A stretch of DNA of 64,000 nt from Pyrinomonadaceae bacterium (lineage in GTDB: Bacteria; Acidobacteriota; Blastocatellia; Pyrinomonadales; Pyrinomonadaceae). The stretch covers positions 248,001-312,000 of the forward strand of contig JACMJZ010000031.1 in the NCBI GenBank assembly GCA_014380365.1, in the 5' to 3' direction. Shown here one piece after another: positions 1 to 64,000 of this stretch; within the stretch, counting starts at the first letter, position 1; each line of letters opens with the position of its first letter. The notes under the pieces were generated by a model. That model did no database searches. It saw only the letters and a program-made list of their open reading frames with translations, and was not told the DNA's origin. The position numbers and the translations under genes are program-made.

Positions 1-19
1 AGGGGCCCTAGACACTGTT

Positions 20-1594
20 ATGAGTTCATTTATGGAGTCTTCCTTGAAACGTTTTCTTCTGATTCTCTTACTACTCGGTTCCTTCCTTGCTCCCGCGGCA
101 CAATTGGCAGGTGCGCCGCCCGCATCCTGGCAAAAGCCTCGCGGCACGCAAGCACCGCGCGTCCAGCAAAAACCCGCGACGCCGCAGACTCCACTCGCGC
201 CGGAACTAAAGCTTGTCAACAAGGTATTGGCGAATGGCCTCGAGATCATCGTGCTGGAGGATCATTCCGTTCCTCTTGTCACCGTTGAGCTGGCAGTTCG
301 TAATGGTTCGTACACGGAGCCGCCCGAGTTGAACGGACTGTCGCATCTTTACGAGCACATGTTCTTTAAAGCGAACCGCGCGGTCGTCAACTCTGAGGAA
401 TATGTCAAAGACATCGATTCCCTCGGCATCGTCTCCAACGGCGAGACTAAGGAGGAGCTGGTCAACTACTACTTCACGACCACCACTCCCAACTTTCCTG
501 TCGCCATGCGCTTCATGCGCGATGCTGCGCGTTACCCCGGCTTTGATGGAAGATGGTTCGAGCAGTTGCGCACCTCCGACCCCGAACGATTTCAGAGGGT
601 GCGCGGTTTTGTCGAGCGCCAGTTTGAATCTGAGCGCGAAGCCGTGATTGCAGAGCTCGACCGGCATGAGTCGAACCCCTACGGTTTTCTTAGCCATGAG
701 ATGACGAATCGCCTGTTTTACAAATATCCCACCCGAAAGAGCCCAGGAGGAACCAAAGCGACAGTGCGTACGGCGACGACGGAGATGATGCGACTCATCC
801 AAAGCCGCTACTACGTGCCGAACAACTCGGCCATCGTTGTCACTGGCGATGTGACCCCCGCCGAAGCCTTCCGCGCTGTTGAGGAGTTGTTTGGCGACTG
901 GGAACGCCGCGCGAAGGATCCGTTCGCGGAGTTTCCCTTAGTCGAGCATCCGCCCTTGCCAAGAAGCGAAGCGGCAATTATCAAACAGCCCGTGCAAAAT
1001 ATCGTGGTGAACATCGGTTGGCACGGCCCCTCTGTCGGCAAAGACGATGCCGCGACTTACGCGGCTGACGTCTTCTCGTTCATTCTGCGCCAACCCAATT
1101 CGCGCTTCCAACGCGCCCTCACTGATTCGGGACTCGTAACCGGTGCCGGCTTCGGTTACTACACCCAGCGCAACGTCGGTCCGATTAATCTTATCGCCCA
1201 GACCACTCCGGACAAGGCCCGTGCGGCGGTGCGCGCCATCTATGACGAGATTGCGCATTTCGACGACCCTGACTATTTCACGGATGAGGAGTTGGAAAGC
1301 GCTAAGGCGCTGTTGGAAGCCGACGACCTTTATTCGCGCGAAAAGCTCTCGGAGTATGCGCACACCTTAAGCTTCTGGTGGGCTTCGACGGGGTTGGAGT
1401 ATTTTCGCGGATACCTCGGGCGCTTGCGGGCCACCTCGAGGCCAGACATTAGTCGTTACATCAGGACCTATATTCAAAACAAGCCGCACGTTGGGCTGGC
1501 GTTGATGTCCGAGGAGTCGTTGAAACAGTCAGGGCTAACAACGGAAGATTTGATCGGGAACGGAACGCAGAACGCGCGTGCCGCTGTTCGGTGA
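20..1594 (+). CDS. M16 family zinc peptidase, catalytic subunit
   Basis: Pitrilysin/processing-peptidase-like zinc protease, probably periplasmic. A hydrophobic N-terminal segment (residues about 10-30) ending in Ala-rich sequence looks like a signal peptide, followed by a Pro/Gln-rich spacer. The zinc motif HxxEH is intact (HLYEH, H109/E112/H113) and the acidic motif EREAVIAE (205-212) supplies the likely third ligand. At 524 aa it has the two-domain half-size M16B form. A second ATG at 32 (MESSLKRF) is an equally good start, and no clear Shine-Dalgarno is visible because the window begins just upstream. The next gene starts 34 bases downstream and encodes an M16 protein without the zinc motif, so the two probably form the usual active/inactive heterodimer. 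Substrate unknown. Confidence 0.9.
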   Translation: MSSFMESSLKRFLLILLLLGSFLAPAAQLAGAPPASWQKPRGTQAPRVQQKPATPQTPLAPELKLVNKVLANGLEIIVLEDHSVPLVTVELAVRNGSYTEPPELNGLSHLYEHMFFKANRAVVNSEEYVKDIDSLGIVSNGETKEELVNYYFTTTTPNFPVAMRFMRDAARYPGFDGRWFEQLRTSDPERFQRVRGFVERQFESEREAVIAELDRHESNPYGFLSHEMTNRLFYKYPTRKSPGGTKATVRTATTEMMRLIQSRYYVPNNSAIVVTGDVTPAEAFRAVEELFGDWERRAKDPFAEFPLVEHPPLPRSEAAIIKQPVQNIVVNIGWHGPSVGKDDAATYAADVFSFILRQPNSRFQRALTDSGLVTGAGFGYYTQRNVGPINLIAQTTPDKARAAVRAIYDEIAHFDDPDYFTDEELESAKALLEADDLYSREKLSEYAHTLSFWWASTGLEYFRGYLGRLRATSRPDISRYIRTYIQNKPHVGLALMSEESLKQSGLTTEDLIGNGTQNARAAVR

Positions 1595-1628
1595 AGGACG
1601 GAAAGCTTTGAGCAGGAAAAACATTAAC

Positions 1629-3023
1629 ATGAAGCGCGTTGGATTCGCGCACAAACGCCGCGAGGGAATAGCTCTGGTTCTTTCGTTCCTCGTTCTGACG
1701 CTGTTGCCGGTTGCCGGCGGCGCGCAACAGTCAACTTCGACACGCGCCACGCCTTCTGCCAGAACTGCGGCAGAGGCCGTGCGGTTAGTAACCGAGTTTG
1801 AAGTCAACGGACTGAAGGTCCTGGTCAAGCGGCGCGAGGGCAGCCAGACCGTAGTCGCCGGACTATTCATGCGCGGCGGCGCGAGCAATGTCAGCGCTGA
1901 AAACGCCGGCGTCGAAGCCCTGATGCTCGACGTAGCTACCGAGGCGACTTCCAGCTTCCCACGTGAGCGGATGCGCCGCGAACTCTCACGCATCGGCACC
2001 GGCATTAGCTATGGCATTAATTACGACTACTCGGCCTTGACGCTGGCAAGCACGCGCCGGCATTTCGATCGCTCGTGGGAAATTTTCACTGACGCAGCGT
2101 TGCACCCCAGCTTCGCGCCTGACGACTTCGCGCGAGTGAAGAATCGGATCGTCATTGGCTTGAGCGGTGATCAGGATGTGCCCGATTCGTATCTTCAGGT
2201 CCTGCAATCACGCATCGCCTACAAGGGCCATCCTTATTTGAACAGCCCACACGGTACCGTCGATTCTGTCACGCGATTGACGATCGACGACGTCAAGAAA
2301 TTTCACCAAAACCTGTTGCAGACGTCACGCCTGCTGCTCGTGGTAGTCGGCGACATCGACCCGCAACAGATTCGGCGAAAGGTCGAGGCCTCTTTCGCCA
2401 AGTTGCCGCGCGGCAACTATAGTCCCTCAGCTCCGCCTCAGCTTGTCTTCAACGCGCAGACTGTGGAAGTGACCTCGCGGTCGCTGCCAACCAACTACGT
2501 GTCGGGGGTGTTCACCGCGCCGCCGTTGAGTGTGCCGGACATTTATCCGATGCGAATTGCCTCCTCGATACTCCAGGGCCGGGTGTTCACCGAAGTCCGA
2601 GTTAGACGCAACCTCTCTTACGCGCCGGACGCATTTCTCGGCAGCCAGGCTGCCAACCTTGGTGGCATTTACGTGACGGCCGTAGACGCAAACCAGGCGG
2701 TGCGTGTGATGCTGGAGGAGGTGGCGCGTCTGCAGAACGAGCAGGTTTCATCCGAGGAATTACAGGCGACCGCGCAGCTATTTCTAACCAAACACTACCT
2801 CGGGCAGGAGACCAACGCGGCGCAGGCCGGAGATCTGGCGCAGTATGAATTGCTCGGCGGTGGCTGGCGCAACTCAGCGGTGTTTCTCGAACGGCTGGGT
2901 GCTGTGACGCCGGCGGATGTTAAGCGAGTTGCCAACACCTACATGCGCAACATTCGCTTCGTCGTACTTGGTAATCCACAGAGCGTAGATGTGCGAGTGT
3001 TCACGGGTCAGGCCGGGGGATAG
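1629..3023 (+). CDS. M16 family peptidase-like protein, non-catalytic partner
   Basis: Second member of an M16 pair, 464 aa. The position of HxxEH is occupied by sequence without the ligands (around NAGVEALML), so it should not bind zinc. The C-terminal half keeps the Arg/Tyr-type motif (VRRNLSYAP) that in M16B heterodimers contributes to substrate binding. A signal peptide follows the ATG at 1629. An in-frame GTG at 1578 would overlap the upstream gene and lacks a ribosome site, whereas the ATG follows AGCAGGAAAA, so the ATG is preferred. It is co-transcribed with the upstream active subunit by spacing. The stop codon abuts a GGCAGGAGCAGAC tandem repeat. Confidence 0.85.
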   Translation: MKRVGFAHKRREGIALVLSFLVLTLLPVAGGAQQSTSTRATPSARTAAEAVRLVTEFEVNGLKVLVKRREGSQTVVAGLFMRGGASNVSAENAGVEALMLDVATEATSSFPRERMRRELSRIGTGISYGINYDYSALTLASTRRHFDRSWEIFTDAALHPSFAPDDFARVKNRIVIGLSGDQDVPDSYLQVLQSRIAYKGHPYLNSPHGTVDSVTRLTIDDVKKFHQNLLQTSRLLLVVVGDIDPQQIRRKVEASFAKLPRGNYSPSAPPQLVFNAQTVEVTSRSLPTNYVSGVFTAPPLSVPDIYPMRIASSILQGRVFTEVRVRRNLSYAPDAFLGSQAANLGGIYVTAVDANQAVRVMLEEVARLQNEQVSSEELQATAQLFLTKHYLGQETNAAQAGDLAQYELLGGGWRNSAVFLERLGAVTPADVKRVANTYMRNIRFVVLGNPQSVDVRVFTGQAGG

Positions 3024-3080
3024 TCGGCAGACGGCAGGAGCAGACGGCAGGAGCAGACAGTAGGAGCAGACAGCAGGAAC
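3024..3080 (+). repeat. Tandem GGCAGGAGCAGAC-type repeat (left arm)
   Basis: About four degenerate copies of the word CGGCAGGAGCAGA begin immediately after the M16 stop codon. The complementary word (GACTGCTCCTGCCGACTGCC type) lies at 3603-3631, on the other side of the small gene at 3091-3465, so the two stretches can be read as arms of one long inverted repeat. The same word occurs at 29601-29650. Confidence 0.7.
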
Positions 3081-3090
3081 AGGAATACGC

Positions 3091-3465
3091 TTAGTGGCTG
3101 AATCTTTCGGGGTGAGCAATCATGCCGCCGAGCATTCTTCCTACCTCGTCATAACCCCTTCTCAGTTCGAGTTGGCGATTCTCTGACAGATAGCCACATG
3201 CGTGAGCAAAATCAAGCCAAACCTGGGTCTCGGTGGCTTCTCCGTCTGCATCGGCCAACTTGCTAACGAACATTTTAGGATATTGCTTCTTGCGGTATCC
3301 TTCGCCGATATTGGCCGGAACGCTGCGCGACGAGCGACGAATTTGATCGGTGAGTGAGTACCTTTCCTCAAGTGGAAATTTCTTAGACTCATGAAAAATT
3401 TCCATAGCCAAACTGAAAGCTAACCTATAAACCTTGAGATCCCTGAAACCATCTGCGAAGGTCAT
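3091..3465 (-). CDS. Four helix bundle protein (23S rRNA IVP family)
   Basis: The 124-residue sequence matches the 23S rRNA-intervening-sequence/four-helix-bundle family: DLKVYRLAFSLAMEIF near the N-terminus, then SLTDQIRRSSRSVPANIGEG, the most conserved signature, then an amphipathic C-terminal helix pair. Family members are small cytoplasmic helical bundles that assemble as pentamers. Their biochemical role is not established. The gene sits alone, convergent to the M16 pair, between inverted copies of a GGCAGGAGCAG repeat, recalling the flanking inverted repeats of the original rRNA-embedded members. Here no rRNA is near. Confidence 0.88.
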   Translation of the reverse strand: MTFADGFRDLKVYRLAFSLAMEIFHESKKFPLEERYSLTDQIRRSSRSVPANIGEGYRKKQYPKMFVSKLADADGEATETQVWLDFAHACGYLSENRQLELRRGYDEVGRMLGGMIAHPERFSH

Positions 3466-3602
3466 TCAGACTCCCTGGAGTGGCATTTGGATTATCAGCT
3501 GGTCAATTCGAGGAGAGAAACGATAATACAATCGAGGGTTGGATGAAACCCAAGCCGTGAAAGTGCATTTTGAGTTTAATGCAAGAGCTTTTGTGTCCGT
3601 CG

Positions 3603-3631
3603 ATCCTGCCGACTGCTCCTGCCGACTGCCT
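3603..3631 (-). repeat. GGCAGGAGCAG repeat (right arm)
   Basis: On the plus strand this reads CGATCCTGCCGACTGCTCCT followed by GCCGACTGCC, the reverse complement of the repeat at 3024-3080. It runs into the stop codon of the protease gene that ends at 3630. Confidence 0.6.
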
Positions 3632-4766
3632 ACTGGTTCAGGGTTTCGCTCAAGAGCTTCTCGTAAAGCTTCACATCGAGTTGGCGGAGAATCTTAGCTT
3701 CGCTAAAGGCAAGTCGCTCATTCCCACTCTCAAAGTAGGCGATGGCGAGGTTGTAATGGGCGTCCGCATTGTTGGGATTCAGGCTGGCCGCGCGGTTGTA
3801 TGAAGCAATGGCATCGGGCAGTTGTCCAGCGTGGTAATAGGCGTCGCCGAGTTTGTTATGTATCTCTTCTGAGTCGGGTTTCAACTTGAGCGCGTGCTGG
3901 TAAGCGCGAATTCCTTCTTCGGCTTTTCCCTGCTTAACTTTGCAATAACCAACCTGCGCCCACGCGTCGGCGCGCCCGGGATTTCTATTCGCGGCGGTTT
4001 CGAAATAGCTAAGCGCGCTGTCGTAGTTGCCCAACCACAAAGACTCCAAGCCGGTTCGATAGGACGAATCCGCCGCGTCGCCGCCCTTTCCCTTTGCCCC
4101 CAGGGTGGCGAGGGAACGCAACTGGCCCGGGCGCAGATTCTCCACTCGGGCCGCGGCGATGGCCAGATTGATGTTCTGCCCGTTCGTCACTTTAACTGTG
4201 ACCACGCCCACCACCTGGCCCTTGAGATTGAAAACCGGACTGCCGCTGTTGCCATGGGAAATCGGCGCCGTGATCTGGATGATCTTGCCGACGTTGGGAA
4301 CCTCTCGAACCGCCGACACGATCCCGTCGCTGACCGAACCTTCCAGTTTGAGTGGATTGCCGATCACGAAAATCGGTTCACCTTCATCGGGTAGCCCGCT
4401 CGCCAGCTCACTCGATCGGGCACGCTCGGGCGGCATCTCCACGCGCAGCAGCGCAAGGTCGCCTTCTTCATCGACGGCAATCGTTCCCGCTACCGGAAAC
4501 ACTTTTCCTTTCCCGTCGAGCGTCTTGATTTCCGATCGCTTCGCGCCACGCACGACGTGGAGGTTGGTGACCACCTGTCCGGGACGCAGGAAGAACCCGC
4601 TGCCGGTCATCAACGCCTCGCCCTGCGCGTCGTAAGTTGCAATCGCAACTACCGTGGGCTTGAGACGCCGGACAAGTTCAGGAAGACTCTCCTGAGCGAA
4701 TGTGTGTTTGAAGGAGAAGAGACAAATAGCTATTAGCAGCAACTGGGGGTAGATGCGTTTGTACAT
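3630..4766 (-). CDS. Secreted trypsin-like serine protease with C-terminal TPR repeats
   Basis: S1C/HtrA-type protease of 378 aa. The ATG at 4766 gives MYKRIYPQLLLIAICLFSF, a clear signal peptide ending in FAQ. A TTG seven codons earlier is possible but would spoil the signal. The catalytic triad is visible: His in VVTNLHVVRG (about H70), Asp in EEGDLALLRVE (about D103) and Ser in HGNSGSPVFN (about S174). No PDZ domain follows. Residues about 230-365 instead form three to four tetratricopeptide repeats (e.g. ADAWAQVGYCKVKQGKAEEG). The protein is likely periplasmic, with the TPRs as a partner-binding platform. Target unknown. Confidence 0.85.
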   Translation of the reverse strand: MYKRIYPQLLLIAICLFSFKHTFAQESLPELVRRLKPTVVAIATYDAQGEALMTGSGFFLRPGQVVTNLHVVRGAKRSEIKTLDGKGKVFPVAGTIAVDEEGDLALLRVEMPPERARSSELASGLPDEGEPIFVIGNPLKLEGSVSDGIVSAVREVPNVGKIIQITAPISHGNSGSPVFNLKGQVVGVVTVKVTNGQNINLAIAAARVENLRPGQLRSLATLGAKGKGGDAADSSYRTGLESLWLGNYDSALSYFETAANRNPGRADAWAQVGYCKVKQGKAEEGIRAYQHALKLKPDSEEIHNKLGDAYYHAGQLPDAIASYNRAASLNPNNADAHYNLAIAYFESGNERLAFSEAKILRQLDVKLYEKLLSETLNQ

Positions 4767-5204
4767 AGCCTTAAGTTGTAACCGCAACTGACTCTTGCGT
4801 TGTTAGGACCGAAGCATGCTGCTTCGGCGTTTGCTACTGGCGAGCGCGACTGCCGGGGAGTCGACTGGGCTAGTTGTCTGGCCAACCATGCCCTTGATCC
4901 GCATATTACCCCAAGCCAAGCTTGGGGCATAGCAAATTCTCGCGTTCCGGAGGGCCGACGCCGCGGCAGGGCACGGGGCAGTGGCCCGACCGTGAGGGAG
5001 AGCGTCGCACCTCGTCAGATAGCGCCCTCCATGACCGTCCCACCCCCGCGCGGGGATGTCGCGCCCGGGACCCCGGGGTCGGGCTCTGCCCCGCCCTGCG
5101 GTTGTGCAGCCACAAAAATGAGGCCGCCATGGTGGCGGCCTCTGATTCTTGCATCTCGACTACTCGCTTCGAGCAGCCTTAGTCTTGCAAGGTTCTTCCA
5201 GGAT
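4767..5204. other. Gene-free stretch with GC-rich palindromes
   Basis: No convincing gene. Contents: a perfect-looking palindrome around CCGAAGCATGCTGCTTCGG near 4808-4826, then a GC-rich block (about 4940-5105) built from words such as GGGCACGGGGCAGTGGCCC, CCCCGCGCGGGG and CCCGGGACCCCGGGG. These are related to the nested palindrome at 56533-56660 and to the block at 61099-61163. An open frame runs through here on the plus strand but has repeat-like composition. A terminator for the minus-strand gene follows at 5114-5142. Confidence 0.55.
5114..5142 (-). terminator. Rho-independent terminator of the 5205-6143 gene
   Basis: A perfect 10-bp stem GAGGCCGCCA / TGGCGGCCTC with a 3-base loop (5120-5142) is followed on the minus strand by a run of five T (5114-5118). 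It lies about 60 bases past the stop codon of the gene at 5205-6143. Confidence 0.8.
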
Positions 5205-6143
5205 CTACCTATTGACCGTGCCGACGACAGTGCCGCGCGGCATGGAAAGCTCGTCCTCGAGCGTGATGAAGAGACCGAAGTCTCGGAGCGTCGTCTCGGA
5301 CTTGATCTCGGCCTCGTTACGACGGCCTGTGTTCACAACCTGACCGAGTTTGACGTACTTGTTGTCGCTTGAGACGGCCCATAGCACGTAGACCTTGCCG
5401 CCCGGCGATTCCTTCAGTTCGTGGAAGCGGGCCGTGATAGTCGTCGGGCCGTCATTGCGCGGCTCGATGTTGAAGTTGACGCGTGAGCCCGTTAGCTCGC
5501 CCAACAGGTTGACCTTCAACTGTGTGTCATCGCCCTTCTTGTATCCCGGGATGTTGAGCATCGGCACACTATAAGACGTTGTTGGTGTTACTCCAGAAGT
5601 GGATGTTGCCGCTACCTTCTCACCGATAGGATTCATCGTGTGTGGAATCACGGCGAAGCCTTCGGGCACCGCGCTTCTGAAGAGGACCGTCGTGTTCGGA
5701 TCGTAGGCCGTAAGGGCGGCATCCGGCGAAGCTATCAGCATGAACTTATCCATCGGGGTGACCGTTGTGAATGTGCCGACACCATCGGCAACCGTGATCG
5801 GACCCAGTAAAGTAGTCGCTCCGGCCGGATCGACTGCGTAGACGTGTAACCCAGTCGCATCTTTCGGGACGCCAGTCAGGTTGAGTTTGATTCTGGTCCC
5901 GTTATCGTCACGCAGGATGGTGGCAACTCCATTGGCGCCGGCGATACCCACGGGATTCAAAGTTACCGTGACTTCCTTTTTCACCGGATACTCGATCACT
6001 GTAAAAGTGCCGTCCGGGTGCTGCACTGTCTTGGTAACGGTGGTTGGAGTTTGGGTGACTGTTGTCGTTGTAGTTTGTGCGGAGACGAATGCGGCCGATG
6101 ACAACATCAGCGCTACCGCCATAATTGAAAGTCGTTTATGCAT
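5205..6143 (-). CDS. Secreted protein with two RskA-C-like beta domains
   Basis: This 312-aa protein has a clean signal peptide (MHKRLSIMAVALMLSSAAFVSAQ is 23 residues, cleavage after SAQ) and a Thr-rich segment (TTTTTVTQTPTTVTKTV). AAGGAG lies 11 bases before the ATG. Two segments (about 55-140 and 195-310) resemble the extracellular beta-sandwich of anti-sigma factor K-type proteins, with the recognisable pattern GGKVYVLWAVSSDNKYVKLG in the second. There is no zinc-finger or membrane anchor, so it is not itself an anti-sigma factor. Likely periplasmic or secreted. Function unknown; the fold assignment is inference from sequence pattern. It is a single-gene unit with its own terminator. Confidence 0.7.
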   Translation of the reverse strand: MHKRLSIMAVALMLSSAAFVSAQTTTTTVTQTPTTVTKTVQHPDGTFTVIEYPVKKEVTVTLNPVGIAGANGVATILRDDNGTRIKLNLTGVPKDATGLHVYAVDPAGATTLLGPITVADGVGTFTTVTPMDKFMLIASPDAALTAYDPNTTVLFRSAVPEGFAVIPHTMNPIGEKVAATSTSGVTPTTSYSVPMLNIPGYKKGDDTQLKVNLLGELTGSRVNFNIEPRNDGPTTITARFHELKESPGGKVYVLWAVSSDNKYVKLGQVVNTGRRNEAEIKSETTLRDFGLFITLEDELSMPRGTVVGTVNR

Positions 6144-6382
6144 AGTTCAGTCTTGCTCCTTCTGATTCTTAATCCCGATTAAGTTGTTCCGGGGGAATTA
6201 ACAGGTTAGTCCGGTGAGGTAGTCGCAAGCATCATGCCGCTTGAGCAACTGGAAATTCGGGTAAACTAGAGAGGTTACCGACAGTTTCGCAGGATTCTCT
6301 AGGAAAATGCTAAATGAGCGACGCAGAACGGTACAGGCCTGTACGGTAATTTAGCGGACAATCCGGATTTCTGAAGACGCTG
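6144..6382. other. Intergenic region between two minus-strand genes
   Basis: Contains the promoter side of the 5205-6143 gene (ribosome site AAGGAG at about 6155) and the 3' side of the YdeI-like gene. A nearly self-complementary GGCCTGTACGG word lies near 6335. No gene or clear terminator is visible. Confidence 0.4.
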
Positions 6383-6937
6383 TCATAGCCTTCGGCCCGC
6401 AACTGATTCCTCAATCAATTTGTTCAGGCGCCTTAGCCGCGTCTCTTCCTGCTTGGCGCTGACGATCCACCAATTGATGACTTTGCGATACGACGGCGGT
6501 TGAGCCTGAAAGAATTTCCACGCACCTTTATTTCGCTTGAGTATTCCCGCGTAGGGTTCAACCAGCTCCGCGCTCCGCTGTTCGTACGCATAGATGCCGG
6601 AGCGATTTTCTTTTCGCGCTTCAAACGCCTTCAGTCCGGCAGGCTGCATCCCGCCTTGCTTGATTAACTCACTTGCGCGTTTCGTATTAACAGAACTCCA
6701 GGTGCTCGTCGGCTTGCGCGGAGAAAAACGGATCTTGTAGCTATCGTCGTCGATGCTTTTTCTGAGACCGTCGATCCATCCGAAGCACAACGCTTCATCG
6801 ACTGACTCAGGCCAGGTAATGCTCGGCTTGCCCGTGCTCTTCTTGTAAAGACCCACCCACAACTCTTTTGCGGTTGCATGATGCGCCTCGAGCCACTCAC
6901 GAAACGCTGAAGGTGTTTTGAAGAACTCGGGAGTCAC
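6383..6937 (-). CDS. YdeI/OmpD-associated (OmdA) family protein
   Basis: A 184-aa cytoplasmic protein matching the bacteriocin-protection YdeI/OmpD-associated family. The N-terminus holds EFFKTPSAFREWLEAHHATA and ELWVGLYKKSTGKPSITWPE, then the signature DEALCFGWIDGLRKSIDDDS and RFSPRKPTSTWSSVN, then a Lys/Arg-rich C-terminal helix pair with YRKVINWWIVSAKQEETRLRR. The start is a GTG. Family members have been linked to envelope stress or cationic-peptide resistance in enterobacteria. The molecular activity is unknown and the role in this organism is inference. No obvious operon partner. Confidence 0.88.
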   Translation of the reverse strand: MTPEFFKTPSAFREWLEAHHATAKELWVGLYKKSTGKPSITWPESVDEALCFGWIDGLRKSIDDDSYKIRFSPRKPTSTWSSVNTKRASELIKQGGMQPAGLKAFEARKENRSGIYAYEQRSAELVEPYAGILKRNKGAWKFFQAQPPSYRKVINWWIVSAKQEETRLRRLNKLIEESVAGRRL

Positions 6938-6960
6938 GAAGGTCTAGCGGAACCACTCAA

Positions 6961-7030
6961 GTAGTTTAGAGTTCAAACTTTAGTTTGCGCTGTCGAAACA
7001 AAGCAAGCTAAAGCTTGAACTCTGAACTGC
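6961..7030. repeat. Imperfect inverted repeat (28-base arms)
   Basis: Left arm 6961-6988 (GTAGTTTAGAGTTCAAACTT...) pairs with right arm 7003-7030 around a 14-base loop. The four mismatches are all transitions, three of which leave G-U wobbles in plus-strand RNA. It fills the gap between the YdeI-like gene and the fused E1 gene and could act as a stem-loop at the E1 transcript 3' end. No T-run follows. Confidence 0.7.
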
Positions 7031-7048
7031 TTGACTCAAGCGTGAATC

Positions 7049-9448
7049 TCAGTAGCTGTGAAGCTCTTTTATGGCCTCCACCACATCAGCCACTTGCGGG
7101 AGGATCACATCTTCGAGCTGCGGTGCATAGGCGACGAAGGTGTCCATAGCGGCTACACGTCTCACCGGTGCGTCGAGGTGTTCGAAGAGTTCATCCGAAA
7201 TGCGCGCGGCGATTTCAGCGCCGTAACCGAACGACAGGGAATCCTCGTGGGCGACAATTACGCGGTTCGTTTTCTTGACGGTCACGACGATTGCGTCCCA
7301 ATCGTAAGGTTGCAGGCTGCGCAGATCGATAATTTCAACGCTGATGCCTTGTTGTTCAGCTTGCTTCGCGGCGACGACTGAGCGTTGTACGAGCGCGCCG
7401 TAAGTGATGATTGAAAGATCTGTTCCTTCGCGCACAGTTTTCGCCTTGCCGAAGGGAATCATGAAATCGTCCGGCGGATACTGCGACTTGTTATAAGCCT
7501 GGCGGTAGAGATGCTTATGTTCGAGAAACAAAACGGGATCGTCTGAACGGATGGCCGTGCGCAACAAACCATTCGCGTCTAGCGCATTCGACGGATAGAT
7601 AACTCTGAGACCGGGTATCTGCGTGAAGGTCGAGACTCCCGACTGTGAATGGTAGACCGCACCGCCTTTCAAGTAGCCGCCCACCGGCACCCGCATCACC
7701 ACCGGCGCTTTCCAGTCGTTAGCCGAGCGCCAACGTAACACCGCCAGCTCGTTTCGAATCTGGTGCATTGCGGGCCAGATGTAATCGAAGAACTGAATCT
7801 CGACTACCGGCTTGAGTCCGCGCGTAGCCATGCCGATGGCGCGGCCGACAATGTTTGCTTCAGCCAGCGGTGAATTGAAGACGCGCGCGCCGCCAAACTT
7901 TCGCTGCAAGTTGGCAGTGACTTTGAACACACCGCCTTTGCCCTTTACCTTTTCCAGAGACTCCTCGCGCGAACAGTCAGCCACGTCTTCGCCAAAGACG
8001 ACGATCCGCGGATCGCGAGCCATTTCCGTGTGCAGACAACGATTAATCAGGTCAACCATCGTGCCCGCATTGCCGGATAGTTCCGCGCCTTCCTCGGTGT
8101 CAAACTCTTTGGAAGTGGGATCGACATCCGGTGAGTAAACAAAAAGTTTCGCTGTCTCAGGCGCAGGCTGTGGGCTGGCGAGCGCCTGGTCGGCAGCTTC
8201 AGTGACGAGCGCGTCGATTTCGTCTTTGACCTTCTGCAGTCCATCCTGGTCGAGAATGTTTTCTTCAACCAGCAGGTGGCCGAAGCGCTTCACCGGATCA
8301 CGTTCGGCGTCAGCCGTGCGCTCTTCGTCCGGGCGATAAAGCCTTTCGTCATCTGAGAGCGAATGCGAATAGGGACGAATAACCTTCGCATGAATCAGAG
8401 CTGGACCCCTGCGCGCGCGACAGTATTGGACGGCCCGGTACACAGTATCGAGCGATTCCAACATGTCGGTGCCGTCGCAGCGCTGCAAATAGAGATTCGG
8501 GAAATTTTCGACCAATCGCGAAATGTCGCCGCCGGCAGTCTGCACTTCAACCGGAACACTGATCGCGTAGCCGTTGTCTTCCACCAGGAAGAGGACTGGC
8601 AGTTTCAGATTGCAAGCGGTGTTCAGCGCTTCCCAAAATTCGCCCTCGCTCGAAGTCCCGTCGCCAATCGAAACGTAAACCACTTCGTCTTTGCGAAAGT
8701 TTGAAGCGCGGTTTCTGAGCTCCTTGATCAACTTAAAACGATACGCAGCTTCCGCACAGCCGACGGCCTGGAGCAGCTGGGTCCCGGTAGGAGACGACTG
8801 CGAAACGATATTGAGTTTTTTGTGACCCCAATGTGAAGGCATCTGGCGGCCATGTGAATTTGGATCCGCTTCGGCGCCGACGGCGGAAAGCAGTTGCTCG
8901 AGCGGCGTCATGCCCAGCTGGAGACAGAGCGCGCGATCGCGATAGTAGGGGTAAAACCAATCAGACGCGGGCTTCAACATCATTCCGGCAGCCACGAGGA
9001 TCGCTTCGTGTCCGGCGCCGCTGATTTGAAAGAAGATCTTGTTCTGGTTCTTGAGTTGGATCTCTTTGTCATCGAGTTTCCGCGAAAGATACATCGTGCG
9101 GTAGAACTCAATCATCTGTTCGCGCGACAGCCTGGGACGCTCGCCCTTAACAGGTTGAACCTTTGGCGAGGCAGCGCGCGGCGGCCGAGGCTCGCGCTGC
9201 TGCTTTCGCTCGCGTTGCGGCTGGGTGACGGGCTGCGCGGCTGGTTTCGCCTCTTGTATTGGCTCGGGTTTAAGCGCAGGTTTAGGTTCAGGCGGCGCCG
9301 CGGGTTGGTCTGCAGGTCGAGGCACCAGTCGGGAAGTAGTTACGGTTCCGCGTTTCTTCTCTTGAGCAGCGGCTTTTTCCGCGGCAGCGGCGGCCTGGGC
9401 CCTGGCTTGGGCTTTTGGTACAAGTTTTAGGACTTTTAGCTCACTCAT
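7049..9448 (-). CDS. 2-oxoacid dehydrogenase E1, fused alpha and beta subunits
   Basis: Thiamine-diphosphate decarboxylase component of a pyruvate- or branched-chain 2-oxoacid dehydrogenase, with alpha and beta on one 799-aa chain. The ATG at 9448 ([10 protein letters not shown]) is preferred to an upstream frame extension into repeat DNA. Residues 1 to about 105 are an Ala/Lys/Pro/Gln-rich tail like an E2 linker but without lipoyl or subunit-binding domain. E1-alpha spans about 108-430 with the ThDP motif [15 protein letters not shown]...N (about 262-292) and [15 protein letters not shown]1-beta spans about 460-799 ([42 protein letters not shown]). Fused E1s of this kind usually act on branched-chain 2-oxoacids; specificity here is uncertain. 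No E2 or E3 gene adjoins it, so it may share the E2/E3 encoded at 56861-62662. Confidence 0.9.
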
Positions 9449-9472
9449 AAGTTTACTACTCGGGCGGCCGCA

Positions 9473-9551
9473 CCGGCGTAGGACAGGCATTCTTGCCTGT
9501 CCCTTTCAAACAATGCAGGCAGGCAGCATGAGAGGCAGGATTGCCTGTCAT
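9473..9551. repeat. AGGACAGGCATTCCTGCCTGTCC-family repeat
   Basis: Palindromic words GGACAGGCATTCTTGCCTGT (about 9481-9500) and GGCAGGATTGCCTGTCATGCC (about 9533-9552) sit between the TPR gene and the E1 gene. It belongs to the same family as the copy at 49337-49420. Confidence 0.65.
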
Positions 9552-9554
9552 GCC

Positions 9555-9866
9555 TCAGAACTCCGTCAACGTCACCCGGTATTCTTCGGCCATTGATGGA
9601 TGGCCGTGCAGCGTGGCGGCGTTGATACCGCGTTGATAAGTTTCTTTGGCCTTGTCCCGTTGATCGGTCTGCTCATAGGCGCGCGCCAGCATGCCGTAGG
9701 CATTACCTTCGTCGTCCGCGATCGCGAGATAGCGTTCCAGCGTCTCAATCATTTCCGGAGTTTGACCCGCCTTCTCATACTCTTTTGCCAATCCAAACAG
9801 AATGCTGCTGTTGATTGGATCGTTCACCAGCATTTGCTTGAAGATGTCGATGCGTGATGTGGACAT
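9555..9866 (-). CDS. Small TPR protein
   Basis: This 103-aa protein starts at the ATG at 9866 (MSTSRIDIFKQML). The upstream in-frame extension is translated repeat DNA and is rejected. Helix pairs with TPR spacing are visible: SSILFGLAKEYEKAGQTPEM, then DEGNAYGMLARAYEQTDQRD and KAKETYQRGIN. Members of this small acidobacterial TPR type are cytoplasmic scaffolds of unknown partner. It lies between acyl-CoA dehydrogenase and E1 on the same strand, about 75 bases downstream of the repeat separating it from the dehydrogenase gene's stop, so co-transcription is possible. Confidence 0.7.
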   Translation of the reverse strand: MSTSRIDIFKQMLVNDPINSSILFGLAKEYEKAGQTPEMIETLERYLAIADDEGNAYGMLARAYEQTDQRDKAKETYQRGINAATLHGHPSMAEEYRVTLTEF

Positions 9867-9874
9867 AAGCGTCG

Positions 9875-9945
9875 AGTGAGCAGTAAGCAGTGAGCTGTGA
9901 GCAGCGAAAACCAACTGCTTACAGCTTACCGCTCACTGCTTACTT
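9875..9945. repeat. GCAGTGAGCAGTAAGC-type hairpin
   Basis: Left arm GTGAGCAGTAAGCAGTGAGC and right arm CTTACAGCTTACCGCTCACTG are imperfect inverted copies around GAAAACCAA. The right arm carries the stop codon of the acyl-CoA dehydrogenase gene (9940-9942). Confidence 0.7.
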
Positions 9946-11121
9946 TCCAATGATCAGCTTCGCAATCGTTTGCAACTGCATGTTCGACGTACCTTCGTAG
10001 ATCGCGCCAATCTTCGAGTCGCGCCAGAACTTCTCCACGGGATAGTCTTTCACGTAACCGTAGCCGCCGTAGAGTTCAATTGCCAGTGAACTAATCCGTT
10101 CGGCGGCGCGCGAAGAATAGAGCTTGGCCATCGCTGCTTCTTTCACGAAGTTCATCCCGGCGTCTTTCATGCGCGCGGCGTTGTAGACCATCAGGCGCGC
10201 GGCTTCGAGCTCCGTGGCCATCTCCGCAAGCTGAAACTGCACACCCTGAAACTGATTGATCGACTTGCCAAACTGCTGTCGCTCGCTCGTGTAGGCAATC
10301 GCAGCATCGAGTGCGCCCCGCGCGATGCCGATCATCTGGGCGCCGATACCGATGCGGCCTTCGTTCAATGTTTCAATAGAAGTCTTGTAACCTTTGCCGA
10401 CTTCGCCCAGTACATTTTCTTTCGGCACTTTGCAGTCCGCGAGAATCAGCTCGGTCGTAGAAGACGCGCGAATGCCGAGCTTATTTTCCTTTTTTCCTAC
10501 CGAGAAACCCTCGAAGGCTTTCTCGACGATGAAGGCGGTGATGCCGCGATAACCCGCTTCGGGATTCGCGTTCGCAAACAAGACGAAGATTTCGGCTTCG
10601 TTACCATTTGTGATCCAGAGCTTCTGGCCGTTGAGCAGATAGTGGTCGCCTTTATCCAAGGCGCGAGTTTGCATGGCAAAGGCGTCCGAGCCCGAGCTTG
10701 CTTCGCTCAACGCATATGCGCCGACGCTTTCACTCGCGAGTTTGGATAAAAACTTTTCCTTTTGTTCCTGCGTTCCCCAGCGAATGAAAGCGTTGTTGAC
10801 CAGGGTATTTTGCACGTCAACGAAGACGCCAACGGACGCGTCAACGCGCGAGAGTTCTTCGACCGCCAGAATCGCCGTGAAGAAGGATCCGCCCGCGCCG
10901 CCAAACTCTTCCGGCGTCTCGATGCCCATCAGGCCGAGATCGAAACATTGTTTGATGAGCGCAGGATCGAGTTTGCCATGCTCGTCCATTTGCTCCACGC
11001 GCGGGCGAAGTTCACCTTCAGCAAACTCCCGCACGCTCGCACGAAACATCTGCTCGTCTTCGGAAAGGGTCGTCAACGGACGACCCGCAAGTTGCTCAAT
11101 GGCTGTTTGAGATTGACTCAT
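9940..11121 (-). CDS. Acyl-CoA dehydrogenase (short/branched-chain type)
   Basis: FAD-dependent oxidation of acyl-CoA to 2-enoyl-CoA, donating electrons to ETF. 393 aa, the normal length. The ATG at 11121 (MSQSQTAIEQ) follows AGGTGAAG; the longer frame runs through a palindromic repeat and is rejected. ACAD signature 1 reads GAYALSEASSGSDAFAM. Signature 2 is represented by the C-terminal helical region with QFGKSINQFQGVQFQLAEMA. The catalytic Glu is in the expected C-terminal IYEGTSNMQLQ, as in short-chain and butyryl-CoA-type enzymes. The neighbouring fused branched-chain-type E1 makes isovaleryl/isobutyryl-CoA a plausible substrate, by inference. Confidence 0.92.
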   Translation of the reverse strand: MSQSQTAIEQLAGRPLTTLSEDEQMFRASVREFAEGELRPRVEQMDEHGKLDPALIKQCFDLGLMGIETPEEFGGAGGSFFTAILAVEELSRVDASVGVFVDVQNTLVNNAFIRWGTQEQKEKFLSKLASESVGAYALSEASSGSDAFAMQTRALDKGDHYLLNGQKLWITNGNEAEIFVLFANANPEAGYRGITAFIVEKAFEGFSVGKKENKLGIRASSTTELILADCKVPKENVLGEVGKGYKTSIETLNEGRIGIGAQMIGIARGALDAAIAYTSERQQFGKSINQFQGVQFQLAEMATELEAARLMVYNAARMKDAGMNFVKEAAMAKLYSSRAAERISSLAIELYGGYGYVKDYPVEKFWRDSKIGAIYEGTSNMQLQTIAKLIIGK

Positions 11122-11208
11122 CTTCACCTGGTCTCGTCTTCGAAATGTTCGCGTGGAATTGTAGATAGCATCATAATCAACGCAAAAGTAAAAAGGCAAA
11201 AGGTGGGA

Positions 11209-11307
11209 TGCGGCTCTGCCTATGAATCGGAGGCGTAGCCTCCATGTTTTGGGACACTTCACGGTAAGGCTGAGCCTTACCGCACTGTGCGGCGGCATAG
11301 CCGCTGC
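11209..11307 (-). repeat. Cloverleaf palindrome family, copy A (divergent, two-armed)
   Basis: A shorter member of the RAYT-associated family. Outer ends GCGGCTCTGCC and GGCGGCATAGCCGC can pair. Inside are a GGAGGC-GTA-GCCTCC hairpin (11229-11243) and CGGTAAGGC-TGA-GCCTTACCG (11262-11282), then CGCACTGTGCGGCGGC. The long middle hairpin of the full copies is absent. It lies upstream of the acyl-CoA dehydrogenase start. Confidence 0.75.
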
Positions 11308-11377
11308 TTTGCCGGAATCGATTGAGCGTGTGATACCGTACTTTTTCCTTGCAACCAGAAGAAGAGGATGAACTCGG

Positions 11378-12481
11378 TTGGAAAAAGAACTTCAGGGAAT
11401 TCCTGAAAACCCAGGTAAAGCCGGTAGCGACAAGGCCAGAAACAAAAAACTCGCGCGCTTCGGGGTTGTCTTTGCCATCTTGGGCCTGCTGCTCTTCGCT
11501 TACTTTGTCAGGAAAGCTGGCGTCTCCCAGATCGTCGATGGCATCAAGCGACTTGGCCTGGGGTTCCTGCTCATTCTCGCAATCTCATCCACCCGCCACA
11601 TGGTCCGTGCGCTCGCCTGGACGAAGTGCTTCGAGGCTCCCTACAGTCTCCGCTTTCGCGACGCCTTCGCCGCGAGGCTGATGGGCGACGCCGTGGGCAA
11701 CATCGTCCCGCTTGCCAGCGCGGCCGTGTCTGAACCTTCAAAAGCTGCTTTTGTTACCAATCGTGTGCCGCTGCTCGCGAGTCTGGCGGCGATTGCGCTG
11801 GAGAATATTTTCTACAGCCTGTCTGTGGTGTTGTTTATTTTTTCCGGGACGGCCGCGTTGCTTCTTAGTTTCTCGCTCCCCAAGCCACTGCGCATCGCGA
11901 GCATAGCAGCGCTTGTAATAACGATTGCAGTTGTGCCCTTAGGCTACCTCGTAATTCGCAAGCGGCTGAAGTTCGTAAGCGGTCCAATGTCCTTTTTTTA
12001 CGGACGCGGTATCGCGAAGGCCTGGATGGAAAAAGGAATACCAGGCGCGAAGGCGCTGGAAGATCGCGTCTACGGTTTTTACGAGGGCAACAGCCAGCGG
12101 TGCATCGGAATTTTCCTGCTCGAGCTTTGCTTTCACGCGGCCGGCGTCACCGAGATTTACGTAACCCTTTGGTTTATCAGCGAACTGGTGGCGCCGACTT
12201 TGCTCACGGCCTTCATACTTGAATCAGTCAACCGAGTCATCATTGTCGTGTTTAAGTTTATTCCGTTCCGGACCGGAATCGACGAAGCGGGAACAGGCAT
12301 GCTTTCCAAAGTACTCGGGTTTACCACCGCGATTGGCGTCACACTTGCGATAGTGCGCAAAGCTCGCGATCTTTTCTGGACTGCGGTTGGGATGGCATTG
12401 ATTGTTCGCCGGGGCTGGTCGCTGAAAAACTTAGGCAAGGTCAACGAGGGTGAGAAAGAGTTGACTGCCGAAGCTCTCTGA
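11378..12481 (+). CDS. Flippase-like (LPG synthase transmembrane domain) membrane protein
   Basis: A 367-aa polytopic inner-membrane protein of the UPF0104/LPG_synthase_TM family. About eight hydrophobic segments can be seen (e.g. residues 27-47, 62-75, 128-160, 175-195, 245-275, 335-355). The family motif region GDAVGNIVPLASAAVSEPSK, near residue 110, resembles the conserved glycine/proline signature. The start is TTG at 11378, nine bases after AGAGGA; no in-frame ATG is suitable. Relatives are thought to move lipid-linked intermediates or accompany glycosyltransferases. The substrate is unknown. A hairpin repeat follows the stop. Confidence 0.75.
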   Translation: MEKELQGIPENPGKAGSDKARNKKLARFGVVFAILGLLLFAYFVRKAGVSQIVDGIKRLGLGFLLILAISSTRHMVRALAWTKCFEAPYSLRFRDAFAARLMGDAVGNIVPLASAAVSEPSKAAFVTNRVPLLASLAAIALENIFYSLSVVLFIFSGTAALLLSFSLPKPLRIASIAALVITIAVVPLGYLVIRKRLKFVSGPMSFFYGRGIAKAWMEKGIPGAKALEDRVYGFYEGNSQRCIGIFLLELCFHAAGVTEIYVTLWFISELVAPTLLTAFILESVNRVIIVVFKFIPFRTGIDEAGTGMLSKVLGFTTAIGVTLAIVRKARDLFWTAVGMALIVRRGWSLKNLGKVNEGEKELTAEAL

Positions 12482-12483
12482 CC

Positions 12484-12547
12484 GTTTAGAGGCGGGCACT
12501 GCCCGCCGTCGCAACGATGAATCGGCGGGCAATGCCCGCCTCTAAAC
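12484..12547. repeat. GTTTAGAGGCGGGCA hairpin repeat
   Basis: Arms GTTTAGAGGCGGGCACTGCC (12484 onward) and GGCGGGCAATGCCCGCCTCT (to 12547) are inverted copies, and each arm is itself a GGCGGGCA-TGCCCGCC palindrome. It lies directly after the flippase-like gene and could end its transcript, though there is no T-run. Confidence 0.75.
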
Positions 12548-12572
12548 GCCGCATACTTCCAGGCGAAGCCCC

Positions 12573-13373
12573 ATGACCAGCACACCTCCTTACAAAATGT
12601 TAGCCATGCTTGGAGCGCTAGGCCTGCTGCTGTTGAGTTCACCTGCCTTTGCCCAGGCCGATTCGCCCTTGGCGCGCAAGGTTGACGCCTTTGGAGATAT
12701 TCAAGCTTCCGACCTGATCGCGCGACTTGACAATCTCGCCATCCAGTTACAAAACGAACCCACTGCCCGCGGCTTTCTGATTGTTTACCGCGAGCGTCGC
12801 GACCTGCCGGGTTTGAGTAACAGATACGCCCATCGCATGAGGGATTATCTCGTTAACACGCGAGGCATATCTTCCGAGCGCGTGATTACCGTTGATGGTG
12901 GAATTGCTGCGTGTCTTACTCAGGAGCTTTGGGTCGTTTCACCCGGAGGCGCACCCAAGCCGAGGTCCGACGCTTATTTCGACTCCTACCAACCTTCGGC
13001 GTACAAATTTGACGAGCATCACTACAGCTCGCCGCGCGAACCGGACGGGATGATTTATTGGCGGGAACCCCCTGCAGAAATGCTGGCCTATCTGGAAGCT
13101 TTCGCCCAGGAGCTGCGAAAAAATCCGAAGTCGCATGGTTATCTCATCGCTTACAAAAGCGCGACTCGGGATCGCGCCAGCGTTACGCAAACCATGTTGC
13201 GCAAAGAGCGAGAGTTCCTCGTCAGGGAATTTGGAATCAAGGCCTCGCGGATTAAGACGATTGATGGCGGGTCTCGTGAGTGGCGCACAATGGAACTTTG
13301 GATCGCGCAGCAGCGCGGCGACGTTCCCATCATCACTTCCTACCGCTACTCCCCGCGCCGACGCCGACGCTAA
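12573..13373 (+). CDS. Secreted protein with duplicated OmpA-like half-domains
   Basis: This 266-aa protein has a signal peptide (LGALGLLLLSSPAFAQ). Two similar segments, about 35-125 and 165-255, share the pattern ARLDNLAIQLQNEPTARGFL ... MRDYLVNTRGISSERVITVDGG ... ELWV and AYLEAFAQELRKNPKSHGYL ... REFLVREFGIKASRIKTIDGG ... ELWI. The order (small residue-rich beta strand, helix, GI..SRI, DGG) is reminiscent of OmpA/MotB C-terminal domains, but the peptidoglycan-binding Asp/Arg pair is not evident. Likely periplasmic. Function unknown. The C-terminus is strongly basic (PRRRRR). The start is the ATG at 12573; an internal ATG (MLAMLGALG) is also possible. Confidence 0.7.
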   Translation: MTSTPPYKMLAMLGALGLLLLSSPAFAQADSPLARKVDAFGDIQASDLIARLDNLAIQLQNEPTARGFLIVYRERRDLPGLSNRYAHRMRDYLVNTRGISSERVITVDGGIAACLTQELWVVSPGGAPKPRSDAYFDSYQPSAYKFDEHHYSSPREPDGMIYWREPPAEMLAYLEAFAQELRKNPKSHGYLIAYKSATRDRASVTQTMLRKEREFLVREFGIKASRIKTIDGGSREWRTMELWIAQQRGDVPIITSYRYSPRRRRR

Positions 13374-13389
13374 GTATGGCTGGCGTCCC

Positions 13390-13516
13390 AGGCTTTGGTG
13401 GATCCTTGCCAAGCTTCTGGTGGAGCCTTACCAGCCTTTGGTGGCACGTCAGCAGGCTTTGGTGGAGCCCTACCAGCCTTTGGTGGCACGTCACCAGGCT
13501 TTGGTGGAAACACGTG
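13390..13516 (+). repeat. Tandem 21-base repeat, six units
   Basis: Six tandem units of 21 bases (one of 22) alternate two forms, AGGCTTTGGTGGAGCCCTAC-C and AGCCTTTGGTGGCACGTCAC-C, giving a 42-base higher-order period. It occupies the space between two convergent genes. Nearly all units keep the core CTTTGGTGG. Confidence 0.85.
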
Positions 13517-13535
13517 ATTCGTTAGGATATTAGGA

Positions 13536-14633
13536 TTATTCGTAGGCCAGAGCGGCGACCGCATCGAGATTTGAAGCACGCCACGCCGGATACAGCGCGC
13601 CAAAGGCTCCCCCAAGAATTCCGATGGCCGCGGCGGTCAGGGCCCAGCTCCAGCTAAACTCAAAATAGAGTCCGTAGAACTGGTGAATCAGGTAACCCGC
13701 CGCAAACGAAAGTGTGAAGCCGGCAACCAAACCAACAGCGCTTATCAACAGCGCTTCTGATTCGATGATGAACACGATATAGCGGCGCGATGCTCCCATG
13801 GCCTTGAGGATTCCGATCTCGCGCGTGCGCTCCGTGATCGTCGTATACATCGCCAACATCACCACCAAAGCGCTCACCACCGCCGCCAGTCCCACGAGCA
13901 CACGCAAAAAGACTCCCAGGTAAGGAATACTTTTTTCGAGACCTGAAAACACTTCATCGGTGAATTGAATTTTGTTCCCCGGAATCGTCTGATCAATACG
14001 CTTCGCGACGTCGACTTTGTTTGCCCCCTCGCGAATTTTCACGAGGATGTAGGTACACTTGCCCGGCGATTCGAGCGACTCCTGCAAACCGGCCAGCGTA
14101 GTTTTGACCCGCGCAGTTGATTCAGGTGAGTAGATGCCCACCACGCGATAGGGCCGGTCACCGAGGAGCTTGATCGAGGTGCCCACCGACATTTGGTTAT
14201 TTCGCGCTTTAGCTACATCGACTACGATTTCATCATTCGCTTGGGGCGCTCGCCCGGTTTCAATTTGCAGTTGGTTAACGCGTGCATAGTGTTCCCACTC
14301 CACGCCCTCAATCCGTTCGAAGCCGAATCCGCGGTTGCCCTGCAATACATAAACGACTACCGGCAAAGCCTCCTCAACCCCGTCAACCTGCTTTAGCAAC
14401 TCGACATACTTGGTGCTGAGATTTGCCGTGGAACCAGTCAACTGCATCGACCCTGGGCGAGTGAAAAGAATCTCGGCGCGCACGTTTGCGGCGCGACGCT
14501 GCATGTCGCTGGACATGCCGCGGGCCAGCCCGGTAAAAAGCATCACCAGGCAAACTCCGAGAGCAACACCCGCAACGCTGACTAAGGTGCGGATGGGTCG
14601 CTGACGAACATTTGATACGACGAGATTGTCCAT
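13536..14633 (-). CDS. ABC transporter permease (MacB/FtsX type)
   Basis: Inner-membrane permease of 365 aa from the ATG at 14633 (MDNLVVSNVRQRP); a GTG seven codons upstream is possible. N-terminal membrane helix (RTLVSVAGVALGVCLVMLFT), a periplasmic MacB-like core domain (about 45-240), then three helices (LRVLVGLAAVVSALVVMLA, the SAVGLVAGFTLSFAAG segment and ALTAAAIGILGGAFGALYP). The FtsX signature TERTREIGILKAMGASRRYI is clear. Such proteins act with a separate ATPase in lipoprotein release, peptide or antibiotic export or mechanotransmission. No ATPase gene lies beside it, so the partner and substrate are unknown. Confidence 0.88.
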   Translation of the reverse strand: MDNLVVSNVRQRPIRTLVSVAGVALGVCLVMLFTGLARGMSSDMQRRAANVRAEILFTRPGSMQLTGSTANLSTKYVELLKQVDGVEEALPVVVYVLQGNRGFGFERIEGVEWEHYARVNQLQIETGRAPQANDEIVVDVAKARNNQMSVGTSIKLLGDRPYRVVGIYSPESTARVKTTLAGLQESLESPGKCTYILVKIREGANKVDVAKRIDQTIPGNKIQFTDEVFSGLEKSIPYLGVFLRVLVGLAAVVSALVVMLAMYTTITERTREIGILKAMGASRRYIVFIIESEALLISAVGLVAGFTLSFAAGYLIHQFYGLYFEFSWSWALTAAAIGILGGAFGALYPAWRASNLDAVAALAYE

Positions 14634-14684
14634 GGATAATCGGGTGCGAAACACGGTCGCTTAAACGACGAGACATTCTGCCTT

Positions 14685-14822
14685 ATGTTTCCTGAACCGC
14701 CAAAGACGGAAAATCCTAACTGGCACTTTCCCGTATCTAACAATCTGGGCCCTGCGGCGGCAAAGCCGCAAACGCCCGGTGATTGGAAAGAACTAGTTGA
14801 ATCAGCTATCGGTGTCAGTTAG
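14685..14822 (+). CDS. Possible small protein, 45 aa
   Basis: An open frame from ATG 14685 to TAG 14822 reads MFPEPPKTENPNWHFPVSNN and ends ELVESAIGVS. The composition is protein-like and not repeat-derived except for a GCGGCGGCAAAGCCGC hairpin in the middle. There is no good ribosome site and no recognised family. It sits between divergent genes, so it may equally be a leader region for the glycosyltransferase gene. Low confidence. Confidence 0.2.
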   Translation: MFPEPPKTENPNWHFPVSNNLGPAAAKPQTPGDWKELVESAIGVS

Positions 14823-14873
14823 CCTATTCCCCTCAACTATAGGACACTACCAGTTCTGAACAGCGAAGAGGCT

Positions 14874-16574
14874 GTGACGTTTCCGGCTACAAATAGTACA
14901 CGGGTCCTCGTCGTCGGGTTTTCAATATTGTCATCTGACATCAAAAGCGAATCTTCGATTCAATCCAGCGAGCCAGACGCCGGACGCGGTCTGCGTTTTG
15001 ATTGGAGCGTCGTCTTCACGCTGGCGCTGCTCGTGGTTGTCGGTCTGGGTTTTAGAGTTAGCCACTTGTCAGCGATCGGCTTCGCAGAAGATGAAGTGAA
15101 CAAGGTTGACGCGGTAGAGGCTTACGCGCGGGGGAACATAACGGTGAACGCCGAACATCCGATGCTGATGAAGGCGTTGATGTTCATTTCAGTAACACGC
15201 GCGGGTCTGGGCGGCGGTCCAGACATGCTGAGCGATGAATTCGCTCTGCGACTCCCCAATGCCATCTTTGGCGCCTTGACGGTTGTTCCGCTGTTCCTGC
15301 TGACGGCGGCTTTCTTTGATCGTTGGACAGGACTGCTGGCGGCGGGCCTATGGGCCGCCGGCGTCAATGCCATTACCTTCAACCGCATCGGCAAGGAAGA
15401 TACGCTGCTCGTCTTCTTCATGCTCTTCGCGTTCTACTCTTATTTACGAGCGAAGCAAACAAGCCCGCGAGATCAGAAAACCCGTGGCCGAAACTATCTG
15501 CTGAGCGGAATCTCCTTTGGACTGATGCTCGCCTCCAAGTACTTCCCGCACTACTTCGGTCTAAACTCGCTCTACCATCATTACTTTCATGCGCGTGAAA
15601 AAGTACCGGGCGAACCGACCGGCAAAACCTCGCGAGTTTTCTACCTCGCGCTACTGGTTGCGTTTCTGATCGCCAATCCTCCCGTCCTGTTGCCGCAGGT
15701 TTGGAGTTATCTCAACGCCTACATGGGCGAGAAACTCCTGGTGCATTCCGGTTACCTCTTTGCCGATCATCTTTATGTCAACAAGGTTTCCAAAACCCCG
15801 TTTGGCACGCCTGTCTATTTCTATATGGTGTTCATGGCGATCAAAATTCCCTTGCTCGTCCTCGGCTCGTTTATTGTCGGCGTGATTGTGTCCGTCAAAC
15901 GCCGGCTGCACCCGGGCCATGCTTTCGTTCTGTTCATGTTCCTGCTTTGGATCGTTCCGTACTCGTTGATCGGCGCGAAATGGTTGCGCTACACGCTTTC
16001 GCTGATGCCGTTTGTCTACATGCTGGCCGCTATTGGAGTGGTCGAGTTGATCAGATGGGTGAACGGGCGTTTGAAGGTCTCAACTCAGGGCCGTCCGGTC
16101 GTTGCCGCTGTCCTGATCGCAATATTCCTGGGACTGCCCGCGTGGACCGCATACTCGGCCGGCCCGCACTATGCGCTTTACACGAATGCGCTTGGCAAGA
16201 ACCACATTGGATACTTTTTTCCGCACGATGAGTTTTATGACGATGGCTTGCGCGAAGCGATCAAGTTTGTCAGCGATGTCGCACCGCAGTCTGCGACCAT
16301 CGCGCACGAAACCCCGGCGGCAACGCGTTACTACCTACGAAGGTTTGGACGCGAGGATCTCAATTCCCGCGCCATGTCTGATCCGGACTTTAATCCGGCC
16401 AGCGTCTCCGGTCCGGCGTACATTATTATTCAGCGTGGGCGAACATATTTTGAGAATCGCGATAAGATTGGTTTCGTTAGAACGCATTTTACGAAAGTGC
16501 ACGAAGAGAAGGTCGATGGGCATACAGCCGCGGAAGTTTTTGTGAACGAACAGCGATCCAGTTTGCTAAAATGA
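14874..16574 (+). CDS. GT39-type membrane glycosyltransferase (ArnT/PMT-like)
   Basis: Polytopic inner-membrane transferase that uses a polyprenyl-phosphate sugar donor (family inference). 566 aa. The first membrane helix (VVFTLALLVVVGLGFRV, about 45-62) is followed by the acidic catalytic-type loop FAEDEVNKVDA (about 71-81), then EHPMLMKALM and nine or so further helices. A soluble C-terminal domain (about 430-566) is exported. The GTG start at 14874 is uncertain; no ATG precedes the first helix. The acceptor is not deducible; lipid A, glycoprotein or a surface polymer are all possible. Single gene. Confidence 0.78.
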   Translation: MTFPATNSTRVLVVGFSILSSDIKSESSIQSSEPDAGRGLRFDWSVVFTLALLVVVGLGFRVSHLSAIGFAEDEVNKVDAVEAYARGNITVNAEHPMLMKALMFISVTRAGLGGGPDMLSDEFALRLPNAIFGALTVVPLFLLTAAFFDRWTGLLAAGLWAAGVNAITFNRIGKEDTLLVFFMLFAFYSYLRAKQTSPRDQKTRGRNYLLSGISFGLMLASKYFPHYFGLNSLYHHYFHAREKVPGEPTGKTSRVFYLALLVAFLIANPPVLLPQVWSYLNAYMGEKLLVHSGYLFADHLYVNKVSKTPFGTPVYFYMVFMAIKIPLLVLGSFIVGVIVSVKRRLHPGHAFVLFMFLLWIVPYSLIGAKWLRYTLSLMPFVYMLAAIGVVELIRWVNGRLKVSTQGRPVVAAVLIAIFLGLPAWTAYSAGPHYALYTNALGKNHIGYFFPHDEFYDDGLREAIKFVSDVAPQSATIAHETPAATRYYLRRFGREDLNSRAMSDPDFNPASVSGPAYIIIQRGRTYFENRDKIGFVRTHFTKVHEEKVDGHTAAEVFVNEQRSSLLK

Positions 16575-16580
16575 ACCAGT

Positions 16581-16667
16581 TTTCTTTGCGGTTCTTTGCG
16601 CATCCTTTGCGGTAAACAAGACCGAACCGCAAAGAGCGCTAAGTGTTCGCAAAGGGCGCAGCAAAGG
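16581..16667. repeat. CTTTGCGGTT hairpin repeat
   Basis: Plus-strand left arm TTTCTTTGCGGTTCTTTGCG (16580 onward) and right arm GAACCGCAAAGAGCGC...CGCAAAGGGCGCAGCAAAGG are inverted low-complexity copies. The same family occurs at 58306-58393 before the E1-alpha gene. Confidence 0.75.
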
Positions 16668-16708
16668 GAAGGCGCATTCTAAAACCAGCACCCCGGGTTG
16701 ATTGCATC

Positions 16709-18358
16709 ATGAAAACAACTACTACACGCGCGTTCCTTCTTTTTGCGCTTCTGCTGGTTGCGACGGCGGCGTTCTTCGCGTCGGCCACTCAGAGCGCCGC
16801 AAAGCGAGTTCAAATAACCGTCCTCGGCACAACCGACCTGCACGGCAATATCTTTCCCATCGATTACTACACAGACAAACCCGACAACCGTGGCTTGGCG
16901 AAAGTGGCAACGCTCATCAAGCGAGTGCGCAAGGAAAACGAGAACGTCGTGCTGATCGATTCCGGCGATACGATTCAGGGGACGCCCCTCGCCTACTACC
17001 ACAACAAGAAAAATAACCTGCCTCCCGACCCCATGATGCTGGCGATGAACGCGCTCGGCTACGACGCGATGGCCGTCGGCAATCATGAATACAACTTCGG
17101 TTTGAAGGTGTTGGAGAAAGCTCGGAGCGAAGCGAAGTTTCCCTGGCTGTCGGCCAACACTTACAACAAGGGGACAACCAGGACCCACTATCAGCCTTAT
17201 GTCGTTAAAGAAATTGCGGGCGTGCGGGTTGGCATTCTGGGGCTGACCACGCCGGGAGTTCCCACCTGGGAAAATGCGCCAAACTATGCGGGGCTGGAGT
17301 TTCACCAGCCGCTGCTGGAAGCGAAGAAGTGGGTGCCGGTGCTGCGCGGCAGGGAACGCGCCGACGTGGTGATCATCGCCATGCACATGGGCGTGGAAGA
17401 GGACCTGCGCACCGGCGAGTTGAATCCGGGACAAGTGCTGAATGAAAACCAGGCGGTCGCAATTGCTAAACAGGTTCCGGGTGTCGATCTCATTTTCATG
17501 GGACACACGCATCGCGACATCTCCTCGCTGACAGTCAACGGCGTGTTGCTAACACAGGCAAACCATTGGGGCCGTCATTTGGCTCGTGCGGATATTTACC
17601 TGGAGAAGGCCGGATCCCGTTGGCGCGTTTATGCGCGCGGCGCGCGAACAATTCCTGTCGATGACAAAGTGATCGCTGACGAAGAAATAGTAAAACTCGG
17701 AGAGCCTTACAATCGTGAGACTCAAGCGTGGCTCTCGCGCGATATTGGAAACTCCGCAAAAGAGTTGAAGGCAACCGACGCGCGTTTTCGCGATACGGCG
17801 ATCCTGGATCTGATTCAGCGCGTGCAGATGGAAGTGGGGAAAGCGGATGTGTCGATGGCGGCAGTTTTTAATCCGGAGGCCCGGATTGCCAAAGGGTCTG
17901 TGAGCGTTCGCGATATCGCGGGGCTCTATGTTTATGAGAACACCCTGGTGGTTTTAGAGGTCACGGGCCAACAGGTGAAGGACGCGCTGGAACATTCGGC
18001 GAAATACTTTCGACCATACGAAGCAGGCAAAGCGCCCGCGGATCTCATTGACCCGAAGATTCCAGCGTACAACTTTGATATCGCGGAAGGCGTCACTTAC
18101 GTTCTCACTATTTCCAAACCCATCGGCCAGCGAATCGAGAACCTGGAGTTTGAAGGCAAGCCCCTGGCGCTTGACCGTAAGCTGCGTTTGGCTACGAATA
18201 ACTACCGGGTGAACGGCGGCGGCGGATACACGATGTATAAAGGCGCGCCGGTAGTTTACCGATCGAGCGAAGAGATTCGAGAATTAATAATTGACTGGGT
18301 GGAGCGCCACAAGAACATACCCACCGAACCGACTAACAACTGGAAGATCGTCCCTTAG
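16709..18358 (+). CDS. Secreted 5'-nucleotidase / UshA-family metallophosphoesterase
   Basis: Periplasmic hydrolase of nucleotides to nucleosides and phosphate. 549 aa from the ATG at 16709, which gives the signal peptide RAFLLFALLLVATAAFFASA; the upstream in-frame extension is hairpin-repeat DNA. The metallophosphatase motifs are all present: TTDLHGN, DSGDTIQGTPLAYYH, GNHEYNFG, MHMGVEED and GHTHRD. The C-terminal 5'-nucleotidase domain (about 365-540) has VSMAAVFNPEAR and the nucleotide-binding type loop NNYRVNGGGGYTMY. Alternative substrates are 2',3'-cyclic nucleotides or UDP-sugars. Single gene, followed by a GTCCAAA hairpin repeat. Confidence 0.92.
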   Translation: MKTTTTRAFLLFALLLVATAAFFASATQSAAKRVQITVLGTTDLHGNIFPIDYYTDKPDNRGLAKVATLIKRVRKENENVVLIDSGDTIQGTPLAYYHNKKNNLPPDPMMLAMNALGYDAMAVGNHEYNFGLKVLEKARSEAKFPWLSANTYNKGTTRTHYQPYVVKEIAGVRVGILGLTTPGVPTWENAPNYAGLEFHQPLLEAKKWVPVLRGRERADVVIIAMHMGVEEDLRTGELNPGQVLNENQAVAIAKQVPGVDLIFMGHTHRDISSLTVNGVLLTQANHWGRHLARADIYLEKAGSRWRVYARGARTIPVDDKVIADEEIVKLGEPYNRETQAWLSRDIGNSAKELKATDARFRDTAILDLIQRVQMEVGKADVSMAAVFNPEARIAKGSVSVRDIAGLYVYENTLVVLEVTGQQVKDALEHSAKYFRPYEAGKAPADLIDPKIPAYNFDIAEGVTYVLTISKPIGQRIENLEFEGKPLALDRKLRLATNNYRVNGGGGYTMYKGAPVVYRSSEEIRELIIDWVERHKNIPTEPTNNWKIVP

Positions 18359-18360
18359 AA

Positions 18361-18453
18361 AAGTCCAGAGTCCAAAGTCCAAAGTCCAAAGTCCAAAGTC
18401 CAACGTCCGACTTGGCCTCGTAGACTTTGGACTTTGGACATTGGACTTTGGGC
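18361..18453. repeat. AAAGTCC tandem hairpin repeat
   Basis: About five direct copies of AGTCCAA are followed, after CGACTTGGCCTCGTAG, by about four copies of the complement (ACTTTGG), giving a long imperfect stem directly behind the nucleotidase gene. The same family occurs at 22721-22802. Confidence 0.85.
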
Positions 18454-18561
18454 TTGCGAAACTCACCCCAAGAAATAATCTTCCAGCTACGCCAACCAAA
18501 TCCTCAACATTCGTGTCTATGTAGGCGTTAGCAGATTGTTTGGCCCTCGAGGTTACTGCCA

Positions 18562-19173
18562 TTGAGCAGTGAAGATGAATTAGTCAGGCGGGCTCAAGCC
18601 GGTGAGACTGACGCTTTCTGCCTGCTCGCGCAGGAGCACGAGCGGCGCATCTATTCGCTTGCGTTTCACTACTGCCGTGACCATCAGGACGCCGAAGACC
18701 TGAGCCAGGAAGTTTGGCTGAAGGCGTACGCGTCGCTTTCCAGCTTCAGATATGAATCGACCTTCTACACCTGGCTACGGAAGATCCTGATCAACTGTTT
18801 TCTGAACCATCGGCGTCGCAGTGCCAAGTTACTATCTCGGCACGAACAACTCACCGAGTTTCACACCAGCGACGGGCATGAGCTTGAGCGTCGCCCAGCC
18901 GTAAACTCATTTGAAGTCACCGTGCAAAACCAACTGGTGGTAGAGAAAGTGATGCAGGCACTGTCGGAGGTAACGCCGCAACAACGGTTGACCTTCCTAC
19001 TGAAACACGAAGAAGGGATGACTTACGAAGAGATATCCAACGCGCTGGGCTGCTCAACTGGCGCTGTTAAGAAATCTGTTTCGCGTACGGTCACGAAGCT
19101 GCGGGAAACGTTGGGCGCTGACGACGAACCGGAGAGTTACATCTCGTGTGCCGCGACGGGGTTATTGAGTTAG
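18562..19173 (+). CDS. ECF-type RNA polymerase sigma factor
   Basis: 203 aa. Region 2 is at about 25-90 (EHERRIYSLAFHYCRDHQDA, EDLSQEVWLKAYASLSSFRY, FYTWLRKILINCFLNHRRR) and region 4 at about 130-180 (LSEVTPQQRLTFLLKHEEGM and the helix-turn-helix TYEEISNALGCSTGAVKKSV). The start is TTG at 18562; the ribosome site is weak. The anti-sigma gene begins 12 bases after the stop, and two secreted-protein genes overlap beyond it, so all four are one operon. It likely directs RNA polymerase to an envelope-related regulon; a GGAACTT sequence at 21907 before the barrel gene is a candidate target. Confidence 0.92.
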   Translation: MSSEDELVRRAQAGETDAFCLLAQEHERRIYSLAFHYCRDHQDAEDLSQEVWLKAYASLSSFRYESTFYTWLRKILINCFLNHRRRSAKLLSRHEQLTEFHTSDGHELERRPAVNSFEVTVQNQLVVEKVMQALSEVTPQQRLTFLLKHEEGMTYEEISNALGCSTGAVKKSVSRTVTKLRETLGADDEPESYISCAATGLLS

Positions 19174-19185
19174 GAGTTTTGACAG

Positions 19186-19896
19186 ATGCACAACTGTAAA
19201 TTGACCAGAAATGTTTTGCTCGATCACGCGCTGGGTGAAATCCCGCCGGCGCAAACGACTGAATTGCTGGCGGAGTTGGACGGCTGCGCGGCGTGCCAGG
19301 CGGAGTATGCAGCGCTCCGAAACACTTTGCGCGTTTCCCGTCAGGCACTTCGATCTGCGACGCCCCCGGAGGAGTTTTGGCAGGGTTACCGCGCCAGACT
19401 GCGGGACAAGCTAGAGCATCAGCAGGAAGATCTGAAACAGCCGTCGAGCGCCGCGCATTCGATGAGGTTGCCCGTTATTTCCCGGCTGTGGAACGGGCTT
19501 GGGAAGTTGGTCACAACTTCGGTGAGGGTGCCTGTTTCGGCCGCGTTGGCGATTGTGTTGCTGGTTGGGATTCTGGCCTTCTCCGTGCTGTCGCGGTCGC
19601 GCGATCAGGCTGACGTGGCCCAGTCAACTGCCCAGTCAACTCCAATCGCGAATATACCCGCCCAGACGATTCAGGTGCCTGTGATTGAAGAACGAGTGGT
19701 TACCCGAGTCGTTTACGTCGAGAGGAAAGCTCGCCGGGCAAACGCTCCGGGTTCGACGCGTCGCGCGGATCTGACCGCGAATATCAGGGCCGGGTCAGAC
19801 GCCTCAGGGAAAACAGCAATGAGTCTCGTCGGGTTCAAGCCAACTGATCAGGTGAAGCTGACGGTTATCAAGGGGAGTTATCAGGATGAGAATTAA
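19186..19896 (+). CDS. Anti-sigma factor with degenerate zinc-finger domain
   Basis: 236-aa single-pass membrane protein. The N-terminal ZAS-like domain has C4, H14 and the C34-x2-C37 pair (GCAACQAEY), but the usual His four residues before the first Cys of the pair is Glu30, so zinc binding may be altered or absent. A membrane segment lies at about 115-135 (VSAALAIVLLVGILAFSVL). The periplasmic part is Gln/Pro-rich, then basic (YVERKARRANAPGSTRR). It directly follows the sigma gene and should hold that sigma factor at the membrane. Its end overlaps the next start by 11 bases. Confidence 0.85.
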   Translation: MHNCKLTRNVLLDHALGEIPPAQTTELLAELDGCAACQAEYAALRNTLRVSRQALRSATPPEEFWQGYRARLRDKLEHQQEDLKQPSSAAHSMRLPVISRLWNGLGKLVTTSVRVPVSAALAIVLLVGILAFSVLSRSRDQADVAQSTAQSTPIANIPAQTIQVPVIEERVVTRVVYVERKARRANAPGSTRRADLTANIRAGSDASGKTAMSLVGFKPTDQVKLTVIKGSYQDEN

Positions 19897-20983
19897 AGTT
19901 CTGCTGCTGGCGTTTGGTCTTCTGTTGTTGCCCTCGCCTGGCGCAGCGCAGGAAGACACGCGACGCCATCTGGTTGTCCCGCTGGCCGAGGGCGGCTACG
20001 TGGCGTTCAAGAGCGAAACTGCGTGGGCTGGGACCACCAGGACTTCAGCAGCCGTCGAGGAACTGCAGGGAGTTTTTAGGTCACAAGCTTTCGTTGACGA
20101 GAAGCAAATGATTCATCGCGTGTTGGTGGACGCGTCGGGGAAGTATGTTTTCGGTTACGACCTTTTGATTCGAGCTGTAGCGGCTTCCCGGACATTCACG
20201 ATCGCAGTGAAGCCATTGGATGCGGAGGTCGAACGCAAGCTCATCAAAAGTAGCCCGGAAGTCCAGCCGGCGCGGATTGCGACTCTGCCGCAATCGACCG
20301 AGCCGCAAATTTTGGCTGACGGCGATTCGTTTGCGCTTGATTTACTGGTCAATCAAAACACGGGAGTGAAGATCGTAGATTTTGTCAGGGTGTCTTTCGA
20401 TCGTTCGAACCTTTGGGAGGACAATCCAAGAACCTTGCCGCGGGACTTCACCCTGGATGCAGTCGCCCTCACACTGGCGGATTACAGACTCCTGATCGAC
20501 GGCAATCTCGTTGCCGCCGGCAAACCCGGTACAAATTTTGGCGGCGCCTTGATTTGGTGTTACGTCGAAGGCCGCGGTCGTTTCATCTTTTCGCTGGTTC
20601 CCCGTGAGGGCTATCAGTTTCAGAAGGTGGGGATTATCAAAGAGAACAGGATCGAGTTTACGGTGAAGGGCAACCATTATGAATGGCTGTCGAGTTCACC
20701 AATTCTCCCCAACGGTGGCACCTGGAATGTCTGGGTACTCCACGATCCGAAGTACGTACCTTTCGGGGCGCAGGAGACTGCCGCCAAAGAGAAAAGCACT
20801 TTAGACAAATTGGACGACTCTATTAAGGCCACTCAGGATAGGGTCAGCAGGATTGGGGATCAGGCACCCACTACTTTCCGCAAGAAAACCGATCAGATTC
20901 AACAGGTCCAGGCTGCCAAACGTTTTAAGGTCATGGTTGGCGCCGCCGATCGCGTTGAGAATCTCTGGCCCAGAAATCTGTGA
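19886..20983 (+). CDS. Secreted protein of unknown function in sigma-factor operon
   Basis: 365 aa with a signal peptide (LLLAFGLLLLPSPGAAQ). The ribosome site TATCAGG lies within the anti-sigma gene, which it overlaps, implying translational coupling. Mostly beta-rich: LVVPLAEGGYVAFKSET, LDLLVNQNTGVKIVDFVRVS, IWCYVEGRGRFIFSLVPREG. A charged, possibly coiled segment follows (STLDKLDDSIKATQDRVSRI, about 305-325). No family recognised. Operon position suggests a periplasmic function in, or under control of, the sigma/anti-sigma pair. Its stop overlaps the next gene's GTG. Confidence 0.7.
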   Translation: MRIKVLLLAFGLLLLPSPGAAQEDTRRHLVVPLAEGGYVAFKSETAWAGTTRTSAAVEELQGVFRSQAFVDEKQMIHRVLVDASGKYVFGYDLLIRAVAASRTFTIAVKPLDAEVERKLIKSSPEVQPARIATLPQSTEPQILADGDSFALDLLVNQNTGVKIVDFVRVSFDRSNLWEDNPRTLPRDFTLDAVALTLADYRLLIDGNLVAAGKPGTNFGGALIWCYVEGRGRFIFSLVPREGYQFQKVGIIKENRIEFTVKGNHYEWLSSSPILPNGGTWNVWVLHDPKYVPFGAQETAAKEKSTLDKLDDSIKATQDRVSRIGDQAPTTFRKKTDQIQQVQAAKRFKVMVGAADRVENLWPRNL

Positions 20984-21888
20984 GTGCGAATGTCATGCAA
21001 AGTGAAACGATGAGAACACTCGCGGGGAAATGGATTGTTGCCGCCATCCTGCTTGTTGCTGCGGTGACCACCAGCCTGGCCGACATTCGAATCAAGCGCA
21101 GATTGACGGTGAAGGACCAACGTTACGAGACAACCACGTATATCAAAGGGGCCAGGCAGCGGGATGAGACGCGCCAGGAATCTCGCGCGAAGGGAAAGCA
21201 TCTTGAAGTTGCTTTCGTTGAGCAATGTGATCTCAAGCAATTCCTTTGGATTGATCTCTCAAATAAGCGGTTCGCGGTCCAGCCTGGCGGAACCCCCGCT
21301 GCCGCCGTGATGGCTTTCAATGAACCTCAACTGCCCGGCGATCCCCAACGGAACCACAGAGCCGCCGTCCGAGCTCGGAAGAAAGGTTTGCTGTCGGGGA
21401 CGACCACGGTGATCGATACGGGCGAGCGCCGGGAGATGTTTGGGTTCGTCGCTCGCCACCTGAAAACCACCACGGTTTGGATTGCAAATCCGAAGGCTTG
21501 TGACGGCTCCGGCCTGACTTCTCAAACTGACGGATGGTATGTCGATCTTTTCTACGGCATTGACTGCTCGGCCGATCTCTCCGGCTCAATCAATCACACC
21601 CACATGGCCGGCAGTGGCAAATGTTTTAGCGAGTATGCCGTCAAGAGAGGCTATTGGCTCGAGCACAAGCGAATTGGCCCAGCTTCTCTGGGTTATCCGT
21701 TGCTGGAGACCAGAACGTCGTACGACGACAAGGGCCAGCCGCAGGTTGCTACCGAAGAAGCACTGGAACTTTCAACGGCTGCGCTCGACGCAGCGCTCTT
21801 TGATGTGCCGGCTGGTTTTACAAGAGTGAATTTCAAGACCGATAACCCGTCCTTTTTTCGTCGCTTGTTTTCGTTCATCGGGCAGTGA
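20980..21888 (+). CDS. Secreted protein of unknown function in sigma-factor operon
   Basis: Starts at GTG 20980 overlapping the previous stop (GTGA), or at ATG 20995 or 21010; the signal peptide WIVAAILLVAAVTTSLA fits any of these. The N-terminal domain (DIRIKRRLTVKDQRYETTTY, GARQRDETRQE) resembles secreted proteins that report on a heme or metal-like ligand only in broad pattern; I do not recognise a family. Cys-containing motifs EQCDLKQFLWID, NPKACDG, GIDCSADLSG and GKCFSEYAV could form disulfides. Probably periplasmic. It closes the four-gene sigma operon. Confidence 0.7.
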   Translation: MSANVMQSETMRTLAGKWIVAAILLVAAVTTSLADIRIKRRLTVKDQRYETTTYIKGARQRDETRQESRAKGKHLEVAFVEQCDLKQFLWIDLSNKRFAVQPGGTPAAAVMAFNEPQLPGDPQRNHRAAVRARKKGLLSGTTTVIDTGERREMFGFVARHLKTTTVWIANPKACDGSGLTSQTDGWYVDLFYGIDCSADLSGSINHTHMAGSGKCFSEYAVKRGYWLEHKRIGPASLGYPLLETRTSYDDKGQPQVATEEALELSTAALDAALFDVPAGFTRVNFKTDNPSFFRRLFSFIGQ

Positions 21889-21906
21889 CGAGATTCCCGG
21901 GTCGTT

Positions 21907-21936
21907 GGAACTTTATTAGTTTCCCCAAGTGTAACT
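21907..21936 (+). promoter_or_regulatory. Candidate ECF-type promoter upstream of barrel gene
   Basis: GGAACTT at 21907-21913, then 17 bases, then GTAACT. The -35 element resembles the GGAAC class used by many ECF sigma factors, and the gene lies next to an ECF operon. The -10 is not distinctive. Weak, pattern-only evidence. Confidence 0.2.
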
Positions 21937-22044
21937 CGAGTGCGTTTTCCCGAGCCTGCAAAAATTGAGGCTGCGGGACCGGGGCACAAGTGTGTCCAAA
22001 GCGTCCTCGCCGATTGGTCCAAACTGTAAGGAGAGATCGAAAAA

Positions 22045-22713
22045 ATGAAAACGAAAAAACTCACGATGACTCTGGTCGCCCTTCTGTGTTTGTCGTTAGG
22101 GTGGCTGCCAGCGAAAGCCCAATCGGAAGAGGTGCCGAAGTTTGAGGTAGGCGTCCACTTCACTTCAATCACAAAACCCGTCTTCAACAACGGTGAGACT
22201 GAACCGGGGTTTGGCGGACGGTTTACCTATAACCTCAACCGCAGCGTTGCCCTCGAAGCGGTGGGGAATTTCTTTCCGCAGTCCTGTCGTTTCTGCGGCC
22301 GTAACGGTGCCGACAATAGCGGCAACATTATCCAGGGATTCTTTGGAGTCAAGGCCGGTAAGCGGTTTGAGAAATGGGGGATATTCGCGAAGGCCCGGCC
22401 GGGGGTTACAAGTTTCAGCAAAGGCGACGGCAGCTATCTTGCCACCGGGCTCCCACCGGAATTCCCTTTTCAATTTGTACAGAAGCGACTCACAAACTTT
22501 GCGGCTGATCTCGGCGCCGTGCTCGAGTTTTATCCGTCCAAGCGGTTGGTAACCCGCTTTGAGGGTGGCGACACGCTGATTCATTATCGCGCGCGCCAGA
22601 CTAATGTGCCGACATTTGACGGAGTCGGGAATTTCACCTTGCTTCCAATCAACACGCGCTCAGAGACGCGACACAACTTCCAATTTTCAGCCGGCGTCGG
22701 TTGGCGGTTCTAG
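22045..22713 (+). CDS. Outer-membrane beta-barrel protein
   Basis: 222 aa with a signal peptide (LTMTLVALLCLSLGWLPAKAQ) and a strong ribosome site (AAGGAGAG) 10 bases before the ATG. Alternating hydrophobic strands with glycine turns (GFGGRFTYNLNRSVALEAVG, GFFGVKAGKRFEKWGIFAKA, FAADLGAVLEFYPSKRLVTR) and a terminal aromatic residue (FSAGVGWRF) are typical of an OmpW/OmpX-type eight-stranded porin-like barrel. One Cys pair CRFC is in an outer loop. It lies 156 bases after the sigma operon, possibly under its control. Cargo unknown. Confidence 0.82.
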   Translation: MKTKKLTMTLVALLCLSLGWLPAKAQSEEVPKFEVGVHFTSITKPVFNNGETEPGFGGRFTYNLNRSVALEAVGNFFPQSCRFCGRNGADNSGNIIQGFFGVKAGKRFEKWGIFAKARPGVTSFSKGDGSYLATGLPPEFPFQFVQKRLTNFAADLGAVLEFYPSKRLVTRFEGGDTLIHYRARQTNVPTFDGVGNFTLLPINTRSETRHNFQFSAGVGWRF

Positions 22714-22720
22714 CAAAAGC

Positions 22721-22802
22721 GAAGTCCAAAGTCCAAAGTCCAAAGTCGAAAGGCCCAAAACCTTTCTAGCGGATCTGGCTTTGGACCTTGGACTTTGGAC
22801 TT
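22721..22802. repeat. AAAGTCC tandem hairpin repeat
   Basis: Three direct copies of AGTCCAAA followed by three copies of the complement TTTGGAC(C/T) form an imperfect stem immediately after the barrel gene. It is a second copy of the family at 18361-18453. Confidence 0.85.
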
Positions 22803-22803
22803 A

Positions 22804-22847
22804 AAACCAGAACGGCAACCCGGGGCATTGGGTTGCCGTTCTGGTTT
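22804..22847. terminator. Bidirectional rho-independent terminator
   Basis: A perfect 18-bp stem (AAACCAGAACGGCAACCC / GGGTTGCCGTTCTGGTTT) with an 8-base loop lies between the convergent genes ending at 22713 and 22902. T residues end the stem on both strands (GGTTTCT on plus, GGTTTTAA on minus). Confidence 0.85.
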
Positions 22848-22901
22848 CTAACAACCGGCGGGAGCGGGGGCTCGGCAGCCGGTGTGCGGGGGAGACGCTA
22901 A

Positions 22902-23402
22902 CTAGCGAATCATCGCCAGTGTTTGTTTTGCCAGCACTTCGACAGTTTCGTAGCAACTCTGCGCCAGCTCGCTCTTGGAGCTGATGTTTGCCAGTTCGCG
23001 CTCGATGGCGAGTTCGTCGCGCGACTTCATCAACTGCCGTCCAGCCTTGTCGGCGCCGTTCCAAACCTCCGCGAGGAAATAGCGTTGACCATAGCGATGA
23101 AACACCAGGCGGGCGGCCACGTTCTTCTGCAACCGCTCGGTTGCTTCACTCGGGCGCAGGGCCGAGTTCTTTCCGTCAGCGCTTTGAATCAGTAGTCCGT
23201 CACCCGCGGTCGCCACTGTTTGCACCACGTACTCGCCGGCCGGCATCGTTTTGTAGTCAATACTAAACTCAAACGGAATGTCTGCAACCAACTGCCGGGC
23301 CGACTTGCTCGCCGACTGGGCATTTGAAGCGACTGCCGTAATGAATGCGAGGGCGACTATCGCCAGCAACATCGTCATACTTTTTAGAAATCTCTTTTTC
23401 AT
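22902..23402 (-). CDS. Small secreted protein of unknown function
   Basis: 166 aa. The ATG at 23402 follows a near-ideal ribosome site (TAGGAGGAGTC) and gives the signal peptide MLLAIVALAFITAVASNAQ; the longer frame is rejected. The mature part reads ADIPFEFSIDYKTMPAGEYV then VQTVATAGDGLLIQSADGKN and VFHRYGQRYFLAEVWNG, a pattern common in acidobacterial secreted proteins with an N-terminal beta-sandwich and a C-terminal charged tail (SRDELAIERELANISSK). No family function is known to me. A strong terminator follows. Confidence 0.75.
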   Translation of the reverse strand: MKKRFLKSMTMLLAIVALAFITAVASNAQSASKSARQLVADIPFEFSIDYKTMPAGEYVVQTVATAGDGLLIQSADGKNSALRPSEATERLQKNVAARLVFHRYGQRYFLAEVWNGADKAGRQLMKSRDELAIERELANISSKSELAQSCYETVEVLAKQTLAMIR

Positions 23403-23932
23403 GACTCCTCCTATTAAAGCTTGCGAGATGACTTCGCTATAGCCATTCGCGTGCCGAAGGTTCCGGCTGAACCAAGCGCGTGGGTCGCTTCGCCGAAATT
23501 CGGTAACTCCCATGGATTTGCTCATCTTTGCCATGCAGCACCATAGGAGGAACTGAATGGAGACTCGTCTATTCCTATCCTTTGAGATAGCAGTAGGTAT
23601 CTGTTCAGATAGTGGGGAGCGCAGACTGAGGCCTCATGCGGCTCAGCCGCCCACAGTGCGGAAAGCCTATGGCTTTCCGGCCAGCTGCCCTCACCAATCT
23701 TTTCCTGAGGCTCAGCCTCAGGAAAAAGGCACTTAACTACCCGGCACCGGTAAGGCAAGCCTTACCGCACTGTGCTGCGGCAAGCCGCAGGTGCAGATTG
23801 AAGGATGTAATCTCAGGTGAATCCTACCCAGTGTGCTGCGGCAGAGCGGCAACCTACTCAAACGTATTGCCCGGAACCAGGAGTGCGCGTACACTTCCGT
23901 CGCCAAGTAACTCGAGACTTCACAAGAATTGG
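23403..23932. other. Divergent intergenic region containing a cloverleaf repeat
   Basis: Between divergent genes. It holds cloverleaf copy B (23637-23790) and a diverged fragment of its outer end near 23826-23852 (GTGTGCTGCGGCAGAGCGGC). The open frame leading into the sigma54 activator runs across the repeat and is not considered coding. Promoters must lie at 23403-23636 (minus gene) and 23850-23932 (plus gene). No other gene seen. Confidence 0.6.
23637..23790 (-). repeat. Cloverleaf palindrome family, copy B
   Basis: A full-length member in inverted orientation relative to the RAYT copies. In order on plus: GCGGCTCAGCCGC / CCACAGTGCGG end, GGAAAGCC-TAT-GGCTTTCC hairpin, CCTGAGGCTCAGCCTCAGG middle hairpin, CGGTAAGGC-AA-GCCTTACCG hairpin, then CGCACTGTGCTGCGGCAAGC end. 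Confidence 0.85.
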
Positions 23933-25807
23933 ATGAACCCGCGACTCACAGCCATAGCCGGACGACTTAAAGGGAGCGTCTTCGCGATTGAAGAGTTGCC
24001 CGTCGTCATCGGACGCGAAACGGCCGCTACCCTCTGCGTCGCGGACGCCTCAATTTCCCGTCGCCACTCCCAAATTGAAAAAGACAATAACCAGTTTGTC
24101 ATCCTGGATCTCGACAGCCTCAACGGCACCTTTATCAACGACGTGCCGGTGAAGCGCCGCGTCCTTCAGCATGGCGATCGCGTTCGGATTGGCGACTCGC
24201 AGTTTCTGTTTCTCTTGAGCGATAGCGGCGCGGCGAGGTCAAACGAAGTCAAGTTTGACGATAGTCAGGTTAGCGGGTCCACTTTACAACTCCGGTTCAA
24301 CGACGCTGTTTACCTGATGGCCCGCGACTTGAGCGCGCTGATGAAAGTGTCGACGACTGTCAATGCCATTCGCGGCGTGGACGAAATTCAAAAGACGCTG
24401 CTCGAGCTGCTGTTCGAGGTTGTGCCCGCCGAAAGAGGCGTCGTGCTTCTGACGGACGGAAGTTTTCAGGGATCAGATACTCAGTTTTCCTCCGTCTTTG
24501 GCCTGGACCGGCGACGCGGACCAGACGAGTCGATTCGCGTGAGTCGTACCATTACACAGTCGGTACTGCGGCAGGGTGAATCGTTATTAATCAGCAAGCA
24601 CAACGAAGCCAACGAACTCGCGGCGCCGAGTTTGTTTGCCGACCAACCCACTTCGCTCCTGTGCGTGCCTTTGAAAATGTTCGAGCGCACCCTCGGCGTG
24701 ATTTATCTCGACACAAAAGAGCCGGACACCATTTTTGACAAAGACCATTTGCAACTGGTCTCCGCCATTGCCGCGATTACCGCCGTGGCCATCGAAAACG
24801 CGCGGCATATTGAGTATCTCGTTAACGAGAACAAGCGGCTGATTGCGGACTTCGATATCGAGCACAACATGGTGGGCGAAAGCGAGCCCGTGCGGGAGGT
24901 ATTGCAGTTTATCTCCAAAGTGGCGCCCACGGATTCGACCGTGCTGCTTTCGGGCGAGAGTGGAACCGGGAAAGAGTTAGCGGCGCGAGCGATCCACCAA
25001 AACAGCAAGCGCGCGAAAAAACCTTTCATGGCCGTCAACTGTGCGGCGCTCGCTGAGTCGCTGCTTGAGAGTGAGCTCTTTGGACACGAGCGCGGATCGT
25101 TTACCGGCGCGCTCGTGCAAAAGAAAGGGCGGCTGGAAGTGGCCGACGGAGGCACAGTCTTCCTGGATGAAATTGGCGAGCTGTCTCCGGCGATCCAGGT
25201 GAAACTGCTGCGCGTGCTGCAAGAGCGCGAGTTTGAACGCGTCGGCGGTACCCGCCCGATCAAAGTAGACATTCGGGTGATCACGGCCACCAACCGAAAT
25301 CTCGAGGAGGCAGTCAGCCTGGGTTTGTTCAGGCAGGATCTTTTTTACCGGCTCAACGTCGTGAGTCTGGAAATGCCGGCGTTGCGAGATCGCCCGGAAG
25401 ACGTTCCCTTGCTGGCAAATTATTTCGGAGCGAAGTACGGCGAGAAATGCAACCGCCGCATCGCGGGAATTTCCGCCGTGGCTCAGGAACGTTTGCGCGC
25501 ATACGATTGGCCCGGCAATATACGCGAACTGGAAAACGCGATCGAGCGGGCCGTCGTACTGGGAACGACGGATCAGATTCTTCCGGAAGATTTACCGGAA
25601 TCTGTTTGGGAGACAGCACCAGAGGCAGATGCGCCGGCCACGAAGTATCACGAGGCGGTGACGCAGACCAAGAAGCAGATCATCTTGAGCGCGATGGAGC
25701 AGGCGCACGGAAGCTACACCGCGGCGGCCAAACTTCTCGGCGTGCATCCCAATTACCTGCATCGCCTGATTCGAAATCTGAACCTGAAAGAACATTTCAA
25801 GAAATAA
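23933..25807 (+). CDS. Sigma54-dependent transcriptional activator with FHA and GAF domains
   Basis: 624 aa from the ATG at 23933 ([14 protein letters not shown]). FHA domain at about 8-95 with the phosphothreonine-binding residues in [18 protein letters not shown] and LNGTFIN; GAF-like domain at about 130-290; AAA+ domain at about 310-540 with Walker A GESGTGKE, the sigma54 loop as GSFTGA (Ala to Ser in GAFTGA) and Walker [13 protein letters not shown]; Fis-type HTH at the C-terminus ([20 protein letters not shown]). It activates sigma54 promoters in response to a phospho-Thr partner and/or a GAF ligand, so a Ser/Thr kinase input is likely. No kinase gene is adjacent, and no receiver domain is present. 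Confidence 0.92.
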
Positions 25808-25812
25808 CTGTC

Positions 25813-25902
25813 AGCAGATTCGCAGATTACACAGACTACGAACCCGAGAACGCTATGACCTTCTGGAAGTCTTAATCTGTGTAATCGGCGTTATCTGCGG
25901 AT
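25813..25902. repeat. CGCAGATTACACAGA hairpin repeat
   Basis: Left arm GCAGATTCGCAGATTACACA and right arm TCTGTGTAATCGGCGTTATC-TGCGG form an imperfect stem right after the sigma54 activator. The same family occurs at 37945-38066. Confidence 0.8.
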
Positions 25903-25945
25903 AGTGCTTGCTGGTGTGACGCACACTTAAACAGAGGAGAGATCA

Positions 25946-26284
25946 ATGCCCGTTGAGTTGACTGAAGCAGAGTTTTCCAAACACGTAAGCACGAAGTTTC
26001 GTGCCATGGTTGGCGCGGAGGCTGTTGATCTGGAGTTGACGCAGGTGAAAGGCTATCCGGGCCACGCGGACGATCAACAGGGAATGGAGCGTTTTTCGCT
26101 TTTCTTCAGCGGCCCGGCCAAACCCTTCCTGCCCCAGACCACTTATTCACTGACCCACGACGGCATGGGCACCTTCGATCTCTTCCTCGTGCCCATCAAA
26201 CCCGACGGCGAAGGCTCGCGCTACGAAGCCGTCTTCAATTACTTCAAAACAGTGACGAGTGACAATCAAAACAGTGACGAGTGA
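25946..26284 (+). CDS. DUF6916 family protein
   Basis: 112 aa, cytoplasmic by sequence, with ribosome site GAGGAGAG before the ATG. The sequence MERFSLFFSGP...THDGMGTFDLFLVPI...GSRYEAVFNYF is the DUF6916 core and is matched by the C-terminal half of the Tat-exported protein at 26944-27423 (FSLMFK...HPALGKFDLFLTP...FYYEAVFNHL). Family members commonly accompany tail-collar proteins; function unknown. The last residues (TSDNQNSDE) and the stop come from a GTGACGAGTGAC repeat, so the native C-terminus has been altered. Confidence 0.82.
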   Translation: MPVELTEAEFSKHVSTKFRAMVGAEAVDLELTQVKGYPGHADDQQGMERFSLFFSGPAKPFLPQTTYSLTHDGMGTFDLFLVPIKPDGEGSRYEAVFNYFKTVTSDNQNSDE

Positions 26285-26356
26285 CGAGTGACGAGTGACA
26301 AGTGACAAGAGATCGCCAAGCCACGGCTCTACACTTTTCACTCGTCACTCGTCACT
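26251..26356. repeat. GTGACGAGTGAC hairpin repeat spanning two gene ends
   Basis: Direct copies of GTGACGA on the left (26251-26309) and complementary TCGTCACTC copies on the right (26333-26356). The convergent genes at 25946-26284 and 26338-26841 both terminate inside it and both end in the residues TSDE or NSDE. Confidence 0.85.
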
Positions 26357-26841
26357 GCTCTATATTCCATGTGCTTGTAGGCGCCGACGTCTTCGATCAC
26401 CACGAATCCCAGCCGCTCGTAGAATCGGTGTGCGTCGTTATTGAGAACGAATACCATGTGGCGCAGTAACTTTCCCGCGCGCGCGGCTTCGTCCATCAAC
26501 TCTCGCAGCAACTTCGTGCCGGCGCCGTGCTTTTGAAACTGCGGCAGCAGCGAGATGTCCAGCAGGCGAATCTGCTCCTTGTCTTCACCCACCCAAATTC
26601 TTCCGGCAGGCTCATCGTCAATCAGGATCAGTTGATGTCTGGCGTCAGGAAAGCGCGCGTCGTATTCGCGTCGTTGCATATCAAACTGCCAGCGCAGAAA
26701 AGCTTCCTGCTGGCCCTCGGCCCACTCCACCTGCCCGAGTTCCTCTGCGCGTGTGCTGCCATAGAGCGCCAGCAGGAATGCATCGTCGTCGGCTGTCACG
26801 GACCGGAGGGTCACGTTCGGAAGAGGCGAGTCGCTTGTCAT
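26338..26841 (-). CDS. GNAT family N-acetyltransferase
   Basis: 167 aa from the ATG at 26841 (MTSDSPLPNVTLR); the upstream extension is repeat-derived. It transfers acetyl from acetyl-CoA to an unknown amine. GNAT motif A reads IRLLDISLLPQFQKHGAGTK with the pyrophosphate-binding Q/H-x-x-G-x-G type turn, and motif B reads VLNNDAHRFYERLGFVVIED. The C-terminal residues AVTSDE come from the hairpin repeat. It sits between the two DUF6916 genes but on the opposite strand to the first. A link with them is only positional. Confidence 0.88.
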   Translation of the reverse strand: MTSDSPLPNVTLRSVTADDDAFLLALYGSTRAEELGQVEWAEGQQEAFLRWQFDMQRREYDARFPDARHQLILIDDEPAGRIWVGEDKEQIRLLDISLLPQFQKHGAGTKLLRELMDEAARAGKLLRHMVFVLNNDAHRFYERLGFVVIEDVGAYKHMEYRAVTSDE

Positions 26842-26861
26842 GGGGCGTAAGTATAAACCAG

Positions 26862-26940
26862 AAGGAGGCAGGCAGAAGGCAGAAGGCAGCAAGCAGAAAA
26901 AGGGACGCTTGCCCACTGCTTAGTGCCTTCTGCCGACTGT
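26862..26940. repeat. GGCAGAAGGCAGAAGGCAG hairpin repeat
   Basis: Direct copies of GGCAGAA, then a spacer with GCCCACTGCTTAG, then the complement GCCTTCTGCC. It separates the Tat-DUF6916 gene from the acetyltransferase gene. Confidence 0.7.
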
Positions 26941-26943
26941 TTT

Positions 26944-27423
26944 CTAAAGGTGATTGAAGACGGCTTCGTAGTAAAACTCGCCGTCTTTTTCCCGGGGCGT
27001 TAGGAACAGATCAAACTTGCCCAGCGCCGGATGGCTAATGTTGTGGATGGATGTAAATGGCGGCAGCCTTTCCGACGACTTGAACATTAGTGAAAACGAC
27101 TTTGTCTCGCGCGCCTTCGACGCCGCAACCATCGAGCCGGCTTTCGGTTTGTAGCCATTGACGCTGACGAGCTTCAGGGCTACCAACTCGCCACGCGCGT
27201 TGGGGGCCTCAAAGTAGCCGTTGATGTAGGGGCGGAAGGTAGCTTCCGAAAAATAAAATAGCGGATCCTGTTGGGCCTTGATCGGGATCGGGTAACCAAT
27301 AACCTTGTCCAGGGGTTTCCCTTTCTTCTGGCCGAGCACTGCCCGACCCATCCCTAAAGCCAAACCGGCGGAAACCGCAGTCAGGGTGGCAGACTTCAAA
27401 AAGCGGCGACGTTCAAAAGACAT
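26944..27423 (-). CDS. Tat-exported DUF6916 domain protein
   Basis: 159 aa with a twin-arginine signal (FERRRFLKSATLTAVSAGLA, residues 3-22) followed by the hydrophobic part and GRAVLGQ. Ribosome site GAGGAG precedes the ATG. Residues about 100-159 carry the same DUF6916 pattern as the gene at 25946-26284. Residues 45-95 (YPIPIKAQQDPLFYFSEATF, PYINGYFEAPNARGELVALK) are extra and may be a ligand- or partner-binding portion. Tat export suggests the domain folds before transport. It is divergent from the tail-collar genes with 561 bases between. Function unknown. Confidence 0.82.
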   Translation of the reverse strand: MSFERRRFLKSATLTAVSAGLALGMGRAVLGQKKGKPLDKVIGYPIPIKAQQDPLFYFSEATFRPYINGYFEAPNARGELVALKLVSVNGYKPKAGSMVAASKARETKSFSLMFKSSERLPPFTSIHNISHPALGKFDLFLTPREKDGEFYYEAVFNHL

Positions 27424-27984
27424 TAATTTCTCTCACTCCTCAAAGAAAATATTCAGGTGGGATCTGGAATTTATTACTTAGGTGGGAGCAGGCTTTCCCC
27501 AAAGGCCTGCGAATTGGGCGACAGTGTATGCCAGTTTCCTCAGAAGCGCTACTTGAAAAAGCAGTGGGGAGTGGGCAGTGAGCAGTCGGCAGTGGCCAGT
27601 GGCCAGTGGTCAGACGGCAGGAGCAGAGGAAAGGAGCAGGCGGGCAGGATCCTAGGTTTATGGCCCTGCCCACTGCCCACTGCCCACTGCCCACTGACCA
27701 CTGACCCGGCCCGTTACCAGAAATCTTTCTTGACGGCCCTGCTCGTTGCGAGTAGAATCCCGCCGCTTCAGATTTCTACAAGGCTTTCAAGTTCTCTTCG
27801 CAAGCAGGAATCACAAATCAGACTTCTCCGCTGGCAGTCCCCAGAGCAAACGCAGTCTGACTTTTTCCGCAACGTACTCGCGCTTTCCATTTCGGGTTCT
27901 CGCTGCAAAACCGCACCCCGAGGTTGGATTTGTCGCCCCAGTTGATAACTTTTCTTTTGGTCTAACTAACGCAAGGAGTGAACA
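27424..27984. other. Divergent intergenic region before the tail-collar genes
   Basis: No gene. It contains the CAGTGGGCAGTGAGC hairpin repeat at 27561-27706. From about 27715 to 27960 the sequence is non-repetitive and of mixed composition, ending with TAACGCAAGGAGTGAACA before the first tail-collar ATG; regulatory sequence for that operon must lie there. Short frames in it are not convincing. Confidence 0.5.
27561..27706. repeat. CAGTGGGCAGTGAGC hairpin repeat
   Basis: The left side has copies of GCAGTGGGGAGTGGGCAGTG and GGCAGTGGCCAGTGG; the right side has four copies of CCCACTG. They pair around a GGCAGGAGCAGAGGAAAGG-containing spacer, forming a long, low-complexity stem. Related words occur at 9875-9945, 29815-29846 and 31893-31946. 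Confidence 0.8.
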
Positions 27985-28488
27985 ATGGCAGAACCATTTC
28001 TCTCTGAAATCAGAATCATGAGCTTCGGTTTCGCGCCGAAGGGCTGGGCGATGTGCAACGGTCAGTTGCTGCCCATCAACCAGAACCAGGCGCTTTTCAG
28101 TTTGCTGGGTACAACCTTCGGCGGCGACGGCCGCGTCAACTTCGCGCTACCCGATCTGCGCGGCCGGGTGCCGATTGAAGTTGGCAATGGCCACACCCTC
28201 GGCGAAAAAGGCGGCGAACAGGCGCACACGCTTTCGATGAGCGAGATGCCACAGCATGCGCACCTGGCTACGGCGACCTCGACAAACGGCGGGGTAATTA
28301 TTCCAACGGGAAACATTTTGGCAGGTGGAACTCCCCAACTCTACCATGCGCCGGACAACAACCTGACGCCGCTAAATGCGGCGACGCTAGGTAACGTCGG
28401 TGGCAGTCAGGCCCACCTGAACATGCAGCCGTTCCTGACGCTAACTTTCTGCATCGCGCTTCAGGGGATCTTCCCCAGTCCAAACTAA
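27985..28488 (+). CDS. Phage tail-collar domain protein 1 (MdpB-like)
   Basis: 167 aa with ribosome site AAGGAG. Tail-collar (PF07484-type) pattern: FLSEIRIMSFGFAPKGWAMC, NGQLLPINQNQALFSLLGTT, FGGDGRVNFALPDLRGRVPI, then the histidine motif SEMPQHAHLA and the end HLNMQPFLTLTFCIALQGIF. Related to microcystin-dependent protein MdpB and phage short-tail-fibre collars, usually forming trimers. Three tandem paralogues lie here. No signal peptide is visible, so any export would be non-classical. Not a phage gene set, as no other phage genes are near. Confidence 0.9.
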   Translation: MAEPFLSEIRIMSFGFAPKGWAMCNGQLLPINQNQALFSLLGTTFGGDGRVNFALPDLRGRVPIEVGNGHTLGEKGGEQAHTLSMSEMPQHAHLATATSTNGGVIIPTGNILAGGTPQLYHAPDNNLTPLNAATLGNVGGSQAHLNMQPFLTLTFCIALQGIFPSPN

Positions 28489-28500
28489 GGAGTCGAACTC

Positions 28501-29004
28501 ATGGCACAACCATATGTAGGTGAAATCAGAATGTTCGGTGGCAACTTCGCTCCTGCGGGTTGGATGTTTTGCGAGGGGCAGTTGCTTCCTATCTCTGAAA
28601 ACGAAACGCTCTTTCAATTGATTGGCACGACCTATGGCGGCGACGGGCAATCGACTTTTGCCCTGCCTGACTTGCGCGGTCGCCTGCCTATGCATCAGGG
28701 CAACGGCTTTATCCTCGCCGAAACGGGCGGGGCGGAAGAGATAACCCTGACAGTGAACCAAATCCCCATTCACAACCACGCGTATCTGGGAACGGAGAGC
28801 AACGCGAATGACACCAATGCAATTAATAATGTCGTCGCGCAGCCCACAGCAGGTTTTCCTTACCTGAACGCGCCGCCGCCTGTCGCCATGGGGCCGGGGA
28901 GTGTCGGTCCTACCGGCGGCAGCCAGCCGCACACAAATTTCCAGCCGTACCTTTGCGTCGACTTCATCATCTCGCTGTTCGGGCTATTCCCGTCACCGAC
29001 TTAA
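28501..29004 (+). CDS. Phage tail-collar domain protein 2 (MdpB-like)
   Basis: 167 aa, starting 12 bases after the previous stop with ribosome site TAAGGAG. The same domain: YVGEIRMFGGNFAPAGWMFC, EGQLLPISENETLFQLIGTT, YGGDGQSTFALPDLRGRLPM, NQIPIHNHAYLG, and the end NFQPYLCVDFIISLFGLFPS. The central variable segment (residues about 95-135; ANDTNAINNVVAQPTAGFPY) differs from its neighbours, as expected if this part forms the exposed binding tip. Co-transcribed with paralogues 1 and 3. Confidence 0.9.
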   Translation: MAQPYVGEIRMFGGNFAPAGWMFCEGQLLPISENETLFQLIGTTYGGDGQSTFALPDLRGRLPMHQGNGFILAETGGAEEITLTVNQIPIHNHAYLGTESNANDTNAINNVVAQPTAGFPYLNAPPPVAMGPGSVGPTGGSQPHTNFQPYLCVDFIISLFGLFPSPT

Positions 29005-29075
29005 ACGGATGATGGCCGTCGCGCCCGGTTACGTATTAATTTGATTGTTCTCAAAGCAGGCTAAGGAGAATCATT

Positions 29076-29600
29076 ATGGCAGATCCATTTGTAGCTGAAA
29101 TCAGAATCTTTCCTTTTAACTTCGCGCCCAAAGGCTGGGCGTGGTGCAACGGGCAGCTGATGCCTCTCTCCCAAAACACCGCTCTCTTCTCGCTGCTGGG
29201 GACTACCTACGGCGGCGATGGCAAGTCGACCTTTGCCTTACCTAACATGCAGGGCAACGCGCCCATGCATCCCGGACAGGGGCCTGGACTGTCGCTGCAC
29301 GATTTAGGCGAGATTGGCGGGACGGAGTTTGTCACGTTGCTCGAGTCGGAAATGCCCTTGCACGCCCACGCGCAGATGGCCAACACTACGACCGCCACCA
29401 AATCTTTGCCGACAGGCAACAGTTTTGCCAAAGGAGCGTCGATGATTCCCTACCTGGCTCCGGCAGGCGCGCCCGTGGTTAACATGGCGTTCCAAACCAT
29501 TGCACCGGCCGGCGGAAGCCTGCCGCACAACAACATGCAGCCGTACCTGACGTTTTATTTCTGCATCGCCTTGCAGGGCGTCTTCCCGCCGCGCACGTAA
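29076..29600 (+). CDS. Phage tail-collar domain protein 3 (MdpB-like)
   Basis: 174 aa with ribosome site TAAGGAGAATC. Pattern: FVAEIRIFPFNFAPKGWAWC, NGQLMPLSQNTALFSLLGTT, YGGDGKSTFALPNMQGNAPM, the His motif SEMPLHAHAQM, and the end NNMQPYLTFYFCIALQGVFP. Slightly longer variable region (PGQGPGLSLHDLGEIGGTEF). It is separated from paralogue 2 by 71 bases with no terminator. Its stop is followed at once by a GGCAGGAGCAGAC repeat. Confidence 0.9.
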   Translation: MADPFVAEIRIFPFNFAPKGWAWCNGQLMPLSQNTALFSLLGTTYGGDGKSTFALPNMQGNAPMHPGQGPGLSLHDLGEIGGTEFVTLLESEMPLHAHAQMANTTTATKSLPTGNSFAKGASMIPYLAPAGAPVVNMAFQTIAPAGGSLPHNNMQPYLTFYFCIALQGVFPPRT

Positions 29601-29650
29601 GCAGACGGCAGGAGCAGACGGCAGGAGCAGTCGGCAGGAGCAGTCGGCAG
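29601..29650 (+). repeat. Tandem GGCAGGAGCAGAC repeat
   Basis: Four copies of GCAGACGGCAGGA / GCAGTCGGCAGGA directly after tail-collar gene 3. Same family as 3024-3080. Confidence 0.8.
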
Positions 29651-30147
29651 CATGGGGCAGTGGCCCTACCGTCAGGGAGGGCGTCGCATCAGCGGCAGAA
29701 GCCGCGCGTCAGCAAGGGCGCAGTTCTTCGTCAGTCAATATGAGTCGCCCCAACAATCCGACCCTGAGAGGATTCGAGCAATCGACCCTCTCGGGGTCGA
29801 GTTGCGTTTGCAGGAACAGTGGGCAGTGGGCAGTGAGCAGTGGACAATCGACCAAAGCGGCTTGCCGCCGCACAGTGCGGTAAGGCTTGCCTTACCGGAT
29901 GCCGGGTAATTTTTGAGAACCTTTTCCTGAGGCTGAGCCTCAGGAAAGATTAGGGATGGATGGCTGGCCGGAAAGCCATAGGCTTTCCGCACTGTGCGGC
30001 GGCCGAGCCGCAGGCGCAGGTTGACTGGATGAATTTCAAGTCAACCTTACGGCGGCAAGCAGCTTACTGGCTATCTTGCATTTCTCCGTCTTACCCTCAG
30101 GAAGCAAGAGCATAGCCTTTCGATCCGAGGTTGCTTAACCTCACGGC
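29651..30147. other. Intergenic region upstream of the RAYT
   Basis: After the GGCAGGAGC repeat comes a GC-rich patch (GGGGCAGTGGCCCTACCGTC), a short CAGTGGGCAGTGAGCAGTGG stretch (29817-29842), cloverleaf copy C (29857-30016) and about 130 bases of ordinary sequence before the RAYT start. No gene seen. Confidence 0.55.
29857..30016 (+). repeat. Cloverleaf palindrome family, copy C (5' of RAYT)
   Basis: Outer ends GCGGCTTGCCGCCGCACAGT and ACTGTGCGGCGGCCGAGCCG can pair. Inside, CGGTAAGGC-TT-GCCTTACCG (29879-29898), the middle hairpin CCTGAGGCT-G-AGCCTCAGG and GGAAAGCC-ATA-GGCTTTCC form three arms. It sits 131 bases before the RAYT start. Confidence 0.9.
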
Positions 30148-30693
30148 GTGCACACCATCTCCAGAGACTCGCCCTGCTTTTACCTAACCTCGGTTGCCAA
30201 AGATAGGCTTCCAGTTTTCCGCACTAATGAAATCAAAATAATCACCTGCAACGCCCTGGATGAAGCGCGCAAGTCAGGAGAATTTGCTTTGTACGCTTAC
30301 GCTCTCATGCCGGATCATCTTCACACGATCACGGACTCGGCTCTGAGTTCGGGGGAAACGCTTCGCTTCATCAACGGAATCATTAGCCGTCGTGTGATCA
30401 ACTATCTACAGCAGCAAGGCTACGAGAGCTCACTGCAGAAGTTGAAGAGAAAAACGCAGAAGAGCGATCACCATTATTCTCTCTGGGACCATCACCCGAA
30501 TGTACGCCTTCTGCTCACGGAGAAGATGCTGATGGAGCGGGTTCACTACACGCACCAGAATCCTGTGCGCGCAGGATTGGTCGAACGCGCGGAGGATTAC
30601 CGTTGGTCGAGCGTGCGCTGCTGGAATGGAAATCCGCTGGAGGATGAGCCGCTGCTGATGGATCTTGATCTCATCAAGTGGAGGCGGAGTTGA
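30148..30693 (+). CDS. REP-associated tyrosine transposase (RAYT), IS200-like
   Basis: 181 aa from a GTG start at 30148; a single-copy Y1 HUH-type transposase domain. The HUH-like motif is YALMPDHLHTI (about residues 51-61), with His57 and His59 positions as DHLH. The candidate nucleophile Tyr lies in the helix VHYTHQNPVRAGLVERAEDY, the most recognisable RAYT signature, followed by RWSSVRCWNG. It lacks a TnpB partner and IS200 ends. Instead, two full copies of the cloverleaf palindrome flank it in the same orientation, as REPs flank RAYTs. The expected function is single-stranded cleavage and mobilisation or maintenance of those palindromes. Confidence 0.88.
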   Translation: MHTISRDSPCFYLTSVAKDRLPVFRTNEIKIITCNALDEARKSGEFALYAYALMPDHLHTITDSALSSGETLRFINGIISRRVINYLQQQGYESSLQKLKRKTQKSDHHYSLWDHHPNVRLLLTEKMLMERVHYTHQNPVRAGLVERAEDYRWSSVRCWNGNPLEDEPLLMDLDLIKWRRS

Positions 30694-30753
30694 GTCCTGA
30701 ACCGTGCGGGTCTGCGGAAAGGCCCTTTCCACGGTGCCATTCAATCAACCAAC

Positions 30754-30910
30754 GCGGCTTGCCGCCGCACAGTGCGGTAAGGCTTGCCTTACCGTCACCG
30801 AAGTAAATTAAGAATCTTTCCTGAGGCTGAGCCTCAGGAAAGATTTGGAGATGGGTAGCTGGCCGGAAAGCCATAGGCTTTCCGCACTGTGCGGCGGCAA
30901 GCCGCAGGCG
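30754..30910 (+). repeat. Cloverleaf palindrome family, copy D (3' of RAYT)
   Basis: Outer ends GCGGCTTGCCGCCGCACAGT and ACTGTGCGGCGGCAAGCCGC are a nearly perfect inverted repeat. Arms: CGGTAAGGC-TT-GCCTTACCG, AATCTTTCCTGAGGCT-G-AGCC... (16-bp stem, perfect), GGAAAGCC-ATA-GGCTTTCC. It begins 60 bases after the RAYT stop and is almost identical to copy E. Confidence 0.9.
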
Positions 30911-31315
30911 CGGATTGAACCACGTCTGGCGCAGAAAGTCCTGCATAGGCATGGCAAGAATCTGCGCGCCATTGACAACACTCTGCGCCTGGAGAGGAAG
31001 AGTCGGCGCATCGATGGGATGAATCTGCGCATCGATGAGATGATACTGCGCACGGATGGGATGAATCTGCGTACTGATGAGATGAAGCTGCCCATGGGAG
31101 GGATGAGACTGCGCACCGATGGGATAAAACTGCGCGTGCGTGGGATAAAGCAGCCCACGATTCGCGTTGGTAAATCCTAATCCCGGAAGAGAATGCCCAC
31201 GCGTGAGTTTTATCTAACCAACCTATTGAAGTCTCTATTCGTCCGGCGTAATATCGGCTCGTTCCTCGCACGTTCCTGACTCCCAACCCAGCCAAAAAAG
31301 AAGGAGCATACTCAA
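30911..31315. other. Intergenic region with a 21-base tandem repeat
   Basis: Contains the ten-unit tandem repeat (30959-31168) and then about 145 bases leading to the ribosome site of the next gene. An open frame runs from inside cloverleaf copy D through the repeat to 31180, but it has no independent start codon; I regard it as a pseudogene or non-coding. Confidence 0.5.
30959..31168 (+). repeat. Ten-unit 21-base tandem repeat with open 7-residue period
   Basis: Units of the form AAT CTG CGC ATC GAT GAG ATG repeat ten times without frame loss. In the plus frame they read NLRIDEM / ILRTDGM / NLRTDEM / KLPMGGM / RLRTDGI and so on. The first two and last units are the most diverged. Non-synonymous changes are common. 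Confidence 0.85.
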
Positions 31316-31678
31316 ATGGCAAGAAACGAAACACGAAGACTCAAGCCCGCACAAATCCAACTGGATATCGAAAGCTACGACGCTTTGCTGGCTACGGCAG
31401 ACTATGCACCCGCAAACCCCGCGTACTCAAAAGAGAATGCCACAGCCAGTCGCACTGGAATGGGTACCTCGCAAGCCGAAGAAACCCAGGCTGATGCGCT
31501 GGCAGCCGCTAAGCGCGACACCGCGGTCGCGAAGGAATGGGAATTTCACAATCTGATACTAGGAGTTAAAAATCAGATCGTGGCCCAGTTTGGCCTCGAC
31601 TCAAACGAAGCACAGGCGATTGGACTGAAGAAGAAATCCGAGTACAAGACACGTTCCAAGAAGACCCCGAAGTCATGA
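31316..31678 (+). CDS. Conserved-looking hypothetical protein, 120 aa
   Basis: A strong ribosome site (GAAGGAG) precedes the ATG. The protein is hydrophilic and highly charged, without a signal or membrane segment: LKPAQIQLDIESYDALLATA, then a low-complexity stretch (NPAYSKENATASRTGMGTSQ), then a helical part (AVAKEWEFHNLILGVKNQIV) and a basic tail (LKKKSEYKTRSKKTPKS). I do not recognise the family. The helix-rich C-terminal portion looks conserved and structured. Flanked by cloverleaf copies D and E. It might relate to the tail-collar cluster upstream, but that is positional only. Confidence 0.65.
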   Translation: MARNETRRLKPAQIQLDIESYDALLATADYAPANPAYSKENATASRTGMGTSQAEETQADALAAAKRDTAVAKEWEFHNLILGVKNQIVAQFGLDSNEAQAIGLKKKSEYKTRSKKTPKS

Positions 31679-32170
31679 GGCTGACCTGCGGCTCTGCCGC
31701 CGCACAGTGCGGTAAGGCTTGCCTTACCGTCACCGAGGTAAATTAAGAATCTTTCCTGAGGCTGAGCCTCAGGAAAGATTTGGAGATGGGTAGCTGGCCG
31801 GAAAGCCATAGGCTTTCCGCACTGTGCGGCGGCAAGCCGCAGGCGTAGGTTGAACGATTGCAGCCCGCCGCTGCTCGTATTTATCCTTTCACTGCCGACT
31901 GCCGACTGCCGGACTGACCACCGCCCACCGCCCACTGTCCCCTCCATACTTATTGACGCGTGTTGCAATCCTGTAATATTCTTACGTCGCCACAATTAGG
32001 GAGTTGAGCCGCAGCGACGCACGTGCCTCGCCGCTCCTCGAGAGGTTGCCGCGAGATTCCTGTTTCTTTGCATCGTTATTAACGAATCACGAACGGACAT
32101 CCGGCTTAACTCGCGACCGACACGTTAAGACTTCAACACTTCCAACTTTTCCAGGAATAAGGATCACCCC
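31679..32170. other. Intergenic region before the giant exoprotein gene
   Basis: Cloverleaf copy E (31686-31845), then CTGCCGACTGCCGACTGCC / CCACCGCCCACCGCCCACTG words (31893-31946), then about 220 bases of unique sequence with the likely promoter and leader of the exoprotein gene and the ribosome site AATAAGGATC. No gene seen. Confidence 0.55.
31686..31845 (+). repeat. Cloverleaf palindrome family, copy E
   Basis: Outer ends CTGCGGCTCTGCCGCCGCAC and GTGCGGCGGCAAGCCGCAG pair over about 26 bases. Three internal hairpins are as in copy D, with the same linker sequences (GTCACCGAGGTAAATTAAG and TGGAGATGGGTAGCTGGCC), showing recent common origin. Confidence 0.92.
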
Positions 32171-35100
32171 ATGAAGCGCACCAAATCGCCTTTCTACGCT
32201 CGTAGAACATTCATTCTCAGCTTGCTCTCATTCGTCGCCGTCGCGGCGGTGGTTAGTTTCAGCGTGTCGGCCAGGAAAGCGAGCCGTGAAGCTGCGCTTC
32301 GAGCGATCAGCAACACGACGCGCGCGGCAAAGCCCGGAGCCGCAGTCAACGTCCAGGACAAGAACCCGAACGTGCCCGAAGCGGCAACGATGACGGCCAC
32401 GCTTGACGACGGTGTGGCGGCGGGAAATAAGGTGCCGCCCGGAGGGCCGATCAACTACACGGCTATAATCAGCAATACCGCACCCTTAAGCGTCGCCAAC
32501 GAGGCCGGGTCGGTTACCTATAGCGCGACCCTGGATGCCAACACGACAATCTCCGGCTTGGTGCAGGTCTCGCCCGTTACTGTCAACGACACTTATCCGA
32601 ATACGGTTATCGGCAACGTTGCCATCAACTCGGACGGCGTATTTAACGTCCTGACCAACGACTATATGGGCCAGAATCCTGCCGGGACGGTTACTCCGTT
32701 TACCGGACTCAGCATCCAGGGCGGCAATGTAGTTTTGGACGCAGATGGCACTTTCACTTACAATCCCCCGGCAGGCTATGAAGGCGCCGACAGTTTCACT
32801 TACACGCTGAGCAATGCCGCCGGCAGTTCAATTGGCACAGTGAATCTCACTGTCGCCGGCATGGTGTGGTTTATCAATAACAACTCTGCAGCCTGTACCA
32901 CGGTCGCCGCGGGTTGCGGTCGCATCACCAACCCATTTAGCACGCTCGCCGCATTCAGTGCAGCGAATGGCGTCGCTGATGCTCCACCCGTCTACAATCC
33001 GGGGATCAACGACAACATCTTCATTTACGAGAGCGCGACCGCTTACGACAGCGCCGTCGTGCTGCGGAACGGCCAGAAATTAATCGGTCAGGATTCGACT
33101 TCGACCCTGGCCACTCTTACGGGCCTAACGCCCCCTGCAGGCAGCACGGCGTTCCCGACGATGAATTCCGGGAATGCGACAATTACGAAGATCATCACCA
33201 CCGCCGCCACGACGAACGGTATTACTCTCAACAATGTGGGCGGAGCCGGCACCAATGTTGTCAACGGACTAACTGTCGGCAACACGACCGCCACCGGCAT
33301 TTTCGGATCAAGCTTTGGCACACTGACCGTGGCCGACGTGAGCATTGACGAACCATCCGCCAACCGCTCGGGCCAGGCTCTTTCGTTGACTACCGGCGCT
33401 GTGAACGCAACTTTCATAACTGTCGAGTCGCACAGCGCCAGCCCTAGCGGCACCACCAACGTCACTCTCTCCGGCGTCACCGGCACCATCAATCTGGGCA
33501 CCGGCGCGCTCGCGCTGACGGCCGGCACGGGCAATTCCTTTAACGTCACCGGCACTGTGCCTATCCCGAACACCGCGACGATCAGTTACGCGGGTACCAT
33601 AAATAATACGGTTGGTAGTGTAGTATCTGTGGCTGGCAAGACGGGAGGCAGCGTCAGTTTGAGTGGTGCGATCACCGGCTCAGGCTCTGGGGCAAACGGC
33701 GGCATCTCTCTCCTTACGAATACCGGGGCAACGATAAATTTCACGGGTGGGATTGCCCTTAACATGTCCGGATCGGCTCCCGGTTTCACCGCCACCGGCG
33801 GCGGCACTGTTAACGCGACGCAGAACAACGCTGCAATCGTCAACACGGTGACGACGAGTACCGGCGCGGCGCTCAATGTGGCGAACACAACCATCGGCGC
33901 GAGCGGCCTGACCTTCCGCAGCCTCTTCTCGAACGGGGCAACGAACGGCATCATCGTCAATAACACGGGCGCCACCGGCAGTTTCACCATCACCGGCAAC
34001 GGCGGCACTTGCACGACCAGCGCCAACTGCAGCGGTGGAGCAATCCAGAATTCCACTGGTGATAGTGTCGTGCTCACCAGTACGCAGAGTCCAAGTATTA
34101 CTCGTTTGAATGTCACCGACTCTGCCGGCGGCGCAGGCGACGATGGCATTTTGATGACCAACATCACCGGAACGGCCACGATAGACACCTCGGCGATCAT
34201 CAACGTTCCTCATAACGGCGTGTGGCTGGATAACACCAACACCAACATGACGGCGTTCAATCTGACCAATTCCACGATCTCGTGCGCAACCGGTCAACCC
34301 TGCGAACCTGCCGGGTCAATCGGCAACGACGGGGTTCTCGTGGCGATGCGTGGAACGTCCGTGCTGACCAGTGGGACAATCTCAGGTTCTACGTTTAGCG
34401 GTCACCGCGGGGTCGGTGTTCAGATTCAGACAAACGATACCGGCCGGATCGGATCAAATTCCGGCGGCGTGATCACTGCGCCCGCCGCTTCCAATAGCAT
34501 TACTATCCAGAGCAACACCTGCACCGCAAATGGCCAGGCCATCTCCGTCGACACATCTCAGATCTCGAATATGTCGTTTCAGATCCTGACTAACACCGTT
34601 ACGGGCATATCCACCGCGAGCGGTGGCAACGGCAGCGCCACTGCTATCAATGCGTTTACTGCCGCTGGCGCTGGCACAGGTCCCACGAGTCATACTTTTG
34701 TAGGGAAGATCGACGGAAACTCTATTGGCACGCAGGGAGTTAAAGATTCCGGTTCGGGGTTCGGAAACGGCATTAGAGTCGTAACACAAGGGCAGGCTAC
34801 TCAGGCAAGCATAACCGTCAACAACAACACGGTACGCGAAACTTCCATCGCCACCCCTTTGAATTTCATTGGTCAAAACGGCGCGGCCGCCGCCGGTACT
34901 TTGACCGCCAGGTTCAAGATCACTAACAACGTGCTGCCACTGCCTTCGGGAACAAACGTGGATGTTTGCGGAGCGAACGTGGTGTGTATTGACGCGGGAC
35001 TCTTCATCCTTGCCGATGAAGGAAGCCCCGTCTGCAACGTCATCACGGGTAACAACATCTTCGATGTCGGGACCTATGCCGGTACCTTCGACGTTTATCT

Positions 35101-37936
35101 GGCGGAGCGCGCGGGTCCGCCCGCGGGTGCGCAACTCACAGTTGAAGGCACGGGTGGCTCGAACTCGGCGTACATCCAGGCCAACAACACGCTGGCTGGC
35201 GCGAATAAGTTTCTCGACGAAGGCGCCAACACTTCCCAGGTAGGACTCGGCGCGTGCGGATCATTCCCGGCGCTGATGAGTTCACCGGATGAAGTCGCAA
35301 GTAATTACACGGATGTCCCGGCGAGTGTTTCGTCTATCGAGACAACCGCGAGCAAACATGAAGCGCTGGTTGCCGAGTTGCGCACTGCTCAGCAGGTCGC
35401 AACGCCTGTCAGCAAGTCGCCGGTGGCGGCTGCGTCCGGTTCCTTCGATATGAGCGGCGCGCGTCGTTCGCATCATCCGCAGTTCAATCGCACGCGAACG
35501 ATCAAGGCCAGCATGGCTGACCAGAAACCGCTGGCGCCTGAGTCGGGCGAAGCAATTGGCCCGATTAATATCGGCATCCTGCAGGGCGGCAAGAGCGTCA
35601 CCTTCAAGTACGCAGCTACGGTGAACTTTGCGCCGCCGCCGACCGCCAGACAGGCAAATCATCAGGGCAGCGTCTCCTTTACTAACGGTGGACCCAGCCC
35701 GCTGCTGACAGATGATACGGACCAGCCGGGTGGTGCAGCCAACCCAACGGTCACGCTTTTCGACATGCTGATGACGTGGAATGGGAACACCAGTTCAGAC
35801 TGGAACACGGCCACCAACTGGACTCCACCAGCGGGCGGGACAGCTTACGTACCAGGTGTTACTAACCCGGCTGTTAACGACGTGGTTATTCCAATTGCGG
35901 GTGTGACCAACCAACCAACTATCGGCGCCGCCATGCCCGATGTAACAATCTTCAGCCTGAATTTCGCGGCTGGCACGCTGACAATTGACCCAGCCAGAAA
36001 GTTGACGATTGGCGCACCCGCACCGGGAGTGGGAGGCGACCTGACACTCAATGGCATCATCACCGGCGGTGAGTTGCGCTTCGGCACCGGCTCACACGTC
36101 ATTACCGTCGGAACCGGCAGCCTCTCATCAACAAACTTGATGAGGGTGCTCAGTGGTTCGTCTGTAACCCTGAACAACAACCTCCAAGCGGGAGCGTTGG
36201 CAATAGACACGGGCGGCACCCTGATCATCAGCAACCGCACTTTGTCGCTTAATGGATCGGGCGCGGCCCTGGCTGTCGCGGGCGGTACCACTTTCACGGT
36301 CACCGGCAGCACGGTGGTCTTCAACGGTACGGCGGCACAGCAGGCTGCCGGCACCACTTACAACAACCTGACAATCAACAACACCATCGGCGCCAACGTG
36401 ACGGGCGTCACGCTGACGGGCAGTGCAACCGTCAACGGCATACTGGATCTACTCAGCAGCGATCTCAATACCACCAGCTCGTTTACCCTGACGCAGCCGC
36501 CAACGCCGGCTTCAACCGGCGTGACGGACGTCGTCGGAACTGTGATCCGCTCAAACGGAGCCAGCGCGCTGCCATTGGCAACCGCGTTGACCTTCGGTAA
36601 TCCGAACAATCGGATTACGTTCACAGCGGGAGTGACCCCGACCGCAGTCACTGTGACGATGGAAAAAGCTGCGCCTAGCAGCCCGAACCCGTACCTGTCG
36701 GCGGTGCAGCGCAACTACACCATCACGCCGAGTAGCGTGACAGCGTTCACGTCCACGGTCCGCTTGCACTATCTCGACAGCGAGCTCAACAACAACGTCG
36801 AGGCAAACCTGAACCTGCGCCGGTTCGACGGCACCTGGAGGGCAATGCTTCCCTCGGTCCGCGATGCGGCCGCCAACTGGGTGGAATGCCCCGCCATCAC
36901 GGCGTTCTCGCAGTGGACCTTCAGTTCACTGACTCCGACCGCCGCGGACGGCACAGTCACGGGACGAATTGTCGATGGCAACGGCGCACCCGTGGAAGGC
37001 GCGGTGGTCAGGTTAACTGGCGACCAGAACCGCAAGTTCATCACCAACGCGAACGGTGTCTACCGCTTCGACAATGTGGAAACGAACGGCTTCTACAACG
37101 TCACGCCATCGCGTGTGAACTACAACTTCTCGCCGGCGGTGATTTCGTTTAGTCAACTCGGCGAGACAACCGAAGCATCGTTTGGCGCGACGGCAACCGG
37201 CGGCGACATCAATCCGCTGGATACGCCGGAGTACTTCGTCCGGCAGAACTATCTCGACTTCCTGGGTCGTGAGCCGGATGAAGCGGGCTTCAACTTCTGG
37301 AGCGATCAGATTCTTGGATGTGGCGGCGATACAGACTGCGTTGACCGCAAACGCACGCATGTGTCGGCGGCATTCTTCCTCTCGATCGAGTTCCAGGAGA
37401 CGGGCGGTTTGGTCGATGGACTGTATAGGGTTAGTTACGGGGTTCGTCCTACTTTCGCCGAGTTCAGGCCCGATGCCGCGGCGGTCGCGCCGGGGCTGGT
37501 GGTAGGCAATGCTGGTTGGGAAGCGACGTTGGCAAACGGGAAGGCAGCGTTCGTCGAGGCCTTCGTCCAGCGTGCTGCTTTCCAGACGGCTTACGCCGGC
37601 TTGTCGAACGAAGCCTACGTCGATGCGTTAATCGCCAACACCGGAGTCAGCTTCACCAGCGCTGAACGCAGTGCGTTGGTAAGCGATCTGGGTAACGGTA
37701 TGACGCGCGCCGGAGTGCTGCGAGCGATTGCAGAGAATGCGAACGTCGTAGCAGCGAAGCGCAACGAAGCGTTTGTGATGATGGAATACTTCGGTTATCT
37801 CAGACGCGAACCAGATGCGGGTGGCTATCTGTTCTGGCTCACCAAGTTGAATCAGTTCAACGGCAACTTTGAGCAGGCGGAGATGGTCAGATCGTTCATC
37901 ATCGACGGTGAATACCGCGACCGCTTCCCGCGCTAA
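32171..37936 (+). CDS. Giant secreted beta-helix protein with C-terminal DUF4214 module
   Basis: 1921 aa, predicted cell-surface or secreted. Signal/membrane segment at about 14-33 (FILSLLSFVAVAAVVSFSVS). A cadherin-like/VCBS-type domain at about 136-235 (VNDTYPNTV, FTYNPPAGYEGADSFTYTLS). Then a long Gly/Thr/Asn-rich right-handed beta-helix region (about 240-1100; repeated short strands such as NGITLNNVGGAGTNVVNGLT), a second repeat region (about 1180-1500), a carboxypeptidase-regulatory-like domain (about 1594-1675; DGTVTGRIVDGNGAPVEGAV) and two DUF4214 units (about 1684-1920; EYFVRQNYLDFLGREPDEAG, MMEYFGYLRREPDAGGYLFW). Adhesin or polysaccharide-interacting role is inferred. The same C-terminus ends the protein at 41705-45481. 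Confidence 0.85.
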   Translation: MKRTKSPFYARRTFILSLLSFVAVAAVVSFSVSARKASREAALRAISNTTRAAKPGAAVNVQDKNPNVPEAATMTATLDDGVAAGNKVPPGGPINYTAIISNTAPLSVANEAGSVTYSATLDANTTISGLVQVSPVTVNDTYPNTVIGNVAINSDGVFNVLTNDYMGQNPAGTVTPFTGLSIQGGNVVLDADGTFTYNPPAGYEGADSFTYTLSNAAGSSIGTVNLTVAGMVWFINNNSAACTTVAAGCGRITNPFSTLAAFSAANGVADAPPVYNPGINDNIFIYESATAYDSAVVLRNGQKLIGQDSTSTLATLTGLTPPAGSTAFPTMNSGNATITKIITTAATTNGITLNNVGGAGTNVVNGLTVGNTTATGIFGSSFGTLTVADVSIDEPSANRSGQALSLTTGAVNATFITVESHSASPSGTTNVTLSGVTGTINLGTGALALTAGTGNSFNVTGTVPIPNTATISYAGTINNTVGSVVSVAGKTGGSVSLSGAITGSGSGANGGISLLTNTGATINFTGGIALNMSGSAPGFTATGGGTVNATQNNAAIVNTVTTSTGAALNVANTTIGASGLTFRSLFSNGATNGIIVNNTGATGSFTITGNGGTCTTSANCSGGAIQNSTGDSVVLTSTQSPSITRLNVTDSAGGAGDDGILMTNITGTATIDTSAIINVPHNGVWLDNTNTNMTAFNLTNSTISCATGQPCEPAGSIGNDGVLVAMRGTSVLTSGTISGSTFSGHRGVGVQIQTNDTGRIGSNSGGVITAPAASNSITIQSNTCTANGQAISVDTSQISNMSFQILTNTVTGISTASGGNGSATAINAFTAAGAGTGPTSHTFVGKIDGNSIGTQGVKDSGSGFGNGIRVVTQGQATQASITVNNNTVRETSIATPLNFIGQNGAAAAGTLTARFKITNNVLPLPSGTNVDVCGANVVCIDAGLFILADEGSPVCNVITGNNIFDVGTYAGTFDVYLAERAGPPAGAQLTVEGTGGSNSAYIQANNTLAGANKFLDEGANTSQVGLGACGSFPALMSSPDEVASNYTDVPASVSSIETTASKHEALVAELRTAQQVATPVSKSPVAAASGSFDMSGARRSHHPQFNRTRTIKASMADQKPLAPESGEAIGPINIGILQGGKSVTFKYAATVNFAPPPTARQANHQGSVSFTNGGPSPLLTDDTDQPGGAANPTVTLFDMLMTWNGNTSSDWNTATNWTPPAGGTAYVPGVTNPAVNDVVIPIAGVTNQPTIGAAMPDVTIFSLNFAAGTLTIDPARKLTIGAPAPGVGGDLTLNGIITGGELRFGTGSHVITVGTGSLSSTNLMRVLSGSSVTLNNNLQAGALAIDTGGTLIISNRTLSLNGSGAALAVAGGTTFTVTGSTVVFNGTAAQQAAGTTYNNLTINNTIGANVTGVTLTGSATVNGILDLLSSDLNTTSSFTLTQPPTPASTGVTDVVGTVIRSNGASALPLATALTFGNPNNRITFTAGVTPTAVTVTMEKAAPSSPNPYLSAVQRNYTITPSSVTAFTSTVRLHYLDSELNNNVEANLNLRRFDGTWRAMLPSVRDAAANWVECPAITAFSQWTFSSLTPTAADGTVTGRIVDGNGAPVEGAVVRLTGDQNRKFITNANGVYRFDNVETNGFYNVTPSRVNYNFSPAVISFSQLGETTEASFGATATGGDINPLDTPEYFVRQNYLDFLGREPDEAGFNFWSDQILGCGGDTDCVDRKRTHVSAAFFLSIEFQETGGLVDGLYRVSYGVRPTFAEFRPDAAAVAPGLVVGNAGWEATLANGKAAFVEAFVQRAAFQTAYAGLSNEAYVDALIANTGVSFTSAERSALVSDLGNGMTRAGVLRAIAENANVVAAKRNEAFVMMEYFGYLRREPDAGGYLFWLTKLNQFNGNFEQAEMVRSFIIDGEYRDRFPR

Positions 37937-37944
37937 CAAAACTT

Positions 37945-38066
37945 AATCCGCAGATTTCGCAGATTACGCGGATTTCAAAAGAGCAGCTGGCAGAAGCAAG
38001 AGGCAACAGCGCCCCTTGCTTCTGTCTTTGCTTTCTAATCTGTGAAATCGGCGTAATCTGCGGATA
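37945..38066. repeat. CGCAGATTTCGCAGATTACG hairpin repeat
   Basis: Left arm AATCCGCAGATTTCGCAGAT and right arm ATCTGTGAAATCGGCGTAAT-CTGCGG flank a spacer with AGAAGCAAGAGGC / GCCCCTTGCTTCTG, itself a second inner stem. Follows the exoprotein gene. Related to 25813-25902. Confidence 0.85.
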
Positions 38067-38209
38067 GCCGATTTAACTAAACAGTAACGCGCCCGTCCTG
38101 TTAACCACCCCGTCAGGTGTGTTATAAAAGCGCCGTCTCCCAAGCGCATTCGTGACGCCCCTGGCTGTTACTCTTTATAAACCGTTTCCCAGTTTTCAAT
38201 CAGTTCGAA

Positions 38210-41200
38210 ATGCAGTTTCGCCCTTGTAATCCAGGCCTCCTTCGCGGCCTTCTGGCTTTATCCGTCTCTCTGGCGGTACTCCTTTCCGCCCACGCCTTCG
38301 CGTTCGCCTCCTTCAGCAACTCCAATAGCCCTGGATTGGCGCAGCCTCAGAGTGATGAGGGACTGTTGTCGGCCAACGCTGTCGCGACGGAGGCCGGCGT
38401 CAGGATCGAGTGGAGCAGCAAGTTCGACATCGATAATCTTGGTTTCAATGTCTACCGCCTGGAGCAGGGGAAGCGCATCCGCATCAATCGCGAGATCATC
38501 CCCGGTTCGGTGTTTGTTGCCCCCGTAAGTAATCCGCGAAGCAATCGGCCAAATGCTGCAGCGGAGTTTTTCTCGCGTGCCGGCTACTCCTATGGCTGGT
38601 TTGATCCGGCCGGAACCGCAGACTCGGTTTACTACATCGAGTCGGTGAGCGTAGAGAGAGTCGCGCGGGTTCATCAGGCTGTCAGAGCGATTTCGGAAAC
38701 GATCCCAGGTGGCAAGCAGTTTCCTCAGATGCACCCCGTTGCGCAGACTTCAGAAATCACTACGAGCGGCGATAACGCGGAGAATAGTTTCCACGAGACG
38801 GGTTACCCGGCGGGAAATCCATCTGCGACTTCGACACACACGGCAGAGTCCACTGTCGATGACCAGTGGTCGATAGCCGCGCAGGCGGGAGTAAAGATTG
38901 CCATCAGGAAAGACGGCTGGTATCGCGTGACGCAGCCGCAGATGGCGGCCGTGGGTTTTAACCCGGCGGTTGACGTCAGGAATCTGCAGTTGTTTACCGG
39001 TGGTCAGGAAGTGGCGATCAGCACCAGCCAGAGCGGCGGGCTGTTTGGCCCGGCAGACTATATTGAATTTTTTGGCCGCGGTCTTGATGTGCCGTCGAGC
39101 GACGTTCGTACTTACTATCTGATCGCCGCTGCCAACCCTGGTAAGCGCGTGCGCGGCGAACTGCAAATCGATTCGCTGCCAAGACCGTCACCGTCGCCCT
39201 TGCTTTCGCCAACGCCGCAGGCTTTCCCCTCCCCGATCTCTTTGCCCTCCGCGCCGTCTCCGGCAACCCGTCCGGTTCCAAAAGAAAAATGGCTCGCCTG
39301 GTTGAGCTTCTCCGGGAGTTACCTGATCGAAATGCCGGTTGTCCCGCAGATTGTCTTGCGCGCAGACCCCCTGGCAGCGAAGCCGAAGAACAAACAGCCG
39401 CCACCCGACCCACCGGCTGTAACACCGGAGCCGCTCGCGAAAGCAGAGCGCTTGTCAGTACCGCCGGCGTCAGCGGGTGGCTTGTCAGTACCACCGGCGT
39501 CAGCGGGTGGGTATTCCTACGCAGTGAAACCTTATACAGACGCGAGCGCGAGTGACCATCCGGTTTTCACCCTGCCACCGACTAAAAAAACTTCGCCGCG
39601 AAACTCGCGAAAGCGACGAGGCAAGACGCGACTGCACCGCAAAACCGTGGAACCCAAACGCGAGTACAGTCATGCAGTGGCAACTGCCGCCCCCGCGCCG
39701 TCGGGTTTCCCCTACACAGTTGAGCACAAGGACCGGATCAACTATCTGTCCGGCTTGCAGAATGGCGATGCGGAAAACTTTTTCGGCCAGGTGATTTCGT
39801 CCATCCCCTCCAGCCAGACAATCACTACTCCTAATCCTGTTGTCAGCGCGACGGGAGCGGCCCGATTGGAGATCAGGCTTCAGGGCGTTAATCCGGTCAC
39901 GCACCAGGTGAGCGTGAAGTTTAATGACGTGGTGCTTGGTTCGATGACGTTTTTCGGCCACGAAGGTCCGGTGCGGTTTTTTGACGTTCCCGTTTCACAA
40001 TTGCAGAACGGGGCGAACACCATAACTTTTACCCCCGCTGCCGGCGCCGGCACGATGCTCGTCGCCTACGTTCGAGTCACTTACCCACGCGCCTTCCGCG
40101 CCGAGTCCGACGCTTTGAAATTCAGTCTGCTGGGAACGCAGACCCTCCAGGTTGACGGATTTTCCAGCCCGGCTGCGCTGCTCATCGACTACACCGATCC
40201 GCTAAACGTCGGCCTGACTCAACCTGAAATTGAGTCGAGCGGCGGCGGATATGCGATTACCGTCCCGGCCGGCACGCCCCGGTCCAAAGCGCAGCGGCTG
40301 TTCTATGCGACTGCGGCGCCGGCTGAACAACCTGCCGCGATTTCGCTGAATCAGCCATCGGCGCTCAATCTAAACACCAACGCGGCCAGCTTTTTAATCG
40401 TTACGACCAACAGCCTGCGGGCCAGCCTCGCGCCACTCGTCGCTGCGCGGCAGGCCCAGGGAATGACCGTGGCCACGGTTGACGTGGAAGATGTTTACGA
40501 CGAATTTGGCTACGGCGTGCATGGGCCACAGGCTGTCAAAGATTTCCTGGCGCGCGCCAACAGCACTTGGGCGGGAAAACCGAAGTACATTGTTTTTGCC
40601 GGCGACGCCAGCTACGACCCGCGCAATTACCTCGCCCCCGGGGATTTTGATTTGGTGCCGACGAAGCTCGTCGATGCCACCTTCAATGAAACCGCCTCCG
40701 ACGATTGGCTGGCCGATTTTGATAACGATGGAATTGCCGACGTTCCGATTGGCCGCCTGCCGTTGCGGACTGCGGCGGAAGCTGACGTGGTCGTTGGCAA
40801 GATCGTCAACTTCACTCCCGCGAATGTGCCGCAGAGCGCGATGTTGGTGGCCGATGCGCAAGGTGACTACTACTACAGTTTCGAGCAGGCTAACGATCAG
40901 GTCCAGGCCCAGTTGCCGGCCGGCATGCCCGTGCAGCGCGTTAATATCGGCACTGATGGTCCCGGCGCAGCCAGGACCAACGTGATTGCGGGCTTCAACG
41001 CCGGCAAAGCGCTCGTTACCTACACCGGTCACGGAAATATCGATGTCTGGTCAGGCGCGGCAATATTTAGAACTGCGGACGCCACCGCGCTCACAAACGG
41101 CAACAAGCTTTCTTTCGTGATCGTGATGGACTGTCTCAATGGCTACTTTCAGGGCCCCTTTTTGCTCTCGTTGTCTGAAGGTTTCCTGAAAGCGCCCGGC

Positions 41201-41407
41201 GGCGGCGGAGTGGCGGCTTTTGCCTCCTCAGGCCTGACATTCCCCGAGGGCCAGCACGCGATGAGCACGCAATTGTATTCGCTGATTTACGGCGCGCAGC
41301 CAATCGCGCTGGGCGACGCCATCAAGATTGCCAAAGGCGCCACGACTGACATCGACGTGCGCCGCACCTGGATATTCTTCGGCGATCCGTCTATAAAGAT
41401 TCGCTAA
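38210..41407 (+). CDS. Secreted C25-family (gingipain-like) cysteine peptidase
   Basis: 1065 aa with a signal peptide (LLALSVSLAVLLSAHAFAFA). An N-terminal domain (about 45-145; GVRIEWSSKFDIDNLGFNVY) is of the kind fused to secretion-system cargo. Pro-rich linkers (about 325-350 and 395-440) follow, one containing an in-frame 30-base repeat. A beta-sandwich lies at about 550-630. The C25 domain (about 725-1065) starts LIVTTNSLRASLAPLVAARQ. Catalytic His941 lies in VTYTGHGNIDVW and Cys975 in FVIVMDCLNGYF. There is a calcium-type loop DFDNDGIADVPIGRLP. There is no type IX sorting domain at the C-terminus. It degrades extracellular protein or processes surface proteins. No ribosome site is evident. 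Confidence 0.9.
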   Translation: MQFRPCNPGLLRGLLALSVSLAVLLSAHAFAFASFSNSNSPGLAQPQSDEGLLSANAVATEAGVRIEWSSKFDIDNLGFNVYRLEQGKRIRINREIIPGSVFVAPVSNPRSNRPNAAAEFFSRAGYSYGWFDPAGTADSVYYIESVSVERVARVHQAVRAISETIPGGKQFPQMHPVAQTSEITTSGDNAENSFHETGYPAGNPSATSTHTAESTVDDQWSIAAQAGVKIAIRKDGWYRVTQPQMAAVGFNPAVDVRNLQLFTGGQEVAISTSQSGGLFGPADYIEFFGRGLDVPSSDVRTYYLIAAANPGKRVRGELQIDSLPRPSPSPLLSPTPQAFPSPISLPSAPSPATRPVPKEKWLAWLSFSGSYLIEMPVVPQIVLRADPLAAKPKNKQPPPDPPAVTPEPLAKAERLSVPPASAGGLSVPPASAGGYSYAVKPYTDASASDHPVFTLPPTKKTSPRNSRKRRGKTRLHRKTVEPKREYSHAVATAAPAPSGFPYTVEHKDRINYLSGLQNGDAENFFGQVISSIPSSQTITTPNPVVSATGAARLEIRLQGVNPVTHQVSVKFNDVVLGSMTFFGHEGPVRFFDVPVSQLQNGANTITFTPAAGAGTMLVAYVRVTYPRAFRAESDALKFSLLGTQTLQVDGFSSPAALLIDYTDPLNVGLTQPEIESSGGGYAITVPAGTPRSKAQRLFYATAAPAEQPAAISLNQPSALNLNTNAASFLIVTTNSLRASLAPLVAARQAQGMTVATVDVEDVYDEFGYGVHGPQAVKDFLARANSTWAGKPKYIVFAGDASYDPRNYLAPGDFDLVPTKLVDATFNETASDDWLADFDNDGIADVPIGRLPLRTAAEADVVVGKIVNFTPANVPQSAMLVADAQGDYYYSFEQANDQVQAQLPAGMPVQRVNIGTDGPGAARTNVIAGFNAGKALVTYTGHGNIDVWSGAAIFRTADATALTNGNKLSFVIVMDCLNGYFQGPFLLSLSEGFLKAPGGGGVAAFASSGLTFPEGQHAMSTQLYSLIYGAQPIALGDAIKIAKGATTDIDVRRTWIFFGDPSIKIR
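39451..39510 (+). repeat. In-frame 30-base duplication inside the C25 peptidase gene
   Basis: Two tandem copies of a 30-base unit (CTTGTCAGTACCGCCGGCGT + CAGCGGGTGG) with one mismatch, encoding LSVPPASAGG twice. The unit is an imperfect palindrome (CCACCGGC...GCGGGTGG). It interrupts a Pro-rich linker. Confidence 0.9.
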
Positions 41408-41488
41408 ACGCTTTAGTTCGTTTTACAGCTTTTCGGGTTAAGCAAATTCAGCCTAGTGAAGAGACTCTGTACGCCCGCGGAGGACTTT

Positions 41489-41683
41489 ATGAATCGGTCA
41501 GCTTTCGTTTTGATTGCCGCCTGTATTGTCGTGGCTGCACTCACGCGAACTCCTGCCATCACTCCCAGCCGCGGCAGCGACTTTTCCACCAACTTGCAAG
41601 TGCACTATCAATTCTCTGTAACCATTTCAGTTAATCCCCGAACAAGTCGATCGCGGATTCAAGTGTTTATTCCAAATTCGTAA
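41489..41683 (+). CDS. Small secreted protein, 64 aa
   Basis: The ATG at 41489 follows a strong site (CGGAGGACTTT); the upstream GTG extension is not needed. Sequence: a signal peptide (FVLIAACIVVAALTRTPA) and a short tail LQVHYQFSVTISVNPRTS and RIQVFIPNS. No known family. It lies between the C25 peptidase and nuclease genes on the same strand, with the next gene 21 bases downstream, so it is probably co-transcribed with the nuclease. It could be a small surface or regulatory peptide. Function unknown. Confidence 0.5.
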   Translation: MNRSAFVLIAACIVVAALTRTPAITPSRGSDFSTNLQVHYQFSVTISVNPRTSRSRIQVFIPNS

Positions 41684-41704
41684 AAGCAGGTAGAGGTCAA
41701 ATTA

Positions 41705-44700
41705 ATGAAATTAACAAGCCCCATGATTTCAGTTCGTTCCGCGAGCATGGTTGCCGCGTTCTTTCTTGTAATGCTGACTGTCGCCCAGAGCGCGCAGGCT
41801 CAGAGCGTGGTCGTTAACAAGTATTTCAACGGGGCTCCAGATGCTGTCGAGCTCCTGGTCATCACAAATAACCTCGATATGCGCGGAATGATCATCAAGG
41901 ACTTTTCCGCCAGCATGGCTAGTGATGGCGGCGGAAAGTTTCAGTTCAGCACCAATGCTCTTTGGAGTAGCGTGCAATCAGGGACCCTCATCGTGCTTAG
42001 AAATAACAACACGGCAGCAGATGTGAGCGCTGGAGGCGCAGATTACAATCTGGACGTTGGTCTAACAAACGCCACTTACTTTAGTAGTCTGGGCGGCACC
42101 TTCGACATAGCCACCACCGACATGGTGATGATCAAGATTGCCGGAAGTGGAGCGGCTGGAGTTACAGGGAGCATCCATGTTCTGGGCGGCGGCACAGCCG
42201 GGGCACAATACACCGCTGCGCCTACGCCGAAGTTAATTTCCTCAGGTACGACTGCGACAGGGTTTTTTGCCTATGCGAACAACAGCACGCAAACTCTGGC
42301 CGACTTCAACGGAACCGACGCCACGAGTACAAATACAGTATTGACTTTCGGCGCTGGCAACAACGCCAATAACACCGCGTACATCAACTCGCTTAGGAGC
42401 GGCCCGGACGCCGCTCCGACAGTTAGCAGCACCAACCCTGCCGACAATGCCACCGGGGTTCAGCTCGCGGCTAACATCTCGGTGACGTTCAGCGAGGACG
42501 TGACTGCGCCGGCGAGCGCCTTTTCCATTTCATGCGTCACCAGTGGTGCGCACACGTTTGTCTTAACTGGCGGCCCAGCGACCTTTACTCTCAACCCGGA
42601 TACAGACTTTGCTGGGAATGAAGTCTGCACCGTCACCGTCGACGATGCTCAGATCGCAGACGTGGACACGAATGATCCGCCACAGAATATGACGGCGGAC
42701 TACATCTTCGATTTCACCACTGTTGACCCGGCTGCATGTGGAACGGCATTCACTGCCACCTACACAATCCAGAGCAACGGCTCCGCGAGTCCGATTGTCG
42801 GAAGTACGGTGACGACCGAGGGCGTTGTGATCGGTGACTTCCAGGGTACTGGGGAACTGTCGGGCTACTATATTCAGGACCCGACGGGCGACGCCAATAC
42901 GGCAACTTCTGACGGCATTTTCGTTTTGTCGTCCACGGCTGTGAACGTAGGCGACCGCGTGCGCCTGACGGGCACGGTTTCTGAACAGTTCAACAACACA
43001 CAGCTCAATCCCGTCACTTCTGTAATAGTTTGCAGCACCGGAAATGTGCTTCCGCTTCCGGTTGACTATGATCTGCCGGAACCAAGCAATAACGACCTCG
43101 AGCGCGTTGAGAACATGCTGGTCAGGTTTCCCGAGACGCTGACGATTACCGGTAATTTCCTGCTCGGCCGTTTTGGTGAACTCGTGCTTTCTTCCGATGG
43201 CCGTCTGTTCCAGGAGCACAACTTCGATCGCCCAGGCAGCGCCGGGGCGAACGCGGCGATTTTGGCTGAACCACTTCGCTACGTCTTGCTCGATGACGGC
43301 AAGTCCATTCAAAACCCCGACCCGACGCCTTACTTCGACGCCAACAACACGCGCCGCGTCGGCGACACAGTTACCGGACTGACCGGCGTCTTAACTTACG
43401 ACTTCAGCGAGTATCGGATTCAGCCTACAGGGACCGTCACCTTCGCGGCGGCCAATCCGCGCACCGCGGCGCCTGATGCTGTCGGCGGCACGGTGAAGGT
43501 CTCCAGCTTCAACGTGCTGAACTATTTCAACACTTTCGGCAACGGCAATTGCACCGGCGGCCCTGGCGGCGCGACCTTCGATTGTCGCGGCGCCACCAAT
43601 CTCGCGGAGTTCAATCGCCAGCGCGAAAAAATCATAGCCGCTATCGTGGCCATCAACGCCGACGTTACCGGCGTTGTTGAGATTGAGAACGACGGCACCG
43701 GAGCGAACAGCGCCATTCAGGATCTGGTAAACGGTCTAAACGCCGCCACTGCTGCCGGCACTTACGCGTTCACGGAGGATCCCACGCCGAGTCCCGGAAC
43801 GGACGCGATCAAGAACTCGATCATTTACAAGCCGGCTACTGTTACTCCTGTCGGCTCGGCGGTCAACGACGAGGATCCAATCTGGACTGGTCAGGCGCGC
43901 AACCCGCTCGCCCAAACTTTTTCGCTCAACACAAATGGCGAGGAGTTTGTCTTCATCGTCAACCACTTCACCTCGAAGTCCTGCTCCGCCAGCGACACTG
44001 GATTGGACGCCGATCTCGGCCAGGGCTGCGATAACCAACAGCGCACCTTGCAGGCCCGAGCTTTGTTGGAGTTTGTCGAGGAGCGTCAGACTACAACCGG
44101 CGAGGCGCGCGTGCTGGTGATGGGCGACCTGAATGCTTACGGCGAAGAAGATCCGATTTTCGAGTTGGAAGATGACACCTCTGACACGTTGGCGGACGGC
44201 CCCGGCGGACTCATCGACCTGGCCCAGAGGTTTGTGCCGATGGCAAATCGTTATTCTTACCAGTTTGACGAACAGTCAGGCTATCTCGACCACGCGATGG
44301 CCACGAAGGAGTTGAATACCTACATTACCGGCACCACCATCTGGCACATCAATGCCGATGAGCCCACTGTGCTTGACTACAACACCGAGTTTAAGTCGGT
44401 GGCGCAGCAGGGCATCAATGTGGGAACGCCTTATCGCTCCTCCGACCATGATCCGATCGTCGTCGGAATTTTACTCCTGTCGCCAACCGCGGCCGACGGA
44501 ACTGTTTCCGGAACGATCACGGATGCCAACGGGGTGCCGCTCGCCGGGGCCGTCGTTAATTTAACCGGCACGCAGAATCGGAAGTTCATCACCGATGCGA
44601 ACGGCAACTACCGTTTTGAAAACGTCGAGACCAACGGTTTCTACACAGTCCGGCCCACGCGAACAAACTATTCGTTCTCGCCGGCCGAGCGTTCATTCAG

Positions 44701-45481
44701 TCAGCTTGGGAACAATACAGAAGCGGCGTTCACCGGATCCCCTTCATCGTCTAACGTGAATCTGCTGAACACGCCCGAATACTTCGTGCGGCAACACTAT
44801 CTCGATTTCCTCGGCCGCGAACCTGACGAGAGCGGGTTCAACTTCTGGAGCGATCAGATACTGGAGTGCGGCAGTGATGCAGGTTGCCAGGAAGCGAAGC
44901 GTGTTAACGTTTCCGCCGCCTACTTCCTGTCGGTCGAATTTCAGCGGACAGGCGGCCTGGTGGATGGGCTTTATCGCGCGAGTTATGGACGCGCGCCGCG
45001 GTATGCGGAGTTTATGCCTGACACCGCCGCGCTGTCGCAGAACAGCGTAGTGGGCCGGGGCGACTGGGAAGGATTGTTGGCGGCAAACAAGCGAGCGTTT
45101 ATTCAGTCGTTTGTAAACCGGGCCGACTTCCGCACCGCATATGATGGACTAAGCGACGCGAGTTATGTCGATAGCCTGATCAGTCACACGGGAGTCAACT
45201 CTAACGAGCGGGATGCGCTGGTGAGTGGGCTCAGCGCCGGGACCTTAACTCGATCTGACGTGTTGTTGCGCATCGCCGAGAACGATGGATTCGTGCAGGC
45301 GAAGCGTAACCAGGCGTTTGTAATGATGGAATACTTTGGCTACCTGCGCCGCGATCCCGATCAAAGCGGATACGATTTCTGGCTGCAGAAGTTGAACCAC
45401 TTTGACGGCAACTTCGAACGGGCCGAAATGGTCAAAGCGTTCATCAGCTCAGGCGAGTACCGAGCACGTTTTCAGCGCTAA
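41705..45481 (+). CDS. Large extracellular nuclease/EEP protein with C-terminal DUF4214 module
   Basis: 1258 aa. Signal peptide MVAAFFLVMLTVAQSAQA. Lamin-tail-like domain about 33-150 (VVVNKYFNGAPDAVELLVIT); Big_5/SbsA-like Ig domain about 236-340 (PTVSSTNPADNATGVQLAAN); OB-fold of the ExeM type about 345-450; endonuclease/exonuclease/phosphatase domain about 597-925 with VKVSSFNVLNYF, GVVEIEND, NHFTSKSC, GDLNAYGEEDP and SSDHDPIVVG; carboxypeptidase-regulatory-like domain about 927-1015; DUF4214 pair about 1022-1257. Domain order as in the ExeM/NucH extracellular DNase family. Predicted to degrade extracellular DNA for phosphate or nutrient. Ribosome site AGAGGTC. The C-terminal module matches the 32171 gene. 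Confidence 0.9.
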   Translation: MKLTSPMISVRSASMVAAFFLVMLTVAQSAQAQSVVVNKYFNGAPDAVELLVITNNLDMRGMIIKDFSASMASDGGGKFQFSTNALWSSVQSGTLIVLRNNNTAADVSAGGADYNLDVGLTNATYFSSLGGTFDIATTDMVMIKIAGSGAAGVTGSIHVLGGGTAGAQYTAAPTPKLISSGTTATGFFAYANNSTQTLADFNGTDATSTNTVLTFGAGNNANNTAYINSLRSGPDAAPTVSSTNPADNATGVQLAANISVTFSEDVTAPASAFSISCVTSGAHTFVLTGGPATFTLNPDTDFAGNEVCTVTVDDAQIADVDTNDPPQNMTADYIFDFTTVDPAACGTAFTATYTIQSNGSASPIVGSTVTTEGVVIGDFQGTGELSGYYIQDPTGDANTATSDGIFVLSSTAVNVGDRVRLTGTVSEQFNNTQLNPVTSVIVCSTGNVLPLPVDYDLPEPSNNDLERVENMLVRFPETLTITGNFLLGRFGELVLSSDGRLFQEHNFDRPGSAGANAAILAEPLRYVLLDDGKSIQNPDPTPYFDANNTRRVGDTVTGLTGVLTYDFSEYRIQPTGTVTFAAANPRTAAPDAVGGTVKVSSFNVLNYFNTFGNGNCTGGPGGATFDCRGATNLAEFNRQREKIIAAIVAINADVTGVVEIENDGTGANSAIQDLVNGLNAATAAGTYAFTEDPTPSPGTDAIKNSIIYKPATVTPVGSAVNDEDPIWTGQARNPLAQTFSLNTNGEEFVFIVNHFTSKSCSASDTGLDADLGQGCDNQQRTLQARALLEFVEERQTTTGEARVLVMGDLNAYGEEDPIFELEDDTSDTLADGPGGLIDLAQRFVPMANRYSYQFDEQSGYLDHAMATKELNTYITGTTIWHINADEPTVLDYNTEFKSVAQQGINVGTPYRSSDHDPIVVGILLLSPTAADGTVSGTITDANGVPLAGAVVNLTGTQNRKFITDANGNYRFENVETNGFYTVRPTRTNYSFSPAERSFSQLGNNTEAAFTGSPSSSNVNLLNTPEYFVRQHYLDFLGREPDESGFNFWSDQILECGSDAGCQEAKRVNVSAAYFLSVEFQRTGGLVDGLYRASYGRAPRYAEFMPDTAALSQNSVVGRGDWEGLLAANKRAFIQSFVNRADFRTAYDGLSDASYVDSLISHTGVNSNERDALVSGLSAGTLTRSDVLLRIAENDGFVQAKRNQAFVMMEYFGYLRRDPDQSGYDFWLQKLNHFDGNFERAEMVKAFISSGEYRARFQR

Positions 45482-45833
45482 ACTACCAGGCAGGGGCCCC
45501 CGGTCCCTGCCCGCGGGTTTCATTACAATTGAGCGAGGAAATGGGAGTGGATGCTTCGGTAGTCAGCTTGCGAACCGATGCGATTATGGCGTTACCTATT
45601 GACTACTTTGCCCGGTCACGATATTGTTTCACTCGCTCATTTACCGCAAGCTTGACGCCGGGTTCACGACGCATTAGAGGGCATTCATAAAACCTCCCAG
45701 GGAAAAACGAGCACCGACTTAAGTAAATACTTTGTTGTCTCGACAAGGCCACTGGCCCGAAAACCGAGACAGTTAATCTGGCCCTAATTGAGATTTGAGT
45801 GGCTTTTAGCCAAGACGCGATAAGGAGTTGGAA
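45482..45833. other. Intergenic region before the PqqD-like gene
   Basis: No gene seen. A GGCAGGG / CCCTGCC hairpin (45489-45511) followed by CCGCGGGTTT lies just after the nuclease gene and may end its transcript. The remainder (about 45530-45820) is unique and should contain the promoter of the PqqD-like gene. Nothing matches a known riboswitch. Confidence 0.45.
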
Positions 45834-46313
45834 ATGCAAAAAATGCCCCAGGCAAGACGAAGTGGACTAATCGTCAAGGAAGTTGACGGCGAGACCCTGA
45901 TTTACGATCGGGAGCTGAATAAGGCCCACTGCCTGAACCAGACAGCCGCGAGCGTCTGGAAGTATTGCGATGGCGAAACCACGATGTCGGAGGCGACCAT
46001 TGCTTTGGCACGCGATCTGGGAACTTCCGTCGACGAAGAATTGGTGCGCTATGCGGTTGATCAATTCTCCAGGGACAACTTGCTGGAAAAGGTGACGGTC
46101 CCGCCAGCTTTTGTCATTGCCGGTATGAACAGGCGGCAACTGGTTCGCACGCTGGGGTTGGCGGCAGTGGTGGCCATACCAGTGGTAACATCCATCGTCG
46201 CTCCCACGCCGGCGCAGGCCGCAAGCCCGCTCCCGAATGGTTCGGCCTGCACCGAGAGCGCGCAATGCCAGAGTAACTTCTGCAACGGCGCACCCAATGG
46301 AGTTTGCGCCTAA
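45834..46313 (+). CDS. PqqD-like domain fused to a Tat-like signal and four-Cys tail
   Basis: 159 aa from the ATG at 45834, six bases after AAGGAG. Residues about 10-90 are a PqqD-like winged-helix domain (DGETLIYDRELNKAHCLNQT, ASVWKYCDGE, VRYAVDQFSRDNLLEKV), the fold used as RiPP recognition element. Residues 98-129 then look like an internal export signal: twin Arg in NRRQLVRTLG, hydrophobic AAVVAIPVVTSIVA, and an AxA-like end (PTPAQAA). The last 30 residues, after that site, are small-residue and Cys-rich, with Cys139, 145, 150 and 158. It may be a self-carried modified-peptide precursor. No maturase gene is nearby. Its terminator is at 46353-46386. Confidence 0.85.
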   Translation: MQKMPQARRSGLIVKEVDGETLIYDRELNKAHCLNQTAASVWKYCDGETTMSEATIALARDLGTSVDEELVRYAVDQFSRDNLLEKVTVPPAFVIAGMNRRQLVRTLGLAAVVAIPVVTSIVAPTPAQAASPLPNGSACTESAQCQSNFCNGAPNGVCA

Positions 46314-46352
46314 GTCTGATTTGTTGATCTCTACTTCGGTTTGGTAACAGAA

Positions 46353-46386
46353 AAAGAGGCGGGGGAATTAAAACCCCCGCCTCTTT
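46353..46386. terminator. Bidirectional rho-independent terminator
   Basis: Stem AAAGAGGCGGGGG / CCCCCGCCTCTTT (13 bp, perfect) with an 8-base loop AATTAAAA, flanked by T-runs on both strands. It serves the convergent PqqD-like and lon genes. Confidence 0.92.
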
Positions 46387-46417
46387 CTGCAATATAGAAC
46401 CACGCGAGATTCTGAAT

Positions 46418-48955
46418 TTATTCCTGCCTTACTGACAAGGGCGTAAGCGGAGGATCAGGCTGACGGTGGACGGAATCCGGATGGTTGCCAGGAATGATAG
46501 GCGGCGGCGGCGGATTCGCTACTAACACCTCGAGCGCTGCATCAATCACTTCGTTAATCCGCGCTACAAAGACAATCTCCAACTCTTTGCGTACATCTTC
46601 CGGAAGGTCTTCGATGTCTGCCTCGTTGCGCGAGGGCAGCAGGATGCGGCGAATACCGGCGCGGTGTGCGGCGAGTATTTTTTCCTTCAGTCCGCCCACG
46701 GGAAACACCAAGCCGGAAAGTGTAATCTCGCCGGTCATCGCCGTATCAGGACGCACACGGCGGCCGGTGTAGAGCGAGGCCAGCGCTGCTGTGATCGTCA
46801 CGCCCGCGCTGGGACCGTCCTTGGGAATCGCTCCCGCGGGCACGTGAAGATGCACGCCATAATCCTTGAACATCTCCGGACTAATTCCAAACTCAGTTGC
46901 GTGGGACCATAGATACGACTGCGCGGCGCGCGCTGATTCCTGCATGACTTCGCCGAGTTGTCCCGTGATCGTCAGGCCTCTGCCCCCGGGCAGCAGCGTC
47001 GCCTCGATGAACAGAACCTCGCCGCCCATCTCGGTCCACGCCATCCCCGTGGCTACACCGGCGGGCAATTCCTTTCGTGCCTGCTCAGGATAGAACCTGG
47101 GCGCGCCGAGATAGTCGTGAATATCGGCAGCGTCAACGCTAACTGACTCCTCCTCGCGCTGGGCGATCTTGAGGGCGACTTTGCGGGCCACGCTGCCGAT
47201 GTTTCGTTCCAGTTGTCGCACACCTGCTTCGCGCGTGTAGCGCGTGGCAATCAATTCTATGGCGGCGTCGCTAATGCTGAACTGGCGGGCGCTGAGTCCG
47301 TTTTCTTCAATCTGTCGCGGGACCAGATACCGGCGGGCGATCTGAAGCTTTTCCATGTCGCTGTAGCCGGGAATGGCGATGACTTCCATGCGATCGCGCA
47401 GCGGTGGTGGAATCGGGCCCATCTGGTTGGCTGTGGCGATGAAGAAGATCCGCGAAAGATCAAACGGCAGATCGAGATAGTGATCGCGAAAAGTACTGTT
47501 CTGTTGCGGGTCGAGAATTTCCAGCAGCGCAGACGAAGGATCTCCACGATAGTCGTTGCCCAGCTTGTCAATCTCGTCGAGCATCATGACGGGGTTGTTT
47601 ACTCCGGCGCGGCGGATCGATTGAATTATCCGGCCCGGCATTGAACCGATGTAGGTGCGGCGGTGGCCGCGCAGCTCGGCTTCGTCGCGCATCCCGCCGA
47701 GGGACATGCGTTCAAACTGGCGACCCAACGCCCGCGCTATGGAGCGCCCCAGTGAAGTCTTGCCCACGCCCGGCGGGCCCACGAAGCAAAGGATCGGGCT
47801 CTTCGCGTCGGGCCTTAGCTTGATCACTGCCAGGAATTCCAGGATGCGTTCCTTGACGTCTTCGAGACCATAGTGGTCTTCGTCGAGTATTCTTCGCGCT
47901 TCCTTGAGATCGAGTTTGTCTTCCGACGACTTTCGCCACGGCAACTCGATCACATACTCCAGGTAAGTACGGATAACATGATAGTCGGGGGCGGCAGCGG
48001 GTAGTCGTTCCAACCGTTTCAACTCGCGCTCGGCTTCGGTCCTAACCTCGTCAGGCAGATCGGCCTTGGCCAGTCGCTCGCGGAGCAGTTCCGCTTCGGC
48101 GCGCTCGCCGCCTTCGTCGTCGCCCAGTTCCTTTTGAATGGCCTTCATCTGCTGGCGCAGAATGTAATCGCGCTGCGACTTGTCCATCTCCGACTGCGCT
48201 TCCGTAGCAATCTTCGAACGCAATCGGATGATCTCCAACTCCCGAGCGAGGTAACCATGGGCCAGACGCAGCAGTTCGTCTGCTGAATTGGCTTCCAGCA
48301 TCTTCTGTTCCTGTTCAACGCCGAGATTGAGAATCGAACCCAGAAAATAAGCGAGGCGAACCGGCTGAACTGACCCCATTATTGCGACGCGCACCTCAGG
48401 CGGCACCCCGGGCAAGAGCGCGAGGGCCTCTTGAACCATCGCCTGCACGTTGCGCTTGAGAGCTTCGACGGCTTCCTGGTCGACGGTCTCAACTTCCGGC
48501 AGGATTTGCACCACCGCGCGTAGGTGAGGCTCTTCCTGTTTCCATTCAAGCACCCTGATCCGGTCTGTCCCCTGGGCCATGATGTGCATCGTCTCTTCGA
48601 TACGCTCCATGCGCTTGATCATTGTCAGCGTCCCAACCTGGTAGAGATCGGCGGGCTTGGCGTCGCCGGCTCCGGAGTTTTCCAGATCAGCCCGAACGGT
48701 GATACACGCCAGCAGCTTTTCTTCTGTAGACAGCGCCGCTTCGACCGCCGCAACCGAGTGTGGCCGGCCCACTGCGAGCGGAACCACCGTCTCAGGAAAG
48801 AGCGTGGTGTTTTGCAAAGCCAGAACAGCAACCTCAAACGGCTCACCGGGCGGAAGTGCAGCAGGCTCGCCGGTAGTTGGCGGCGTCGGCTGGCTCTGGG
48901 GTTGGCTCGCGGGCTCAGGCGGGGTATCTGGTTTTTGCGAAGGTTCTTCCGACAT
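46418..48955 (-). CDS. lon: ATP-dependent Lon protease
   Basis: 845 aa, cytoplasmic, hexameric AAA+ serine protease for misfolded and regulatory proteins. A Pro/Gln-rich N-terminal 35 residues, then the substrate-binding LAN domain (about 40-235; [20 protein letters not shown]), a coiled helical domain, AAA+ with Walker [15 protein letters not shown] (about 390) and Walker B MMLDEIDK, and the Lon protease domain with catalytic Ser in [10 protein letters not shown] (about 715) and Lys in [14 protein letters not shown] (about 757). hsp20 lies 19 bases upstream on the same strand, so the two are likely one heat-shock operon. No CIRCE or other operator recognised. Confidence 0.96.
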
Positions 48956-48974
48956 TCTTTTAGACCCAGGCGAA

Positions 48975-49328
48975 TTAACTGCAACGCAGCTTAACGATCA
49001 GGAAACCGTCGAGATAGTCGTGGGTAAGCGACGCTGCTTCGATCGAACAGGGAAACGGAATTGTTTTCTCAAAGCGACTGTAGGTAATCTCCATCTGCTG
49101 GTAGCTGTAACCTTCCTTGAAGAAGGTGTCTTTGCGACAACCCCGCACTCTCAAACTCGTTTGATCGATCTCTATCTCGAGCTCGTCAGCGCAGACCCCC
49201 GCCAAATCCACCTTCACTATCCAACCATCTTCGCTCCGATATACGTCGGCCGCGGGATTCCATAAGCGTCCCGAAGGCCTGACGCGATGCGCGACGGTCA
49301 ACAACCACTCACGGTTCGGATTGGGCAT
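48975..49328 (-). CDS. Hsp20/alpha-crystallin small heat-shock protein
   Basis: 117 aa, ATP-independent holdase. The alpha-crystallin core is visible from WNPAADVYRSEDGWIVKVDL to FLIVKLRCS, with the typical ADELEIEIDQTSLRVRGCRK and the SRFEKTIPFPCSIEAASLTH region (usually an R.F.L.LP strand). It lacks the C-terminal IxI tail, which may change oligomer size. It is the first gene of an operon with lon, 19 bases apart. Confidence 0.9.
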   Translation of the reverse strand: MPNPNREWLLTVAHRVRPSGRLWNPAADVYRSEDGWIVKVDLAGVCADELEIEIDQTSLRVRGCRKDTFFKEGYSYQQMEITYSRFEKTIPFPCSIEAASLTHDYLDGFLIVKLRCS

Positions 49329-49336
49329 TTTAGTAG

Positions 49337-49420
49337 AGTAGGACAGGCATTCCTGCCTGTCCAGGCGCTCTCGATGTCAAATGAATTACAGAGCGGACAG
49401 ACAGGAATGTCTGTCCTACT
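49337..49420. repeat. AGTAGGACAGGCATTCCTGCC inverted repeat
   Basis: Arms at 49337-49362 and 49395-49420 are inverted copies with a few transitions. Each arm also has its own GGACAGGCATTCCTGCCTGT-type palindrome. The right arm carries the stop codon of the SIMPL gene (49416-49418). A third partial copy lies at 50629-50653, at the 3' end of the ferredoxin gene. Confidence 0.85.
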
Positions 49421-50387
49421 TGGCTACTTCCACTTCGGCGATCAGCTGAACTCGCGACGTTATATCGAGCGTGCCTACTTCGATGGGTGTGGCCGCGGCT
49501 GACATTGTTCTCATTTGCATTTGATCTTGAAAGATCGGCCTGGGAGGCTCAACACCTTCTTCCCGCACCTCGACAATGCGCACCACGCGCCCGCCCAACG
49601 CGCTGGCGATCACTTGAGCTTTGCCGACTGCTTCACGCGTTGCGTCGCCTAACGCCTGATCGCGCGCGGGCCGATCTTTGCGCAAGGTGAATGCAATCCC
49701 CGCTACATCGTTCGCCCCTGCCTGTGCTGTGGCGTCGATCACTGCGCCGACCCTGGTAAGATCAGACATCACCACGGTAACGCTGTTGCGCGCTTCATAG
49801 CCGGTGATAGTCGGCGGCTGTCCCTCCTTGTATACCCTGATTGGTTGCAGGCTGTAACCGCTGGTCTTGATTTCAGCTCCTGCTCCCGCCGCGCCCTTCA
49901 GCGCTCTCACCACCGCATCGCTCTGGTTAGCGTTCTGCTGTTGTGCTTCCAACGCGCGTCGCGCTTGAGTAACCACTGAGACTGTTAGGATTGCGGTGTC
50001 CGGTTGAGCCTGCACTATGGAATCGCCTGTGACCAGCACTCTGGTAAGCTTTCCTGACTCGTTTTGATTTCCGCCGGAGCCGCCCTGGACGAAAGGGCGC
50101 ATCGTGCGCACCTCAAAAGGCGTGCCCTCCTGGTAGATGGTCATCACGTCGGATTTCGTTTCGCCGAGCGCTTCGACTTCCTTGTTTTCGGCAAACCAAC
50201 TCTCACTTTGAAAACGTTGCGCGTTGAGTAGGAGATATTTCTGGTTGCCGGCAACAATCACCCAACCACCAGCTTCGACGGTTCTTTGCAACCGACCCCG
50301 TACGGTAATCTCTTTTGCCATAGCCGCAGCGGCGAGAAGTGTGATCAGCGCAACGGCTCCAAGTGTCGTGATAAGTTTTCTTTTCAT
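49416..50387 (-). CDS. SIMPL domain-containing periplasmic protein (DUF541)
   Basis: 323 aa. Signal peptide (KLITTLGAVALITLLAAAAMA). Residues about 25-90 are a small beta-barrel-like domain (KEITVRGRLQRTVEAGGWVI) seen in other acidobacterial secreted proteins. Residues about 110-320 are the SIMPL fold (LVTGDSIVQAQPDTAILTVS, GAGAEIKTSGYSLQPIRVYK, ITGYEARNSVTVVMSDLTRV). In other bacteria SIMPL proteins are periplasmic or exported and linked to oxidative stress tolerance; no enzyme activity is known. Ribosome site GAGAG. The last codon and stop lie in a repeat arm. Confidence 0.87.
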   Translation of the reverse strand: MKRKLITTLGAVALITLLAAAAMAKEITVRGRLQRTVEAGGWVIVAGNQKYLLLNAQRFQSESWFAENKEVEALGETKSDVMTIYQEGTPFEVRTMRPFVQGGSGGNQNESGKLTRVLVTGDSIVQAQPDTAILTVSVVTQARRALEAQQQNANQSDAVVRALKGAAGAGAEIKTSGYSLQPIRVYKEGQPPTITGYEARNSVTVVMSDLTRVGAVIDATAQAGANDVAGIAFTLRKDRPARDQALGDATREAVGKAQVIASALGGRVVRIVEVREEGVEPPRPIFQDQMQMRTMSAAATPIEVGTLDITSRVQLIAEVEVAK

Positions 50388-50462
50388 TTCTAAACTCTCT
50401 TTCCAGATTCTCTTAATGGTTGCCTATGTCGTTAGCTGCAAGTGCATCCTGGTTTGAACTAA

Positions 50463-50563
50463 CTCTGTGCGTACTCTATGTGTCCTCTGTGTTCTCTGTG
50501 GTGCGTCTTTCCTGGCGATTATTTACCACAGAGGCGCAGAGAACACAGAGGACGCACAGAGAA
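50463..50563. repeat. CTCTGTGTTCTCTGTGG hairpin repeat
   Basis: Left arm CTCTGTGCGTACTCTATGTG-TCCTCTGTGTTC and right arm GAACACAGAGGACGCACAGA pair around TTTCCTGGCGATTATTT. It lies between the SIMPL gene start and the ferredoxin gene end. Same general type as the CTTTGCGG and CGCAGATT families. Confidence 0.85.
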
Positions 50564-50647
50564 ACTGAATCAGTCTCGCTACAAAGGAACGAACTCAGAC
50601 GGGGATTCTTGTCCTCTATCAAAAAGGGGAGACCAGGAATGTCTGTC

Positions 50648-50881
50648 CTACTCCGCGTCGTTTCCGATGGCTTCCACCGGACAGCAGAGAAGAGCTTCTT
50701 CACATTCCGCGCGCTCTTCGTCAGTCAGGGGTTGCTTGTAGACAAACGAATAACTGTTTTCATCAGAGCGTTTGAAGTTCTCGGGGGCGGTATCGCGGCA
50801 AACGTCGCAATCGATGCAGCTCGAGTCCACGTAATACCTGCCGGCTACGTTTTCAGGAACCCGGTCATTCCGGTCAGGCAA
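50648..50881 (-). CDS. Single-cluster ferredoxin
   Basis: 77 aa from a TTG start with an excellent ribosome site (GGGAGGAATCA). Cluster ligands: C22-x2-C25-x2-C28 (SCIDCDVC) and C67-P in LLCCPVEAI, so one [4Fe-4S] or [3Fe-4S] cluster; C60 and C66 are extra. Typical of the short D. gigas-type/Bacillus ferredoxins that carry low-potential electrons. The redox partner is unknown. Acidic surface, as usual. A partial TGTCTGTCC repeat overlaps its last codons. Confidence 0.9.
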   Translation of the reverse strand: MPDRNDRVPENVAGRYYVDSSCIDCDVCRDTAPENFKRSDENSYSFVYKQPLTDEERAECEEALLCCPVEAIGNDAE

Positions 50882-51126
50882 TGATTCCTCCCTGTTGAAT
50901 TGAAGTGTGATGAGCGACAGGAAACATGGTGTTCAGCTCACTGTTCTGGTAACAGGAGCGAATGGCGAACTATACAAACTTTACGAAACAACTCGCAAGC
51001 CGCCTTGTGATCCCCTCCTAACACGTGAGGCCGCTTCCCGCGTCTGACACGCAGGCCAACGGTTGGAAGGTTGAAACGAGAAACATTAGTGGTTAAGCTA
51101 ACCCGACCCGTTTCGCCGATTAACTT
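50882..51126. other. Divergent intergenic region
   Basis: Between the ferredoxin and the glycosyltransferase genes, which diverge. Shared promoter space of 245 bases. No repeat or structure stands out apart from the ferredoxin ribosome site. Confidence 0.45.
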
Positions 51127-52176
51127 ATGCCCCATCACAATGTCACTATCGCGGTCGTACCACGCGAACGCTTCAGCCACACAGCCGCAACCCTTGAGAG
51201 TATTTACGAGCACACGCCGCCGCATTTCAAACTAGTCTACGTGGACGGCGGCTCGCCTCCACGCGTCGCGCGATACCTTCGCCAGCAGGCAAGCGACCGG
51301 GGCTTCAAGCTCTTACGCACCGATCACTACCTTTCGCCAAATGAGGCGCGCAACCTTGCAATTGAGCGTGTAACTACTGAATACGTCGTGTTTGTTGACA
51401 ACGACGTGCTGGTCTCACCAGGCTGGCTTGACTGGCTGGTCGACTGCGCTGACGAAACCAAGGCGTGGATCGTTGGACCGCTCACACTTATTGGTCAGCC
51501 TGGAAATGATCTCATACATCATGCCGGCGGTGACATGGCCATTCAAGAGACGGAGGTCGGACGAGTTCTTACGGTTGAGCGCCACTTCCCGGAAAAGCGC
51601 TTGAGAGATACTGGACCGCTAGAGCGTCGACGGACCGCAACGACAGAGTTTCATTGCGTGCTGGTGCGCACTGAGTTGTTTAGGCAGGCTGGTGAATTGG
51701 ACGAGCAGTTGTTGAGTATGTTCGAAGAACTTGACCTTTGTCTGGAGGCGCGTGAGGCGGGTGGCAATATCTATTTCGAACCGCGAGCGGTCGTTAGTTA
51801 CGTCCCGGTACCACCATTAGCTTTGTCAGACCTGCCTTACTACTTGCTGCGGTGGAGCGAAGACTGGAATGAAACCAGCCTCAGGCGTTTTCAGGCGAAA
51901 TGGGGACTTTTTGCCGACGACCCATATTCCTGCGGGGCTCGGGCTTGGGCCACCGAATACCGGCAGTCGCTGCTTTGGCATCTGCGGCCCTGGGTCGATC
52001 GCCTCACTGACGGACGCTCTTATTGGATAGAGCGCCGCTTGCTGGCGCCCTTGGAGGCGAAAATCGGACGCTACGTCGCTCAGTGGGTGGGCCGCAACGC
52101 AGGCGCTCGAATAGGTCTCTGCGGCCTAAACCCGCTTCCGGAAGAAAGAATGGTTGCAGCCGTACGTCCCAGGTAG
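51127..52176 (+). CDS. Glycosyltransferase family 2
   Basis: 349 aa, GT-A fold, cytoplasmic and probably membrane-associated. Nucleotide-sugar binding segment TIAVVPRERFSHTAATLESI and HFKLVYVDGGSPP, then the DxD-type motif VVFVDNDVLVSPGWLDWL, then LVRTELFRQAGELDEQLLSM FEE acceptor region. It lacks the canonical S/T-V-V-I-P-x-Y-N start, so the fold assignment rests on the DxD region. It forms a cluster with two more glycosyltransferases downstream, for an extracellular polysaccharide or glycolipid. Start ATG without a clear ribosome site. Confidence 0.82.
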   Translation: MPHHNVTIAVVPRERFSHTAATLESIYEHTPPHFKLVYVDGGSPPRVARYLRQQASDRGFKLLRTDHYLSPNEARNLAIERVTTEYVVFVDNDVLVSPGWLDWLVDCADETKAWIVGPLTLIGQPGNDLIHHAGGDMAIQETEVGRVLTVERHFPEKRLRDTGPLERRRTATTEFHCVLVRTELFRQAGELDEQLLSMFEELDLCLEAREAGGNIYFEPRAVVSYVPVPPLALSDLPYYLLRWSEDWNETSLRRFQAKWGLFADDPYSCGARAWATEYRQSLLWHLRPWVDRLTDGRSYWIERRLLAPLEAKIGRYVAQWVGRNAGARIGLCGLNPLPEERMVAAVRPR

Positions 52177-52312
52177 ATTCGGCTTTTCGATTGCTTCGTC
52201 GAGTATGCTTCACGGAAAGGAACCCGTCAGCTTCGCTAATGCTTAGCCGACTGACGTCAGCGCCCAGTCTGCTTGCGTTCGCGCTCAGGATTTTCGTCGC
52301 CCGTTAAAACCA

Positions 52313-53263
52313 ATGCCACAGGTAAGTATTATCATTCCCACTCACAACCGCGCCGGGCTGCTTGCCGAGACGATTGAGAGCGCGTCGCAGGCTGGATCCG
52401 AAGTGGAAGTTATTGTGGTTGACGACGCCTCGACGGACGACACCGCTGAAATCTGCAGAAAACTCCCCAACCTTCGCTACTTGCGCCTTGCCCGCAATAG
52501 TGGCGTGGCGGTGGCGCGCAATACAGGGGTGCTTGCCAGCTCAGCCGAGTTTACAGCTTTTCTTGACGACGACGACTTGCGCTTGCCGGGCACAATCGAC
52601 CCGCAAATTCAAATCTTAAAAGCTGAACCTGACGTTGCCCTCGTCTACGGAAGAGTTTTGATGGGGGACTCGCGCCGTGTGCCAACTGGACAAGTACTGC
52701 CTCCCAGTTGTCCTCAAGGAGATGTGTTTTGGGAATTATTGGCTTCTAATTTCATTTTGACGAATTCAGTGGTGGCGCGTCGCCAGAGTTTGATTACAGC
52801 CGGTCTCTTTCGAGCCAGGTATTCTCCAGCCGAGGATTGGGATTTGTGGCTGCGGATGAGCGCGCACTCACCTTTCAAAGCTGTCGAAGATGCGGTAGCT
52901 ATTTATCGTTCAGCGAATCCAGCGTCGGGCCAGGCCACATCCGATCACGTTACGATGTTCCGAGAAATACTGAACGTACAAGCGACGGCTATGCGATCCG
53001 CCAGAGCGCGCGGCGCTAACGCTGCGAAGCGCAGCGAGATTCGCCGGCGGCTTCGCGAAATGATTTACAACGTACTTATCTATGAGGCCGGGTGTGGGCT
53101 CGCTGAGGGCAACAAAGTGCTGGCGCGCAATGAGCTTCTCTTCGCCTTGCGAGTTTGTCCTTTTAGGACGCCCGCTTTTTGGTGGTTACTTCGTTCCGCC
53201 GTTAGCCGGCAGCGTTCAGCCACCTGGAACCGCGAGCCCCAGCAACGAGTTTGCGGAGATTAA
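52313..53263 (+). CDS. Glycosyltransferase family 2
   Basis: 316 aa. Clear GT2: VSIIIPTHNRAGLLAETIES, VEVIVVDDASTDDTAEICRK, ARNSGVAVARNTGVLASSAE and the metal motif FLDDDDLRLPG, then FWELLASNFILTNSVVARRQ and the catalytic-base region AEDWDLWLRMSAHSP. It adds a sugar from a nucleotide donor. The GT4 gene begins 18 bases after the stop, so they are co-transcribed. Its C-terminal 60 residues are Arg-rich and may contact membranes. Confidence 0.9.
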   Translation: MPQVSIIIPTHNRAGLLAETIESASQAGSEVEVIVVDDASTDDTAEICRKLPNLRYLRLARNSGVAVARNTGVLASSAEFTAFLDDDDLRLPGTIDPQIQILKAEPDVALVYGRVLMGDSRRVPTGQVLPPSCPQGDVFWELLASNFILTNSVVARRQSLITAGLFRARYSPAEDWDLWLRMSAHSPFKAVEDAVAIYRSANPASGQATSDHVTMFREILNVQATAMRSARARGANAAKRSEIRRRLREMIYNVLIYEAGCGLAEGNKVLARNELLFALRVCPFRTPAFWWLLRSAVSRQRSATWNREPQQRVCGD

Positions 53264-53281
53264 TTTACTTTCCCAACTGTC

Positions 53282-54595
53282 ATGAAGATAGCACTTTGCA
53301 AAAGTTACTTCGCCGGGCCTGTGAGCGGAGCCGACGAAACGCTGGTCGCCTACGCCTTGGCCCTTCACGAAGCGGGCCATGACGTTATCGTAGTCCTCTT
53401 GTTCACTCCAACGGAAAATGATCAATATTACGCTCGCCTGAGAAGAGCAGGGATTGCCACCACCAGCGTTATCACACGCTCAACTGCATTCATGATATTG
53501 CGACGCCTGCGCGATTTTGCGGCTGGCGTTTTCTTCTTAATCTTCCTCATGCCTCATGCCCCGAGTCGGTTGCGCAGCCTCTGGCAGATCGCGCTGGATT
53601 TGATTTCCCGTATTTACTATCGCGAGTGCCGCGCCCACTTTGCCAGTTTGAGCCCGGACATTCTGCACGTAGTTACGCCGGATGTTGGCGCTCAGCTGAT
53701 GATTCGCGCCGGGCATGAATTGGGCATACCGGTGATCTACCAGGAACTGGGTACTCCAAGTTATCTGCCGGCGCTCGACCGATATTATCGACAGCTTGAA
53801 AAAGTCCTTCCGCTGTGCGCGGAGGTAAGCGCACTTTCGCCGCACCTGGCGGCGCAGTGGTCTGAAAGGTTCACTTTCCTGAAGTCTCTGTCGGTGATGC
53901 CCCTCATGGTAGCGGATTGTGATCAGCGCGCGGCCCACGCGCGACATCCAGCGACCAGCGAGAGCAAAAGCGAGTGTAGAAGGGAAATTGTCTTCGGCTA
54001 CGCGGCGCGGCTCGAAGAAGGCAAAGGACCGATAGTGCTCGTTAAGGCGCTCGCTAGGTTGAATCGGGATCAGCTTGTGGTGGTTGTGAGAATAGCCGGC
54101 CTGGGGCCGCTGCTTTTGGAAGTGAAAGCGCTAACACGCAAGCTCAGACTCGACGAAGCCTGCGATTTTGTCGGCCACTACTCCGAACCGCTGGGAAAAA
54201 GCGCTTTCATGCGGAGCCTCGACGTTTTTCTCCAGCCGTCCCTGGCCGAAGGGACGCCCAATAGCATCATCGAAGCGATGGCTCACGGTCTGCCCATTAT
54301 TGCCTCAGCCGTAGGCGGTATTCCCGAGTTGCTTTCTGACGACTGCGGCATTCTCGTTCGACCCGGCGATGACGAGGCGCTGGCCAAGGCGATGGAGCGC
54401 CTCGCTTTCGATCCAGACTTGCGCGCCCGCATGGGAAGGGCAGCGCGGGAAAGGTATCTCAATCTTTTTTCGCCCGAGGCCGTGCTACCCGTGCTCAGAA
54501 GAACTTATCTGCGCGTAGCTTCTGCGCGGAGGCTGTCTGCCGCGACTTCAGCGGAGCGGGTCGCGCATCCGTGGGAGGTCGCGCCTGAGTTCTAA
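53282..54595 (+). CDS. Glycosyltransferase family 4 (GT-B)
   Basis: 437 aa retaining glycosyltransferase. N-terminal Rossmann domain with [20 protein letters not shown], a membrane-like hydrophobic patch ([13 protein letters not shown], about 80-92), and the C-terminal donor domain with [20 protein letters not shown], the E-x7-E motif [17 protein letters not shown] and [18 protein letters not shown]. Co-transcribed with the GT2 gene before it. It ends by overlapping the convergent fumC stop by 4 bases. The product could be an exopolysaccharide or glycolipid headgroup. Confidence 0.9.
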
Positions 54596-56001
54596 GGATG
54601 CGTCATTGCTTCGGGCTTTACATACTCATCAAACTCCTCGCCACTCAGGAATCCAAGCTCCACGGCCGACTCACGCAAGCTAATACCTTTCTTGTGCGCG
54701 TTCTTCGCCACCTGCGCCGCTTTGTCGTAACCAATGTGTGGGTTTAGAGCTGTGACCAGCATCAACGAGTCTTTCAAGTTCTGTCCGATCTGCTCGCGAT
54801 TGAGTTCGATGCCGTTAATGCAATACTCGACAAAACCATGACAAGCGTCGTGGAGCAGGCGAACTGAGTGGAGGAAGTTGTGGATCATCACGGGCTTATA
54901 AACGTTAAGCTCGAAATTTCCCTGTGAACCCGCGATGGTTATCGCCGTATCGTTGCCAAAAACCTGCACACAGACCATGGTCATCGCTTCGCTCTGCGTT
55001 GGGTTAACTTTGCCTGGCATGATCGACGAACCTGGCTCATTCTCCGGCAGGATCAATTCGCCCAATCCGCAACGCGGCCCCGAAGCCAGCCAGCGAATAT
55101 CATTCGCGACCTTCATGAGCGACACGGCCAGCGTCTTGAGCGCGCCGCTGGCGAACACGAGTTCATCATGGGCTGACAACGCGGCAAACTTATTTGGATG
55201 CGACTTGAAAGGCAGACCTGTTAGTTCGGCGATCTTCTTTGCCGCGCGTTCCCCAAACTCAGGATGCGAGTTTAGTCCGGTACCCACCGCCGTGCCGCCA
55301 ATCGCCAGATCGAGAAGCCCGGGCATGGCAAACTTTAGCCGCTCGATGTCGCGCTCAATCAGGTTGGCCCAACCGGACATCTCCTGGCCCACCGTTAATG
55401 GCGTCGCGTCCTGGAGATGCGTGCGGCCAATCTTGACCACGTCGGCAAACTCTTTAGCTTTGCTGTCGATTGCCGTGTGAAGGTTCTGTATCTCGGGAAG
55501 CAGTCGGGTCAGTTGCTCTGCGGCTGCGATGTACATGCCGGTCGGGAAAGTATCATTCGACGACTGCGACATGTTCACATCGTCGTTTGGATGAATCGGC
55601 GTCTTGCTGCCCATCACGCCGCCGGCGATCTCAATCGCGCGATTGGAGATCACCTCGTTGGCGTTCATGTTGGTCTGCGTCCCGCTGCCGGTTTGCCAAA
55701 CGCGCAAAGGGAAATGCTGGTCAAGTTTCCCTTCGATAACTTCGTCACACGCCTGTTGGATAAGCTTCAGCTTGTCGGCCGGCAGCTTCCCGAGTTCCGC
55801 ATTCACAAGGGCCGCTGCTTTTTTCAAGATGCCGAGCGCCCGAATCATCTCGCGCGGCATCCGGTCGTCGCCAATATTGAAGTGCAGCAGCGAACGCTCA
55901 GTCTGCGCGCCCCAGTACTTGTCGGCCGGCACCTGAATCTCACCCATCGAATCGCTCTCGATGCGAGAGCCTGATTCCTCTTTCAGTTGTTCTTGTGGCA
56001 T
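54592..56001 (-). CDS. fumC: Class II fumarate hydratase
   Basis: 469 aa, cytoplasmic, iron-independent, homotetrameric; interconverts fumarate and L-malate in the citric acid cycle. Signature [17 protein letters not shown] is intact, with the mobile SS-loop catalytic Ser and Lys. Other conserved regions: [40 protein letters not shown] and [20 protein letters not shown]. The N-terminus begins [20 protein letters not shown], then the family start [17 protein letters not shown]. Convergent with the GT4 gene, sharing 4 bases. It is close to the lpd operon but on the opposite strand. Confidence 0.96.
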
Positions 56002-56122
56002 AGGGTTCGTTGGCAGACGTGATTCAACTGCATTGGGGTTCTATTCAACCTTGAGTGATAGCTTCGACAACCATCGGCCTCGACTTAATTGTACACCCGC
56101 GAAACCAGAAAGAGTGGAGTTC

Positions 56123-56494
56123 TTAGTGGTCTTCAATCTCGCCGCCACTCTCTTTCCAGGCCTTCCAGCCGCCGGCCATGGAGAAGACGTTGGTGTAGCC
56201 CATGTTCTGAAGGACGTCTGCGGCGAGCGCGGAGCGATAGCCGCCGCCGCAGTAGAGGATCACTTCGGTTGATTTGTCGGGCACGGCGGCTTCAATGTCA
56301 CGTTCGATGATGCCTTTGCCGAGATGAACGGCCCCAGCCGCGTGATCGTCGGCCCATTCGTTGTCTTCGCGCACGTCGATGAGCCTCACGTCGTCATTCG
56401 CCTTCATTCTTTCTCTTGTTTCCGCGACTGTGACTTCGCGTATGCGGCTCTTGGCGTCGTTGATGAGTTTTAGGAATCCTTCGGCGTGTTTCAT
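56123..56494 (-). CDS. Rhodanese-like sulfurtransferase domain protein
   Basis: 123 aa from the ATG at 56494 (MKHAEGFLKL), which follows AGAGG; a longer frame to 56524 is less likely. Single rhodanese domain: VRLIDVREDNEWADDHAAGA, then the active-site loop ILYCGGGYRSALA with Cys82 (counting from the chosen start) and then GGWKAWKESGG. It transfers sulfane sulfur to an unknown acceptor, or acts in signalling. Divergent from lpd with a large palindromic element between. Confidence 0.92.
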   Translation of the reverse strand: MKHAEGFLKLINDAKSRIREVTVAETRERMKANDDVRLIDVREDNEWADDHAAGAVHLGKGIIERDIEAAVPDKSTEVILYCGGGYRSALAADVLQNMGYTNVFSMAGGWKAWKESGGEIEDH

Positions 56495-56860
56495 CTTAGT
56501 AACCTCTGAAATACTATTCAGCAAGGCAGAGAGTCAGAACCGGGAGCGGTAGCGACCGGGTGGGTGCAATGCTACTCGTTTGCGCGCAAAGGGCCCGGTC
56601 GCTACCACCACCCCACGCGGGCTGCCCGCGCGGGGACCCCGGTCCGCTCCCGGTTCTGACTGCCTCTGACCCTCAATTGGATGAATCTGTGGCGAATGAT
56701 TATAATGCCGGTCTAAATAGAAAGCACTCGCAACGAAGAGCAGAGCAGGAGCGGATCTGCATGTGCGGAAGATTGTTCGCGCCGGAGCGGCGCTCGTTGC
56801 AGGCAGGATGCCTGCGCTCCCAGCTAACCTATTCGCATTTTAGGAGAGGAACTCGACACA
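56495..56860. other. Divergent intergenic region with nested GC palindromes
   Basis: Holds the multi-stem element at 56533-56660, then ordinary sequence and a GCAGGC-AGGAT-GCCTGC hairpin (about 56800-56816). The lpd ribosome site (TAGGAGAGG) ends the region. No gene is seen in it. Confidence 0.6.
56533..56660. repeat. Nested multi-stem palindromic element
   Basis: Outer 17-bp perfect stem GTCAGAACCGGGAGCGG / CCGCTCCCGGTTCTGAC (56533-56549 / 56644-56660). Inside, a 13-bp stem GGTAGCGACCGGG / CCCGGTCGCTACC (56548-56560 / 56594-56606) and a CGCGGGC-T-GCCCGCG hairpin (56616-56630). The element folds as a closed multi-arm structure. Related GC words occur at 4940-5105, 45489-45520 and 61099-61163. 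Confidence 0.9.
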
Positions 56861-58267
56861 TTGGCTAATGAACAGTTTGACATAACAATTATCGGGAGTG
56901 GGCCAGGCGGCTACGTCGCCGCGATACGCGCCGGCCAGTTGGGCCTGAAGGTGGCGATGATCGAGAAGGACACGCGCCTCGGCGGCACCTGTACGTTGCG
57001 CGGTTGTATCCCGACCAAGCAGATGCTGATGTCGGCGCACGTCTACGAGCAGATGCAACATGCGGCGGATTTCGGCGTGCAGGTTTCAGGGATTCAACTC
57101 GCCTTCGAGGATGTGCAGAAGCGCAAGAACAAGGTTGTGCTGAAAAACACTAAGGGTATCGAATACCTGATGAAGAAGAACAAGGTGACCGTCTTCAAGG
57201 GCACCGGAAAACTCGCGCTGCCGGGAAAAGTGGAAGTCACCAGCGCGGACGGCGCCAAGCAAACGATCGCGTCGAAGAGCATCATCATCGCGACCGGCTC
57301 CGTGGTTCGGCCCATACCTGGTTTTGAAACTGACGGCGCGCACGTCGTAAATAGCGATCACATTTTGGAGTTGAAGGAAATCCCGAAGTCGCTGATTGTG
57401 ATGGGCGCGGGCGCGGTCGGTTGCGAGTTTGCTTCTGTGTATTCGCGGTTTGGCGCTGAGACGACGATCGTTGAGCTTATGCCCAGACTCGTCCCGCTTG
57501 AAGATGAAGAAGTTTCAAAGGAACTCGAGAAGAGTTTTCGAAAGCGTGGCATCAAATCACAGGTCGATACGAAGCTGGAAAAACTGGAGAAGACTGAAAC
57601 GGGTGTGCGCGTTACCGGCAAGACTTCGAAGGGTGAGGCGGTCAGTCTTGAAGCAGAAATGTTGCTGGTCGCGGTGGGCCGTATGCCTTATACCGAAGGC
57701 CTGGGATTGGAAGGGACAAAAATCAACCTCGAACGAGGGTTTATTTCTGTTGACGAGTTTCAGCAAACCGGGGAGAAGGGCGTCTATGCAATTGGTGACA
57801 TCGTGCCCACTCCGCAGCTTGCGCATTTAGCTTCGAAGGAAGGTATCGTGGCTGTAGAGCATCTTGCCGGCGACAAGGGCGTGCGCCCGATCAATCTTCG
57901 CCTGGTGCCAAACTGTACTTACTGCGATCCCGAAGTTGCTTCAGTTGGGCTGACTGAAGCGAAAGCAAAGGAGCAGGGCTACGACGTGAAGGTCGGCAAG
58001 TTTCCCTTTTCCGCTTCCGGCAAAGCGCGAATTCTTGGTGAAGAAGAAGGATTCGTCAAAATTGTCGCGGAGAAGAAGTATGACGAGATTCTCGGCGTAC
58101 ATATCATTGGGCCACATGCGACTGAATTGATTGCCGAAGCTTGTGTTGCGATGCAGCTCGAATCAACCGCGGAAGAGCTCGGCCGTACGATGCACGCGCA
58201 TCCGACAGTTTCCGAGGCAGTGATGGAAGCGGCGGAAGGCGTGCACGATTTGGCAGTGCATATTTGA
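56861..58267 (+). CDS. lpdA: Dihydrolipoyl dehydrogenase (E3)
   Basis: 468-aa FAD flavoprotein that reoxidises dihydrolipoyl-E2 with NAD+. TTG start 10 bases after AGGAGAGG. FAD motif IIGSGPGGYVAAIRAG; redox disulfide C44/C49 in GGTCTLRGCIPTKQ; NAD motif VMGAGAVGCEFASVYSRFGA; C-terminal His-Glu catalytic pair in MHAHPTVSEAVMEAA. First gene of an operon with E1-alpha, E1-beta, a DUF4242 protein and E2. Probably also serves the fused E1 at 7049-9448, for which no E3 gene is local. Confidence 0.95.
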   Translation: MANEQFDITIIGSGPGGYVAAIRAGQLGLKVAMIEKDTRLGGTCTLRGCIPTKQMLMSAHVYEQMQHAADFGVQVSGIQLAFEDVQKRKNKVVLKNTKGIEYLMKKNKVTVFKGTGKLALPGKVEVTSADGAKQTIASKSIIIATGSVVRPIPGFETDGAHVVNSDHILELKEIPKSLIVMGAGAVGCEFASVYSRFGAETTIVELMPRLVPLEDEEVSKELEKSFRKRGIKSQVDTKLEKLEKTETGVRVTGKTSKGEAVSLEAEMLLVAVGRMPYTEGLGLEGTKINLERGFISVDEFQQTGEKGVYAIGDIVPTPQLAHLASKEGIVAVEHLAGDKGVRPINLRLVPNCTYCDPEVASVGLTEAKAKEQGYDVKVGKFPFSASGKARILGEEEGFVKIVAEKKYDEILGVHIIGPHATELIAEACVAMQLESTAEELGRTMHAHPTVSEAVMEAAEGVHDLAVHI

Positions 58268-58305
58268 AATTTAGAATCGAGCATGGAATCCTACAGAGGT
58301 GACTA

Positions 58306-58393
58306 AACCGCAAAGAACGCTGAGTAAGACGCAAAGTTGCGCAGAGGTTTCTTTGCGGGCCTTTGCGGAATCGCTTTGCGCCCCTTGCGGTTA
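58306..58393. repeat. ACCGCAAAGAACGC hairpin repeat
   Basis: Left arm ACCGCAAAGAACGCTGAGTA-AGACGCAAAG and right arm CTTTGCGGGCCTTTGCGG...CTTTGCGCCCCTTGCGGTT are inverted. It lies between lpd and the E1-alpha start and is related to 16581-16667. It does not stop the operon by context, since the next gene is on the same strand and pathway. Confidence 0.85.
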
Positions 58394-58401
58394 ACGACCA
58401 T

Positions 58402-59562
58402 ATGGAAAAGACGTCTGAAGCAAAGCCAAAATCTTCAAGTAGGGATTCGCGTCGGCGGCGCGGGCCGCGGACGCCGCGTTCCGAAATGCGAATCAGCACG
58501 AAGTTTGCGCCGCGTAAATCAACCGACGGCCAGCCGCTGAGTTGCATAACCGAAACAACGCTCAAGCCTGAACAGATGCTCGAGTTGTATCGTCACCTGA
58601 AGTTGACGCGATTGGTTGAGGAACGACTGGTTAATCTGGCTAAGCAATCCAAGGTGGTCGGGGGAGTCTTTCGATCTTTGGGGCAGGAGGCTACCGCGGT
58701 CGGCAGTGCTTATGCTTTGGGACCAGGGGATTTCATTACGCCATTGATTCGCGATCTAGGCGCGGTGTTGGTGAAAGGGATCCGTCCACGCGAGATCTTC
58801 GCCCAGTACATGGCCAAGGCCTGGGGGCCATCCGGCGGTCGCGATCTAAATATTCATTTCGGCGACATGGAAAAGGGTTTCATCGGGCCAATCTCGCATC
58901 TCGGCGACATGATCCCAGTGATGACCGGCGTGCTGCTTGCGGCTGGCATGCAAAAGAAGAAGACGGTTGCGATTGCCTACATCGGTGATGGCGGCATGAG
59001 CACGGGCGCATTTCATGAAGGAATAAATTTCGCTGCGGTGCAAAAGCTGCCGTTAATTGTCATCGCGGAACACAACCAGTATGCCTATTCGACGCCGACC
59101 AATCTTCAGACTGCGGTAAACGATCTGGCGGAGAAGGCTGCGGGCTATGCGGTTCCAGCGTCAATCGTTGACGGGAACGACGTAATTGCCTGTTATGAAG
59201 TTACAAAACGCGCGGCCGAATTCGCGCGCGGCGGTGGTGGTCCGGTGTTGATCGAAGCGAAGACTTATCGCCGCCGAGGCCACGCTGAGCATGACGATCA
59301 GCGTTACGTTCCGGCGGGTGAGATCGAGTGGTGGGAAAAGAATAACGATCCAATTGATCGATGCGAACGATACCTACTTGAACAGAACGTGGCTACGAAA
59401 GAGAAGCTTGAAGAGATTACGGCGGATGTGTTGCGCGAGATTGAAGAGGATTGCGCGTGGGCCGAGTCGTCGCCGATGCCGGAAGCGGAGCAGGCCGCGT
59501 ATGGAGTTTTTGATAACGACATCGTGCCGCCGTCGTTTCGTCCTGAAGTTTTGAAAAACTGA
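58402..59562 (+). CDS. 2-oxoacid dehydrogenase E1 component, alpha subunit
   Basis: 386 aa from the ATG at 58402 (MEKTSEAKPK); the longer frame runs through a hairpin repeat. Basic N-terminal tail (SRDSRRRRGPRTPRS). ThDP motif GDGGMSTGAFHEGINFAAVQ...N (AEHNQYAYS). Phosphorylation-loop region KTYRRRGHAEHDDQRY. Pairs with the beta gene 133 bases downstream. The sequence is nearer to pyruvate or acetoin/branched-chain dehydrogenases than to 2-oxoglutarate; the exact substrate is unresolved. Confidence 0.92.
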   Translation: MEKTSEAKPKSSSRDSRRRRGPRTPRSEMRISTKFAPRKSTDGQPLSCITETTLKPEQMLELYRHLKLTRLVEERLVNLAKQSKVVGGVFRSLGQEATAVGSAYALGPGDFITPLIRDLGAVLVKGIRPREIFAQYMAKAWGPSGGRDLNIHFGDMEKGFIGPISHLGDMIPVMTGVLLAAGMQKKKTVAIAYIGDGGMSTGAFHEGINFAAVQKLPLIVIAEHNQYAYSTPTNLQTAVNDLAEKAAGYAVPASIVDGNDVIACYEVTKRAAEFARGGGGPVLIEAKTYRRRGHAEHDDQRYVPAGEIEWWEKNNDPIDRCERYLLEQNVATKEKLEEITADVLREIEEDCAWAESSPMPEAEQAAYGVFDNDIVPPSFRPEVLKN

Positions 59563-59695
59563 TTAGAGCCGCGGATGAGCGCGGATAACTACGGATCAGA
59601 AGTAAAAAGAAAGCGCTCGCGGCATCGCTGAGCAACGCGGTGTTGCGATTCAAGAGCTTCAATATTACTCCTGACTCAAGACTGAAGACTGATTA

Positions 59696-60724
59696 ATGGC
59701 GACTGCAACCAAAAAAGAGCACAAGTCAGCGCGACCCGAGCGGGGTGGCCAGGCAACGTTGATCGAAGCGATTCGCCAGGGCATCTGGGAAGAGATGGAA
59801 CGTGACCCCACGGTTTTCGTCATTGGCGAAGACGTGGGCGCGTATGGCGGCGCATTCAAGGTCACCGATGGGCTTATAGATGAATTTGGGAAGGGCCGCG
59901 TCATAGATACGCCGATTTCCGAAGCTGCGATTGTGGGCGCGGCTTGCGGCGCCGGGCTGATGGGAATGAAGGCGGTCGCTGAGTTTCAGTTTATCGATTT
60001 TATTTCCGCCGGGTTTGATCTGTTGACAAATTACGCGGCGAAGAGCCGGTACCGTTGGGGCGCGAATATTCCGGCTGTGTTCCGTGGGCCGTGTGGCTCG
60101 GGCGTGCGCTCAGGTCCGTTTCACTCGCTGAACGCTGAGTCGTTCTTTCTGAATACCGCGGGCCTCAAGATCGTCGAACCCTCGACCGCCTACGATGCCA
60201 AGGGCCTGATCAAAGCCGCGATACGAGATCCTGATCCGGTAATTTATTTCGAACACAAAAAGCTCTACCGCCTGCCGCGTCTTCGCGAGGAGTTGCCTGC
60301 TGACGATTACATTGTGGAGATTGGCAAAGCGCGGCTGGCACGCGAAGGCCGCGATCTTTCAATTATCACCTTCGGCGCAATGGTCCTGACGGCGCTCGAT
60401 GCGGCCGAGGACCTCGAGAAGGAAGGTCTGGACGTCGAAGTTATCGATTTGCGCACGCTCGCTCCGCTGGATCGGCCTGGAATTCTCGCCAGTGTGAAAA
60501 AGACTAACCGAGTGATGGTACTCCACGAAGCGTCGCGCACGGGCGGGATTGGTGGCGAGATAGCGGCCATCATCGCTGAGGAGGCGTTTGAATGGCTGGA
60601 TGCGCCGGTGGTGCGGCTGGCATCAATTGATACGCCGGTGCCATATTCGCCGCCGCTGGAAGATTACTATTTGCCGCAGACCAAAGATGTTTTGGAAGCT
60701 GCGCGGAAACTTGCCGCGTACTAA
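59696..60724 (+). CDS. 2-oxoacid dehydrogenase E1 component, beta subunit
   Basis: 342 aa; forms the alpha2beta2 ThDP site with the preceding alpha subunit. Motifs: VFVIGEDVGAYGGAFKVTDG, DTPISEAAIVGAACGAGLMG, QFIDFISAGFDLLTNYAAK and the C-terminal RVMVLHEASRTGGIGGEIAA. Strongly similar in layout to the E1-beta half of the fused protein at 7049-9448 but lacking its alpha fusion. Gap of 133 bases after E1-alpha without a terminator; AAGAGTGGTC-like ribosome site not evident. Confidence 0.94.
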   Translation: MATATKKEHKSARPERGGQATLIEAIRQGIWEEMERDPTVFVIGEDVGAYGGAFKVTDGLIDEFGKGRVIDTPISEAAIVGAACGAGLMGMKAVAEFQFIDFISAGFDLLTNYAAKSRYRWGANIPAVFRGPCGSGVRSGPFHSLNAESFFLNTAGLKIVEPSTAYDAKGLIKAAIRDPDPVIYFEHKKLYRLPRLREELPADDYIVEIGKARLAREGRDLSIITFGAMVLTALDAAEDLEKEGLDVEVIDLRTLAPLDRPGILASVKKTNRVMVLHEASRTGGIGGEIAAIIAEEAFEWLDAPVVRLASIDTPVPYSPPLEDYYLPQTKDVLEAARKLAAY

Positions 60725-60782
60725 GAACAATTTCCAATCTCAAATTTGGATCTAAGATTTGAAATAGGATAGGAGGATCGAG

Positions 60783-61094
60783 ATGCCAAAGTTTCTAATT
60801 GAACGAGAGATTCCCGGTGCAGGAAAACTGACTGGTGAGGAGTTGCAGGCGATTTCGCAGAAGTCCTGTAGTGTACTGCAGAGTATGGGGCCACAGATTC
60901 AGTGGATCCAGAGTTATGTCACAGGCGACAAGATTTATTGCGTGTACATCGCTCCTAATGAGGAGATGGTCCGGGAGCATGCCAACCAGGGTGGCTTTCC
61001 CGCGAATCGCATTTCGGAAATCAAGTCGACCATCGATCCGACGACGGCGGAAGAGCAATCAGCGGTCAGCAAACAGCAATCAGCCAGCAGTTAA
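60783..61094 (+). CDS. DUF4242 (SCO4226-like nickel-binding family) protein
   Basis: 103 aa with ribosome site TAGGAGG. The DUF4242 pattern is clear: FLIEREIPGAGKLTGEELQA, LQSMGPQIQWIQSYVTGDKI, YCVYIAPNEEMVREHANQGG and FPANRISEIKSTIDP. Family members are ferredoxin-like-fold homodimers, one of which (SCO4226) binds nickel. The last 14 residues (AEEQSAVSKQQSASS type) come from a CAATCAGCGGTCAGC repeat. It is placed between E1-beta and E2, so a link to that complex is likely but unknown. Confidence 0.88.
   Translation: MPKFLIEREIPGAGKLTGEELQAISQKSCSVLQSMGPQIQWIQSYVTGDKIYCVYIAPNEEMVREHANQGGFPANRISEIKSTIDPTTAEEQSAVSKQQSASS
61051..61092 (+). repeat. CAATCAGCGGTCAGC repeat at the end of the DUF4242 gene
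   Basis: Words AGCAATCAGCGGTCAGCAAA and CAGCAATCAGCCAGCAG run through the last codons and stop of the DUF4242 gene. GC-rich palindromic words (CCGGGCTGCCCGGCCGGGAC) follow to 61163. Confidence 0.65.
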
Positions 61095-61180
61095 CGAAAG
61101 AATGCGGGCGGGATGAGCACCTCAGCCGGGCTGCCCGGCCGGGACCCCGCCGCCCGCGGTCCCAGTGTTTTGGAGAACCT

Positions 61181-62662
61181 ATGAGTACAGAAGTTGTAAT
61201 GCCCCAGATGGGTGAGTCCATCGCGGAAGGAACTATAACGAAGTGGTTGAAAAACGTTGGCGACCGCGTCGAGCGTGACGAGCCGCTGTTTGAGATTTCC
61301 ACGGACAAGGTTGACGCGGAAATTCCGTCGCCGGCCGCCGGCACCTTAACAGAGATCCGTTTCCAGGAGGGCGATACGGTTGAGATCAATACCACCGTCG
61401 CGGTTCTTGATGGCGGCGCGGGAGGTGCTGTCAAAGATGCCGCACCGGTAACAGAGGATGCGGTTGCCAAAACGGAAGCGTCGCCACAACCAGCCGAAGA
61501 CAAACCGGCTGCAGCTGCGCCGGCCTCAGCTGAAGTTTCTCAAGCGGCCGAGGTGGGCCAGGCACCGAGTGCCGCAGCATCAACGCCCACAGCTCAACAA
61601 GCAGACGGCGCGAAAGCAGCGGCGCCAAAACAACCTGGAGAATCCCGGAAAACTGAAGGACCGCGCGCTGAGGTGGTTCAAGCCGCGCCTTCATCGTTAA
61701 AGGACAACGGCGGTGGGTCGCCGGCTACTGCTGAAGAACTGCGTCGCACGAAGTCGAGCCCGCTGGTGCGAAAGATCGCTCAAGAACATGGAGTAGACAT
61801 CGCGAGCCTCGAAGGCACCGGACTCAGCGGACGGGTAACCAAGAACGATATTTTGAGTTTTATCGAATCAGGCGCTCCGGTTGCATCGCCGTCTACGTCA
61901 GTCGGCGCCGCGAGCCGGCTAAGTCCCGCTGCCGCTGCTCCGGCGTTGAAACCGGCCGAGGGTGATCGCATCGAGCAGATGTCGGTCATGCGAAAGAAGA
62001 TTGCGGAGCACATGGTTTCCTCGCGACGCACTTCAGCGCACGTCACGACGGTCTACGAAATCGACATGACCGCTATCGCTAAAATTCGCGAGAAGAACAA
62101 GGATGCATTCTTCGAACGCACCGGCACCAAGCTCACCTACATGCCGTTTATCTTTCAAGCAGTGAATACAGCCCTACGCAAGTTTCCGATCTTTAACGCG
62201 CAGGTTAGTGGGGATCAGATAATTTACAAGCGCGACATCAATCTTGGGATGGCAGTCGCGCTGGATTGGGGTTTGATCGTCCCCGTGATTAAGCGAGCTG
62301 ACGATTTGAGCATTTCCGGGTTGGCGCGGGCGGCAAACGATCTGGCTGATCGCGCGCGCACGAAGCAGTTGAAACCGGATGAAGTTGGCGGCGGTACCTT
62401 TACGATTACAAACCCTGGCGTCTTCGGTGGTCTCTTCGGCACCCCGATCATCAATCAACCTCAACTCGCAATTCTGGGAGTCGGCAAAATTGAGAAGCGG
62501 GCAAAGGTTGTTACCTCGTCGGAGGGTGACGACTACATGGCGATCAGGTGGATGGCTTATTTTGCGCTCAGCTTTGATCATCGCGTGATTGACGGCGCCG
62601 ATGCTGAACGCTTTCTGGCATTCGTCAAAGAGTTGTTGGAGGCCGGAGAGTTTACGCTTTAA
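61181..62662 (+). CDS. 2-oxoacid dehydrogenase E2 (dihydrolipoyl acyltransferase)
   Basis: 493 aa; transfers the acyl group to CoA. One lipoyl domain (1-80) with lipoyl-Lys43 in FEISTDKVDAEIPSP; a long Ala/Pro/Gln-rich linker (about 90-185); peripheral subunit-binding domain (about 187-225; SPLVRKIAQEHGVDIASLEG); catalytic domain (about 265-493) with MSVMRKKIAEHMVSSRRTSA and the active-site SFDHRVIDGADAERFL (His about 467). One lipoyl domain is the usual number for branched-chain or Gram-negative pyruvate-type variants of this size. Last gene of the operon; the ribosome site is GGAGAACC. Confidence 0.94.
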   Translation: MSTEVVMPQMGESIAEGTITKWLKNVGDRVERDEPLFEISTDKVDAEIPSPAAGTLTEIRFQEGDTVEINTTVAVLDGGAGGAVKDAAPVTEDAVAKTEASPQPAEDKPAAAAPASAEVSQAAEVGQAPSAAASTPTAQQADGAKAAAPKQPGESRKTEGPRAEVVQAAPSSLKDNGGGSPATAEELRRTKSSPLVRKIAQEHGVDIASLEGTGLSGRVTKNDILSFIESGAPVASPSTSVGAASRLSPAAAAPALKPAEGDRIEQMSVMRKKIAEHMVSSRRTSAHVTTVYEIDMTAIAKIREKNKDAFFERTGTKLTYMPFIFQAVNTALRKFPIFNAQVSGDQIIYKRDINLGMAVALDWGLIVPVIKRADDLSISGLARAANDLADRARTKQLKPDEVGGGTFTITNPGVFGGLFGTPIINQPQLAILGVGKIEKRAKVVTSSEGDDYMAIRWMAYFALSFDHRVIDGADAERFLAFVKELLEAGEFTL

Positions 62663-62980
62663 GAGAACAGACAAGGTTCGATTTTTGACAAGTGCGGTGA
62701 TAGATCCGGAAGTCAGAGTTTATCACCGCAAAATGTTTTGAACTCACTCATCCATTGCGAAAAAATGGCGATTAGATAATGAATGCTGTTCTGCGCGACA
62801 AAGGGGGCGTTAAGCTCTTGACTTAGTTTAGTCATGAGGCTAATAAGGTTGGGCCAATCAAAAGAGACAACATTCGAGTCAGGCAACAGCTGCTTCAGAA
62901 TGTTCGTCAGAGATAAATCGAAATCGTAGTTCGCTTCTGTAGTGAGCTGCTTACCTTCAAGAATAAGGAGACAGTAATTT
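62663..62980. other. Intergenic region between E2 and OmpA-family genes
   Basis: A TGCGGTGATA / TATCACCGCA inverted pair (about 62694-62703 and 62722-62731) lies soon after the E2 stop and may be a terminator without a T-run. The rest is AT-richer unique sequence with the ribosome site AAGGAG of the next gene. No gene seen. Confidence 0.5.
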
Positions 62981-64000
62981 ATGGTAATCCCGAAGTTTAG
63001 AATGTTTTCCTCCCTCGCGCTCGCTATTTCCCTTTTAACCTTTTCGACAGCAATTGCCTTCGCGCAAGACACTACGGGCACCGCCGGCTCGCGAACAGTT
63101 GTCAGCGGCCAGAAGATGAAGATCAAGGGCGTCGTAACGCGACGTGACGCCGATACATTTACTGTCCGCGACAACAATGGCGTTGACACAGTAGTGCGTC
63201 TCGACGATAGAACCAGCGTCAAAGCCAAGGGTGGCTTTCTGCGCAGTGGCGCAAACTATGGACAAACTCAGATCCTGCGCGGTCTCAATCTCGAGGTTGA
63301 CGGTCGTGGCGGGGCTTCAGGAGAATTGCTCGCGGAAAAGATCAGGTTCAACGAATCTGATTTGCGCGTAGCACGGGCTGTGGAATCTCGCGCGGCTCCT
63401 TTAGAAGATCGCGCCTCAACTACTGAGACAAAACTGAGCCAGGTTGAGCAAAACGCCCAGCGTTTGTCTGGTCAATTGGATGAACTCTCGGCAGTTGCCA
63501 ACACCGCCAAGGGTGGCGCCAGGGCAGCTCAGGAAACGGCCGATGCTGCTGTTGCGGGTGTGAACACAACCAACGAACGCATCTCGGCGCTTGATGATTA
63601 CGAGCCGCAGACAGTTTTGGCGGTTAACTTCAAGGTTGGCAGCGCGGCCTTGTCAGTTGACTCGAAAGCCAAGCTCGACGAGCTTGCCACCAAGGCGCTC
63701 AATGCCAAAGGCTATGTGGTCGAAGTCTCCGGCTTCACCGATGCCTCCGGCAGCGTCGAAAGAAACCGTGCGTTGAGCCAGCGTCGCGCCGATGCAGTGA
63801 TTCGTTATCTGGTTGAGAACCACAGCATACCGCTTCGCCGCATTGTCACGCCTTACGGGTTTGGCGAGTCGAATGCAGTTGCGGAGAATAATTCACGCGC
63901 CGGTCGCGCGCAGAATCGCCGGGTCGAAGTGAAGTTGCTGGTCAACAAAGGTCTGATCCAGCAAGCTCCCACTATGACCTCCAGCGGTACGGGTGGGGAT
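62981..64000 (+). CDS. OmpA-family protein, partial (runs off window)
   Basis: An open frame from ATG 62981 to the window end (340 codons) with no stop. AAGGAG lies 10 bases upstream. Signal peptide MFSSLALAISLLTFSTAIAF, then a small beta-barrel-type domain (about 45-125; MKIKGVVTRRDADTFTVRDN), a helical coiled region (about 140-210; TETKLSQVEQNAQRLSGQLD), and an OmpA C-terminal peptidoglycan-binding domain (about 215-325; VSGFTDASGSVERNRALSQR, RADAVIRYLVENHSIP, NRRVEVKLLV). It probably tethers the outer membrane to the cell wall. The minus-strand frame here is a shadow. Confidence 0.88.
   Translation, partial: MVIPKFRMFSSLALAISLLTFSTAIAFAQDTTGTAGSRTVVSGQKMKIKGVVTRRDADTFTVRDNNGVDTVVRLDDRTSVKAKGGFLRSGANYGQTQILRGLNLEVDGRGGASGELLAEKIRFNESDLRVARAVESRAAPLEDRASTTETKLSQVEQNAQRLSGQLDELSAVANTAKGGARAAQETADAAVAGVNTTNERISALDDYEPQTVLAVNFKVGSAALSVDSKAKLDELATKALNAKGYVVEVSGFTDASGSVERNRALSQRRADAVIRYLVENHSIPLRRIVTPYGFGESNAVAENNSRAGRAQNRRVEVKLLVNKGLIQQAPTMTSSGTGGD

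Follow-up and report, generated by a model that had tools for sequence, protein, structure and literature searches.

Hairpin repeats on both sides of a RAYT transposase gene in Pyrinomonadaceae: probable miniatures of a RAYT-bearing element

Few bacterial repeats are as common as REPs and REPINs, whose origin from IS200-like elements is an open question. This question is raised by a locus within a stretch of 64,000 nucleotides (hereafter the window) from the genome of a Pyrinomonadaceae bacterium (G000; a 4.98 Mb draft in 34 contigs, 95% complete), where a single gene for a RAYT-type Y1/HUH transposase lies between two copies of a palindromic repeat. What are these repeats, and how are they related to the gene that they enclose? 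In our judgement they are probably non-autonomous miniatures, derived by gene deletion from an autonomous RAYT element and moved in trans by the RAYT between them. If true, this would reveal the way in which a common type of bacterial repeat comes about.

The gene itself (30148-30693, + strand) had been recognized correctly in a preliminary description of the window. The open reading frame starts with GTG, encodes 181 aa including the motifs MPDHLH and HYTHQNPVRAG, and matches the NCBIfam model NF047646, 'REP-associated tyrosine transposase', with 79.3 bits (E 2.5e-22; cut-off 80) and Pfam Y1_Tnp with 21.8 bits (cut-off 23). NF047646 also matches all 14 aligned members of the clade (E <= 0.001), in which the HUH residues H57 and H59, the catalytic Y134 and residues N138 and P139 of the Y-x-x-x-N-P motif are invariant. 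The presence of DHLH together with Y-x-HQNP combines features listed for the published subclasses 2.2 and 2.6. According to the AlphaFold2 model (pLDDT 88.5), the fold is of the TnpAREP type: the top Foldseek match is 4er8_A (E 3.6e-6, TM 0.62/0.67), a complex of E. coli TnpAREP with a REP hairpin according to the entry title, and further matches include 2xm3 and 2vju. The same entry ranks first when the clade profile is compared with the PDB (E 3.3e-6). The closest named relatives of the transposase occur in Blastocatellia/Pyrinomonadaceae and other Acidobacteriota MAGs; with regard to a phage origin, 50,697 phage records contained no match. A genome search found only this one RAYT gene in G000, and the several near-identical copies per genome that are a trait of IS200/IS605 were not seen. 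Relative to the G012 RAYT, dN/dS is low (0.089), with a dS of 1.78 that is near saturation, dS of the other six pairs being not computable. Directly 5' of the start codon lies a hairpin GAGGTT/AACCTC (30127-30142, + strand), possibly what is left of the C1 hairpin found ahead of the gene in autonomous relatives; 3' of the gene, a degenerate REP-like hairpin, GCGGAAAGGCCCTTTCC (30714-30730, + strand; weak REP profile match, E 0.59), is a possible remnant of the right end of the RAYT itself.

One element on each side of the gene, in the same orientation, had been described beforehand. Both are real, copy 1 at 29857-30011 and copy 2 at 30754-30905 (both + strand), but copy 3 (31688-31840, + strand; 97% identity to copy 2), copy 4 (23638-23788, - strand) and a half element (11263-11302, - strand) had been missed. 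The half element consists of one REP and the adjoining centre hairpin, and its partner REP was not found. Copies 1 and 2 belong to a short type, composed of REP-L, one centre hairpin and REP-R. In copy 2, all on the + strand, the REP-L hairpin CGGTAAGGC/GCCTTACCG occupies 30775-30794, the centre hairpin 30813-30845 and the REP-R hairpin CGGAAAGCC/GGCTTTCCG 30864-30884; among the copies the REP hairpins covary, and the centre hairpin may be read as two hairpins, C1 and C2, fused through deletion.

The surroundings contain further repeats and genes. Three phage-tail-collar-type genes (two of them tested against Pfam) form an array at 27985-29600, and past the third there is a 13-bp tandem repeat, AGCAGACGGCAGG, at 29600-29650, with stretches 92-94% alike at other places in G006 and G007. 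Past copy 2, gatgggatgaatctgcgca-like units of roughly 24 bp form a degenerate tandem repeat, visible by eye, at 30970-31165. A 120-aa open reading frame between copies 2 and 3 (31316-31678) is without an NCBIfam match, and its Pfam matches are weak and fall short of the cut-off.

The element is not restricted to the window. The pattern GCCGCACAGTGCGG, with at most 2 mismatches, is found at 97+107 places in G000 versus 30+21 for a reversed control. From the 63 candidate places 40 were scored, giving 40 merged places to which the core pattern added more; genome counts are lower bounds. A 40-nt REP profile, run on 47 genome regions and two window stretches, gave 86 matches above 25 bits, 84 of which form inverted pairs, so that the dispersed unit is an inverted REP pair, as in a REPIN. 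In total, at least 42 whole elements of 143-239 nt are present, each made up of two inverted 40-nt REPs around centre hairpins; the same regions hold two half elements by the REP profile, and at seven further places there are simple hairpins of 33 nt built from the outer arms alone. By a strict definition, 15 of the 42 copies are of the short type with one fused centre hairpin, and only to these do the three internal hairpins of the preliminary description apply; the other 27 are of a long type, mostly with four internal hairpins. A looser rule gives one centre hairpin in 17, two or more in 24 and none in one. Similarity is higher among short copies (median 0.82; at least 0.85 in 35 of 105 pairs) than among long ones (median 0.77; at least 0.85 in 4 of 351 pairs). 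Since the short copies are more alike and also bracket the RAYT, the short subfamily looks most recently active, as judged from these similarities. In the consensus of the 84 REPs, CAGTG precedes CGGAAAGGC and the GT[AG]G tag directly 5' of the hairpin is absent; many relatives have TGTGC or TGTGA before the hairpin. G000 also contains a half element of the CTTCTGTG REP type (L329 about 1501-1581; G000:C8:178813-178893), which might go back to a second RAYT lineage.

Which part of this element is supported as a structure? Folded as single-stranded DNA with short flanks, copy 1 reaches -57.8 kcal/mol (z -7.7) and copy 2 -64.7 kcal/mol (z -10.9), with none of 200 shuffles as good in either case; the stable fold that had been proposed is therefore found. 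Base-pair changes tell the hairpins and the outer stem apart. Among 84 REPs, pair 24/38 of the hairpin is formed by A-T in 52 cases and by T-A in 32; for pair 28/34 the counts are 65 G-C, 18 C-G and one other combination. Each of the eight REP hairpin pairs has at most three non-Watson-Crick cells, and their total of 8 (1 G-T, 4 A-C) is too small to separate RNA from DNA. In 66 centre hairpins the third pair out is T-A in 31, G-C in 11, C-G in 7 and A-T in 1, and unpaired in 16. The outer arms, on the other hand, are conserved, and arms of the same copy match hardly better than arms from different copies (0.934 versus 0.928 with shuffled partners; 116 of 2000 shuffles as high). Without two loop positions 1230 of 2000 shuffles are as high, and with these two positions alone 40 of 2000. 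The complementary outer ends noted beforehand do pair, but without clear covariation, and they pair because the two ends are inverted copies of one 40-nt REP. The hairpins are therefore backed as structures and the cloverleaf unit is not; the outer stem is best read as terminal inverted repeats. A large four-stem substrate, tried as a candidate, was rejected as the best reading on the match of the outer arms. The proposal of a new class of large four-stem REPs is not supported, given that covariation is seen in a small hairpin of the ordinary kind and that relatives have these ends and centre hairpins directly around the RAYT gene.

This last observation comes from 35 distinct open reading frames of 160-240 aa, kept from a sample of the 33 nearest loci (L235-L267) of 80 in a scan of named genomes, eight further loci and the window. 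Inverted repeats across the frame (score at least 40; shuffle maxima 20-33) accompany 27 of the 35 RAYTs. In 20 of the 35 the terminal repeats lie at most 100 nt from the start and at most 60 nt from the stop, three have a whole element on each side (the window, G012 C255 and L245, which is G009 C154) and four have another layout; in the remaining eight none was detected. The 20 include L258, which lacks the usual ATG, has a frameshift near its end and is probably a pseudogene; the eight include L263 and L266, doubtful genes with long branches. Within L235-L267 alone, 23 of 33 loci score 45-116, again with shuffle maxima of 20-33, and the remaining 10 score 16-35.

The gene-bearing layout in these Blastocatellia relatives is REP, hairpin, RAYT, hairpin, REP. 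A typical end begins with the mini-hairpin CGGCTnnGCCG, followed by a few bases, TGTG or similar and the REP hairpin CGGAAAGGCTnnGCCTTTCCG, and continues inward with about 20-30 nt, the hairpin GAGGCTnnGCCTC and the start codon. In the nearest relative with this layout (L235, protein 69% identical) the ends, TGCGGCTCTGCCGCCGCACATGGCGGTAAGG...GGAGGCTATGCCTCC, are almost the REP and C hairpin of the window, and the long miniature corresponds to a typical gene-bearing unit minus the gene. CTTCCGTG-core miniatures, one each in G004 and G006, agree in core and in the order of their modules with the RAYT-bearing elements in G001 and G010, and almost so with that in G012 C243. With the RAYT of relatives lying directly between such ends and centre hairpins, the repeat reads as a deletion derivative of an autonomous element. 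The repeats resemble MITEs in being 143-239 nt long and non-coding and in having ends and centre hairpins in common with RAYT-bearing units of relatives, with the caveat that the only RAYT of the window genome stands outside such ends. In several relatives the C1 stem holds an AGGAGG-like ribosome-binding site just before the ATG, which suggests, by analogy, a translational damping like that reported for IS200.

Two observations were made at the margins of this sample. Of ten RAYT-like loci at 26-35% identity (L094, L095, L097-L104), all except L098 and L102 (that is, L094, L095, L097, L099, L100, L101, L103 and L104) have terminal inverted repeats well above shuffles, and the layout is thus not confined to the clade of the window RAYT. 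Tandem direct arrays of single REP units of about 62-66 nt adjoin RAYT genes in G017 and G031 (L107 1208-1451, L088 2131-2572).

Presence and absence at orthologous sites add a historical dimension. Site A is a divergent gene pair, of which the downstream gene (at least 64% identity) was found in 16 loci and the upstream gene as well in 12. Four of these 12 have a RAYT-bearing element, the gene being open in G004, interrupted by a stop codon in G012 and frameshifted in G001 and G010; seven (G000, G003, G006, G007, G011, G013 and G015) have no element, as judged by eye. In G009 an internally deleted copy is present: RAYT codons 1-27 run straight into the final bases of the gene, the two REPs and the two C hairpins are retained, and the deletion ends share a few bases. 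Aligned with its flanks, this copy is identical to G001 in 441 of 526 shared columns and to G010 in 436 of 522. The element of G004 is of another REP type and stands at a different base from that of G012, indicating that site A was entered more than once or that the element was replaced.

At site B, both G012 and G009 have a RAYT remnant in the interval between the two genes of the site, in opposite orientation (L185, L192); this could reflect independent insertion or an inversion between the inverted ends. By eye, no element of this type was seen there in G003, G004, G006, G007, G011 and G015; both genes also occur in G005, G016 and G019, outside the by-eye comparison. G006 has another palindromic insert at this site (L187 about 1010-1260), with GGGGGCATGCCCCC-type ends that look like the inverted repeats on either side of more distant RAYTs (L100, L101), possibly a second MITE family. 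Site C is only partly informative, with an intact copy in G013, a partial one in G001 and a left REP with 22 RAYT codons in G007. The tail-collar array before the window RAYT is conserved in G017 and G015, where the next 1.2-1.5 kb contain no REP. The colinear locus of G006 showed neither a counterpart of copy 4 nor any REP. In G012 the gene that adjoins copy 4 has an element upstream, about 650 bp further away. Neither base-exact joints nor target duplications were obtained for sites A, B and C, copy 4 or the RAYT locus, the intergenic DNA being too diverged for the exact insertion point to be resolved. No transposition, excision or circle was seen in the sequence data, which give presence/absence differences only; from these differences, it may be supposed that the element has transposed.

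The genomic setting of the RAYTs matters for the main alternative, the classical REPtron/REPIN, which would have a domesticated, vertically inherited RAYT, with the REP pairs being secondary insertions beside the gene and not transposon ends. We consider this unlikely, although published RAYTs are single-copy and vertically inherited (PMC8049555) and apparently cannot mobilise themselves (PMC3116915), as described in the parts of these papers used here, and although the single RAYT copy in G000, its low dN/dS and the whole elements on both sides of the RAYT in the window, G012 and G009 all agree with it. Matching inverted ends are close by in 20 of 35 RAYTs, with a centre hairpin adjoining the start codon in many, and 4 of the 12 genomes compared at site A have the entire REP-to-REP unit while 7 lack it. 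The alternative is also at odds with the two or more different RAYTs in several genomes (those of G012 are 78, 58, 58, 48 and 60% identical to the query, each versus the query) and with the flanks of 28 RAYT loci, about 2 kb or less, among which only three sets have neighbouring genes in common; most relatives are MAGs with flanks hidden by contig ends. Between the window and the G012 RAYT loci no common neighbouring genes were found in the stretches compared, and the spacers between RAYT and miniatures do not align. On this comparison, a composite MITE-RAYT-MITE unit that travels in one piece is only a candidate.

The distribution over genomes links the repeat with this RAYT clade. Among 59 genomes including G000, a clade RAYT, assigned by hand (at least 43% identity, fragments in G001 and G002 counted), is present in 17 and the element in 16, the element calls in G008, G023 and G027 resting on a single weak match each. 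Both occur in 15, RAYT only in two (G003, G033), the element only in one (G006) and neither in 41 (Fisher p 5e-11, for 59 related genomes). In the same order, the counts are 11/1/1/3 within the genus (16 genomes, p 0.027) and 4/1/0/38 outside it (43 genomes, p 4e-5). The co-occurrence is partly circular, because the RAYT's own ends match the element query. The view of the preliminary description that this is a RAYT system with a cognate repeat is upheld by a multi-copy element, a single-copy RAYT and the co-occurrence in these 59 genomes. Its expectation that the element would occur elsewhere in its own genome was borne out by the copies counted in G000, but the expected dependence on the RAYT fails for the window's REP type in G006, which is 97% complete and has elements and no RAYT. 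G003's own REP type, present in 14 of 59 genomes and absent from the window genome, also occurs in G011 and G015 (87 and 83% complete), neither of which has a RAYT match, so that orphan repeats may exist; it occurs once in G005, which has only a distant RAYT match. Over 22 loci, the distances between RAYTs correlate with those between REPs (Mantel r 0.36, 0 of 5000 permutations). RAYT layout, placed on an unrooted tree, requires 10 changes, and 92 of 500 shuffles are as low; with a layout so scattered and a tree without a root, the direction from autonomous element to REPtron is one that we infer.

The co-occurrence also bears on a second alternative, namely that the repeats are structural RNA or DNA elements, such as terminators or mRNA stabilisers, selected for their fold, and that the link with the RAYT is incidental. 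By a crude codon model, 35 of the 42 copies lie outside open reading frames called coding (in 6 of the 35 one side is undetermined), with 5 between convergent and 20 between same-strand genes, and this placement, like the very stable folds of copies 1 and 2, would suit such a role. The other seven lie inside called frames, five of which begin at most 90 nt from the element and are probably over-long start calls. Against such a role stand the co-occurrence with the RAYT clade and the RAYT of relatives within the same ends; no Rfam family matched the window at the gathering cut-off, and copy 4 was not found in the colinear G006 locus. We hold this explanation to be very improbable. Slightly less probable still is that some unrelated transposase, one recognising inverted ends, moves the repeats as MITEs, for while short inverted ends are typical of many MITEs, 20 of 35 RAYTs are directly between such ends and REP type tracks RAYT type.

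Returning to deletion from a RAYT element as the preferred explanation, the following succession is proposed. The ancestor would have been an autonomous element of about 700 bp, arranged as REP-L, C1, RAYT gene, C2 and REP-R. Deletion of the gene would yield the long type of about 160 bp with two centre hairpins, and fusion of C1 and C2 the short type of about 148 bp with one; the 33-nt simple hairpins could represent the last step. In the window lineage, the RAYT would have parted from its own ends and now be located, REPtron-like, between two whole miniatures. Enzymes of this class act on single-stranded hairpins, as known for IS608 and TnpAREP. The HUH/Y1 enzyme, with H57, H59 and Y134, may thus bind the hairpins on single-stranded DNA, most of them with GGC-nn-GCC-type tips, and may cut near the REP foot at both ends, the strand moving as in IS608. 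Whatever DNA lies between two inverted REPs might then be mobile, with or without a gene, and miniatures would come to outnumber the gene-bearing form, the gene persisting only where it is selected. A further step is to regard this as the birth of a RAYT/REPIN system in progress, in which miniatures take over and the gene leaves its own ends in at least two lineages, REPINs at large being the MITEs of lost autonomous RAYT elements. The RAYT is found outside its own ends in two lineages, the window plus G012 and G009 C154; we put this wider reading forward tentatively, with somewhat more doubt than conviction.

How does this family compare with known systems? With IS200/IS605 elements such as IS608 and ISDra2 it has in common the Y1/HUH fold, hairpins at both ends and, in relatives, a single-gene element; it differs in that the ends are inverted repeats of one REP and that the tyrosine motif is Y-x-x-x-N-P (class 2, the RAYT side) and not Y-x-x-x-Q. 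The class 3 TnpA-Y1 proteins, proposed as IS/REPtron intermediates with Acidobacteria among their hosts, are similar in the atypical secondary structures that flank the gene and in having dispersed copies, whereas their motif ends in EQ instead of NP, according to the portion of PMC6006769 considered. REPIN/RAYT systems, as far as they are covered in the portions considered of Bertels and Rainey 2011 (PMC3116915) and PMC8049555, likewise have two inverted REPs with a variable spacer in many, mostly extragenic copies and one RAYT flanked by copies; here, in contrast, there is no GTAG foot, the centre hairpins recur, the RAYT of relatives is inside the REP ends and some genomes have several different RAYTs.

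The closest resemblance is to the TIRYTs (TIR-associated tyrosine transposases), a name given to RAYT genes flanked by TIRs, in Acidobacteria among others (Di Nocera et al. 2013, PMC3733652). In the part of that paper considered, some TIRs are self-complementary, copies are dispersed singly, as dimers or grouped, and many TIRs have a GGGGWSAS motif in common. As in these TIRtrons, a RAYT-like Y1 gene is flanked by TIRs unrelated to GTAG REPs in 27 of 35 RAYTs here; for the window RAYT the repeats on either side are whole elements, and its own TIRs are missing or degenerate. The comparison concerns layout and repeats. The TIR here is a chain of two to four hairpins, and the dispersed dimers have centre hairpins of the kind seen in the gene-bearing unit, to which the internally deleted copy links them; dimers as deletion derivatives are not described in the part of PMC3733652 considered. 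Nor was the deletion reading found in the corresponding parts of PMC6006769, PMC8049555, PMC3116915 and PMC8450116, and the combination of RAYT, MITE and internal deletion was not met in the open-access literature searched, most subscription journals and preprints being outside its scope. With the gene inside its ends, cut out or alone in close relatives, partly at orthologous sites, the origin of REPINs becomes testable, and the family of the window joins TIR-bounded RAYT units, deletion miniatures and a REPtron-like end state.
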